From NCBI GenBank assembly GCA_030428835.1, contig JAUIEP010000019.1, forward strand, positions 1 to 45,807: DNA of 45,807 nucleotides, given 5' to 3'. The translations under genes and the position numbers were made by a program. Shown here piece after piece: positions 1-45,807 of the stretch (the first letter of the stretch is position 1; each line of letters starts with the position of its first letter). The notes beneath the pieces are model-generated. The model saw only the letters and a program-made list of their open reading frames with translations, was not told the origin of the DNA and searched no databases. Origin of the DNA: Gammaproteobacteria bacterium. Lineage in GTDB: Bacteria > Pseudomonadota > Gammaproteobacteria > Pseudomonadales > Halieaceae.

Positions 1-3000
1 CGTCGCGCAACTCCTGGTTCTGGGTGGCGACACCCGTGGCGCAGTTGTTCAGGTGGCAGATGCGCAGGTACTTGCAACCGAGCGCGACCATCGGCGCGGT
101 GCCGAAGCCGAAGCTCTCGGCGCCGAGGATCGCCGCCTTGATCACGTCGAGGCCGGTCTTCAGGCCGCCGTCCGCCTGCAGGCGAATGAAGCCGCGCAGG
201 CCGTTGCCGCGCAGCGTCTGCTGCACCTCCGCGAGGCCAAGCTCGAAAGGCGACCCCGCGTAGCGAATGGACGTCAGCGGGCTCGCGGCGGTGCCGCCGT
301 CGTAACCGGAGATCGTGATGAGGTCGGCATACGCCTTGGCCACACCGGCGGCGATCGTGCCGACCCCGGGCTCGGACACCAGCTTGACGGAAACGAGCGC
401 GTTCGGGTTTACCTGCTTCAGGTCGAAGATGAGCTGCGCGAGGTCCTCGATGGAGTAGATATCGTGGTGCGGCGGCGGCGAAATCAGGGTCACGCCGGGC
501 ACCGAGTAGCGCAGGCGCGCGATCAGGTCGTTCACCTTGCCGCCGGGTAGCTGGCCGCCCTCGCCCGGCTTCGCGCCCTGCGCGATCTTGATCTGCAGTA
601 CCTCGGCGTTCATCAGGTAGTGCGGCGTCACGCCGAAACGGCCCGAGGCGATCTGCTTGATCTTCGATACCCGCTCGGTGCCGAACCGCTCCGGGTCCTC
701 GCCGCCCTCGCCCGAATTGGAGCGGGCGCCGATACGGTTCATGGCCGCCGCGAGCGCCTGGTGCGCCTCCGGGCTGAGCGCGCCGAGCGACATGCCGGCG
801 GAGTCGAAGCGGGGCAGGATTTTCTCCAGCGGCTCCACCTCGTCCAGCGACAGCGGCTGCGCGGCTTCCACCGGCTGCAACAGGTCGCGCAGTGTCGCCA
901 CGGGACGGTCGTTCACGAGCGCGGCGTAGCGCTGGTAATCCCGGTAGTCGCCGGACGCGACCGCCTGCTGCAGGCTCATAACCACGTCCGGGTTGAAGGT
1001 GTGGTACTCCTGCCCGTGCACGTACTTGAGCAGGCCGCCCTGTTCGATCTGCTTGCGCGGCGACCACGCACGCCGGGAGAGCAGCTTGAGTTCCGCTTCC
1101 AGCGCCTCGAAGTTGGCGCCCTCTATGCGCGAGGCGACTCCGCGAAAGGCCAGATCGACCACGTCCCGGGCGAGACCAACGGCCTCGAACAGTTGCGCGC
1201 CGCGATAGGAGCTGACCGCCGAGATGCCCATCTTGGACATGATCTTCAGGAGGCCCTTGTTGATGCCCTTGCGGTAGTTCTTGTAGGCCGCACTTGGCTC
1301 GCCGAGCACTTCGCCGGTGCGGATCAGGTCCTCCAGCACGCTGTAGGCGAGGTAGGGGTAGACCGCCGTGGCGCCGAAGCCGAGCAGGCAGGCGATGTGA
1401 TGCGAGTCTCGCGCGCTGGCCGTCTCCACGAGAAGGTTGGCGTCGATGCGCTGCCCCGTGCTGATCAGGTGGTGGTGCACCGCGCCGGTGGCCAGCAGGC
1501 TGTGTACCGGCAGGGAGTCCCGGTCGATGTCGCGGTCGGAGAGTACAAGTATGGTGGCGCCCTCGCTGACCGCCTGCGCCGCGGCGGTGGCGATATCGGA
1601 CACGGCCTGCCGCAGGCTTTTCTCCGCCGGCTTGTAAGTGCAGTCGATACGCGCCATCTGGTAGCCCGGCTTGTCGAGCTGCAACAGCGTGTTGAACTTG
1701 CTCTGCGACAGCACCGGCGAGGTGAGGATCACGCGGTCGGCGTGTTCGGGCCCCTCGGTGAAGATGTTCTTCTCGCCGCCGAGGTCCGTCTCCAGCGACA
1801 TCACGATCGTCTCGCGCAGCGGGTCGATCGGCGGGTTGGTCACCTGCGCGAACTTCTGGCGGAAGTAATCGTAGAGCGAGCGCTCCTTGCGCGACAGCAC
1901 CGCCATCGGCGTGTCGTCGCCCATGGAACCCACGGCCTCGTTGCCGGACTCGGCCAGCGGCCGCATCACCTGGTCGCGCTCCTCGAAACTCACCTGGAAC
2001 ATCTTCATGAACGTGTCGAGGTGCTCGCGCTCGATGCGCGGCGCCAGCTCCCCGCCGAAGGTGCCCTCGATGCGGCGCGCGCGCTCGCGCAGCCAGCGCT
2101 TGTAGGGCTGCCGCGCCTTCAGGCGGTTGTCGATCTCCTGCGTGTGCAGCAGCTCGCCCGTGTGCGTGTCGACCATGAGTATCTGCCCCGGGCCGACGCG
2201 ACCCTTGGCCACGACGTCCTCGTTGCGATAGGCGTACGTGCCGATCTCGGAGGCGAGCGTGATGAAGCCGTCCTTCGTCTTCACCCAGCGCGCGGGGCGC
2301 AGGCCGTTGCGGTCCAGCAGGCACACGGCGTAGCGGCCGTCGGTGAGCACGATGCCGGCGGGGCCGTCCCAGGGCTCCATGTGCATGGAATGGTATTCGT
2401 AGAACGCGCGCAGGTCCGGGTCCATCGACTCCATGTTCTGCCAGGCCGGGGGAATCAGCATGCGCAGGGCGCGGGGCATGTCGATGCCGCCGGTGAGCAG
2501 GGTATCCAGCATGTTGTCGAGGCTGGAGGAGTCCGAGCCCGTGCGGTTCACCAGCGGCGCGATCTCGCTGATGTTGGGCAGGCGCTCGGTCTCGAAGCGG
2601 GCGGTGCGCGCGTCGGCCCAGTTGCGGTTGCCCTCGATCGTGTTGATCTCGCCGTTGTGCGCGAGCAGCCGGAACGGCTGCGCCAGCGGCCAGCGCGGCA
2701 TCGTGTTGGTGGAAAAGCGCTGGTGGAACACGCAGATCGCCGTCGCCAGGCGCTCGTCGCCCAGATCCGCGTAAAACCGCGGCAGATCCACGGGCATGAC
2801 CAGGCCCTTGTAGGAGATGACGCGACCCGACAGGCTGCAGATGTAAAAGTCCTGGTCCGCCTCGTTGGCCATTTCGGCCTTGCGCCGCGCGACGAACAGC
2901 TTCGTGCTGAGGTCGGCCTCGGACACGCCGGGCGCATCGACGAACACCTGGGCGATGCGCGGCAGGCTGTCGAGGGCGATCACGCCGCAGACGGAGCTGT

Positions 3001-3376
3001 CGGTGGGCACCTCGCGCCAGCCGACGACAGTCAGGCCCTGGTCGGTCAGCGCCTTCTCGGTGGCGGCCTGGGCACTCGCGGCCCGGGACTCGTCCTGGCT
3101 GAAGAAGATCTGGCCGATGCCGTAGTTGTCGCCCAGCTCGACACCGAAGTGCTCCTGCGCGAGGGTGCGCATGAAGCCGTCGGGCATCTGCAGCAACAGG
3201 CCGCAACCGTCGCCGGTTTTACCGTCTGCGGCGATGCCTCCGCGGTGTGTCATGCAGGTCAGAGACTCGATGGCGGTCTGCAGCAACCGGTGGCTGGCAT
3301 CGCCGGAGGTATGGGCGATCAGGCCAAATCCGCAGTTGTCACGAACATCATCAGGTCTATACAGGCCTGCATTCAT
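1..3376 (-). CDS. gltB: Glutamate synthase (NADPH) large subunit, 3' end outside window
   Basis: Large subunit of glutamate synthase, which makes two glutamates from glutamine and 2-oxoglutarate in the cytoplasm. The reading frame begins [18 protein letters not shown] and stays open to the window edge, giving about 1125 of the roughly 1480 residues usual for the family. Cys15 in NCGFGLIAH is the expected N-terminal nucleophile of the class II glutaminase domain after removal of a 14-residue propeptide. Near the window edge the frame reads [12 protein letters not shown] followed by ATGVATQ, the cysteine cluster that binds the 3Fe-4S centre next to the FMN domain. The C-terminal GXGXG helix domain is missing because it lies outside. 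ATG at 3376 is preceded by GGACC. The gene follows aroB on the same strand, as I recall for Pseudomonas. Very sure of the identity. Confidence 0.96.
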
Positions 3377-3460
3377 AGTAGGTCCAGAATAATAATAAAA
3401 AACAAAAGCTTACAACGAAGCGCCCGCACCCGAGGTGGCCCGGGGTGGAAAGGGCCGCCT

Positions 3461-3489
3461 ATTTTACACGCATGCAGATAGTGGAACAA
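3461..3489 (-). promoter_or_regulatory. Candidate sigma-70 promoter for gltB
   Basis: On the minus strand TTGTTC (3484-3489), a 17-bp spacer and TAAAAT (3461-3466) lie about 80 bases upstream of the gltB start. The region between this site and gltB contains an AT-rich stretch unlike the surroundings. The -35 is weak, so this is a pattern match only. Confidence 0.35.
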
Positions 3490-3516
3490 ACGCCCAAAAC
3501 CGGGTGCCGTGCAGGG

Positions 3517-4596
3517 TTAAAAGAGGCTTGAAAGTTCCGCGTCGGTGGCGTCGTCAACAATGCAGGCCTCGCCGATCCGGCGGAGCAGCACGAAGCGCAT
3601 CCGGCCGTCGACGACCTTCTTGTCGCGCGCCATCAGCGCGAGAAATTGCGCAGCATCCATGTCCGCCGGCGGCGCCACCGGGAGCTGCATCGTGGCCAGC
3701 AGTGCACGCAGCGCGTCGACCTCGGCGGGGTCTATCCAGCCGCGTCGCGCCGACAGTTCGAGCGCCAACACCATCCCCGCCGCCACGGCCTCGCCGTGCA
3801 GCCATTCGCCGTAACCCTGCCCGGTCTCGATCGCGTGGCCGAAGGTGTGCCCCAGGTTGAGGATGGCCCGCAGGCCGCCCTCGCGCTCGTCCGCCGCGAC
3901 CACCTCGGCCTTGATCGCGCAACTGCGCTCGATGGCCTCCGCCAGGGCCGCCTCCTCACGCGCCAGCAGGGCCGGCATGTGCTCGGTGAGCCACGCGTAG
4001 AACCCGGCATCGCTGATGAGGCCGTACTTCACCACCTCGGCGAGCCCGGCGGCGAATTCCCGCGCGGGCAGGCTGTGCAGGGTATCGATATCGATCAACA
4101 CCGCCTGCGGCTGGTAGAACGCGCCGATCATGTTCTTGCCCAGGGGGTGGTTCACGCCCGTCTTGCCGCCTACCGAGGAGTCCACCTGGGCCAGCAGTGT
4201 GGTGGGTACCTGCACGAAATTGACCCCGCGCTGGTAGCAGGCTGCCGCGAAGCCTGTCACGTCGCCGACCACACCGCCGCCAACGGCGATGAAGGTGGTA
4301 CTGCGGTTGTGCCCGGCCTCGAGTACGCGGTCGAAGATGCTCTCGAGGCTCGCCAGCGTCTTGTACTGCTCCCCGTCGGGCAGCACCACGTCGGTCACCA
4401 GCGCGCGCTCGCCCAGGGCCTCGCGCACGCGGTCCACGTACAGCGGCGCCACGGTTGCGTTACTCACGATCACCACCTGGCCACCGGCGATATGCCGCGC
4501 CAGCAGCACCGGGTCGCGCAGCAGGTCGCGCCCGATGTAGATGGGATAGCTGCGCTCGGCCAGCTCAACATGCAGGGTGTGCAGCAACGGGGACAC
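3517..4596 (-). CDS. aroB: 3-dehydroquinate synthase
   Basis: Second step of the shikimate pathway: converts DAHP to 3-dehydroquinate using NAD+ and a divalent metal. The product is 359 residues, normal for the family. The NAD-binding stretch [11 protein letters not shown] is at 106-116, followed by [17 protein letters not shown] (131-147). Expected metal ligands are Glu187 (in GLAEVVKYG), His250 (in [12 protein letters not shown]) and His267 (in LHGEAV). It lies 59 bases downstream of aroK on the same strand, and pilQ-aroK-aroB probably form one transcript. No anomalies seen. Confidence 0.98.
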
Positions 4597-4655
4597 GCCG
4601 GTTCCTCAAGGTGATGGGGGACTCATCATACCCGTTTGCACGGGCGCCCGCGCGC

Positions 4656-5168
4656 TCAGGTCAGCTCGCGCACCAGGCGTTGCGCCACCGTGCGCGGCGA
4701 ACAGCTGTCCGTCTCGATCACGTGGTCGGCGATTTCGCGATACAGCGGGTCGCGTTCCGCCATGAGTTCGGTGAGGATTTCCTTCGGGTCACCGCCCTGC
4801 AGCAGCGGCCGGCGCCGGTCGCGCTGGGTGCGCTTGACCTGCTCTTTTACCGTGGCGTAGAGGTAGATGACAAAACCCCGCGCGGCCAGCACGCGGCGGT
4901 TGTTCGGGCGCAGCACGACGCCGCCGCCGGTCGCCAGCACGATGCCGTCCCACCCGGTCATTTCCTCGACCACCTGCTCTTCGCGGTCGCGAAAACCCTC
5001 CTCGCCCTCGACGTCGAATATCCACGGGATGTCCGCGCCGGTGCGGGCCTCGATCTCCGTGTCGGTATCGGCGAAGCGCAGTTTCAGGTGATCGGCCAGG
5101 TACTTGCCGATAGTGGTCTTGCCGGCCCCCATGGGGCCGACAAGGAATACTCTGTGCAGGGAGGGCAT
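4656..5168 (-). CDS. aroK: Shikimate kinase
   Basis: Phosphorylates shikimate to shikimate 3-phosphate with ATP. The 170-residue product has a Walker A motif GPMGAGKTT at 11-19, the shikimate-binding Asp in ADTDTEIE (32-39), Arg60, the GGG loop at 81-83 and the RRRPLL lid near 117. The length is typical. Its start lies 18 bases after the pilQ stop, so it is almost certainly co-transcribed with the pilus operon, an arrangement well known in pseudomonads. Confidence 0.98.
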
Positions 5169-5186
5169 CGCGCGCGGGGATGCCGT

Positions 5187-7304
5187 CTAGTCGAGCAGCG
5201 TGTCCGCCAGGATGCGCGGCGTGATGAAAATCAGCGTCTCTGACTTGGTCTGGGTGGTGGACTCGGAGCGGAAAAACGCGCCGATGTAAGGGATATCACC
5301 GAAGAACGGCACCTTACTGACCGACTCGATATCCTCCGTCTTGAAGATCCCGCCCAGCACGACTGTCTGGCCATTGCCGACCAGCACCTGCGTGTTGAGC
5401 TGGGTGGTATCAATGGTCGGGATGCGGCCGTTCTCCGTGCCGGCATCCACGAGATCACCCAGCGAGTCCTGGTTGATCTTGAGATCCAGCAGTATGCGGT
5501 CATCCGGCGTGATGCTCGGCGTCACGTCCAGCGACAACACCGCCTCCTTGAACGCCACCGTGGTACGGCCGCTGGCGGAGGACTCCTGGTACGGGATCTC
5601 GGTACCGGACTTGATGATCGCCGACTGCTTGTCGCCCGTGATGACCTTCGGCTGCGAGACCACCTCGCCGCCGCCCTCTGCCTCGAGGGCCTGCAGTTCG
5701 GCGCTCAGGAAGAGGTCGTCGTTGGCAAAGCCCACCGCGAAGCCGCTGGTGGAAGCGACACCGAGGTCGACCAGGAGCGCGCCGGGGAAGGACACTTCCA
5801 GCGGGTTGCCGTTGATGGCGTCCTCGACCAGGCCGGTCGCGTTGGACGAATCACCGGACACGCCGATGACACGATCATCGTCAGCGTCGATAAACGAACC
5901 GCCCCACTCGATACCGAGGTTGCGACCCGCGTCGGTCTGGGCGATCACGATGCGCGCCTCGATCATGACCTGGCGCACGGGAATGTCCACGAGTTCGATC
6001 AGCTCCCGGATGGCCGCCAGCTTGGGCGCGGTATCGGTGATGATCAGCGAGTTGGTGCGGCCGTCCACAACCACGGAGCCGCGCGGCGATATCAGGCTGC
6101 CGCCGTCCTCGGTTCCGGCCTTGAACAGTTTCACCACGTCCGCGGCCTTGGCGTAACGGATGCGCACGAACTCCGACTGCAGCGGCGCGAGTTCGGAGAT
6201 CTGCTTGTTGGCCTCGATCTGCTGGCGCTCCCGCTCGGCGATCTCAGCCGCGGGCGCCACCATCAACACGTTGCCGACCTGGCGCTTGTCCAGGCCCTTG
6301 GTCTTCAGTACCAGCTCGAGGGCCTGATCCCAGGGTACGTTCTGCAGGCGCAGGGTAATGCGGCCGGACACGGTGTCGCTCGCCACGAGGTTGAGCTCCG
6401 TGAAGTCGGCGATGAGCTGCAGTACCGCGCGCACCTCGATGTCCTGGAAGTTTAGCGAGATACGGTCGCCCACGTAGGTGAACTCGTTCTTGCGCCGCTG
6501 GGCTTCCTGCTTGGACAAAGGCTTCACGCTGACGACGTACTCGTTGTCGGTCTGGTAGGCGAGGTAGTCGAAGTCGCCGGTGGTCTTGAGTTGCAGCGTC
6601 GCGCCGCGCTCGGTGGTGTTGACGTCGACGCTGTTCACCGGCGTGGCAAAGTCGGTGACGTCGTAACGGCGAATCAGCCGCTCGGCGACTGTCGTGTCGA
6701 TGAATTCCACCTTCACGTCCCCGGCTTCGCTGAAGACGTTGACGTCCACCGACGGGTCGGTCAGTTGCAGCGTCAGGCGGCCCTCGCCGTCTCCGGTGCG
6801 CTGGAACTGCAGGTCGGTAATGCGCGAGGTGACCTCGGCGACCTTGGCGATCTCCGTGCGCACGGTGTGCGGATCGGTCGTCTGCTTGACGTAGTCGGTG
6901 CCTTCCTGCCCTACGAGCAGGAAGAGGTTGTTGCCCTCGACGCGGGTCTCATAGGGTACGAGCTTCACCAGGTTGACGACCAGGCGCGTGCGATCGCCGG
7001 ACTCCAGCACCATCGCCTTGGTCGCGTTGCCATAGGGCAGGGAATAGCGCTTGCGATCGAGGCTGCTGGTAGCGCCGATAAAGTCCAGCGCGATGCGCGC
7101 GGGCTTCTCGATGGAGTAGGACTTGATCTCGGGCGGTGCCTCGTTGAATTCCACGCGCACTTCGAACTTGCTGCCCGGCCGCGAGCTGAACTCGATATCC
7201 TGGACCGCCGGTGCCGCCTGCGCCGCCTGTGCCACGAAGACCAGCGCCAGCGTCGACACCGCGCGACGCCACCAATTGCTCAAGCTAAGTCTTTCTTTCC
7301 CCAC
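5187..7304 (-). CDS. pilQ: Type IV pilus secretin PilQ
   Basis: Forms the outer-membrane ring through which type IV pili pass. I place the start at GTG 7304 (MGKERLSLSNWWRRAV), giving 705 residues, because GGGGA lies 8 bases upstream and a signal peptide with the hydrophobic run STLALVFVAQAAQA follows directly. The frame is open further up to 7424, but that would overlap pilP; a TTG nearer the signal peptide is another option. After the signal come AMIN-type beta domains that bind peptidoglycan, a secretin short domain (VRAVLQLIADFTELNLV), N-domains (NSLIITDTAPKLAAIRELI) and the C-terminal secretin beta domain with VPFFGDIPYIGAFFR and FITPRI. It is the last pilus gene of the pilMNOPQ set. No truncation seen. 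Confidence 0.96.
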   Translation of the reverse strand: MGKERLSLSNWWRRAVSTLALVFVAQAAQAAPAVQDIEFSSRPGSKFEVRVEFNEAPPEIKSYSIEKPARIALDFIGATSSLDRKRYSLPYGNATKAMVLESGDRTRLVVNLVKLVPYETRVEGNNLFLLVGQEGTDYVKQTTDPHTVRTEIAKVAEVTSRITDLQFQRTGDGEGRLTLQLTDPSVDVNVFSEAGDVKVEFIDTTVAERLIRRYDVTDFATPVNSVDVNTTERGATLQLKTTGDFDYLAYQTDNEYVVSVKPLSKQEAQRRKNEFTYVGDRISLNFQDIEVRAVLQLIADFTELNLVASDTVSGRITLRLQNVPWDQALELVLKTKGLDKRQVGNVLMVAPAAEIAERERQQIEANKQISELAPLQSEFVRIRYAKAADVVKLFKAGTEDGGSLISPRGSVVVDGRTNSLIITDTAPKLAAIRELIELVDIPVRQVMIEARIVIAQTDAGRNLGIEWGGSFIDADDDRVIGVSGDSSNATGLVEDAINGNPLEVSFPGALLVDLGVASTSGFAVGFANDDLFLSAELQALEAEGGGEVVSQPKVITGDKQSAIIKSGTEIPYQESSASGRTTVAFKEAVLSLDVTPSITPDDRILLDLKINQDSLGDLVDAGTENGRIPTIDTTQLNTQVLVGNGQTVVLGGIFKTEDIESVSKVPFFGDIPYIGAFFRSESTTQTKSETLIFITPRILADTLLD

Positions 7305-7381
7305 GGCCTTTGTCCCCAAAACTATTCTGTTTTTACTGTCTTGTGCTGTGATGACCGCGGCTCCCACACCGCGGCGCCGAC

Positions 7382-7915
7382 TCACAGCCCACTCAATTTG
7401 ATTGTGCGCGGACGCTCTACCCATCCGTCTTTCGTGCCGTCGCTCACAATCTCGACCACCGCCACGAAGGTATCGCCCATGTCGACGATCTTGCCGTGGT
7501 GACGGCCGAGGAAATTGCCCACTTTCACGCGGTGCACACCGCCCTCGGGATCCTTGATCAGGGTCCAGTTGGTTTCCTCGCGCTCCAGTGTGCCCACCAT
7601 GCGCAGCGAATCGAACGTGAACTGCTCGAGGAATTCCTTGACCCGGTTCTCATCCGGCTTGATGGCGGCGACCGCCTGCAGCTGCGTAATCTCACGCACC
7701 TCGATCGGGCGATCAAACGGGCTGCGCAGCGCCGTGGCGCTGTAGGCAAACGCCTCGTAGGCCTTGAACGTCGGGATCGGCGCGATGATGCCGCCCGGGT
7801 GTGCCCGCTTCTCGTCCATGAACGTATCGAGATCGGAGAAGTCACCCCCGGAACAGGCGCCCAGAGCCACACTGCACAGCAGCGCCAACCATACCTTGCG
7901 AGGCATAAACGTCAT
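7382..7915 (-). CDS. pilP: Type IV pilus assembly lipoprotein PilP
   Basis: Inner-membrane lipoprotein that links the PilN-PilO pair to the PilQ secretin. The 177-residue product starts MTFMPRKVWLALLCSVALGAC; the lipobox LGAC places the lipidated cysteine at residue 21. The C-terminal HM-loop beta domain is recognisable by NRVKEFLEQFTFDSLRMVG, GGVHRVKVGNFLGRHHGKI and WVERPRTIKL. The ATG lies two bases beyond the pilO stop, so the two are probably translationally coupled. Confidence 0.95.
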   Translation of the reverse strand: MTFMPRKVWLALLCSVALGACSGGDFSDLDTFMDEKRAHPGGIIAPIPTFKAYEAFAYSATALRSPFDRPIEVREITQLQAVAAIKPDENRVKEFLEQFTFDSLRMVGTLEREETNWTLIKDPEGGVHRVKVGNFLGRHHGKIVDMGDTFVAVVEIVSDGTKDGWVERPRTIKLSGL

Positions 7916-7917
7916 GA

Positions 7918-8532
7918 CTACGCGTCCTCGTCCTTGTAGCGATAGGTCTTCGCGACAATGTTCATACTGAGGGCATTGGTGTTCTTGCGCTTCGCCTCGA
8001 TCTTGAAGTCGTGCAGCGTCACGATCCGCGGCAGGCCTGCCATGCCGCTGATGAATGCGCCGAGGTCGTGGTAGGAGCCCGTGGCGCTGATCGAGATCGG
8101 CAGTTCGATGTAGAACTCACGCGCCTGCTCGCGACGCAGGTCGATGGATCCGATATCGAGGCCATTGAGCAGGCCCTTGTTGGTGATGTCCTCCAACAGG
8201 CCCGGCACCTCGGTGTCGCTCGGCAATTGGCTCACGAGGGCGCCGAAGGATTCCTCCATCTCCGCCATCTGCTGGCGATAGGCGTCGAGGTTGGCGGCCT
8301 GGAAAGCCTTCTTCTCGAAATCCTTCTTCAGGTCGACTTCCGCTTCCTGCGCCTTGGCGAGCTCACTTTGCAGATCCTGGATGTGGTAGTAGTAGCCGCC
8401 CACGAGGACAGCGATGAGCAGGATCGTCCAGACGATGACCTTGACCGGCGTCGGCCAGATGCCGACGTTGTCAAAATCGAGATCGTTGATATCAAATTCG
8501 CGAATCGACTGCAGTGTATCTTCGAATGCCAT
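7918..8532 (-). CDS. pilO: Type IV pilus inner-membrane protein PilO
   Basis: Bitopic inner-membrane protein that pairs with PilN in the pilus alignment complex. The 204 residues comprise a short cytoplasmic N-terminus, one membrane helix (VIVWTILLIAVLVGGYYY, about 33-50), a coiled-coil stretch (QDLQSELAKAQEAEVDLKKD) and a periplasmic ferredoxin-like domain ending in MNIVAKTYRYKDEDA. The gene sits between pilN and pilP with gaps of two or three bases. Confidence 0.96.
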   Translation of the reverse strand: MAFEDTLQSIREFDINDLDFDNVGIWPTPVKVIVWTILLIAVLVGGYYYHIQDLQSELAKAQEAEVDLKKDFEKKAFQAANLDAYRQQMAEMEESFGALVSQLPSDTEVPGLLEDITNKGLLNGLDIGSIDLRREQAREFYIELPISISATGSYHDLGAFISGMAGLPRIVTLHDFKIEAKRKNTNALSMNIVAKTYRYKDEDA

Positions 8533-8535
8533 GGC

Positions 8536-9104
8536 TTAGCTTCCCCCCGTTTCTTCTTCGGATGCGGGGGCCTGGATCTTCACTGTCAGGTTGAAAGTGT
8601 TGGCCTGGTCACCGTAGGCGGGGGCGGCCTTCACCTTGTCCAGGTTAGGACTGGCAAGCCAGTCCGACGCGTCGAGGCGACGCATCAGGCTCGACACCCG
8701 GTTGTTGGATTCGGCGATGCCGGCGATGGATATCGTCTTACCCTTGGTGCTCAGGCTGGTGTAAAAAACCCCGTCGGGAACTGTGCGCACGAGCTGGTCG
8801 AGCACGCGTACGATGATGGGACGGTTGCCCTGCAGTTCCTGGATAACACGCATACGATCGATGAGCTGGTTGCGGCGCTTTTGCAGCTCGCGGATTTCGG
8901 CGACCGCCTTGTCCAGCTCCTTGATGTTTTCCTTCAGGTAGGAATTGCGCGCCTTCTGGTTGTCGATCTGGGCATTGACCACGCGGTCACCCAGCAACAG
9001 GATCCCGGCGCCCAGCGCCAGCATCAGCGCCGCCGTCACCAGGAAATCCTTCTTGAGTTCCTGGCGGCGCGCTTCACGCCACGGTAGTAGGTTAATCTGC
9101 GCCA

Positions 9105-9105
<1 letters not shown>
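8536..9105 (-). CDS. pilN: Type IV pilus inner-membrane protein PilN
   Basis: Partner of PilO in the inner membrane. The 189-residue product opens with MAQINLLPWREARRQ; the INLLPW motif is the conserved cytoplasmic tail that docks into PilM. A single membrane helix (FLVTAALMLALGAGILLLG) follows, then a coiled coil and a small periplasmic domain. The start ATG overlaps the pilM stop by one base (TAATG), a sign of translational coupling. Confidence 0.96.
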
Positions 9106-10178
<1,073 letters not shown>

Positions 10179-10183
10179 CTATC

Positions 10184-10214
10184 AGTATCACTAACTTAGG
10201 ATATTTTCGTGCAA
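10184..10214 (-). promoter_or_regulatory. Weak candidate promoter for the pilM operon
   Basis: On the minus strand TTGCAC (10209-10214) and GATACT (10184-10189) are spaced by 19 bases, just upstream of the TTG start of pilM. The spacing is longer than ideal. It lies in the AT-rich divergent region shared with mrcA. Confidence 0.25.
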
Positions 10215-10272
10215 CGATACATTAATTGGATAGCGACAACAGGCCAAAATATTACCAAAGATGAAAAAAGCC

Positions 10273-10278
10273 TATAAT
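10273..10278 (+). promoter_or_regulatory. mrcA: Candidate -10 element of the mrcA promoter
   Basis: A perfect TATAAT at 10273-10278, about 65 bases upstream of the mrcA ATG, inside an AT-rich stretch. The best -35 is the imperfect TTACCA at 10252-10257 with a short 15-bp spacer, so an activator may be needed or the true -35 may differ. Confidence 0.45.
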
Positions 10279-10343
10279 TACCAAACGACGCTCCGCCCGG
10301 CCCTGTCTAAGGTGCGCTAAGGGCCTGAATTCAAAAGGGTAAA

Positions 10344-12782
10344 ATGCTTTTCCTACGTCTCTGCCTGCGCCTTGCGCTGTTCGGATTTCTGGGTGCTATT
10401 TGGCTGCTTGCAGGTGTCTATCTATACCTCAGCCCGAACCTCCCGGACGTCGAAACGCTACGCGATGTAAAGCTGCAAACTCCGATGCGCGTCTACACGC
10501 GAAACGGCGAGTTAATCGGTCAGTTCGGCGAGCAAAAACGCAGCCCGCTCAAGTTCAACGAGATACCGCCGCAGTTCGTGGATGCACTCCTGGCCGCGGA
10601 GGATGACAACTTCTTCAACCACAACGGCATCGACGTCATGGGCCTCGCGCGCGCGGTTTCGGAACTCGTGCTCACCGGCGAAAAGGGCTCCGGCGGCAGC
10701 ACGCTCACCATGCAGGTGGCGCGCAACTACTTCCTGACGCTCGAGCGGACCTTTGTCAGGAAGTTCAATGAGATACTCCTCGCTATCGAGATCGAACGGC
10801 GCCTGACCAAGGAGGAAATCTTCGAGCTGTACTGCAACCGGATCTTCCTCGGCCACCGCTCCTACGGCTTCGGCGCCGCGGCCCAGGTGTACTACGGCAA
10901 GAACCTCGCCGAACTCGAGCTGCCGCAACTCGCGATGCTCGCCGGCATTCCGAAGGCGCCCTCGCGCAACAACCCCATCTCGGGACCCGAGGCCGGCAAG
11001 GCGCGGCGCGACTGGATTCTCGGGCGCATGGAGCAACTGGGCTACATCTCCGGCGCCGACGCCCAACTGGCGCGCGCCGCGCCCGTCAGTGCGCGCCACC
11101 ACGGCGCGCGCATCAGCTTCGACGCGCACTACGCCGCGGAGATGGCGCGCCAGGAGATGCTCGACCGCTTTGGCGCCGCGGCCTACACGGGGGGCTACCA
11201 CGTCTACACCACCGTCGATGGCGAACTGCAGCGCACGGCGCGCGGCGCGGTCATCAACGGACTGCTGACCTACGATGACCGCCACGGCTACCGCGGACCC
11301 GAGCGCAGGCTGGGCCAGGCGCGCGCCGATGGACAGCACCTGGAGCGCTGGCGGGAAACCCTGGCCGACACCGCCGTGATCGCGGACCTGGAGCCGGTGG
11401 TCGTCACCGAACTGCTCGCAGACGGCGTGAACTTCCTGCGCGCGGACGGCAGCAGCGGCTACCTCGCCTTCGATCACGGCATCCACCGCGCGGCGCCCTA
11501 CCGCGGCGAGAGCCGGGTAGGCCCCAGGCCCACGAGTGTCGAGGAAGTCCTGGCAGTGGGCGACATGATTCGCATCACCACCGGGGAGGATGGCGCGCCC
11601 TGGCTGTCCCAGGTGCCCGCCGCACAGGCGGCGCTGGTTTCGCTCAACCCGAACGACGGCGCCATACTGAGCATCGTCGGCGGCATGGGCTTCGAGCTCA
11701 GCAAGTTCAACCGCGCCACGCAGGCGATGCGCCAGCCGGGCTCCAGCTTCAAGCCATTCCTGTACAGTGCCGCGCTGGACGCGGGCTTCACAGCCGCTAG
11801 CCTGATCAACGACGCGCCGGTGGTACTGGAGGACCGCTCGCTGGAGGACATCTGGCGACCGGAAAACGACGGCGGCAAGTTCTACGGCCCCACGCGCCTG
11901 CGCTGGGCGCTGACCAAGTCGCGCAACCTCGTCTCCATCCGTCTCCTGCAGCGCCTGGGAATCCCGAACCTGATCGAGTACGTGGACCGGCTGGGCTTCG
12001 ACGCTTCCGATTTCGCGCCGGACCTGTCCCTGGCGCTGGGCACGCACGCGATGAGCCCCCTGGAGGTCGCCACGGGCTACGCCATCCTGGCCAACGGCGG
12101 CTACCGGGTGGAGCCGTACCTCGTGGCCCGGGTAGAGAACCTCGAGGGTGAGGTGGTGTACGCGGCGCGGCCGCCGACAGTGTGCGCGGACTGCGACGAC
12201 AATGCCGGGGAACTGCCGGACATCGGTCGCGAACTCAGCATGGAGGAAATCCTGAACGGCGCAGCGCCCACCGGACCACTGCCGCGTGCGCCGCGGGTGA
12301 TGGAAGAACGCGTGAACTTCATCATCGATAGCATGCTGCGCGACGTCATCCGCCGCGGCACCGGCACCCGCGCCCTCGTGCTCGAGCGCTCCGACATCGC
12401 GGGCAAGACCGGCACCACCAACGGCCCCATGGACGCCTGGTTTTCGGGGTACAACCGCGACGTGGTCACCACCACCTGGGTGGGCTTCGACAACTACACC
12501 CCGCTGGGGCGCCGCGAATTCGGCGGAACTGCAGCCCTGCCGATCTGGATCGAGTTCATGGCCGCCGCACTGGCCGGCAGCGAGGAGCGCGAGCGTCCGC
12601 TGCCCGAGGGCATCGTCAACGTGCGCATCGACCCCGCCACGGGTCAGCTGGCCGGCAGTACACAGGCCGACGCCATCTTCGAGTATTTTCGCGAGGAGTA
12701 CGTGCCGCAGCAGACGGCGCGATCCGATGGCCTGCCGGAAGGTGACGCGGGGCTCGACGATCTCGTGAGCGACATCTTCTAG
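10344..12782 (+). CDS. mrcA: Penicillin-binding protein 1A (bifunctional transglycosylase/transpeptidase)
   Basis: Polymerises lipid II into glycan strands and cross-links the peptides in the periplasm. The 812-residue product has an N-terminal membrane anchor (about 5-30) and a family 51 transglycosylase domain with catalytic Glu86 in AAEDDNFFNH and GSGGSTLTMQVARN (116-129). An OB-like insert typical of PBP1A follows. The transpeptidase domain has S467-SFK, SRN at 526-528 and KTGT at 688-691. ATG 10344 is preceded by AAAGGG. It is divergent from pilM as in Pseudomonas (ponA). It marks the left edge of the accessory block. Confidence 0.97.
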   Translation: MLFLRLCLRLALFGFLGAIWLLAGVYLYLSPNLPDVETLRDVKLQTPMRVYTRNGELIGQFGEQKRSPLKFNEIPPQFVDALLAAEDDNFFNHNGIDVMGLARAVSELVLTGEKGSGGSTLTMQVARNYFLTLERTFVRKFNEILLAIEIERRLTKEEIFELYCNRIFLGHRSYGFGAAAQVYYGKNLAELELPQLAMLAGIPKAPSRNNPISGPEAGKARRDWILGRMEQLGYISGADAQLARAAPVSARHHGARISFDAHYAAEMARQEMLDRFGAAAYTGGYHVYTTVDGELQRTARGAVINGLLTYDDRHGYRGPERRLGQARADGQHLERWRETLADTAVIADLEPVVVTELLADGVNFLRADGSSGYLAFDHGIHRAAPYRGESRVGPRPTSVEEVLAVGDMIRITTGEDGAPWLSQVPAAQAALVSLNPNDGAILSIVGGMGFELSKFNRATQAMRQPGSSFKPFLYSAALDAGFTAASLINDAPVVLEDRSLEDIWRPENDGGKFYGPTRLRWALTKSRNLVSIRLLQRLGIPNLIEYVDRLGFDASDFAPDLSLALGTHAMSPLEVATGYAILANGGYRVEPYLVARVENLEGEVVYAARPPTVCADCDDNAGELPDIGRELSMEEILNGAAPTGPLPRAPRVMEERVNFIIDSMLRDVIRRGTGTRALVLERSDIAGKTGTTNGPMDAWFSGYNRDVVTTTWVGFDNYTPLGRREFGGTAALPIWIEFMAAALAGSEERERPLPEGIVNVRIDPATGQLAGSTQADAIFEYFREEYVPQQTARSDGLPEGDAGLDDLVSDIF

Positions 12783-12789
12783 CCGGCCG

Positions 12790-13212
12790 CTACCCGCCCG
12801 TAACGATCGCGTAGCCCAGCAGTACCGTCAGGGCAATCAGGTTCAGCCCGCCGAATATGAAGACCTTGCGCCTCCGGGGCACAAAATTGGACCCGGTGTG
12901 GATCGACGCGTGCACAATGCGGCTCAGGACAAACGCCCAGGCAAAAATGTGGACGTAGAGACTCACGCCGCCTGTCAGCCACAGTAAGACCAGGAGGACG
13001 TAGAACAGCACCGGGGTTTCAAACTGGTTCCGGACGCTGTTATTGAGCTGGATGACGCTGTCCGGCCAGGCGTCGCCATGCAGGGCCCTGCGCTCCTCAT
13101 CGACCAGACCCTGCTGCGCCGCTGCAGCCCGCGCCGCGGCCAGGCGGATATAGAGATAGATCGTGAGCAGAATCTGTACCAGGACCGGCAGGAAAACTGA
13201 GTAAGTTTGCAT
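12790..13212 (-). CDS. MAPEG family integral membrane protein
   Basis: Small membrane protein of the MAPEG family (membrane-associated proteins in eicosanoid and glutathione metabolism); the bacterial members mostly lack known substrates. From ATG 13212 it is 140 residues with about four membrane helices: TYSVFLPVLVQILLTIYLYI, FETPVLFYVLLVLLWL, VSLYVHIFAWAFVL and KVFIFGGLNLIALTVLL. The motif VRNQFETPVLFYVL before helix 2 is typical of the family. GTG at 13251 is an alternative start that would overlap the upstream flavoprotein gene by 19 bases; neither start has a strong ribosome site. It is the last gene of a minus-strand run and converges on mrcA with a seven-base gap. Confidence 0.8.
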   Translation of the reverse strand: MQTYSVFLPVLVQILLTIYLYIRLAAARAAAAQQGLVDEERRALHGDAWPDSVIQLNNSVRNQFETPVLFYVLLVLLWLTGGVSLYVHIFAWAFVLSRIVHASIHTGSNFVPRRRKVFIFGGLNLIALTVLLGYAIVTGG

Positions 13213-13232
13213 TTCCGGTGCGCGGGCTGTCG

Positions 13233-14951
13233 CTAATTGGGCCGGACACACTCAGGCGTGGAAGCCGTTGCCATGTTGTTGCGCTCCCACATTTCCTGCT
13301 CCCTGGCAGACCATTTGTGATACGCGCCCGCCTCGGTCGGCTCCGCCAGCGCAAAATCCGTATCGAGCCGCGCTTCCAGCCATTTCAGGAAGTCGTGGTG
13401 GTTGGACATTACGGCACCTCCGGCGGCATGAGGCCTGTCCCACCGGGCGAGCAGCGAGTCGCCGAAATGAAACTCTTCCATCACACCACCGTGGTAGTGG
13501 CGTATCACCGGGTGCAGGAATGCCGCGCAGGAGGAATCCGTCGGGTCCGAGGGGCCGAAGAAGGTAATACTCGACTCCTTGAATTTCTTGAAGCCGAATT
13601 CAAGGGTAAAGATCAGCACGTGTTGCCTGTCATTCACCAGGTTTTCACGTGCGTACTGGACCGGCAGCTCTTCATAGGTCGCCGCCCCTTGCAGGTCATC
13701 GTCGATAACCAGCACATCGCACAGGTGACCGAACAGCTGGAACAGTGCCGCCGACGTGCTGAAGCGCACATACATCCGGTCGAGCATCGCGTCCAGGTCA
13801 AAGGACTCCTGCTTCACGCAAGGGTACGGCACGTCTTCGTACTTCTCCTCGAGCAGGTTCGACAAGGTTCTTATGTTGTACCTGAAACCGTGGATAAAAC
13901 TCGATGCCGCCTGCCTGTCGTTGCCGGCCATCGCCGCACCGATGAAGTAGATGTCGGGCGTGCTGGCACTCTCCCAGGATGAACTCATCAGTGGGTATTT
14001 CTGGTTGTCGGCCACCGCGGGCGCGATCTGTTCGTCGAACATCGTGGGGGCAACATACTTCCACCCCGTGCAGCGGATGATGTAATCGTACTCACGCGTC
14101 AGCTTCAACGTGCCCGGAGGATTGGCGTCCGGATAGTCGTACTCGTGGCTGATCTGCAGAACACCCCCGTCGAGCTTCTCGATCTTCTTCAGCCTCGGGG
14201 TCAGCACGGCGTGCAGTGACTTGAGCTGGTACATATCAAAAATGTTGTTGTTGACCGCGCGCACGTTGCCGGCGAAGTGTGTGTCCCACGCCATCTTGAT
14301 GGGCGAGTGCGCCAGGACATGCACGTAGGCGGCAACCCCGGCGAGATACTCCGCCGTCTCAAACGCCGAATTGCCGCCGCCGAGGATTCCCACCCGCTTG
14401 TTCTTGTACAGCTCCAGGTCCATTTCCTGGCTCTCGTAGCCGGTGGCGTGCTCGATGCCTTCGATCTCCTCCGGCACTGACGGCCTCGTCGTGCCAAGTC
14501 CCAGCAGGAGAACCTTGCAGCGGTACTGCTCGCCCTGCTCCGTGGTCACCAGGAACTCCTGGTCATCAGTCCTTACGATGTTCTTGACGGGGCACTCGTA
14601 GTGCACATTCAGTTCGTGGTGCGCGGCGAAATCCTGGAGGTACTGATAGAGCAGATCGGCATGGGGAAACAGGTCGTCGGTGTATTGCGTGAAGCGCATC
14701 TGCGGCGCGTCGGACAGCAGGGAATTCCAATCGTGCCGCCAGTTGAATTCCTCTTCCGTGAAGTAGTTATACTTCTTGTTTATCGAGAGGAGCTTCCGAT
14801 GCACCGGCTGGCTGGCAAAAAAAGCACCCGCCGTACTTTCCTTTTCGAGTACGACGTAATCCCGACCGTTTTTCTTCAGGAAATATGCCATTTGCAGGCC
14901 GGCAGGACCGGCCCCGATGATGAGGTATTTCGTAACCACCACTTGCCTCAC
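13233..14951 (-). CDS. FAD-dependent oxidoreductase, FOXRED2/ERFAD-like
   Basis: A 572-residue two-dinucleotide flavoprotein of the flavin monooxygenase/thioredoxin-reductase-like type. FAD binds at YLIIGAGPAGLQMAYF (about 9-24) and NAD(P)H at VGILGGGNSAFETAEYL (about 190-206). From memory of human FOXRED2, several stretches match strikingly: NGRDYVVLE, HRKLLSINKKYN, FNWRHDWNSLL, YQLKSLHAVL, SFIHGFRYNIR and AFLHPVIRHY. FOXRED2 acts in ER-associated degradation; bacterial homologues have no assigned role that I know. No signal peptide is visible. The start is uncertain: GTG at 14951, 14942 or 14939, the last having GAGG six bases upstream. It lies 97 bases downstream of the TPP enzyme and overlaps the longest form of the MAPEG gene. 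Substrate unknown. Confidence 0.82.
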   Translation of the reverse strand: MRQVVVTKYLIIGAGPAGLQMAYFLKKNGRDYVVLEKESTAGAFFASQPVHRKLLSINKKYNYFTEEEFNWRHDWNSLLSDAPQMRFTQYTDDLFPHADLLYQYLQDFAAHHELNVHYECPVKNIVRTDDQEFLVTTEQGEQYRCKVLLLGLGTTRPSVPEEIEGIEHATGYESQEMDLELYKNKRVGILGGGNSAFETAEYLAGVAAYVHVLAHSPIKMAWDTHFAGNVRAVNNNIFDMYQLKSLHAVLTPRLKKIEKLDGGVLQISHEYDYPDANPPGTLKLTREYDYIIRCTGWKYVAPTMFDEQIAPAVADNQKYPLMSSSWESASTPDIYFIGAAMAGNDRQAASSFIHGFRYNIRTLSNLLEEKYEDVPYPCVKQESFDLDAMLDRMYVRFSTSAALFQLFGHLCDVLVIDDDLQGAATYEELPVQYARENLVNDRQHVLIFTLEFGFKKFKESSITFFGPSDPTDSSCAAFLHPVIRHYHGGVMEEFHFGDSLLARWDRPHAAGGAVMSNHHDFLKWLEARLDTDFALAEPTEAGAYHKWSAREQEMWERNNMATASTPECVRPN

Positions 14952-15048
14952 AGCCAGGGTTCTTAACGTCTGATCCCCAGATTCTGGTGATTGGCAAACT
15001 GTCAGTCAAGGAAGCCGCTCCCAAACCGGAACCACCTCTCAAATTGGA

Positions 15049-16728
15049 CTAAACGATCTTCAGGCTGCTGCCGGAGGTCTTCGGCGCACGCACGATGAAC
15101 TCCCAGGGACTCACTTCGGCATTCCTTTCCACCTGGACTTCGATGACCGTGGGCAGGTTGGATTCCAGTGCGGCCGACAGTACCGGCCGAAGGGCATCCG
15201 GTGTCGTTACACGATGCGCCGCAACCCCGAAACTCTGCGCCAGCATGACGAAATCTGGAGCGGCCAGGTCGGCGCCGACAATCCTGTCCTCGAAAAGCCG
15301 CCGCTGATCCCTGCGAATATTGCCGTATCCCTCGTTATTGAAGACCAGCGTGACAAGTCCGAGCTTCTCCTGCGCCGCCGTTGCGAGCTCCTGGATACCG
15401 AACATGAAGCCGCCGTCGCCCACAACCGCCACCACGCCGCGGTCGGGATTACCCGCCTTGACACCCAGTGCGGTGGGAAATGCAAAGCCAAGCGTACCCT
15501 GGTAGCCGGAGGTGATGTACGTCAGCGGTTCGTATACCGGGAACCCGAAGTAAGACGCGTAACCGGCCTGGCAAAGGTCCTTGATGAAGAAGCCGTCGCG
15601 CGGCAGCACCTCGCGAATGACGTCCAGGTACGCAATCTGGGGCTGTACCTTGTCTATCTTCTGTCGCGCTTTTAGCTTCGCCTCCGCGATGCGTTCCCTG
15701 TGCTTCCCGGATTTGAAACCCGTCCGGACCAACATCTCGATCAGCGCATTCGTGCCGTCTTCCGCGTCTGCGACAATGCCGATGTCCGGCTGCAGCCGCT
15801 CCATCTCCAGCGGATCGATGTCGATTCGGATGAGGTGCGGCGGTCCGGCGGGTTTCGGTTCATAGGCGCCCATACCGGTCCAGCGCATGTACTGGAGTTC
15901 CAGGCGCGACCCGATACCGAGGAGCAGGTCCGTTTCAGGCCACAGTTCATGCGCCGCCGCCGACGAGACCCCCAGTGCGTGGTCCTCGGCGACAATACCC
16001 CTGCCACTGCGGAAGGCAGTCACCGGCGCGTCCAGCAGGGTAGCGAGTTCCAGCACGGACTCGTGCGCATGCTGCGCCCCGCCGCCAACCATGATCATCG
16101 GGTTGCGCGCGGCGCCTATCAATGCGGCGGCGGCTTTCACGCGATCCGGGTCCACCGTGGGCCTGTCCAGGGGCTCGCCGGACTCGATCAGCTCTACCTG
16201 CGCGGTGCGTTGCATTGTGTCCCAGCACATCTCCAGCGCCACCGGCCCGGGCCGGCCCCCGGTCATGTGCCGGTAGGCCTCGTTCACCAGGCGCGGCGCC
16301 GACTGAGGGTCCTCGATCCTGCCGCTCCATTTGGTAATTCCCCGCAGCGTGTCCAACTGGTCCCGGAGCTCGTGCAGGTGGCCTCGTCCCACACCGAGGT
16401 AGGAGCTGGGCACCTGTCCGGTGATGAGCAGCGTGGGGGTATTGGTTGCCATGGCCGTGGAAATCGCGGCTCCGGCATTCAGGATGCCGGGGCCCGGCAC
16501 GACGGAGTAGACGCCCGGCTTGCCCGTGGATTTGGCGTAACCCGTTGCCATGTACGCGGCGGATTGTTCGTGTCGCGGCGTATAGTGGCGGATCTGCCCC
16601 GAATGCCTGGCAATCGCGTCAAAGAAGGGGTACGTCTGTATCCCCGGAATACCGAAGGTACTGTCGACACCCCTGCTGATCAGGGAGCGGACAATAGCTT
16701 CGCCGCCGGTCATCGATTCGCCCATCAT
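15049..16728 (-). CDS. Thiamine pyrophosphate-dependent enzyme, acetolactate synthase large-subunit-like
   Basis: A 559-residue TPP enzyme with the three-domain fold of the acetolactate synthase/benzoylformate decarboxylase/oxalyl-CoA decarboxylase family. Glu54 in PRHEQSAAYMA is the cofactor-activating glutamate. The central domain has MIMVGGGAQHA, and the TPP/Mg motif runs from GDGGFMFGIQEL to FNNEGYGN near 436-466. It is a lone large subunit: no regulatory subunit gene is nearby, and FAD-binding residues were not checked, so true acetolactate synthase activity is doubtful. Starts at ATG 16728 and 16725 are both possible after AGGG. It lies 81 bases downstream of the GNAT gene in the minus-strand run. 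Confidence 0.85.
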   Translation of the reverse strand: MMGESMTGGEAIVRSLISRGVDSTFGIPGIQTYPFFDAIARHSGQIRHYTPRHEQSAAYMATGYAKSTGKPGVYSVVPGPGILNAGAAISTAMATNTPTLLITGQVPSSYLGVGRGHLHELRDQLDTLRGITKWSGRIEDPQSAPRLVNEAYRHMTGGRPGPVALEMCWDTMQRTAQVELIESGEPLDRPTVDPDRVKAAAALIGAARNPMIMVGGGAQHAHESVLELATLLDAPVTAFRSGRGIVAEDHALGVSSAAAHELWPETDLLLGIGSRLELQYMRWTGMGAYEPKPAGPPHLIRIDIDPLEMERLQPDIGIVADAEDGTNALIEMLVRTGFKSGKHRERIAEAKLKARQKIDKVQPQIAYLDVIREVLPRDGFFIKDLCQAGYASYFGFPVYEPLTYITSGYQGTLGFAFPTALGVKAGNPDRGVVAVVGDGGFMFGIQELATAAQEKLGLVTLVFNNEGYGNIRRDQRRLFEDRIVGADLAAPDFVMLAQSFGVAAHRVTTPDALRPVLSAALESNLPTVIEVQVERNAEVSPWEFIVRAPKTSGSSLKIV

Positions 16729-16809
16729 TCGTACCCTGTGACACTGTTGGCCCGGACATATTGCGTCGCAAAAAAACGTGCTGTCAGCGACAGCGCGAGC
16801 CGGGCAATC

Positions 16810-17430
16810 TCACGCCACCGTATCCACCACTCGCGTTTCAACAGCCAGTTCATCCGCCAACGCCGGGTTGTCGTCGATCAGCGCACGCAACCTGCGCCTG
16901 AACTCATCAGGGCGTATACACAACAGGATCTCGCCCTCTTTCCGATAGATGCTGGGGCCCTCGAAAAGCCTGGCGCCCATCTGCTCCACCCTGCGCACGG
17001 CCCCGACGTTCTTCTCGTTGACGCAGGTGTAGAGGCTCTCCAAACGGCCATGGTCGAAGGCGCAGGAGCAGCACAATGGCGCAACGACACTCACGTCCCC
17101 CGGCTTCCTGTGCCTGCCTATTACCAGCCCCCACTCGGCGTCGCGACGGGAGGGGTCGGCGTTGTACATCGAGGTGAAACCGATCGGTACGCCATCGTCC
17201 TCGACGATATGGTAACTATAGGCCGGGTCCCCAGAAACCCGTTCAAACCACTCCCGCTGTTGCGCAATTGACTTCGGGGCGGCACCGGAGAGATAGCGCG
17301 AGGTATCCACGTCGCTGCGCCAGCCGAACATCAGGTCCTGGTCCTGCGCGCGAGCGGGCCGCAAGCGCACGCGACGGGTGCGGAACTCGGTGCGGCGATA
17401 GGCGTCAAGTGGCTGTTGGGTCGCGTTCAC
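16810..17430 (-). CDS. GNAT family N-acetyltransferase, RimJ/RimL type
   Basis: A 206-residue acyl-CoA-dependent acetyltransferase. RTRRVRLRPARAQDQDLMFGW is the usual first strand and helix; PIGFTSMYNADPSRRDAEWG and VIGRHRKPGD mark the central sheet and a loop at the acetyl-CoA site (normally RxxGxG/A, here less canonical); ESLYTCVNEKNVGAVRRVEQ is the typical C-terminal core. After the core a stretch of about 40 residues rich in Arg and Asp continues. It resembles acetyltransferases that act on amino sugars or N-termini. It lies 45 bases downstream of the GMC oxidoreductase and is probably co-transcribed with it. Substrate unknown. Confidence 0.82.
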   Translation of the reverse strand: MNATQQPLDAYRRTEFRTRRVRLRPARAQDQDLMFGWRSDVDTSRYLSGAAPKSIAQQREWFERVSGDPAYSYHIVEDDGVPIGFTSMYNADPSRRDAEWGLVIGRHRKPGDVSVVAPLCCSCAFDHGRLESLYTCVNEKNVGAVRRVEQMGARLFEGPSIYRKEGEILLCIRPDEFRRRLRALIDDNPALADELAVETRVVDTVA

Positions 17431-17475
17431 GGGTCGTCGGATAGTCGCTCCAGGCCTCCGCCGGTCGACCTCGCC

Positions 17476-19071
17476 CTACAGCTGTTCCGCCACGCGCAGG
17501 GCGTTGGCGGCAATGGTCAGGCTGGGGTTGGTGCCGCCGCTCGAGGGAAAAAACGAGGCGTCCACCACGTACAGGTTGTCCAGGTCGTGGGCACGGTTGT
17601 TGCTGTCGAGTACGCTGGTGGCGGGGTCGTCCCCGAACCTGCAGGTTCCGCACACATGCCCGTAATTAATGTTGTTCCTGCCGCTGAGGAAGCGAATGCG
17701 GTGCTTCCTAGACAGCGTTTCCTTGATGCGCTTGCGGAAGTAGGCGTTACGCCATTTCAGTTCGGGGGTGTATTCGTACTCGAAGCGCATACCGTTCGGC
17801 GCACTGTCGTCCGCGATTATGCGATTGTGGCTGTACGGCAGGTCTTCCACGATGGTGGCGAACATCGTCGATTTGGCAAACAGCCGCGGCGCGTGCCTGG
17901 ACGCCTGGGGCAGCATCGGGTTGGTTAGCGCGCGCCACCAGCGCGGGTTGGAGTCCGCCACGTGGCGCAGGTAGGCGAGAATAAAGGGTGTCTCGAACGG
18001 AAACCCAACCGTCTGGAACGTGCCCAGCTTGTGCCCGTTGTCCACGTAAAAATCGTTCAGCGCAAGCGTCTTGCGGGGGCCCTCAGGCGAATGCCACTGC
18101 GCCGTATCTATGGCGATGAAGTCGCTCGTATGCAGCATCAGGTTCCGCCCCACCATGCCGGAGCTGTTGGCCAGGCCGTTCGGTGAACCGGCTGATGTAG
18201 AGCGCAGCAACAGCAGCGGTGACATGTAGGCCCCGGCGGCCAGCACAACCGTCCGGGCCCGTATCGTGATTTCCATACCGTGCCGCGTCGCCCGGACCGC
18301 GCTTACGCGGCCGTTTTCCGCCAGCAGCTCCTCCACCTCACACTCGGGCAGGATCTGGGCGCCGAATTCTTCAAGCGCGGGCGTGAGGCAGACTTCTCCC
18401 GCCTCCTTCTTGCAGCGCTTCGGGCAGATTTCCGTGCATTCGAAGCACTCTGGGAGGTACTCATATCCAACGTGGGCGCGGTAAGGGTGCAGGCCGAGTT
18501 CCTGGAACGAGTCGTAAAGCGCCTGGTCGCGATCTCCCAGGGGCGGGGGCTCGCGCAGGCTGAACGCTTCGTCGGGTTTCAACGGGTCCCGGGTGCCGCA
18601 GATGCGGAACAGGGTTTCCGCCTGCTGGTAGTAGGGGGCCATTGTCTCGTAGGACACCGGCCAGTGATCAGGCAGGTTGGTTCCCTCGACATCCGGAAAG
18701 TATTGCTTCGGGGAAAGGTCACTGGGGGTGAATCGCTCCAGTTGGGCGCCATAATGGCCCGTGGTGCCGCCCGAACCACAACCCAGCGGGGCGTAGAAAT
18801 CCGATGTGCCGAAGCTGGTCGTTCCCGCGAGGCGGTTTGGCCACCACCCGGTAAACAGTCGTTGGTCTGCCTCGGACATGGGGCCTGGAGGAAGTTCGGG
18901 CGCGTCCAGGGGGCCGTGGTGTAAAAACTTACCTTTCTCCAGGAACAGGACATTGCGGCCTTTCCTGGCGAGCGCATAGCCGAGGGTGGACCCGCCCATT
19001 CCCGTGCCCACGACGACCACGTCCCAGTCGCCGTCCTCGGGATTCTCGGGAATGTATTTTGACACATCCAT
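17476..19071 (-). CDS. GMC family FAD-dependent oxidoreductase
   Basis: A 531-residue glucose-methanol-choline-type flavoenzyme, oxidising an alcohol. FAD binds at VVVVGTGMGGSTLGYALA (about 18-35), and the C-terminal domain shows YGHVCGTCRFG, LYVVDASFFPSSGGTNPSLT and AANALRVAEQL, with the active-site His in YGHVCGT. It has a cysteine-rich insertion: Cys209, 212, 216, 220 and 228, with CFECTEICPKRC spaced like a ferredoxin site, which is unusual for the family. No twin-arginine or Sec signal peptide is visible. It is the first gene of the minus-strand run ending with the MAPEG gene, and a 527-base divergent region separates it from the sulfotransferase. Confidence 0.9.
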   Translation of the reverse strand: MDVSKYIPENPEDGDWDVVVVGTGMGGSTLGYALARKGRNVLFLEKGKFLHHGPLDAPELPPGPMSEADQRLFTGWWPNRLAGTTSFGTSDFYAPLGCGSGGTTGHYGAQLERFTPSDLSPKQYFPDVEGTNLPDHWPVSYETMAPYYQQAETLFRICGTRDPLKPDEAFSLREPPPLGDRDQALYDSFQELGLHPYRAHVGYEYLPECFECTEICPKRCKKEAGEVCLTPALEEFGAQILPECEVEELLAENGRVSAVRATRHGMEITIRARTVVLAAGAYMSPLLLLRSTSAGSPNGLANSSGMVGRNLMLHTSDFIAIDTAQWHSPEGPRKTLALNDFYVDNGHKLGTFQTVGFPFETPFILAYLRHVADSNPRWWRALTNPMLPQASRHAPRLFAKSTMFATIVEDLPYSHNRIIADDSAPNGMRFEYEYTPELKWRNAYFRKRIKETLSRKHRIRFLSGRNNINYGHVCGTCRFGDDPATSVLDSNNRAHDLDNLYVVDASFFPSSGGTNPSLTIAANALRVAEQL

Positions 19072-19314
19072 GCCGGGCCGCTCTCGCTAGTTGCGTCCGC
19101 AAGAATAGCGGTATGGAACTGGCAGGTCGAGGCGGGAAATACAAAGGTGAGAACTGCGACCACCTGGATCCGCAAGGCCGCTGCCGACGCGTGTTACCCC
19201 TTTCGGGACGCCTGCACAGTGCGCCCGCCACGGACGCGAGCGGCCGCCAATCCGCGGGCATTCAGCTACAGCCAGCCGGCGGTCGGGATAGGCGCCAAGT
19301 TGTAGGCACCGCGT

Positions 19315-19337
19315 GTGTTCGGTAGAGTGACGAACAC
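19315..19337. promoter_or_regulatory. Inverted repeat, possible operator
   Basis: GTGTTCG and CGAACAC form perfect 7-bp arms separated by 9 bases. The site lies midway in the divergent region, so it could be an operator for either unit. A site with the same 7-9-7 geometry lies at 29891-29913 with different arms. Confidence 0.4.
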
Positions 19338-19482
19338 TGGCAAAGCGGGGCAGGCACGGCTTGAGGCGCATCACGCCGCTGTCGTGAGGGCACTATCCGG
19401 ATTGCCCGAACTGGCCATGTTCGTCCCGGGCAGATCGTGCTGCGGCAGACATAGACCGGCATCACACTCTTATCCCGTACAT

Positions 19483-19510
19483 TTGCATCTCCCGAAAACA
19501 GTTTCATACT
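19483..19510 (+). promoter_or_regulatory. Weak candidate promoter for the sulfotransferase-radical SAM pair
   Basis: TTGCAT (19483-19488), 16-bp spacer and CATACT (19505-19510), about 90 bases upstream of the TTG start at 19599. Both hexamers are imperfect. Confidence 0.25.
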
Positions 19511-19598
19511 TGCCGGGTACCGCGCTACGGCGGGAGGGTCAGTAGCTCGCGGTCTCGAGCCGGGCGCCAACACTCATGCAATTCTCAGGTGTACTCCA

Positions 19599-20873
19599 TT
19601 GAAAGCAATTGTGCACATTGGTACCGAGAAAACCGGTACCACGTCCATTCAGAGCTTTCTGTACCAGAACCGCAAGAAACTGCAGAAGGAAGGCTTTCAC
19701 TTCCTGCAGTGTGCGGGCAAGACCAACAACCGCGAATTCCCCACCTATTGCATGAATAATTACCGGGATGACGATTTCTATCGCAATCTCGGCATCACAA
19801 CCCTGGATGGACGTATCGCGCACAAGCGCAAGTTCATCAAGAAGTTCGGCCGGGAGGTCGGTGGACTCCCTTCGGCCACACGGGCAGTCATAATCTCGAG
19901 CGAACATTTTCACTCCCGGATCCGGAGCGATGAGGAAGTGCACAATGTGCACCGGCTACTGTCCAGGTATTTCAGCGAGATCGAGATCGTCTGCTACCTG
20001 CGGGACCAGATTACGACCTGCACGTCTTGCTACTCCACCGCACTCAAATCAGGCAATCCGGCTTTGTTTGTCGAATTCGTCAAGAGCTGTACACCGGACA
20101 ATTACTACTACGACTACTGGGGCATGCTGCGAAGATGGGAGCACCACTTCGGGTTTGATGCGCTCAATGTCGCGTTGTTTTCGCGCGATCACTTTCTCAA
20201 TGGAAATCTGCTGGACGACTTCACCGCGAAGATCGACCCCGGGCTGGTTGGGACGCTCGATACAAACATCAGTAACGAGAACGAATCACTGAACCCCTCG
20301 GGGCAGGCGTTGTCACGCGCAATCAACCTCGCGTTTCCCATCCGCTCTGTACGGCCGGAACTGCAGTCGCTGCGGGAAAAGTGCCAACTCCACATCGCCG
20401 AGCACCATACAGGGAGGGGCAGGCAGTTGTCGCGCAACTACCAGCAGGAACTGTTCGAGCCCTTCGCCGCGATGAACGAATCGCTGCGGCAAAGGTACTT
20501 CCCGACTGAAGAAGCCATCCTGGAGCCGCCATCCGCGCCTGAAAATCCCCATCCGATTGCGGTGGCGGAACTCCTGCAGGGCTTCCAGGCATTGCTTGCA
20601 ATCATTCGCAAGGACGGCCGCCACATTGTGAACAAGGATGAATTTTCCGGGATATACAATGTGCTATTTTCATGCATCAACGAGTTGCTGTACAAGTATG
20701 GCGAGATGCGCCTGGTAAATGCCTTGAACCAGGAAGAGGCACTTTTTCTGCGGAAACTGGCACTTGAGGTTGAAGCACACAATGTACCGGCTGTGGCTAT
20801 ATTGCTCCGGTCACTGGGCCCCTTCGACCCGTCCCTGGCCGGGAGCGGCCCGGTTTCCGATGCGCTATGCTGA
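19599..20873 (+). CDS. Sulfotransferase-like protein with helical C-terminal extension
   Basis: A 424-residue protein of the PAPS-dependent sulfotransferase fold, which moves sulfate to a hydroxyl or amine of a glycan, lipid or peptide. The 5'-phosphosulfate loop is IVHIGTEKTGTTSIQSFL (4-21), and the 3'-phosphate motif is in VCYLRDQITTCTSCYSTAL near 130-147. The catalytic domain ends near 310. The last hundred or so residues are helical, and I do not recognise them. The start is TTG at 19599 with AGGTG about seven bases upstream; no ATG fits the P-loop position. It lies 28 bases before the radical SAM gene and is surely co-transcribed. Base use is less GC-rich than in the backbone genes. Confidence 0.83.
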   Translation: MKAIVHIGTEKTGTTSIQSFLYQNRKKLQKEGFHFLQCAGKTNNREFPTYCMNNYRDDDFYRNLGITTLDGRIAHKRKFIKKFGREVGGLPSATRAVIISSEHFHSRIRSDEEVHNVHRLLSRYFSEIEIVCYLRDQITTCTSCYSTALKSGNPALFVEFVKSCTPDNYYYDYWGMLRRWEHHFGFDALNVALFSRDHFLNGNLLDDFTAKIDPGLVGTLDTNISNENESLNPSGQALSRAINLAFPIRSVRPELQSLREKCQLHIAEHHTGRGRQLSRNYQQELFEPFAAMNESLRQRYFPTEEAILEPPSAPENPHPIAVAELLQGFQALLAIIRKDGRHIVNKDEFSGIYNVLFSCINELLYKYGEMRLVNALNQEEALFLRKLALEVEAHNVPAVAILLRSLGPFDPSLAGSGPVSDALC

Positions 20874-20901
20874 GTTTTAGTTTTGAGATAGGGTGGACCA
20901 T

Positions 20902-22560
20902 ATGCTTACCCCTGAGATAGTTGAGGAATTCAACCGAATTCGCAACACACCGGCCGGCACCTCCGCGTGCCCGGCGGCCGTCATCAACCTGCATTTCTCG
21001 CAGCAGGGCGTCGTCACCGCCTGCTGTTTCAATCGGCAGCAGGTGTTGGGCGTTTACCCCGAGAACTCCATCGACGAGATATGGAACGGCGAACCGATCC
21101 GGCAACTGAGGGATGCCCTCGACAGGAACGACCTCTCATTGGGATGCCAGAAATGTGAGCAACAGCTCGAGGCCAGGGACTATGGCGGTGCCCATGCGCT
21201 GTTCTACTCCGTATACGCCCGGATGACCGCGGAGAAGCGCATCGAACGCGGCCTGCAACCCGAGGGTGGCCCCGACGCCCCCCCGGTGCCAATGCGGCTG
21301 GAGTTCAACATCCACAACTCCTGTAACCTGGAGTGTGTGATGTGCCATGGGCTGGCATCGTCGTCGATACGGACGCGCCGCGAAAAACTGGCGCCGATGC
21401 CGAACCCCTACGATGAGGCATTCGTGGATCAACTGGAGCCGTTTCTTCCCTATGTCGTCGAAGCTGACTTCATGGGCGGCGAACCGTTCATGATCCACGC
21501 CTACCAGATGTTGTGGGAAAGGATTGCGCAGGTGAATCCCAAGATGGAGCTGTGCATCCTGACCAACGCGACGATACTCGACGACAAGATCAAGGATCTG
21601 CTGGAGAGGATCAACTGCCTGATGCACGTTTCCATCGATTCGATGTACAAGGAGACGTACGAGTCGATCCGCAAGGGCGCTTCGTTCGACGAGGTGATGG
21701 CGAACTGCATGTACTACCTGGACTTGATGAAAAGGAAGGGCCTGCCGTATACATGGCGCATGTGTCCGATGCGCCAGAACTGGAAGGAGATCCCGGAGAC
21801 CGTCAAGTTCTGCAACGAGAAGGGCATCACCCTGATGTACAACCAGGTTGATTCGCCGGTCAATTTTTCCTTACACACACTCCCGCAGTCCGAACTGCAG
21901 GAGGTCATCAACTTCTACAAACGGCATATACCGCCGGAAACTACGAACGAGGTGGAGCTGCAGAATCGCAGCAATTACATAGAGCTTATCCAACGCCTGG
22001 AAGGCTTCCTGGTGGCGGAGAACCGCCTGAACGGGCTGAAAGCCCGGCTCGACATTTCGAATTCCGTCATCAGCCAGTACACGAAGGGTAAGGACCAGAC
22101 GTCGAAGCGGGTCCCCGTGGTGGTAGTCGGGGAGTCGAGCAACGCCCTGGTCCAGGGTGCGAAACGGTACGTGTCGACGCGGATCAACGTGGACCAGGCA
22201 CGGACCACCGAGCTGCACTTGCCGGACGTCGTCCTGGACCGGGTGACCGAACAACTGGCCGAGATGCAGGCGCTGCTCGAGCAGACCGATGGCGCGGTAT
22301 TCACCAGGGTGTTCCTCAATGAGCTGATGCGCACCTATTCCGGCGTGGCAGGCGTCAGCCCCAGCGACGTCCATAGCGGAGACATCTTTGCGTGGATCGA
22401 GCAGTTCTCGGCAAAGCTGGCCTCTCACGAGAGCCAGCGACAGGTGATCGACAATCTATTGCAGGCTACTCCCGGAGACGTGTACGAGACACTGGCGCCG
22501 TCGCGCTCCGCGGCGGACGTGACGGAGCGCGTACTGCAGCGCTACGCGTCCCCCGCATAG
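20902..22560 (+). CDS. Radical SAM protein with N-terminal SPASM/twitch-like region
   Basis: A 552-residue radical SAM enzyme. The CX3CX2C site for the SAM-binding 4Fe-4S cluster is C141-NLE-C145-VM-C148, and the SAM motif GGEP is at 192-195. Unusually, the SPASM/twitch-like auxiliary part precedes the core: Cys23, Cys41-Cys42, then SIDEIWNGEPIRQLRDAL and GCQKC (Cys82, Cys85). After the core (to about 380) comes a helical extension of about 170 residues that I cannot assign. ATG 20902 is chosen because AGGGTGGA lies just upstream; GTG 20893 is possible. Relatives with SPASM parts usually modify peptides, but no precursor is recognised here. It may act with the sulfotransferase 28 bases upstream. 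Confidence 0.86.
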   Translation: MLTPEIVEEFNRIRNTPAGTSACPAAVINLHFSQQGVVTACCFNRQQVLGVYPENSIDEIWNGEPIRQLRDALDRNDLSLGCQKCEQQLEARDYGGAHALFYSVYARMTAEKRIERGLQPEGGPDAPPVPMRLEFNIHNSCNLECVMCHGLASSSIRTRREKLAPMPNPYDEAFVDQLEPFLPYVVEADFMGGEPFMIHAYQMLWERIAQVNPKMELCILTNATILDDKIKDLLERINCLMHVSIDSMYKETYESIRKGASFDEVMANCMYYLDLMKRKGLPYTWRMCPMRQNWKEIPETVKFCNEKGITLMYNQVDSPVNFSLHTLPQSELQEVINFYKRHIPPETTNEVELQNRSNYIELIQRLEGFLVAENRLNGLKARLDISNSVISQYTKGKDQTSKRVPVVVVGESSNALVQGAKRYVSTRINVDQARTTELHLPDVVLDRVTEQLAEMQALLEQTDGAVFTRVFLNELMRTYSGVAGVSPSDVHSGDIFAWIEQFSAKLASHESQRQVIDNLLQATPGDVYETLAPSRSAADVTERVLQRYASPA

Positions 22561-22622
22561 CCCGGCTGGCAGCCCTGTGACCACGGGCCGCGCAGCATCC
22601 CGCGAAGCTGGTATCGCCTGGA

Positions 22623-23591
22623 CTAGCCCACGCCCTCACGGAGACTGGCCAGGCGGGCGTGGGTTACCTCGTCCGCGGCGCCATTCGCAACCGCCTGCTC
22701 GTAAAACTTGACCGCCTCGTCAGCCCTGCCGAGCTCTTCCAGCACAGTGCCAAGACGGTTGTAGCCCAGGGCTTCGCCGGGACTGTGTTCGATTGCCTTG
22801 CAGTAAGCCGCTATCTGCGCATCCCGCTTGCCGGTCTGGTTCAGCACCTCGCCGATAACGATCAGCAGCTTCGGCAGGGTAGTCAGCCCGATGAGCTGGC
22901 TGTAAACCTCCGCCGCCTCCTCTTCCCGGCCGAGCAACAGTAACAGGCGCCCAAGGTTCTCGCGGCATTCGGGATTCGCAGGCTCGATCTCAATCCCTTT
23001 CCTGTAGTGGTTGATCGCGTCATCCCAGCGTTCCAACTGCTCGAGGACCTGACCGAGACCGTAATAAGGCAGGGCCCAATCCGGCTTCAGGTCAATTGCT
23101 TCCCGGTAGGCGGCCGCGGCCTCCTCCCAACGCCGCAACTTCGCCAGGGCGCGGGCCAGGCACTGGCGCGACGTGGGTTCCCCCGGGTTGACCCTGATGA
23201 CCTCCCGGTAGGCGTCGACGGCCTGATTCCAGCGCTTCGACTCCAGCAGGGCCTGGGCCAGGTAGTAGTGCGACCAGAAGTCCTCGGGCTCGATCCGGAT
23301 GGCCTCCCGGTAGGCGGCCACTGCTTCCTCCCAGCGCTGCAACGCCGAGAGCGCACGCCCCAGGCGGTGCTGCGCCCAGAAGTCATCGGGGTCGATCGCA
23401 ATTGCCTGCCGGTAGGCGGTCGTCGCCTCTTCCCAGCGCCTCAGTTCAGACAGGGACTGCCCCAGGTAGGCATGCAACGCGAACTTGTCGGGCTCGCCCT
23501 GGATGGCCAGCCGGTACTCGGTAGCCGCCTCCTCCCAGCGCTCTTGCCTGAAGAATTCGTCCCCGGCAAAGTGATGATTTATTCCGTCCAT
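22623..23591 (-). CDS. Tetratricopeptide repeat protein
   Basis: A 322-residue protein built almost entirely of about nine 34-residue TPR units, which act as protein-protein scaffolds. The repeating core is RWEEA-x2-AYREAI-x-I-x-P-(E/D)-D-F, strongest in units 1-6; the last three units are more divergent. There is no signal peptide or membrane segment, so it is probably cytoplasmic. The near-identical units give the DNA a 102-base periodicity. Part of the unit resembles the TPR of O-linked GlcNAc transferases, but no catalytic domain is present. It follows the unknown protein gene at 23671-24912 on the same strand with a gap of about 80 bases, and converges on the radical SAM gene. Confidence 0.92.
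   Translation of the reverse strand: MDGINHHFAGDEFFRQERWEEAATEYRLAIQGEPDKFALHAYLGQSLSELRRWEEATTAYRQAIAIDPDDFWAQHRLGRALSALQRWEEAVAAYREAIRIEPEDFWSHYYLAQALLESKRWNQAVDAYREVIRVNPGEPTSRQCLARALAKLRRWEEAAAAYREAIDLKPDWALPYYGLGQVLEQLERWDDAINHYRKGIEIEPANPECRENLGRLLLLLGREEEAAEVYSQLIGLTTLPKLLIVIGEVLNQTGKRDAQIAAYCKAIEHSPGEALGYNRLGTVLEELGRADEAVKFYEQAVANGAADEVTHARLASLREGVG
22640..23560 (-). repeat. Coding tandem repeat of 102 bases (TPR units)
   Basis: Within the TPR gene the bases coding for cggtaggcgg and cctcccagcg recur at roughly 102-base steps. This reflects recent duplication of 34-residue TPR units, not a CRISPR array: there are no unique spacers and the frame is kept throughout. Confidence 0.8.
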
Positions 23592-23670
23592 TCTCTCAGC
23601 TATCCGGTTTCAGGTCGGCAACTGCGCCATTACCCGGTGAACACTATATTCCGCAGCCCAGATCGCCGCC

Positions 23671-24912
23671 CTACGCGAGGAGGTCGTCTATCACCTGCTC
23701 GGGCAATGGCAGCGCTTCCAGATTCCTGACGATCCTGTGCGTATCCTCCCTGTACTCCCTTGCCAGTTCCGCGAGGACGTTATTATCGAGCGGTTCATAC
23801 GGGTCAAGGAAGGGTGGCGTCCAGTTCTGGTAGTACGCATGGCCCATCCGCGCGGCCATAGGTTTTACGTGTCGTACCAGGTGGCCACCATCGAACATGA
23901 ACATCGGTGACCTGTTGATAACCCGCAGGAACGTCGAATAGGAGGCGAGGTTCCAGTAGAACACGTACTCGGCATCCAGCAGGAGGGAGGTAAATTTCTC
24001 GTAAGCGCAAAAATTCAGCAAATCCTTCCGGGCGGATACGGGAATCCGGCCCCTCAGTTTCTGCACACACTCATTCGGCGCAATAAAAATGCAACGCCTG
24101 CCCTGCCCAAGGGTCTCATGCACCTGCCTTTCCAGTATGTCGAGAAACTCGGCCTCGGAGAACAACTGGGTTTGCAGCTCATAGTCCACCGAGCCGAGGA
24201 TGAACAGCCAGTGCGGGCGTTCAGGTGCCCCGGCACCGTTAGCGTGCAGCGGGGTGGTACCGGGGTCAGTCGAACCGTCCTTTTCGCCGCTGATCAGGCT
24301 GGGGTTGAAGAACCAGGCATTGTGCTCGCTTCCCTCGAACGGCTCATCCTGGGGATCGGGGCAACAGTAGTAGAGGTGAACAGTGTCCTTGAGAATGTGG
24401 GAGGCAATCGCGAACTGCTCCAGTATGTGCAAATTGCCTAATGTCGCATTTATCCTGTACTCCCAGGTGTAACCGGGAATCAGGTCGGTTTCGAAGAGCC
24501 GAAGAGACTCCGGCCCATTGATATTCGCAGGCCCCATGCGCGAGAAAATCCCAAAGAACGGGTCGCTGGTGACGACCTTGATATTTCTCTCGAACAACAG
24601 CTCAACAAGCCCGGCCATGGCGTCGAGCGAGAGCAATTCGTGATTGGGCAGTATGTAGCCTGAAAAAAGGAAGAAGATATCGGGCTGGACCTCGTCCACC
24701 CTATGAATGACGTCTTCTATGGACTCGTATTGTTGCGTCGCGCAGGGCAGGGTGTCCCTGTTGCTGGCAAACAACCGGGGCGGGAGTAGAACCGTGGACA
24801 TATCCACCAGTTCGCGGCCCTGCAGGAAATACATCGTAAGGCCCAGTTCGCCATAGTCGTTATTGAGCAGAAACATCAATCGGGGACTACGGCTGGTCGA
24901 GTTTTCAGGCAT
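23671..24912 (-). CDS. Protein of unknown function, NDYGEL family, short form
   Basis: I do not recognise this 413-residue protein. It is a clear paralogue of the first 400 residues of the protein at 33487-35808. Shared stretches are NDYGEL (18-23), LLPPRLFASN, LFSGYILPNHEL, TSDPFFG, HWLFILGSVDYE, HETLGQGRRCIFIAP, DAEYVFYWN and a glycine-aspartate motif FDGGHLVRH. The pattern of alternating strands and helices, with aspartates at strand ends, is compatible with a GT-B-like or other Rossmann fold, but that is only a guess. No signal peptide or membrane helix. ATG 24912 is chosen by comparison with the paralogue; the frame is open to a GTG at 24969. Ribosome site weak. It is upstream of and probably co-transcribed with the TPR gene. 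Confidence 0.8.
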   Translation of the reverse strand: MPENSTSRSPRLMFLLNNDYGELGLTMYFLQGRELVDMSTVLLPPRLFASNRDTLPCATQQYESIEDVIHRVDEVQPDIFFLFSGYILPNHELLSLDAMAGLVELLFERNIKVVTSDPFFGIFSRMGPANINGPESLRLFETDLIPGYTWEYRINATLGNLHILEQFAIASHILKDTVHLYYCCPDPQDEPFEGSEHNAWFFNPSLISGEKDGSTDPGTTPLHANGAGAPERPHWLFILGSVDYELQTQLFSEAEFLDILERQVHETLGQGRRCIFIAPNECVQKLRGRIPVSARKDLLNFCAYEKFTSLLLDAEYVFYWNLASYSTFLRVINRSPMFMFDGGHLVRHVKPMAARMGHAYYQNWTPPFLDPYEPLDNNVLAELAREYREDTHRIVRNLEALPLPEQVIDDLLA

Positions 24913-25021
24913 AGGTTTTTTTATTTTAAATATCTTCGGTGTATGTCGCAGACACGGGCTGTAAAGCACGCTTCGCGCTCTGGTAGTCTAAGGTTTTCCA
25001 GAGGGAGAAGCGAGATGACGT

Positions 25022-25035
25022 CGGTATCAATACCG
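25022..25035. promoter_or_regulatory. Short palindrome, possible operator
   Basis: CGGTATCAATACCG is a perfect 6-2-6 palindrome in the divergent gap between the unknown protein gene (minus) and the glycosyltransferase gene (plus). It could bind a dimeric regulator; chance occurrence is not excluded. Confidence 0.35.
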
Positions 25036-25090
25036 GGCCGCAAAGCCGGCTGATTCGTCAACTTCCAATTCCACTGACAAGTATGAATGG

Positions 25091-25120
25091 TTTACATTAA
25101 CCCCACTGTGTTGCAGAAAT
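25091..25120 (+). promoter_or_regulatory. Candidate promoter for the tandem glycosyltransferase gene
   Basis: TTTACA (25091-25096, five of six consensus bases), an 18-bp spacer and AGAAAT (25115-25120), about 55 bases upstream of the chosen ATG at 25176. Confidence 0.4.
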
Positions 25121-25175
25121 TGATTTGCGCCGTTTTGTGAAGCAGGTCCCAAACCAACCCCCGGCAAGGTCACGT

Positions 25176-26618
25176 ATGATCGTTTCAATAGAGACACCAG
25201 TATTCAAGGGCAAGTGGCTGAAACAGTGCATCGACTCGGTACTCACCCAGAGCTCGCCGAACTGGTTTCTCTCGCTCTGCTGGGATGGTGGTGACGACCA
25301 GTCACGCAGGATTCTCGAGGAACTGAAGGAGCGCAACCACCCGAATATCAAGATCTATTTCGAGGAGAACCGCGGTATTGCCCGTGCCCGGCACTTCCTG
25401 TCCGAGCGCTCGAGGGGCGACTACATCCTTCCTCTCGATGACGACGATGTACTGACGGCCGACGCCGTGGAAAAGCTCCTGGCCTTTGTAGAGAAGAAGC
25501 CCTGGAGCGGCATCGTCCGGGCCCGGCGCAAGTTTATCGACGAGGACGGGCGGGTGGTGGACCAGGAGCCATGGTTTCCCTTCGAACCGAGACACTACCA
25601 GCACGGCATGGTTACGGACATCTTCAATCATGCGCAGCCCTACCTGATCAATCGCGAACTGTATGGCCGGACGGCGGGCTGGGAGGGGTTCGAGGATTTC
25701 AAGTTCGCGGGGGAGGACTGTGACATCATCCTCAAGCTGGAGGAGCTCGCCCCGATCGAGCTGCTCGACGACGTGCTGTACTACTATCGGCTTAACCCCA
25801 ATCGCGCCAGCGACGAGCTGGAAGTCGCGGGCGCTCACGAGATGTGGCGGCGTCTCGCGGACAAGAGCATCGCCCGCATGGGCCTGCCCCTCGAGCGGGA
25901 GAACGATGTTCCGCCCTACACGTACAAACGCCTGCCGCAGCCCATACCCGACACGACAATGATTGATTTCGTCATCCCCCACCAGGGAGGGATGCGAGGC
26001 TTTATCGAGAGGCGGCAATACCGGGCCGCCCTGAAACGCTTCGGGATTGCGAACGATGCAATACACTTCGTCAGGTTGAGAAAGAACGATATCGCAACGA
26101 CCCTGAACCAGGGCTTCCAGCAGACGTCCCGCCCGCTGGTATGCTTCCTGTACGGGGGTGTCCAGGTTGATGATCCGAAGTTCTTCGACGCCATGCTGGC
26201 CACCCTGCACGAGCAGCAGGCGGATATCATCGGTCCCAAATTCGTCGGTCCGGACGGCAGCGTCCGCGCTGCCGCGCCCTGTTTCGACGACAACCAGCTT
26301 CCCGCGTTACGAAAAGGCGGGGAAGACGATGAAGACGAGGCCGCCCGTGTTGCCGACGCCCAGTGGCTACCCGCGCAGCTACTGCTGGTCCGCCGCGAGG
26401 TGGTGAACGCGGTTGCGGGGTTCGACGCGGGCTTCTCCTGCCCACGAATAGCAAGCGCGGATTTCTGCCTGAAAGCGCGGCAGAGGGATTTCCGGTGCCT
26501 CTACGATGGAACGGTTGCCGCGCTCTGTGATATCCCCGTCGACGCGGAAAGCACCGCTGCGGATATCGAGCGGTACCACGACAAGTGGAGCAGTTACACT
26601 CACCTGTTCTGGGACTGA
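25176..26618 (+). CDS. Family 2 glycosyltransferase with two GT-A-like modules
   Basis: A 480-residue glycosyltransferase that would transfer a sugar from a nucleotide sugar. The first module (about 1-240) has MIVSIETPVFKGKWLKQCI, RGIARARHFLSERSRGDYI and the metal-binding LDDDD at 87-91. The second module (about 260-480) reads like a degenerate family 2 domain: DFVIPHQGGMRGFIERRQY, PLVCFLYGGVQVDD, QWLPAQLLLVRREV and VAGFDAGFSC. Its acidic motif is VDDPKF. ATG 25176 has AAGG six bases upstream and begins at the expected first strand; the frame is open from a TTG at 25125. There are no membrane segments, so it is probably cytoplasmic. It is alone on the plus strand, divergent from the unknown family gene and convergent with the aminotransferase. 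Confidence 0.88.
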   Translation: MIVSIETPVFKGKWLKQCIDSVLTQSSPNWFLSLCWDGGDDQSRRILEELKERNHPNIKIYFEENRGIARARHFLSERSRGDYILPLDDDDVLTADAVEKLLAFVEKKPWSGIVRARRKFIDEDGRVVDQEPWFPFEPRHYQHGMVTDIFNHAQPYLINRELYGRTAGWEGFEDFKFAGEDCDIILKLEELAPIELLDDVLYYYRLNPNRASDELEVAGAHEMWRRLADKSIARMGLPLERENDVPPYTYKRLPQPIPDTTMIDFVIPHQGGMRGFIERRQYRAALKRFGIANDAIHFVRLRKNDIATTLNQGFQQTSRPLVCFLYGGVQVDDPKFFDAMLATLHEQQADIIGPKFVGPDGSVRAAAPCFDDNQLPALRKGGEDDEDEAARVADAQWLPAQLLLVRREVVNAVAGFDAGFSCPRIASADFCLKARQRDFRCLYDGTVAALCDIPVDAESTAADIERYHDKWSSYTHLFWD

Positions 26619-26704
26619 AGCCCCGCGGAGCCGGAATGCGCTGCGAGGCCGGCGCCAGCACGCCCCGCACGGCGCGGTGGAAAGGTAAGTGAACTGCCAA
26701 TTGG

Positions 26705-26725
26705 GCCGGGACGGCAAGTCCCGGC
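26705..26725. terminator. Hairpin between convergent genes
   Basis: GCCGGGAC and GTCCCGGC form a perfect 8-bp stem with a 5-base loop in the gap between the converging glycosyltransferase and aminotransferase genes. There is no U-run on either side, so it may be a transcription or mRNA-stability barrier and not a classical intrinsic terminator. Confidence 0.4.
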
Positions 26726-26773
26726 ACCCCGGCGACAGCGTCATGGCCGCCGCTCTACCGCCAATGTATCCGG

Positions 26774-27988
26774 CTAGTTTCCGGCCGCGGCGTCCATCGT
26801 TGCGTCTATACACTTCCCGATGACTTCCAGGCCTCTTTCAAATTCCGTTGGCGCTATCGTCAGGGGAGGCATCAGCCGCAGGTGCTTTTGCGTGTGGGAG
26901 GTAATCACCCCGGCTTGCAGAAGATCCAGGTAGATTTGAGGCATTGCGCTGATCGACGGGTCCTGGAAGCTGATCGACAGAAGCGCACCTGCGCCGTCCA
27001 GTGCAATGCCATAGGATTCAAAACGGGGTTGGGAGAAGTAGTCACAGAACAATTTCTCCAGCGCGATCGTTTTGGCGGGCATGTCCTCCTGCTGCATGAA
27101 GTCTATGACGCCACAGGCCGCTGCACAGGCGAGGCTGTTGCCGGCGAAGGTACTGCCGGGCAGGGCGCTGTTCACAGACCCTGATAGGGCGTCCGCACAT
27201 GCCACGCCTGAAATCGGGTACCCGTTGCCAAGTCCTTTGCCGAACACGATGACATCGGGCTTGATCCCGCCCTGGCTGGAGAAGAACCAGCCTTTGCAGC
27301 GATGAAACCCCGTGAGGATCTCGTCCGCGATCATCACAATGTTGTTTTCTTCACAATACTGGCGAACAGTCCGGGGAAAATCCTTATGTAGCGAGCGCGG
27401 TCCCGAATAGCCGATCACGGGTTCAAATATAATCGCGGCCACTTCTTCCGCGGGTATGGCGCCCAGGTACCGCTCGATCACCGCCGGGTCATCGGAGCCG
27501 TCACTCTCGATCACCGTTCTATAGGATTCGGGCACGGGGCCGTAACAGTCGGGGAAATGCTTGACGAGATGCATCGTCCCGAGCGTCTTACCGTGGAAAT
27601 GGTCTTTGAAGGACAGGATGTGCTGCTTGCCGGTGACCTGGCGGGCCAGGCGGAGAGCGAACTCAATGGCCTCGGCGCCGGTACTGTACAGCGCGGCCAG
27701 ATTAATACCCTGCGGCAGTATGGAATCGATCTTGGAAATGGCTTCCAACTGGATTTCGGTGGGGAAAAAGTTTGAGTTCCACAGCGTATTGATCTGGCTG
27801 ACCAGCCTGTCGCTGATAAGCGGCACATTGTGCCCGCAGTTGACCGTCCCCATGACGGAGTTGAGATCCAGGTACTCCTTACCGCTCACATCGGTGATGG
27901 TGCTTCCGCTCGCGGACTTCAGGACTATTGGATACTTGCGATAGTGATCCGGACGCGCATAGTGAAGATCGGACGATTGCTTGTTCAT
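26774..27988 (-). CDS. Class III pyridoxal-phosphate aminotransferase
   Basis: A 404-residue PLP enzyme of the ornithine/GABA aminotransferase (class III) group. Lys251 in VFGKGLGNGYPISG is the Schiff-base lysine; IVMIADEILTGFHR holds the Asp that contacts the pyridine nitrogen, and LYSTGAEAIEFALRLAR the phosphate-binding loop. Length and architecture are normal, and related sequences include glutamate-1-semialdehyde-type and amino-acid or sugar transaminases, so the substrate cannot be told. ATG 27988 has only a weak ribosome site. It lies 74 bases downstream of the small FQP-module gene and probably shares its transcript with the acyltransferase gene. Base use is visibly richer in A and T than in the backbone genes. 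Confidence 0.92.
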   Translation of the reverse strand: MNKQSSDLHYARPDHYRKYPIVLKSASGSTITDVSGKEYLDLNSVMGTVNCGHNVPLISDRLVSQINTLWNSNFFPTEIQLEAISKIDSILPQGINLAALYSTGAEAIEFALRLARQVTGKQHILSFKDHFHGKTLGTMHLVKHFPDCYGPVPESYRTVIESDGSDDPAVIERYLGAIPAEEVAAIIFEPVIGYSGPRSLHKDFPRTVRQYCEENNIVMIADEILTGFHRCKGWFFSSQGGIKPDVIVFGKGLGNGYPISGVACADALSGSVNSALPGSTFAGNSLACAAACGVIDFMQQEDMPAKTIALEKLFCDYFSQPRFESYGIALDGAGALLSISFQDPSISAMPQIYLDLLQAGVITSHTQKHLRLMPPLTIAPTEFERGLEVIGKCIDATMDAAAGN

Positions 27989-28062
27989 GCCATCTACTGC
28001 TCAATGGGCCTGCAAAAGGCCTGGTATACGCTCACGGGCAGTGGCCGCGGCCGTCGGGCGCG

Positions 28063-28398
28063 CTAGTCCGGGTTGCCCGACAGGGAGCGCTCGATATCCT
28101 GCATCTGCGGCTCCACGATACTGCGCCAGGATGTTCCGTCTGACCTTTCACCCTCGAGCGAAATCGGAGTGTCACCCACGTCGGGCTGGAAGAGGGCGAG
28201 CGATTTCGCCATGCCCATGAAGGATTCCTTCTGCGCGTCGTCGGTCGCGCGTTTGTACAGCGCTATTGCGGCAGCCTGGATCTGGTCTTTCGGCAGGGGG
28301 AGCAGGGAACTGTCCATTACACTGGTGCCGCCTCCCCCGCCCTTCTGCAGTACAGGAACATAGGACTGGATAATCTCAACCGCATCATCGATCTGCAT
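28063..28398 (-). CDS. Small stand-alone FQP-module protein, function unknown
   Basis: A 111-residue protein that I cannot assign to any known family. It consists of one copy of the module found once in the SGNH protein and three times in the protein at 33487-35808: SSLLPLPKDQIQAAAIALY (30-48), SLALFQPDVG (66-75) and SWRSIVEPQM (90-99). A KGGGGGTS stretch at 19-26 replaces part of the first helix-turn of the other copies. There is no signal peptide and no membrane helix. The start is firm: GGAGG lies five bases before ATG 28398. It sits between the acyltransferase gene (upstream) and the aminotransferase gene (downstream) on the same strand. It could be a docking or regulatory subunit; that is a guess. 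Confidence 0.85.
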   Translation of the reverse strand: MQIDDAVEIIQSYVPVLQKGGGGGTSVMDSSLLPLPKDQIQAAAIALYKRATDDAQKESFMGMAKSLALFQPDVGDTPISLEGERSDGTSWRSIVEPQMQDIERSLSGNPD

Positions 28399-28587
28399 AT
28401 TTTCCTCCGTCAGAGTCCTTCGAGTTTGATTCGCCAGCACCGGGGCATTGTTCTCGTTACCGTTGTCGCGCTGGAACTGCCTCGCAGTGGCAGGAAGCGT
28501 CCCAGCCTCGCCCCTGTCGTCCTCGTGCACCGACTCGCAGCGCCCATCTTGCAAAAATACTTGTAGCCGCGCAAACGGGTTGGCTCG

Positions 28588-29790
28588 TTATGCCTTCTGC
28601 ACAACGGGTTTCGCCTCCACCTGGCCCGCGGTCGCCGCCGGGTCGCCCGCATCTGCCGCCGCCGCGCGCCGGCGCATTCTCTTACTCAGGTTGCTCGAGT
28701 ATTTCATCGTCGGCGCCTCGATCTTCTCGTAGGAGATGCTGGAAAGCTTGTGCGCCAGGGTAATCGATATCGCCGCGACCACCGCCATGAACAGGAAACG
28801 GATCTCACCGGCCGTCTGTTGCCCAACCAACCGGAACAGGAAGTAGGCGACCCAGTAGTTGATGAGGAAATGGGATATGTAGAACGAGTAGGAAATCTGG
28901 CCCATGCGCTGTATCCGGGGGCCATCGAGAAACCGGAACAGGGCGCGGTCCCGCTTCATGTAAATGCACGAGAAAATTACGAAACCGCCGGTCACCAACT
29001 GCACCATCAGCGTCGCGAACGGCATTTTCTTCTGCATGACCGGAAACACGAGCAACAGGAAGATACTCGTCCAGAGCAGGAACGTTCCGGTGCGGCCAGA
29101 TATCCGCTCGATGAGGCGCTTGTAAAGTGGTGCGGCAGCGAGACCCCAGTAAAACGCCACGAGGTAATGAAGCAGCCTGATCTCTCCAAAAATAAAAGAG
29201 CAGGCCATGAGGAATATCAGCAGCAGAATATTTCCCGCCACCCCCCCTTTCTTGTAGATCACGTACAGGAGCGGGTAGATAAGGTAGACGAGCAGCTCGA
29301 GGGTGAGTGTCCATTCCCCGGGGATGAGCGAGGTGATCACCAGACCGAGATTCAGCACGAATATCGCCAGATTCATCGGCCCGCTGTTCATCTCGTTGAA
29401 CCAGCGGTCGGCGGTCGCTATCTGCCCGGGGGCATAGAACAGGAGCAGCATGCCGAGCGCGATAAACATCCAGACAATATGCGCCGGGAATATGCGGAAG
29501 ATTCGGCGCATGTAGAAGATCAGGATGTTCCTGAACGTCGTTTCGCTCCTGTCCAGGGAGATGCTGAGTACGTAGCCGCTTATCACGAAGAAGGTGATCA
29601 GGGCCGACGTGCCCTGGAACAGGATATGCACCCAGAGTTGCAGGGTGGCCTGCAGCGGATATTGCTCACTGGCATACGCAAAGATCGCGAAACAATGGGT
29701 CATCGCCACCATAATTGCCGCGCAACCACGCACCGATTCCAGGCGGGTTAGAAAGCGTGAATCCGGGCTGGGAGGAGTAGGACCGCTCAT
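28588..29790 (-). CDS. Acyltransferase 3 family membrane protein
   Basis: A 400-residue integral membrane O-acyltransferase (acyltransferase 3 family, as in OafA and NodX), which acetylates or acylates surface polysaccharides. Near the N-terminus [18 protein letters not shown] carries the conserved R-x10-H catalytic pattern of the family. About ten hydrophobic helices follow, including [17 protein letters not shown] and [17 protein letters not shown]. The C-terminal tail is charged and rich in Arg and Ala, then ends QKA. ATG 29790 has AAGGA four bases upstream. It is the first gene of a minus-strand run with the FQP-module and aminotransferase genes. No fused SGNH domain: that activity is encoded separately at 31494-33440. 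Confidence 0.92.
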
Positions 29791-30371
29791 GGTTTCCTTG
29801 CAAGGCTTCCCGGCTGCGCGCCACCGCGAAACTTTCGCGAGGAGCAGTACCCGCCGGGGCACGGCCAGCGGGCTCAGGACAGTGTGCCGTTGCCGCAATT
29901 ATAGTGTGCGGCAGGCGTTGTTCGAGGGTCAAACTCGAATACTGCGCGCATGGTCTCAAAACCGCGGCGGCTCGTGTCACGCCCGGGGGCCTGTTCCACC
30001 GGAGCGTGCTTCAGGCCGGTGCATGGCACGGTCGTCCCGGACCAGGTCGAGCCGCGGGTTGGAGCGGGGCGCAATACCGATACCGCGGGGCGGCAGTGCC
30101 CTCGCTGAAGGGGCGACTCGCCGGCGCCGGCGCGGTGAACATTGTCGCCAGGGCCCGTGAATGCGCGGTTATCGGGGCCTGCGTCACGAAAATTGCATTT
30201 ATCCATAGGCCCTGGCGCTCCCGGCCGTTGCGGCGTGGCCAACCCGGCACTAAGCTCAATAGATGTAAAGCGTCGTTTACCAGTGATTCCCGGCCCTCTT
30301 CCCGGGTATGGATGTCACGCTCGAGGACTGCCAGCCAGGCGATCGGGAATGGTAAGCAAGGAAAACCGGCG
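29791..30371. other. Divergent intergenic region between acyltransferase and YVTN genes
   Basis: These 581 bases show no convincing gene. An open frame continues upstream from the YVTN gene, but it has no ribosome site, and the signal peptide of that gene lies at 30372. The region holds an inverted repeat with an embedded -10 sequence (29891-29913) and a smaller 6-bp inverted repeat, TTCGAG/CTCGAA, at 29921-29939. Nothing else was seen. Confidence 0.55.
29891..29913 (-). promoter_or_regulatory. Inverted repeat enclosing a TATAAT box
   Basis: TGCCGCA and TGCGGCA form perfect 7-bp arms around 9 bases. On the minus strand the centre reads TATAAT (29898-29903), about 100 bases upstream of the acyltransferase ATG. 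A repressor binding here would cover the -10 box. No good -35 is present at the usual distance. Confidence 0.45.
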
Positions 30372-31454
30372 ATGTACCACCTGACAACGCGCTCCGCGAC
30401 CCTGGCGCTTGGCCTGCTGCTCTCAAGCGCGCCGGCTCTCGCCGAGCCCTTTGCCTATATCACCAATGCGGCCGACAACACGCTCTCGGTCGTCGATACC
30501 GCCACCAATACCGTCGTGGAAACCGTTGTGGTAGGCACCGGCCCCTTCGGTGTCGCCGTGCACCCGGAAGGTCACACCGCCTATACCGCGAACCTGTACG
30601 ACAACAGCGTGTCCGTCATCGATACCGCCTCCAATACCCTGGCGGACACGATACCGGTAGGCAACTGGCCGTTCGGCCTGGACCTCCTCCCGGACGGCAG
30701 CGCGCTGTACGTGGCCAACTTTCTCGACTCCAGCATTTCCGTTATCGATACCTCGACCAACACCGTGGTCGATACCGTGGCGGCGGGTACGAACGCGCGC
30801 TCCGTCGCGATGCACCCGGACGGCAGCACCGCCTACGTGGTCAACAACAACGCGGACAGCGTATCGGTCATCGACACCGCGAGCAGGGTGGTCGTGGACA
30901 CGGTCGCGGTCGGCGCCCATCCCAGGGGCATTGCCGTGAGTCCCGACGGCAGCACGGCGTACGTCACCAACAACGACGGCGACACCGTCTCGGTGATCGA
31001 CACTGCCAGCGACACGGTGACGACCACCATCCCGGTGGGGGCCGGCCCAATCGGCGTCGCCGTACACCCGGACGGCGACGTGGTGTACGTGGGGAACCGG
31101 GACTCCGCCGATCTCTACATTATCGACGCGGCGACCAATACGGTGGTGGATACCGAACCGGTCGGCGCCTCGCCGCGCGGCGTCGCCGTGCACCCGGACG
31201 GCGGTACGGTGTACGTGACAAACTCCGGCAGCGACAGCGTGACTGTCATCGACACGGCTACCCACAATGTCGTGGCCACCATCGCAGTGGGCCACTCGCC
31301 CTATGCCTTCGGCCGCTCCATGGGGCCACTGGCCGACACCGACGGCGACGGCGTCCCGGACATCTACGACAACTGCCCCCTGGCTCCCAACCCAGGGCAG
31401 GAAGACGAGGACGAAGACGGCAGGGGCGACGCCTGCGAGATACCGGGGTGCTGA
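30372..31454 (+). CDS. Secreted YVTN beta-propeller protein with calcium-binding tail
   Basis: A 360-residue exported protein. The signal peptide [19 protein letters not shown] ends at PALA before EPFAYITN. Seven repeats of about 42 residues follow (about 25-320), each with AYVTN, VSVIDTA, NTVVDTVPVG and GVAVHPDGS-like blocks, which fits a seven-bladed propeller. The tail [14 protein letters not shown] (322-335) and [10 protein letters not shown] is a thrombospondin type 3-like calcium-binding repeat, often found on surface or secreted proteins. ATG 30372 has AAGGA nine bases upstream. It lies 39 bases before the SGNH gene and is probably co-transcribed. Binding of a protein or glycan partner at the cell surface is a plausible role; no catalytic motif seen. 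Confidence 0.9.
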
Positions 31455-31493
31455 TTCCCAGGTAGCTGCTGACACCCGCAACCCGACCTGCTC

Positions 31494-33440
31494 ATGGAAA
31501 ACCAGACTCGACAACCGGGAACACTGCCCGCTCTCCTGTACCTGGCCTGCAACCTCCTGGGACTGGCCCTGTGCCTGTTCACCCTCAGCGAGATGTGGGA
31601 GTACCGGCCTATCCTGCACCTGATGCTGTCGCGGATCGCCGTGGTCAACCTGTTCGGCGGCCTGGTGCCGATGTGGGGCCTGTTCGCACTGCTCGCGCTC
31701 GTGACCCTCACAGGAATCATCAAGACCATACACCTGCTGTGGACCTTGCGAACCGGCGCACCGATCCCGGGGCTGGCACTGCGATTCAGAGCCGCGTTCT
31801 ACCTCGGCAGCGGCTGCCTGTTTGTCTGCGTTTTCATTCTGTCGACGCCAGAGTCATTCTCGGGCCCGTTCCGCCTGCGGCATCCCGTCGCCGCGTGGAT
31901 TACCGCCAGCCTCGCCTGCGGGCTCTGGTGGTTGCTACCGCAACTCAGGTTCCGGCTGTCGGACCGCGCGGTCGCGCGCATCGACCTCGTTGCCATGAAC
32001 GTGTGCCTGGCATTGTTGTTGGCTGAACTGACACTGCGCGGTGCCGCGCTCGTTTGGGCCAGTCCGCTGCTGGTGACCGATTCGACATCCTCACAGATAA
32101 GGCGCCAGTCGGAGCGCATGGCGCCCGGCGCCGATCGATTCTCGTTCCCGATCAACTCGCAGGGGTTCTACGACACCGAGTTCCTGCCCCCGGAGGAACG
32201 CTCGCGACCACTGGTCGTCACCATAGGCGACTCTTTCAGCTACGGCGTGGTGCCGCACCACTTTCATTACACCACGGTGGCCGAGCGCGCATTTCCTGGC
32301 GCGGAGATCTACAACATCGGTTTTCCCGGCACGAATCCCACCGACTACCTGGCCCACGTCACGGAGGACGCCCTGCCACTGGAGCCCGACCTGATCGTCA
32401 TTGCATTGTATGTGGGCAACGATCTCGCCCCCGAGCCCCCCTCGGTCTCGCCGATACGCTGGTATGACGCGGACAGCTACCTCCTCGGGGTCGTCTGGCA
32501 CCGCCTGCGCATCCTGCGCGTCGCCCAGGCAAACAACTGGACGCAGGGCGAGGAGGACTCGAGCAGCGGCGACCTCATCGAGCGCTATCCGTGGTTGGCC
32601 GACCCGTCACTGGAGCCGCCAAGCCTGGGCCAGGAAATCTACTTCGAAATGGCGGCGCGCAATGCCTACCTCGGCACGGCAGACCACCCGGGTGTCTATG
32701 AAGGGTTCTTCGCCGCGATGTACCGGATCGAGAGAGCTGCAGGTGATGTTCCCCTGGCGTTCATGCTGATTCCCGACGAGTTCCAGGTGAACGATGCGCT
32801 GTGGGAGGTCGTGGTAAAGAGAAATAAGCTGCCACTGCAGCGGGATTTGCCGCAACAGAAGATTCTCGAGTGGGCGGCGGAGGGCAACCGGGATGTTCTG
32901 GACCTGTTGCCGCTCATGCGTGCCGTGCCGCCCCTGCCGGACGGGCAGCGGCACCTCTACCACTTGCGCGACGGCCACTTCAATGCCCGCGGCAACGAGG
33001 TCGCGGGCCGTGCACTCGCGGGCCTTATCGCCCGCAGGTTCGCCGCCAAAGACGATACCGTCACCGAACTTTCGCTGCCCGAGCCGCGCGGCGCAGGCAG
33101 GATGTCGGTGGGCGAGGCAACGGTGGTCGTGCAGGAGTTCGGCGCACTCATCAAGGAACTCGGGGTCAACGGCAAGACCGTATACCCGGACTCGGCGCTG
33201 GGCGCGAGCAAGCAGGAAATCAAGACCGCTATCGTCACGGTGCTGAAGGGCGGTGTCGCCGCAAAACAGCCGGATTTCTACCGGGAACTCGCTTCCATTC
33301 TCGCATTCTTCCAGCCCGGGATCGGCGGCGACGGTGTGTCCCTCGATGCGGTCAGGGCCGACCAGACAACGTGGCGACCGATCGTGGAAGCCGAGATGCG
33401 CGAGAACGTCCGCTTCGTGGCGTCAGGAGCCCAACCGTAG
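31494..33440 (+). CDS. Membrane SGNH/GDSL hydrolase-like protein with C-terminal FQP module
   Basis: A 648-residue protein with about five membrane helices in the first 190 residues, for example LPALLYLACNLLGLALCLFTL and LVAMNVCLALLLAELTLRG. A large SGNH domain follows, with VTIGDSFSYG (Ser247), YVGND (Asn309) and the Asp493-x-His495 pair in RDGHFNARGNE. Such domains remove or transfer O-acyl groups on surface glycans. Residues 537-648 are an FQP module: ILAFFQPGIG and TWRPIVEAEM. If the helix count is right, SGNH and FQP parts are periplasmic. Start ATG 31494 has no strong ribosome site. It is downstream of the YVTN gene, and it could pair with the acyltransferase 3 protein as in split OafA-like systems. 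Confidence 0.85.
   Translation: MENQTRQPGTLPALLYLACNLLGLALCLFTLSEMWEYRPILHLMLSRIAVVNLFGGLVPMWGLFALLALVTLTGIIKTIHLLWTLRTGAPIPGLALRFRAAFYLGSGCLFVCVFILSTPESFSGPFRLRHPVAAWITASLACGLWWLLPQLRFRLSDRAVARIDLVAMNVCLALLLAELTLRGAALVWASPLLVTDSTSSQIRRQSERMAPGADRFSFPINSQGFYDTEFLPPEERSRPLVVTIGDSFSYGVVPHHFHYTTVAERAFPGAEIYNIGFPGTNPTDYLAHVTEDALPLEPDLIVIALYVGNDLAPEPPSVSPIRWYDADSYLLGVVWHRLRILRVAQANNWTQGEEDSSSGDLIERYPWLADPSLEPPSLGQEIYFEMAARNAYLGTADHPGVYEGFFAAMYRIERAAGDVPLAFMLIPDEFQVNDALWEVVVKRNKLPLQRDLPQQKILEWAAEGNRDVLDLLPLMRAVPPLPDGQRHLYHLRDGHFNARGNEVAGRALAGLIARRFAAKDDTVTELSLPEPRGAGRMSVGEATVVVQEFGALIKELGVNGKTVYPDSALGASKQEIKTAIVTVLKGGVAAKQPDFYRELASILAFFQPGIGGDGVSLDAVRADQTTWRPIVEAEMRENVRFVASGAQP
33102..33437 (+). 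other. FQP module at the C-terminus of the SGNH protein
   Basis: Residues 537-648 of the SGNH protein align with the stand-alone 111-residue protein and with the three repeats of the 773-residue protein. Conserved anchors are Phe-Gln-Pro in FFQPGIG and the Trp-Arg-x2-Val-Glu-x2-Met block. This copy is the most divergent in its first half (GKTVYPDSALGASKQEIKTA). Confidence 0.8.
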
Positions 33441-33486
33441 ATCCCTGCCGGCGGGCCCGCTGCCACCACCGGAGCATAGTGGCAGT

Positions 33487-35808
33487 TTAAGCCGACAGCT
33501 CCCGGGTGATCGCGTTCATCTCGGCCTCGACCGCCGCTCGCCAGGGCCTGCCGTTGGGTCCCGGCGAATCGATCGCCTGCCTGCCGGCGCCGACACCCGG
33601 CTGGAAGAACGCCAGCGTCGGCGCTGCCAGGCGCGCGAAGTCGGCCTGGTTCCCGGCCCCGCTTTCGAGCAGCAGCGTGATGGCATCCTTGATACCGCTT
33701 TTCGGATAGGCCAGCAGTGCAATGTCGACGACGAAGCTCCCGTCCAACTCGTTGGCGGAGACGATTTCGTGGAGTCGCTGCACGACATCGAGCGCTTCCA
33801 CCAATTCGCCCGCCTCCCCGGCAGCCTGCCCGGGCTCCAGCGCGGGTGACGAGGAGCGCGAGCGGTGAGGCGCGAGCAGGTCCCTGGTGATGGCGATCAT
33901 CTCGGCCTCCACAGCCGCTCGCCAGGGCTTGCCGTCCGGACCGGGCGAGTCCATCGCCTGTCCGCTCGCGTCGACTCCCGGCTGGAAGAATGCCATCGTC
34001 GGCGCCGCCAGGCGTGCAAACTCTGCCTGGTTCTCTGCTCCGCTTTCCAGCAGCAGCGCTATCGCATCCTGGATAACGCTTTTCGGGTGGTCGAGGAGCG
34101 CGGTGTCGACGACAAGGCTCCCATCCAGCTTGTTCGCGGCGACGATCTCGCCGAGTCGCTGTGCGATCCCGAACGCCTCAGCCAGCGCTTGTTCCTCCTC
34201 TGCCGTACGCACGGCACCGGGGCCGGAAGACGGCGACTGCGCGGCGAGGATGTCCCTGGTGATCGCCACCATGTCGGCCTCAACGGCCGCCCGCCAGGGC
34301 TCGCCGTCCGGACCGGGGGAATCGATCGGCTGCCGCTTCGCACCGACGCCGGGCTGGAAGAACGCCAGCGTCGGCGCGGACAGGCGCGCAAATTCGGACT
34401 GCTCCGCGGCACCGCGTTCAAGCAGCAGCGTGATGGCGCCCTGGATGTCGCTTTTCGGGTAGTCGAGGAGTTCGGTGTCGACAACGAAGCTGCCGTCCAG
34501 CCCGTTGGCCGAGACGATTCCGCCCAGCCGCTGGACCATGGCGAACGCCTCCACCAGGGCGTTCGCCTCCCGCATCACCTGCTCCGGCTCCAGCGCGGAA
34601 AAGAGCGCCTCCGGGGTGGGGGAGGAAAGGAGTCCGTGCCGGACCCGCCAGGACGATATCATGTTCCGCTTTTTTGCCTGTTGCAGCGCGTCGATGGTAA
34701 GCGTGGAATTGATATCGAGGCGGGGCGGTTCATCCCCGCGATAGAACCACTCGTGGATTCGCCTGGCATAGGCGTCGTTCATGCCCCGCAGCAGGTGGCC
34801 GTCGTCGAAGGTGAACCAGGGCTTGTCCGTCAGCGTCCGCAGGATGCAGCTGAAGGAAACGGCATTCCAGTAAAACACATACTCCGCGTCCCGCAGCAGT
34901 GACTGGAAGCGTGAGTACTCGCAATGGGGCAGCAGTTCCATCGCGTCGGCGGCGTGACTGTGCTTGCGCACGGCGTCGACGACGCTCGCGGGTGCGATAA
35001 GTGTGGGAACACGCCCCGCCTCGAGCGTTTCGTGCAGCTTGCGCAGCAGGACAATGCGAAACTTCCGTGAACTTTCTCGCAGCGCCCGTCCATACTTCGC
35101 TTCCTGTACTGCGTAGTCCTCGTTCCCGAGAACGAACAGCCAGCGTTGCTGTTCCAGGCGCGTCGAGGGCGTGGTTGCAGCCGGGGCATGCCCGGATTGC
35201 AGGAATATCGCCGGGTTGTGGAAGTGTAGCCGCGCTCCGTAATCCTGGTCCGTTTCTTTCGGCGATTCGCCACACGGATACACGTGGAGCACACCCTGCA
35301 GCATGCGATGCATTGCACCCAGCTCCAGCTTGCTCTCAGCCACCTGCGCCTCGGCGGCAATCCTCATCTTCACAATCCGCGAGAACAGCGACCAGAAAAT
35401 CGAGTACTTCGGCGCCATGAACTTGACAAGTTCGTCGGGCTCAACTTCATCCAGGAGACCGAGGAACGGGTCGCTGGTAAAGCACTTCCATCCCTGCGCC
35501 CGCGTCGAACCCAACAGGGATTCGAGATCCTCTGTGCTGCACAAGTTGTGAATCGGAAGCAGGTACCCTGAGAAGAGGCCCAAAATGCCCGGCTCAAGTT
35601 TGCCGACCTGTGCACGAACATCGTCGAGCGAGTGGTATTCGAAAGTGCGCCCGGGCAGGACGCCGGAATTTTTCGCATACAACCGCGGCGGCAGCAGCAG
35701 TGTTGTGTTGGCCGCGAACGGCTGGCCGGCGAGGAGGTACAGCGCGAACGCCAGCTCACCGTAGTCGTTGCAAACGACCAGTACTAGCGGTTTGTCGCTG
35801 TCCGCCAT
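33487..35808 (-). CDS. Protein of unknown function, NDYGEL family fused to three FQP modules
   Basis: A 773-residue protein that I do not recognise. Residues 1-400 are a paralogue of the protein at 23671-24912, with NDYGEL (14-19), LLPPRLYAKN, LFSGYLLPIHN, TSDPFLG, RWLFVLGNEDY, DAEYVFYWN and TFDDGHLLRG. Residues 417-522, 541-646 and 668-773 are three copies of the FQP module, joined by linkers of 18-21 residues rich in Ala, Ser, Pro and Glu. There is no signal peptide or membrane helix, so it is probably cytoplasmic. ATG 35808 is the natural start. It lies 101 bases downstream of the second sulfotransferase on the same strand and converges on the SGNH gene. Enzymatic activity is unknown; a glycosyltransferase-like fold is only a guess. 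Confidence 0.82.
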   Translation of the reverse strand: MADSDKPLVLVVCNDYGELAFALYLLAGQPFAANTTLLLPPRLYAKNSGVLPGRTFEYHSLDDVRAQVGKLEPGILGLFSGYLLPIHNLCSTEDLESLLGSTRAQGWKCFTSDPFLGLLDEVEPDELVKFMAPKYSIFWSLFSRIVKMRIAAEAQVAESKLELGAMHRMLQGVLHVYPCGESPKETDQDYGARLHFHNPAIFLQSGHAPAATTPSTRLEQQRWLFVLGNEDYAVQEAKYGRALRESSRKFRIVLLRKLHETLEAGRVPTLIAPASVVDAVRKHSHAADAMELLPHCEYSRFQSLLRDAEYVFYWNAVSFSCILRTLTDKPWFTFDDGHLLRGMNDAYARRIHEWFYRGDEPPRLDINSTLTIDALQQAKKRNMISSWRVRHGLLSSPTPEALFSALEPEQVMREANALVEAFAMVQRLGGIVSANGLDGSFVVDTELLDYPKSDIQGAITLLLERGAAEQSEFARLSAPTLAFFQPGVGAKRQPIDSPGPDGEPWRAAVEADMVAITRDILAAQSPSSGPGAVRTAEEEQALAEAFGIAQRLGEIVAANKLDGSLVVDTALLDHPKSVIQDAIALLLESGAENQAEFARLAAPTMAFFQPGVDASGQAMDSPGPDGKPWRAAVEAEMIAITRDLLAPHRSRSSSPALEPGQAAGEAGELVEALDVVQRLHEIVSANELDGSFVVDIALLAYPKSGIKDAITLLLESGAGNQADFARLAAPTLAFFQPGVGAGRQAIDSPGPNGRPWRAAVEAEMNAITRELSA
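33490..34560 (-). repeat. Three in-frame tandem copies of the FQP module
   Basis: Units at 34243-34560, 33871-34188 and 33490-33807 each code for 106 residues, with starts 124 and 127 codons apart. The protein copies are near-identical in LLLE-x-GA, FARL(A/S)APT(L/M)AFFQPGV, DSPGP-(D/N)-G and PWRAAVEA(E/D)M, and the DNA is visibly similar too, which indicates recent internal duplication. Confidence 0.9.
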
Positions 35809-35909
35809 GCGCGTTCCATTCGGTCCGATGCCGCGGCTGGCTGGCCCGACGGACGTTGTTGTTCGCCTGATCTGGGTTTCATTGCAGGACCGGCTCCACT
35901 AGCGAACGG

Positions 35910-36527
35910 CTAGTACATCTCTTCGTGCAGAAGATTACCATAGACCCTGCGCTCCAGTTTTGCCCATAGCGGGTTTTTGCGATACAGGCGCTTCATTTCC
36001 CTGCGGGAGTACCACTTGGCCAGGTCCCTGCTGTAGTCGTTGGAATTCATCTGTTTCGAGAGTGTCGAGAAATCCTTGCCGGTGAGGTCCAGGTAACGAC
36101 CAAACACCGCAATAAAATCTTCCTCCAGGTTTTCCGTCCTGAGCCAATGGCTGATTGTCGTGAAATCGTAATGCTCCAGCAGCGCGTCGGCGGAATTCTT
36201 CCAGCCATCGGCCTCCATGAACCGGCCGGTGAGCAGGTGCTCCCTGGTGTGCCGGATATCCGGGTTCAGTGATTCCGTGTAGTGAATCTTGCTCACGATA
36301 TATGCGGGCAGTCGCCGGATATTCGCCACCAAGTCTTTGCCCCCCAGGGAAACACCGGTGCGTCGCTCGCGCTCCTGGATCGTCTCGTGCCAGATGGGTA
36401 CGCCCTGGCCGGTGACATCGAACACGATCGACGGGTCAGTCCCGAAATTCTGGAGCAGGGCGGACTCGGTGGTCGTTCCCGCGGCCTTGGGAAAGTGCAG
36501 CCAGATAAATGAATCGCCGATGATCAC
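35910..36527 (-). CDS. Sulfotransferase family protein, short form
   Basis: A 205-residue PAPS-dependent sulfotransferase-like protein. FIWLHFPKAAGTTTESAL (7-24) is the phosphosulfate-binding loop, and FTTISHWLRTENLEEDFIAV carries the RxENLxxDF block seen in bacterial and carbohydrate sulfotransferases. The start is GTG at 36527 with a GGGATGA sequence upstream; no in-frame ATG precedes the P-loop closely. At 205 residues it is short but appears complete. It is the outermost gene of the accessory block and lies upstream of the NDYGEL/FQP gene. It is only distantly related to the sulfotransferase at 19599-20873. Acceptor unknown. Confidence 0.84.
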   Translation of the reverse strand: MIIGDSFIWLHFPKAAGTTTESALLQNFGTDPSIVFDVTGQGVPIWHETIQERERRTGVSLGGKDLVANIRRLPAYIVSKIHYTESLNPDIRHTREHLLTGRFMEADGWKNSADALLEHYDFTTISHWLRTENLEEDFIAVFGRYLDLTGKDFSTLSKQMNSNDYSRDLAKWYSRREMKRLYRKNPLWAKLERRVYGNLLHEEMY

Positions 36528-36718
36528 GATGTCATCCCGCCGGGGCTTCGAGTCGCATGGTCATTGTTCCGCTCAATTTACGCGTTTATTCGAAGGGATC
36601 GGAGCCTCGATTCTATAGGAGGGTGGATCGAATACAAGCTGGCGTGCCGCCACACCGCGCCACCGCTTGCGCGTGGTGCAAACGCATGGCGTGCCGTTTG
36701 GCGGGCGGGTAGCGCGGC

Positions 36719-37984
36719 TTACAGGTCGAGGGCTTCGAGCGACTCGGCGTAGTTGTCCGGCAGCGGCAGTTGCGCGACGCCGGAGTCGACTGCGGCCTTG
36801 GCGACCGCGGGGGCAATCCAGGTCAGCAGGCGGCCGTCCATGGGTTTGGGGATGATGTACTCGGGGCCGAAGGACAGGGCGTCCACGTCGCAGGCCTTCA
36901 GGACCTGCGCCGGTACCGGCTCGCGCGCCAGGGCACTCAACGCGTTGACCGCGGCGATTTTCATTTCCTCATTGATGCACGTGGCGCGCACGTCGAGTGC
37001 GCCGCGGAAGATGAAGGGGAAGCCGAGTACGTTGTTCACCTGGTTCGGGTAGTCCGAGCGACCCGTGGCGATAATGAGGTCGTCGCGCGTGGCCTTGGCG
37101 AGTTCCGGCTTGATCTCGGGGTCGGGGTTCGAGCACGCGAACACGACCGGCTTGTCGGCCATGGCTTTGAGGAGATCGGGAGTCAACAAATCCGCGCCGG
37201 ACAGACCGACGAACGCATCCGCGCCGGTTACCGCATCGGTGAGGCTGCGCTTGTCCGTCTCGTTGGCGAACTCCGCCTTGAATTCGTTCACACCTTCGCG
37301 CCCGGCGTAGATCACACCGCGGCGGTCCAGCATGTAGATGTTCTCGCGCTTTGCGCCCATGCTGACAAGCTGGCGCATGCAGGCGATGGCGGCGGACCCC
37401 GCGCCCAGGCAGGTGATGACGGCGTTCTCGATCTGCTTGCCCTGTATCTCGAGGGCGTTGACCATGCCGGACGCGGTAACGATCGCGGTGCCGTGCTGGT
37501 CGTCGTGGAAGATGGGGATGTCGCAGGCGGCGATCAGCTTCGACTCGATCTCGAAGCATTCGGGCGCCTTGATGTCCTCGAGGTTGATGCCGCCGAAACT
37601 CAGCGCGATGCGCGACACCGTGTCGACAAATTCCTGGGCGTCCTCGGTGTCCACCTCGATGTCGATGGAGTTGATCCCGGCAAAGCGCTTGAACAGCAGT
37701 GACTTGCCTTCCATGACGGGCTTGCTCGCCAGCGCGCCGAGGTTGCCGAGGCCGAGCACGGCGGTGCCGTTGCTGATGACGGCCACCATGTTGCCCTTGC
37801 CGGTGTACTTGTATGCGGTGGCGGGGTCGGCCGCGATTTCACGGCAGGGTTCCGCCACGCCGGGGCTGTAAGCCAGTGACAGGTCGCGCTGGGTTTCCGC
37901 GGGCTTGGTGATCTCCACGCTGATCTTCCCGGGGATGGGATCAGAGTGATACGCGAGAGCGTCTTCCTTGAAATCTTGTGACAT
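36719..37984 (-). CDS. maeB: Malic enzyme, short form without phosphotransacetylase domain
   Basis: Oxidatively decarboxylates malate to pyruvate with NAD(P)+. The 421-residue product has Tyr39 in LAYSPGVAEPC, Lys94 in KPVMEGKSL, metal-binding Glu136-Asp137 in INLEDIKAP and Asp162 in FHDDQHGTA, and the nucleotide loop CLGAGSAAIA (192-201). E. coli MaeB carries an extra phosphotransacetylase-like domain of about 330 residues; here it is absent, as in the pseudomonad enzyme. It marks the right edge of the accessory block. In Pseudomonas, as I recall, this gene lies directly after ponA, with no block between. Confidence 0.96.
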   Translation of the reverse strand: MSQDFKEDALAYHSDPIPGKISVEITKPAETQRDLSLAYSPGVAEPCREIAADPATAYKYTGKGNMVAVISNGTAVLGLGNLGALASKPVMEGKSLLFKRFAGINSIDIEVDTEDAQEFVDTVSRIALSFGGINLEDIKAPECFEIESKLIAACDIPIFHDDQHGTAIVTASGMVNALEIQGKQIENAVITCLGAGSAAIACMRQLVSMGAKRENIYMLDRRGVIYAGREGVNEFKAEFANETDKRSLTDAVTGADAFVGLSGADLLTPDLLKAMADKPVVFACSNPDPEIKPELAKATRDDLIIATGRSDYPNQVNNVLGFPFIFRGALDVRATCINEEMKIAAVNALSALAREPVPAQVLKACDVDALSFGPEYIIPKPMDGRLLTWIAPAVAKAAVDSGVAQLPLPDNYAESLEALDL

Positions 37985-38028
37985 CGGGCGGCCTGCGGGT
38001 GGCGCACTGCTCGGAAAAGGACAACGAG

Positions 38029-38055
38029 CATATAGAAAAGGCCAGCGGGTAACAA
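38029..38055 (-). promoter_or_regulatory. maeB: Candidate promoter for maeB
   Basis: On the minus strand TTGTTA (38050-38055), a 15-bp spacer and TATATG (38029-38034), about 45 bases upstream of the maeB ATG. The spacer is short; a pattern match only. Confidence 0.3.
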
Positions 38056-38143
38056 GGTGTCAGGGTGCCGTGTTCGGGGCGCCGCTGTGCAGTCCGCCCG
38101 CGCGGTCCGGCGCCGGGAAATCTTTTGGCTCTCTGTCCGGGAA

Positions 38144-38172
38144 CAAAAAAACCGGCCACTGGGGCCGGTTTT
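38144..38172 (-). terminator. Intrinsic terminator of rpmE
   Basis: Read on the minus strand, AAAACCGGCC and GGCCGGTTTT form a 10-bp stem with a 5-base loop (38148-38172), continued by a run of T. It lies 30 bases after the rpmE stop and is a textbook rho-independent terminator. Confidence 0.92.
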
Positions 38173-38201
38173 CGGGTGCCGCCTCGGCGGCAGGTTCTGC
38201 T

Positions 38202-38417
38202 TCAGCTCTTGGTGCCGCGATTGCCGAAGCGCTTCTTGAAGCGATCCACGCGGCCGCCGGAGTCGACGATCTTCTGCTTGCCCGTGTAGAAAGGGTGGCA
38301 CTGGGAGCACACGTCGATGTGGAAGTCTTCGCACAGCGTCGAGCGCGTCTGGATGGTGTTGCCGCAACTGCAGGTGGCAGTCACCGTCTCGTACTTGGGG
38401 TGGATCTCAGCTTGCAT
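38202..38417 (-). CDS. rpmE: 50S ribosomal protein L31, zinc-binding form
   Basis: Ribosomal protein bL31, which bridges the two subunits near the 5S RNA. The 71 residues begin [16 protein letters not shown] and carry the four zinc-ligand cysteines Cys16, Cys18, Cys37 and Cys40, so this is the C+ form. ATG 38417 has AGGAG seven bases upstream. The upstream leader of about 110 bases is GC-rich; in E. coli L31 is known to repress its own translation through its mRNA leader, and something similar may occur here (inference). It is divergent from priA. Confidence 0.98.
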
Positions 38418-38533
38418 GGTCTCGCTCCTGTTCCTGGCGCCGCCACCGGGGCGTCCGCCCGGCACCGCGCCGCAATGCGCTGGAGTGAGCCGCCCCGGCA
38501 GAACCCGCTGGGCCGCTCAAAAAATAGGCGGGC

Positions 38534-38561
38534 ATCTTACCAGAGCGCGCCCTTAAAGCAA
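38534..38561 (-). promoter_or_regulatory. rpmE: Candidate promoter for rpmE
   Basis: On the minus strand TTGCTT (38556-38561), a 16-bp spacer and an extended -10 TGGTAAGAT (box 38534-38539). Transcription would start about 110 bases upstream of the rpmE ATG. Confidence 0.4.
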
Positions 38562-38576
38562 GGCCCGCGGGGCTTT

Positions 38577-38585
38577 TGCTACAAT
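38577..38585 (+). promoter_or_regulatory. priA: Extended -10 promoter of priA
   Basis: TGCTACAAT is an extended -10 element (TGnTANAAT) about 40 bases upstream of the priA ATG. No -35 match is found at the right distance, which is common for extended -10 promoters. It overlaps the divergent rpmE promoter region. Confidence 0.5.
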
Positions 38586-38622
38586 CGCCCGCTCCACCTG
38601 CTTTTTCCGCGCAAAGGGGCCA

Positions 38623-40821
38623 ATGTCCGTACTCCGCCTGGCAATCCCGTCGCCCCTGCGCCGCTATTTCGACTACCTGCCACCCCCCGGCCTCGCGGCC
38701 GCGGACCTCGCCCGGCTCGCCCCGGGAATCCGCCTGCGCGTGCCCTTCGGCCGGCGCGAGGTCACGGGCTACCTGCTGGAGGTGCGCGGCGACTCCGACG
38801 CACCGGAGGGCAGCCTCAAGCCCGCGCTCGAACTGCTGGATGACCAGTCCCTGCTGTCGCCGGAGCTTTTCGACCTCTGCGAATGGGCGGCCGCCTATTA
38901 CCACCACCCGCCCGGGGAGGTGTTCCAGGCGGCCTTCCCCAGGCGCCTGCGCGAGGGCAAGGCGCCGCTGCCCGCCGGGGAGCGGGCGTACCGGCTGACG
39001 ACGCGGGGCCGGGGACTCGCACCGGACGCCCTGGCCCGCTCGCCGCGCCAGGCCCAGGCCGTGGCGCTGCTGCGCGGCGCCGCGGCGGTAGCGGCGACCG
39101 CGCTGAAAGACGCCGGCGTGAACAGCAGCGTGCTGCGCAGCCTGCGCGACAAGGACCTCGTACAGGAATGCCACCTCGATGCGCCGCCGACGCCGCCCAC
39201 CGCGCGGCCGGGGCTCGCGCCGAACCGGGAACAGGCCGCGGCCATCGCCGCGGTGCAGGCGGCCGCCGGTGCGTTCTCCTGCCACCTGCTCGAAGGGGTC
39301 ACGGGCAGCGGCAAGACAGAGGTGTACCTGCAACTGATCGCGGACTGCATCGGCCGCGGGCAGGCGGCGCTGGTGCTGATCCCCGAGATCGGGCTGACGC
39401 CGCAGACGGTGGCGCGCTTCGAATCCCGCTTCGACACCACCATCGCCGTGCTGCACTCCGGCCTGTCCGACGCGCAGCGCTACCAGGCCTGGGAGCACGC
39501 GCGGACGGGCCGCGCGCCCATCGTCATCGGGACCCGCTCGGCGGTGTTCACCCCCCTGCAGAATCTCGGGCTCGTTATCGTCGACGAGGAGCACGACAGC
39601 TCCTTCAAGCAGCAGGACGGGTTTCGCTACTCGGCCCGCGACGTGGCCATCAAGCGCGCCCAGTTGAACGACTGCCCGGTGCTGCTCGGCAGCGCCACGC
39701 CGTCCCTCGAGAGCATTCACAACGCGGAGCTGGGCCGCTACGCGCACCATCCGCTGACGCAGCGCGCCGGCGGCAGCGAACTGCCGACCATCCGCGTGCT
39801 GGACGTGCGCAAGCAGGCGCTGCAGGCCGGGTTGTCGGACGCACTCATTGCACAGCTCGAAGCGACGCTGGGCGCCGGAAAGCAGGCGCTGTTGTTTCTC
39901 AACCGCCGCGGCTACGCCCCCACCCTGCAGTGCCACGACTGCGGCTGGGTGGCGCAGTGCACTGCCTGCGATGCGCGGCTCACCGTGCACCGGCGCCGCC
40001 GCGCCCTGCGCTGCCACCACTGCGGCGCGGGGCACCCGCTCACGCAGCGCTGCCCGCACTGCCACAGCAACCAGCTGCTCACCGCCGGTCTGGGCACCGA
40101 GCAGAGCGACGACTTCCTCCGCGCGCGCTTTCCCCACTTCCGGGTGCACCGGGTGGACTCGGACTCCATGTCCGGCCGCGACGCCATGCAGTCGCTGGTC
40201 GACGACATCAACCGCGGCGAGCCCTGCATCCTGCTGGGCACCCAGATGCTGACCAAGGGCCACCACTTCCCTGGCGTCAGCCTCGTGGCGGTCATCGACG
40301 CCGACGCCATGTTGTTCAGCGCCGACTTCCGCGGCGAGGAGCGCATGGCGCAGCTGCTCACGCAGGTCGCGGGGCGCGCCGGCAGGGCAGGCACCCGCGG
40401 CGAGGTGTTGTTACAGACCCACTACCCCGATCACCCCGCCGTGGTCGCCCTCCTGGCGCACGACTACGCGGCGCATGCACGCAGGTTGCTGGCCCAGCGG
40501 CGCGAGCGCGGCCTGCCGCCGGTCGGCCAGATGCTCGTGCTGCGCACCGATTGCCCCGACGCCGCCTGGGGCGAGCAGTTCCTGGCGCAGCTGCGCCGCG
40601 CGGCCGAGAGGCGCCTGCCCGCCGGGGTGCACCTCATCGGCCCGCTGCCCTCGCCCATGCCGCGTCGCGCGGGCCGCTTCCGCAGCCAGTTGCTGGTAGG
40701 CGCACCGGCCCGCCCGCAGGCCCAGGCAGCGGCGGGCGTACTCGTCGAGGCCGCGCAGGGCCTGCCCGTGAAGCACAGTCTCAACTGGTCGATCGATATC
40801 GACCCCCAGGACATCTTCTAG
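38623..40821 (+). CDS. priA: Primosomal protein N' (replication restart helicase PriA)
   Basis: 3'-to-5' helicase that reloads the replication fork after collapse. The 732-residue product has an N-terminal DNA-binding part, Walker A GVTGSGKT (225-232) and the DEEH box D321-H324. The zinc-binding region has eight cysteines at 437, 440, 446, 449, 464, 467, 477 and 480, and helicase motifs V and VI include LLGTQMLTKGHHFPGV and QVAGRAGRAG. Length and motifs are complete. GGGG lies just before ATG 38623. Confidence 0.98.
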   Translation: MSVLRLAIPSPLRRYFDYLPPPGLAAADLARLAPGIRLRVPFGRREVTGYLLEVRGDSDAPEGSLKPALELLDDQSLLSPELFDLCEWAAAYYHHPPGEVFQAAFPRRLREGKAPLPAGERAYRLTTRGRGLAPDALARSPRQAQAVALLRGAAAVAATALKDAGVNSSVLRSLRDKDLVQECHLDAPPTPPTARPGLAPNREQAAAIAAVQAAAGAFSCHLLEGVTGSGKTEVYLQLIADCIGRGQAALVLIPEIGLTPQTVARFESRFDTTIAVLHSGLSDAQRYQAWEHARTGRAPIVIGTRSAVFTPLQNLGLVIVDEEHDSSFKQQDGFRYSARDVAIKRAQLNDCPVLLGSATPSLESIHNAELGRYAHHPLTQRAGGSELPTIRVLDVRKQALQAGLSDALIAQLEATLGAGKQALLFLNRRGYAPTLQCHDCGWVAQCTACDARLTVHRRRRALRCHHCGAGHPLTQRCPHCHSNQLLTAGLGTEQSDDFLRARFPHFRVHRVDSDSMSGRDAMQSLVDDINRGEPCILLGTQMLTKGHHFPGVSLVAVIDADAMLFSADFRGEERMAQLLTQVAGRAGRAGTRGEVLLQTHYPDHPAVVALLAHDYAAHARRLLAQRRERGLPPVGQMLVLRTDCPDAAWGEQFLAQLRRAAERRLPAGVHLIGPLPSPMPRRAGRFRSQLLVGAPARPQAQAAAGVLVEAAQGLPVKHSLNWSIDIDPQDIF

Positions 40822-40857
40822 CGCCGCCGCAATCTGGCCTTGGCATAGCGTTATCGG

Positions 40858-40863
40858 GATAAT
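40858..40863 (+). promoter_or_regulatory. argS: Candidate -10 box upstream of argS
   Basis: GATAAT (five of six consensus bases) about 65 bases before the argS ATG in the 107-base gap after priA. TTGGCA lies only 12 bases upstream, too close to be its -35, so this is uncertain. Confidence 0.25.
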
Positions 40864-40928
40864 AGGCCGCCTGAACAGCCGGCGCCCCCGCAGCGGCATC
40901 GATCAACACCCAGGTAACTCGCCAAATA

Positions 40929-42614
40929 ATGAAGGAAGAACTGTCCCGGCTGATCCACCAGGCACTGGATGAGCTGGTGAAAACCGACGCCCTGCCCGCC
41001 GACATCAGCCCGAACGTGCAGATCGATCGCACCCGCGACAGCAGCCACGGCGACCTCGCGAGCAATATCGCGCTCACGCTGGCGAAGGCCTCAGGCCGGA
41101 AACCGCGCGACCTGGCGGCGGCGATCTGCGCCGCGCTGCCCCCCAGCGACCTCGTGGCGAGGGCGGAGATCGCCGGGCCGGGTTTCATCAACTTCTTCCT
41201 GTCGGCGAGTTCCAGCCAGGCGGTGGTGCGCAACATTCTCGAGCAGGGCGACGCCTTCGGCAGGAACGCCGAGGGCGCCGGGCGCAAGGTGCAGGTAGAA
41301 TTCGTGTCCGCCAACCCCACCGGGCCGCTGCACGTGGGCCACGGCCGCGGCGCCGCGGTGGGCGACAGCCTGTGCCGCCTGCTCGCCGCCACCGGGTGGG
41401 ATGTCACCAGCGAGTTCTATTACAACGACGCCGGTGCGCAGATCGACAACCTCGCCCTGTCGGTGCAGGCGCGCTGCAGGGGCCTCGGCCCCGACGACGC
41501 GAGCTGGCCCGAGGACGGCTACCGCGGCGACTACATCGTGGACGTGGCCGAGGCCTACCAGCGCGGCGACACGATCGACGCCGAGGACCGGCACGTGCAG
41601 GGCGCGGGTGACGCGGGGGACCTCGCCGCGATTCGCGACTTCGCCGTGGCCTACCTGCGCCGCGAGCAGGACCTCGACCTGCAGGCCTTCGAGGTGCACT
41701 TCGACAACTTTTTCCTCGAGTCCTCGCTGTACGAGAAAGGCGCGGTGGAGGACACCGTCGCGCGCCTCGTTGCCAACGGCCACACCTACGAGAAAGACGA
41801 CGCCCTGTGGCTGCGCACCACGGATTTCGGCGACGACAAGGACCGCGTCATGCGCAAGAGCGACGGCGGCTACACCTACTTCCTGCCGGATGTCGCCTAC
41901 CACCTGGACAAATGGCAGCGCGGCTTCGAACGCGTGATCAACGAACAGGGCGCGGACCACCACAGCACCGTCACCCGCGTGCGCGCGGGCCTGCAGGCAC
42001 TGGACCAGGGCATTCCCGAGGGGTGGCCGGACTACGTGTTGCACCAGATGGTGCTGGTGATGCGCGGCGGCGCAGAGGTGAAACTGTCCAAGCGCGCCGG
42101 CAGCTACGTGACCCTGCGCGACCTGATTGACGAGGTCGGCTGCGACGCCACGCGCTACTTCCTCGTGGCGCGCGGACCCGGGTCGCAGCTTACCTTCGAC
42201 ATCGACCTCGCGCTGTCCCAGAGCAACGACAACCCCGTGTACTACATCCAGTACGCCCACGCGCGCACACGCAGCGTGCTGCGCAAGCTGGCGGAACAGG
42301 GCTGGGAGTGGCACGCGGAGCGCGCGCTGCAAGACCTCGAACAACTCGGGGAGGAGCACGAGAAAGCGCTGCTGCGCCGCCTCGACAGCTACCCCGAAGT
42401 CGTGGCGACGGCCGCGCGCGACCTGGAACCGCATACCGTCGCCAACTACCTGCGCGACCTCGCCGGCGACTTCCACACCTGGTACAACGCGCACAAGATG
42501 CTGGTCGATGACGCGGCCGTGCGCAATGCGCGCGTCGCGCTCAGTGAAGCCGTGGGGCAGGTGATCCGCAACGGCCTGGGCCTGCTCGGCGTGTCCGCCC
42601 CGGAGTCCATGTAA
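40929..42614 (+). CDS. argS: Arginyl-tRNA synthetase
   Basis: Class I aminoacyl-tRNA synthetase that charges tRNA-Arg. The 561 residues show an N-terminal Add-1 domain that recognises the tRNA D-loop, the HIGH-type motif HVGH at 135-138 in [15 protein letters not shown], the KMSKS-type loop KLSKR at 385-389 and a C-terminal DALR anticodon-binding domain ([20 protein letters not shown] onwards). All are complete. The ribosome site (AGGTAA) is rather far from the ATG. The SPOR-domain gene begins four bases after the stop. Confidence 0.98.
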
Positions 42615-42618
42615 GGCC

Positions 42619-43185
42619 GTGGCGCGGGACTACGCCAAGAGCCGCCAGGGCGGCGCGCGGAAGAAACCCGCACAGCGGGGGAAGACCGGCGCGAAATCCT
42701 CCGGCACGGGCAGCCTGCGCGTTTTCATCGCGGGCCTGGTCTCCGGCGTGTTTCTCAGCTTCCTCGCCTACCTGGCCAGCATCCAGGAGCCCGGCAGGCC
42801 GCCGGAGGCGACCGCGAAGCCGGGCCCCGCCGTGGCCACGCCGGAGCCAAGCTACGAGTTCTACACCCTGCTGCCCGAGCAGCGGTACGAGGTGAACATC
42901 CCCCCGCGCACCGTGGAGCCCGCGGCGGATGTCGCCGCCCCGGCACGCGAGACCTACCTGCTGCAGGCCGGCTCCTTCCGCAGCCTGGAGGACGCCGACC
43001 GGCGGCGGGCGCAGCTGCTCCTGTTGGGCCTCGAACCCACCGTGCAGGAGAGCGAGACGGACAACGGCCGCTGGCACCGCGTGTACCTGGGCCCCTTCGA
43101 GCGCCGCGGTGATGCACTGGCCGCGCGCAAGCTGACGGCGTCGGCCGACATCGACACGCTGCTGCTGAAACGCGGCGCACAGTAA
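42619..43185 (+). CDS. SPOR-domain protein, FtsN-like
   Basis: A 188-residue bitopic membrane protein. A basic cytoplasmic N-terminus ([20 protein letters not shown]) precedes one membrane helix ([19 protein letters not shown], about 36-54). A linker rich in Pro, Ala and Glu follows, then a C-terminal SPOR domain (about 112-186: [20 protein letters not shown] and [10 protein letters not shown]), which binds denuded septal peptidoglycan. The layout matches FtsN-like divisome proteins encoded between argS and hslV in Pseudomonas. The start is GTG at 42619, four bases after argS, so translation is probably coupled. Whether it is the true FtsN cannot be told here. Confidence 0.9.
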
Positions 43186-43198
43186 TACGACGACGGCG

Positions 43199-43226
43199 CT
43201 TGAATTGCGCCGCCCGCTCCCCATAT
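43199..43226 (+). promoter_or_regulatory. Heat-shock (sigma-32) promoter of hslVU
   Basis: CTTGAA (43199-43204), a 14-bp spacer and CCCCATAT (43219-43226) match the known RpoH consensus (CTTGAA, 13-15, CCCCATNT) in every consensus position. It lies about 40 bases upstream of the hslV ATG, where heat-shock control of this protease is expected. Confidence 0.88.
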
Positions 43227-43267
43227 CAACCAGATGGCCGCTACCGGGAGGCCCAAGGAGACCGGAA

Positions 43268-43807
43268 ATGGAACAGTACCACGGCACAACCATCCTCTCG
43301 GTGCGGCGCGGCAACAGCGTTGTGATCGGCGGCGACGGCCAGGTCTCCATGGGCAACACCGTCATGAAGGGCAACGCCCGCAAGGTGCGCCGCCTGCACC
43401 GCGACCAGGTACTGGCGGGCTTCGCCGGCGGCACCGCCGACGCCTTCACCCTCTTCGAACTCTTCGAGGCGCAGCTCGACAAGCACCAGGGGCACCTCGT
43501 GCGCGCCGCGGTGGAACTGGCCAAGGCCTGGCGCACCGAGCGCGCCCTGCGCCAGCTTGAGGCCCTGCTCGCCGTGGCGGACAAGGACACCTCGCTGGTC
43601 ATCACGGGCAACGGCGACGTGATCGAGCCGGAGGACAACCTCATCGCCATCGGCTCCGGCGGCCCTTTCGCACAGGCCGCGGCGCGCGCGCTCATGGACA
43701 ACACCGATCTCGACGCGCGCACCATCGTGGAGAAAGGCCTCGGCATCGCCGGGGACATCTGCATCTACACCAACCACAACCGCACCATCGAACAACTGGA
43801 TTTCTAG
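43268..43807 (+). CDS. hslV: ATP-dependent protease subunit HslV
   Basis: Proteasome-like peptidase that forms a double hexamer with the HslU unfoldase. From ATG 43268 (AGGAG seven bases upstream) the product is 179 residues. Thr7 in [12 protein letters not shown] aligns with the N-terminal catalytic threonine of E. coli HslV, so a six-residue propeptide MEQYHG must be removed. [20 protein letters not shown] is the highly conserved core with the active-site lysine. It is under a heat-shock-type promoter and six bases before hslU. Confidence 0.98.
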
Positions 43808-43813
43808 GACCCC

Positions 43814-45139
43814 ATGTCGAATATGACCCCCCGCGAGATCGTCAGCGAGCTCGACAAGCACATCATCGGCCAGGCCGATGCCAAGCGCGCCGTGGCGATT
43901 GCGCTGCGCAACCGCTGGCGCCGCATGCAGCTGTCCGAGGACCTGCGCGCGGAGATCACCCCCAAGAACATTCTCATGATCGGCCCCACGGGCGTGGGCA
44001 AGACCGAGATCGCGCGACGCCTGGCGAAACTCGCCAACGCACCGTTTGTGAAAGTCGAGGCGACCAAGTTCACCGAGGTCGGCTATGTCGGCCGCGACGT
44101 CGAGTCCATCGTGCGCGACCTCGTGGACGTGGCCGTGAAGATGTACCGCGAGCAGGAAATGACCCGCGTGCGCTACCGCGCGGAAGACGCCGCGGAGGAG
44201 CGCATACTGGACATCCTGTTGCCCCCCGCCCGCGACAGCGACGCGAGCACCGGCAGCAACACCCGGCAACTGCTGCGCAAGAAACTGCGCGAGGGTGAGC
44301 TGGACGACAAGGAGATCGAGGTCGAGCTGACCAGCAACGTGGCGAGCATGGAGATCATGGCGCCGCCGGGCATGGAGGAGATGACCAGCCAGCTGCAGTC
44401 CATGTTCTCCAACCTCGGCCGCGGCGGCCAGCGCAAGAGCCAGAAGATGACGGTCAAGGCCGCCTTCGAGGCCCTGTGCGACGAGGAGGCCGCGAAGATG
44501 GTGAACGAGGACGAACTCAAGCAGAAGGCCGTGAGCGCGGCGGAGCAGAACGGCATCGTGTTCATCGACGAACTGGACAAGGTCGCCAAGCGCTCCGAGG
44601 GCGCCGGTGCGGACGTCTCCCGCGAGGGCGTGCAGCGCGACCTGCTGCCGCTGATCGAGGGCAGCACCGTGAGCACCAAGCACGGCACGATCAAGACAGA
44701 CCACATCCTGTTCATCGCCTCCGGCGCGTTCCACCTCGCCAAGCCCTCCGACCTCATCCCGGAACTGCAGGGCCGCCTGCCGATCCGCGTGGAGTTGCAC
44801 GCGCTGACGCCGGAGGATTTTGAGCGCATCCTGACCGAACCCAACGCATCGCTCACGGAGCAGTACCAGGCACTGCTCGCCACGGAAGGCCTGTCGGTGA
44901 ACTTCAGCCAGGACGGGCTGCGCCGCATCGCCGAGACCGCGTGGCACGTGAACGAGAAGACCGAGAACATCGGCGCGCGACGCCTGCACACCGTGATGGA
45001 ACGCCTGCTGGAGAACATCTCCTTCGACGCCGCCGACGCGGGGCTGTCCTCCGACTCGCTGACGGTGGATGCCGATTACGTGGACGAGCAGCTCAAGGAG
45101 CTGAGCTCCGACGAGGACCTGTCCCGGTTTATACTCTGA
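43814..45139 (+). CDS. hslU: HslU ATPase subunit of the HslVU protease
   Basis: AAA+ unfoldase that feeds substrates to HslV. The 441-residue product has Walker A GPTGVGKT (57-64), the pore loop GYVG (90-93), Walker B FIDE (250-253), an intermediate I-domain between them and a C-terminus ending DLSRFIL, the tail that inserts into HslV to activate it. Complete and normal in length. Co-transcribed with hslV. Confidence 0.98.
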
Positions 45140-45141
45140 GC

Positions 45142-45522
45142 ATGGCCGAGCACCGACCGAGCGCGATCAACCTGCGCAGGAAATCGAAGACGCTGGATCT
45201 CGAATACCCCGGCGGCGAGTCCTATTCACTGCCCTGCGAGTACCTGCGCGTCTATTCTCCGTCCGCCGAGGTCATGGGCCACGGCCCGGGGCAGGAAGTC
45301 CTGCAGACGGGCAAGATGCACGTCGCCATCGTCGACATCAAACCGGTCGGCCACTACGCGCTGCAACTCGTCTTCGACGACGGCCACGACACCGGCCTGT
45401 ACTCCTGGGACTATCTCTACGAGTTGTGCGTGGAACACGACACAAAGTGGCAACGCTACCTCGACCGCATGACCGAAGCCGGCGCGGCCCGCGACCCCGA
45501 GGTGCAGGTCCTGAAGCTCTAG
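45142..45522 (+). CDS. DUF971 / GBBH-like N-terminal domain protein
   Basis: A 126-residue protein of the PF06155-type family (gamma-butyrobetaine hydroxylase-like N-terminal domain, also called DUF971), of unknown function. Typical stretches are INLRRKSKTLDLEYPGG, LPCEYLRVYSPSAEV and GHYALQLVFDDGHDTG followed by YSWDYLYELC. It starts two bases after the hslU stop, so it is probably part of the hslVU transcript, an order also present in Pseudomonas as I recall. No catalytic residues can be named. Confidence 0.92.
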   Translation: MAEHRPSAINLRRKSKTLDLEYPGGESYSLPCEYLRVYSPSAEVMGHGPGQEVLQTGKMHVAIVDIKPVGHYALQLVFDDGHDTGLYSWDYLYELCVEHDTKWQRYLDRMTEAGAARDPEVQVLKL

Positions 45523-45524
45523 CA

Positions 45525-45600
45525 CAACTCTTGTCGCCCTGCGCAGAACCCAACTCTCGTCACCCTGCGTAGAACCCAACCATCGTCGCCCCCGCGCAGG
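45525..45600. repeat. Intergenic tandem repeat, 26-base unit
   Basis: Two full units and one degenerate unit (45525-45550, 45551-45576, 45577-45600) share CAACTC-x-TCGTC-x-CCCTGCG-x-AGAACC with a few changes. The repeat begins two bases after the DUF971 stop. It is non-coding and its role is unknown. Confidence 0.75.
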
Positions 45601-45684
45601 CGGCGGTCCGACGTCTCGGGACCCAGTGACTTTATATGCAGAGCAGACTGGTAATCCTTTAGCCCCACCCAGGCCCCGACCCGC

Positions 45685-45802
45685 GATATCTCTTCGCTCG
45701 CTGTCGGCCCCGCTCCGCGGTGCCCTCCGTCGGTCGGGAGCCTCCTGCGGAGTCTCCCTCCACTCCCTCGGTGCCTCCCTGACGGCTACGCGAAGAGATA
45801 TC
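45685..45802. repeat. Structured intergenic element with terminal inverted repeats
   Basis: GATATCTCTTCGC (45685-45697) and GCGAAGAGATATC (45790-45802) are perfect 13-bp inverted repeats that can be extended past one mismatch. The 92 bases between are rich in CTCC and contain a nested CTCCGC/GCGGAG pair (45713-45752). This could be a repetitive palindromic or MITE-like element; no coding capacity is seen. Confidence 0.6.
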
Positions 45803-45807
45803 CCGGC

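Follow-up and report, generated by a model that had tools for sequence, protein, structure and literature searches.

The window, the whole stretch of 45,807 nucleotides that was analysed, contains five copies of the FQP module, an undescribed helical domain of about 105 residues without match to known families. The original observation of five copies in three proteins was confirmed, and the copies are distributed over three contexts as follows.

28063..28398, minus strand: stand-alone FQP module protein (module 28066-28398), 111 aa from its ATG, directly 3' of the acyltransferase gene
31494..33440, plus strand: SGNH-type protein, membrane-anchored, with a C-terminal FQP module (33099-33437)
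33487..35808, minus strand: NDYGEL protein, with a putatively GT-B-like N-terminal part and, after it, three FQP modules in tandem
34231..34563, minus strand: tandem FQP module 1
33862..34191, minus strand: tandem FQP module 2
33490..33810, minus strand: tandem FQP module 3

The recurrence of the FQP module in the window is beyond chance, and each context finds the others with E-values from 8e-15 to 5e-8. A profile of only the three tandem copies, searched against all six-frame window ORFs of at least 30 aa, retrieves the SGNH copy at a domain E of 8e-15 and the stand-alone one at 4e-13, with the next match at E 0.54. As single queries, the SGNH copy recovers the other four copies at E 9.8e-15 to 9.1e-12 and the stand-alone copy does so at 1.8e-13 to 4.9e-8. 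The three tandem copies share 77-78% identity at the DNA level. Invariant residues are few, with L34, K38, and Q71 retained in 28/28 alignment rows, and no catalytic residue set is evident among the conserved positions of these 28 rows. K38 and Q71 are both polar and invariant, which makes an activity conceivable and was counted against a non-catalytic role.

The AlphaFold2 model of the module is confident (pLDDT 91.6, pTM 0.81) and consists of helices 2-21, 39-52, 55-70, and 92-108 and one short strand, 28-31. The helices in this model run throughout the module instead of being limited to a helix-rich N-terminal half, as had been proposed. Searches of Pfam, NCBIfam, PHROGs, and PDB sequences gave no match above the curated cut-off or with a clear E-value; the best weak matches, each of a single member, were 0.0095 (Pfam) and 0.014 (PHROGs). 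Weak Pfam matches (DUF7740 at 0.075 and others), each in one member only and below the cut-off, were set aside. Foldseek with the model found no significant relative among solved structures (best PDB E 0.61, taken as no match) and no significant viral fold match, so that the earlier failure to recognise a known family holds in the Pfam, NCBIfam, PDB sequence, and Foldseek searches. Likewise, no relative was found in viral contigs with the alignment query or in plasmids with two queries, and none of the literature matches listed describes the module in its title or abstract opening. An acyl or peptidyl carrier protein was also considered and rejected: the candidate Ser at the start of helix 2 is present in only 18/28 rows, and no carrier family is matched.

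The FQP module is not an orphan, judging from profile comparisons, which place it with an unannotated superfamily of small proteobacterial proteins. Small stand-alone proteins are homologous to it by hhalign (96.6% and 97.9%, E 5e-10 and 6e-13), the relationship was also recovered by reciprocal search, and the similarity extends over the helical core. These proteins occur in other Gammaproteobacteria and in one genome of another class, and carry the motifs LPxPKxxIxxA ... LAxFQ / LAQFIPD. Unlike the FQP module, the superfamily members are stand-alone, with a different C-terminal part and different neighbours, namely FHA-cyclase and cNMP-binding genes in two families and oxaloacetate decarboxylase genes in a Halieaceae pair. 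Ten small relatives were scanned and none matched a Pfam or NCBIfam family above the cut-off. A 657 aa protein in genome G404 (class-wide search, E 9e-4) was judged a chance match and excluded.

The copies in the window lie in a gene island whose content recurs in two relatives and, in part, in a third. Its enzymes comprise a GT2 glycosyltransferase, GT-B-like proteins, an AT3 acyltransferase, and SGNH proteins, and the island of relative G128 adds an AT3-SGNH protein, a carbamoyltransferase, and a DegT aminotransferase. The other window genes considered are listed below.

20893..22560, plus strand: radical SAM/SPASM protein without FQP module (Pfam Radical_SAM 3e-15)
22623..23591, minus strand: TPR protein of the recurring island, similar to the proteins of loci L055 and L056, the L055 fusion being TPR by Pfam
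23671..24969, minus strand: NDYGEL paralogue without FQP module, GT-B-like in a low-confidence model
25125..26618, plus strand: family 2 glycosyltransferase of the island (Pfam Glycos_transf_2 8e-25)
28588..29898, minus strand: membrane acyltransferase adjoining the stand-alone module (Pfam Acyl_transf_3 1.1e-24)

Several of these assignments are indirect. The 20893..22560 protein scores 166.3 bits against NF033640, narrowly below the cut-off of 170; its domains come in the order SPASM, radical SAM, as in the FQP carrier on contig C253, with no BLAST similarity between the two at 1e-5. The TPR assignment of 22623..23591 comes from the similarity to its relatives and not from its own domain scan; by analogy with AlgK, described in an excerpt of PMC9734138, one idea is that this protein could act as a scaffold. 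The SGNH assignment of 31494..33440 combines similarity to relatives with a Pfam ALGX match that is weak (13.5 bits vs a cut-off of 26.5). The NDYGEL proteins are perhaps GT-B glycosyltransferase-like, a reading taken from the model of the 23671-24969 paralogue (pLDDT 63) and extended to the NDYGEL protein at 33487..35808. The sulfotransferase-like gene of the window scores under the Pfam cut-off; this and the low confidence of the GT-B model were counted against the targeting reading given below.

Beyond the five window copies, the source genome has four FQP matches, and the genus has 28 in all, from 5/18 genomes. The corresponding 24 proteins, a count that leaves out two fragments (at a contig edge in C106 and on C201 of G118) and retains the C64 copy without its last helix, are 10 radical SAM, 4 SGNH, 3 NDYGEL, 1 sulfotransferase, 3 stand-alone, and 3 with a signal-like N-terminus. 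The module is C-terminal in 18/18 fused carriers. Since a module-free radical SAM relative, with 42-48% identity to the carriers, stops about where the module would start, the module is an add-on. Its triple form occurs only in the source genome; in the two relatives whose NDYGEL carrier is whole, the module is single. The stand-alone module shares 65% identity over 105 aa with the module that relative G118 carries on a different SGNH protein. In the module tree, SGNH-borne and neighbouring radical SAM-borne modules cluster (support 0.87) despite their unrelated carriers, as expected from copying between neighbouring genes.

NDYGEL proteins are present in 4/140 genomes of the family, all four of them FQP-positive, which agrees with the expectation that module matches cluster with the NDYGEL, sulfotransferase, and radical SAM genes. 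The radical SAM proteins, the commonest carriers, are often placed elsewhere in the genome than the island, which does not support a dock for the locus. Altogether, 10/24 carriers are located off the island contigs, some beside genes that by eye resemble housekeeping genes; these positions, and those of the distant relatives beside unrelated genes, were counted against targeting. The carriers are predicted to be partly extracytoplasmic and partly cytoplasmic, the side being uncertain for 3/4 SGNH carriers, including the module of the window SGNH protein. Carriers on both predicted sides of the membrane would be awkward for a single protein hub, which was likewise counted against targeting.

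The module had been proposed to play a shared docking or scaffold role for the locus. It is indeed common to unrelated enzymes of one recurring island, but a dock for the locus is too narrow a description because of the off-island carriers, the extracytoplasmic carriers, and the distant stand-alone relatives; a docking role in a wider sense would still be conceivable. Docking domains of biosynthetic assembly lines are terminal add-ons that organise pathway enzymes through short matched pairs. In contrast, FQP is one repeated module type.

In the most likely reading, which we regard as evenly balanced between right and wrong, the FQP module would serve as a common, non-catalytic targeting element of glycoconjugate-tailoring enzymes; this role, the nature of the target, and the direction of spread are all deduced. 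That four unrelated kinds of enzyme carry one module, which also occurs in stand-alone form, was counted in favour of this reading. A small, independently folding helical domain, akin to the family of small stand-alone proteins, would have spread by duplication to the C-termini of radical SAM/SPASM, SGNH, GT-B-like, and sulfotransferase enzymes, which, in some Halioglobus-like species, would assemble or decorate a glycan or glycoconjugate. The module would tether every carrier enzyme to one common pathway target, with the triple copy boosting avidity, and may guide the enzymes to a shared partner or substrate.

A narrower form of the targeting reading, which we consider possible and regard only tentatively, is that the module binds the glycan or glycoconjugate directly, which would let enzymes on either side of the membrane hold one molecule. 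Glycan binding would account for the cytoplasmic and extracytoplasmic predicted carriers, although the uncertain side of most SGNH carriers weakens this point. According to excerpts of two papers, AlgX has a C-terminal carbohydrate-binding module thought to bind glycan (PMC4148444), with residues 348-463 forming the accessory module (PMC9734138). Pfam ALGX identifies a carrier in G118 as an AlgX-like SGNH protein (40.4 bits vs a cut-off of 26.5), and its FQP module comes after the SGNH part, where AlgX has the carbohydrate-binding module of similar length. The FQP module differs from that of AlgX in being helical and in occurring also on enzymes without a signal or membrane segment; its helical fold and the lack of a match to any carbohydrate-binding family were counted against glycan binding. 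It is unlikely that the module is a class-independent substrate-recognition domain for glycoconjugate tailoring, which would direct enzymes of the glycosyl-, sulfo-, radical SAM, and SGNH types to a single substrate whichever side of the inner membrane they work on.

In a self-association reading, the copies would bind one another and bring the fused enzymes and the stand-alone protein into one assembly, the latter capping or bridging. The joint occurrence of stand-alone, fused, and tandem forms would fit this reading, but carriers separated by the membrane would be unable to meet, and we consider it improbable. The RiPP recognition element (RRE), which binds the precursor peptide modified by its carrier enzymes, has a comparable distribution: the excerpt of PMC12710340 describes a domain of ~110 aa that is either discrete or attached to various tailoring enzymes, radical SAM enzymes and glycosyltransferases among them. 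Its three β-strands followed by three α-helices (PMC12710340, same excerpt) differ from the modelled FQP order of helix, short strand, and three helices, and the module has no PqqD (PF05402) match, so RRE identity was rejected. Comparison of small ORFs in the window and L055-L059 (four genomes) gave no conserved precursor-like ORF, though short divergent peptides could escape it. What it did yield was the module protein in stand-alone form, ORFs in overlapping frames, a handful of weak matches spanning 11-29 residues, and, close to a carbamoyltransferase gene, a membrane protein of 57-72 aa. We regard a RiPP-type role as very improbable. Just as little credence is given to a passive duplicating domain tolerant of C-terminal fusion and without a pathway role, whose patchy occurrence in the genus and scattered carriers are offset by the same fusions recurring in relatives and by strongly retained core residues.

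Regardless of function, the FQP module represents an unannotated domain superfamily, for whose confidently predicted fold the PDB and viral structure libraries offered no significant match, and the low-confidence GT-B-like model gives a first structural lead for the NDYGEL proteins. A class-independent recognition domain, if real, would be for glycans what the RiPP recognition element is for peptides. If the module does target enzymes, it would be a searchable tag for tailoring enzymes that are otherwise unrecognisable, and would tie radical SAM proteins of unassigned substrate to glycan modification in marine bacteria.

The original prediction placed five copies of the FQP module, a helical domain of about 105 residues, in three proteins of the window, and all five are present where it put them:
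28066-28398, - strand, stand-alone (solo) module
33099-33437, + strand, module at the C-terminus of the SGNH-type protein
34231-34563, - strand, one of three tandem modules at the C-terminus of the NDYGEL protein
33862-34191, - strand, one of three tandem modules at the C-terminus of the NDYGEL protein
33490-33810, - strand, one of three tandem modules at the C-terminus of the NDYGEL protein

As a chance test, profiles leaving contexts out were run against the six-frame ORFs of the window; the profile of the tandem copies only recovered the SGNH copy (8e-15) and the solo copy (4e-13), with the next match at 0.54. Pfam gave the module no match above cut-off, whether in the proteins of the window or across the 28 aligned members, NCBIfam gave none to it in the three window proteins, the best PHROGs value was 0.014, in one member alone, and PDB sequences gave zero matches at E 10. 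The AlphaFold2 model, built from an alignment of 18 module copies drawn from the window and from named relatives, has four helices and one short strand (pLDDT 91.6, pTM 0.81), and Foldseek found no significant match to it in the PDB (best E 0.61) or among viral models (best E 1.6). The further suggestion that the module is undescribed was borne out in all these searches. The module is real and undescribed in the libraries searched, and is a shared add-on of a known general kind, having its own predicted fold.

The window spans one entire contig; the genome totals 5.2 Mb over 319 contigs and holds nine module matches, four of them beyond the window. We found module matches in seven of the 140 family genomes (E <= 0.001); five are members of the same genus (5 of 18 genus genomes, 28 matches) and the other two, of another genus, have a single weak match apiece. 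Two of the 28 genus matches are fragments and were left out, and the remaining 26 lie in 24 proteins (carriers): ten radical SAM, four SGNH, three NDYGEL, and one sulfotransferase carrier (PF17784, 78 bits vs. a 22.8 cut-off), three stand-alone module proteins, and three small carriers with a hydrophobic, signal-like N-terminus. The radical SAM assignments have a mixed Pfam, NCBIfam, and similarity basis: Pfam above cut-off supports two of the ten; the C253 carrier has SPASM above cut-off and radical SAM slightly under it (27.2 vs. 29.5 bits); three further carriers have NCBIfam matches, all sub-cut-off; and the last four were assigned through similarity to the other six. The module is absent from the radical SAM gene of the window (20893-22560).

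The module is an add-on of its carriers, not their core. A search of the 140 genomes for relatives of one radical SAM carrier returned nine at at least 45% identity, query included, eight of which have the module; the ninth (G128 C52) stops at about the expected module start, and more distant relatives in G047 and G121 are without it. The SGNH core is present in four of the 140 genomes (E <= 1e-15), with the module in three; the fourth core (G119) is a 27% match in a genome without any module match. A FastTree phylogeny was built for 28 modules, with the two weak Halieaceae relatives as root. In it, the modules of SGNH and adjacent radical SAM carriers cluster (0.87), the three tandem modules form a single clade (0.98) nested within the NDYGEL group (0.99), and the window solo module is sister to a G118 module fused to another SGNH protein (1.0). 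We read these groupings as probable copying of the module between adjacent genes; with support as low as 0.27 among several weak deeper nodes, the tree does not settle in what order this happened.

A superfamily profile of 28 rows, built from the 26 module copies plus both weak Halieaceae relatives, finds open reading frames 127-191 aa long in further families of Gammaproteobacteria. At E <= 0.001 it matched 10 of 369 genomes, counting the own genome and one match that was discarded as chance. Among 398 genomes searched at E <= 1e-5 it matched two: the own genome and one of another class, whose 230 aa relative (E 4e-15) is the sole match in its family (1 of 61). Profile-profile comparison linked the module to the small proteins, with no rows in common, at 96.6% probability (E 5e-10) and to the two weak relatives at 97.9%, and searching in reverse, with the small proteins as query, matched 6 of 274 genomes and returned two own-genome modules at 5e-5 and 9e-5. 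Neighbours of the small relatives, called by Pfam on one genome each and otherwise by BLAST, are FHA-cyclase, cNMP-binding, NERD, TerB, and DUF2914 genes in two families, and for the Halieaceae pair they are dihydrouridine synthase and oxaloacetate decarboxylase genes; since they differ between groups, no common function follows. At L077-L081, one locus in each of five genomes, a gene with FHA and nucleotide-cyclase parts (Pfam on L078, BLAST for the other four) runs convergent to that of the small relative, and a cNMP-binding-type gene lies nearby, possibly a signalling locus.

The contigs of the island, the gene cluster recurring around the window's copies (C309, G127 C50, G128 C8, G118 C201), hold 14 of the 24 carriers, and ten lie elsewhere. 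The window, G127, and G128 (Halioglobus japonicus) share GMC oxidoreductase, aminotransferase, TPR, NDYGEL, GT2 glycosyltransferase, radical SAM, SGNH-module, and solo module genes; G127 further shares FAD enzyme, ThDP enzyme, and GNAT genes, which were not seen in the G128 stretch read. The G118 island has NDYGEL (cut), one SGNH-module, aminotransferase, and GT2 genes, and that of G128 additionally has AT3-SGNH, carbamoyltransferase, DegT aminotransferase, and GNAT-type genes. NDYGEL was found at E 1e-8 in four of the 140 family genomes, every one module-bearing; the window's NDYGEL proteins (23671-24969, 34600-35808) matched nothing in NCBIfam and nothing above cut-off in Pfam. A low-confidence NDYGEL model (pLDDT 63, pTM 0.65) finds its best PDB matches (E down to 1.6e-6, TM about 0.25-0.45) mostly among GT-B glycosyltransferases, with a polysialyltransferase and UDP-sugar epimerases. 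Together, the gene content and these matches suggest a glycan or glycoconjugate pathway. The window's sulfotransferase-like gene (19599-20873) is under the Pfam cut-off (16.4 vs. 27 bits), and no Pfam family was found for gene 35910-36527.

Several other proteins were observed at these loci. In G128, NDYGEL and TPR parts are fused in an 866 aa protein (L055:16485-19082), in addition to separate, adjoining TPR and NDYGEL genes like those of the window; the G128 island also contains an 1878 aa protein (L055:8824-14460) that combines FG-GAP, ASPIC/UnbV, and Y_Y_Y repeats with a weak vanadium-chloroperoxidase-like match at its C-terminus (VCPO_2nd, 20.2 vs. 27 bits). A 57-72 aa membrane protein (L056:13066-13236, L058:15872-16087), one gene away from a carbamoyltransferase gene, is 95% identical in two relatives across 55 residues; the stand-alone module protein reaches 75%. 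In G118, a 1300 aa protein (L060:3190-7089) adjoining a module-bearing radical SAM gene scores 45.4 bits, against a cut-off of 26.6, for the middle domain of hydrazine synthase alpha.

A carrier-protein reading was rejected, the candidate carrier serine not being conserved across the 28 module rows. RiPP recognition elements have a similar distribution, but the module's order of elements fails their definition (PMC12710340), and a comparison of small ORFs of the window and L055-L059 (four genomes) gave no conserved RiPP-type precursor gene. Few residues are invariant, namely L34, K38, and Q71 (28 of 28 rows), followed by L67, F70, and V95 (27 of 28) and A68 (26 of 28). The best reading is a putative non-catalytic targeting role, with K38 and Q71 leaving room for alternatives; a protein hub, the glycan, or the module itself are candidates for the target. 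The carbohydrate-binding module of AlgX (PMC4148444) offers a parallel for a glycan target, and one G118 carrier is AlgX-like by Pfam.

A crude count of hydrophobicity and charge found no membrane segment in the ten radical SAM carriers, the sulfotransferase carrier, or the three stand-alone proteins, and in the three NDYGEL carriers just one near-threshold stretch, at the first Rossmann-like strand. The G118 SGNH carrier and the three small signal-like forms have a single N-terminal segment with positive charge ahead of it but not behind it, so their module should, by prediction, lie outside the cytoplasm. At the set threshold, two of the three long SGNH carriers have four membrane segments and the third five, one of them inside the SGNH part; two of the three have an additional weak segment (1.36-1.37). 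The low charge behind their last anchor favours an outside location, but the count by itself is not decisive, and their topology is uncertain. A module located both inside and outside the cytoplasm would point to a mobile target, for example the glycan.
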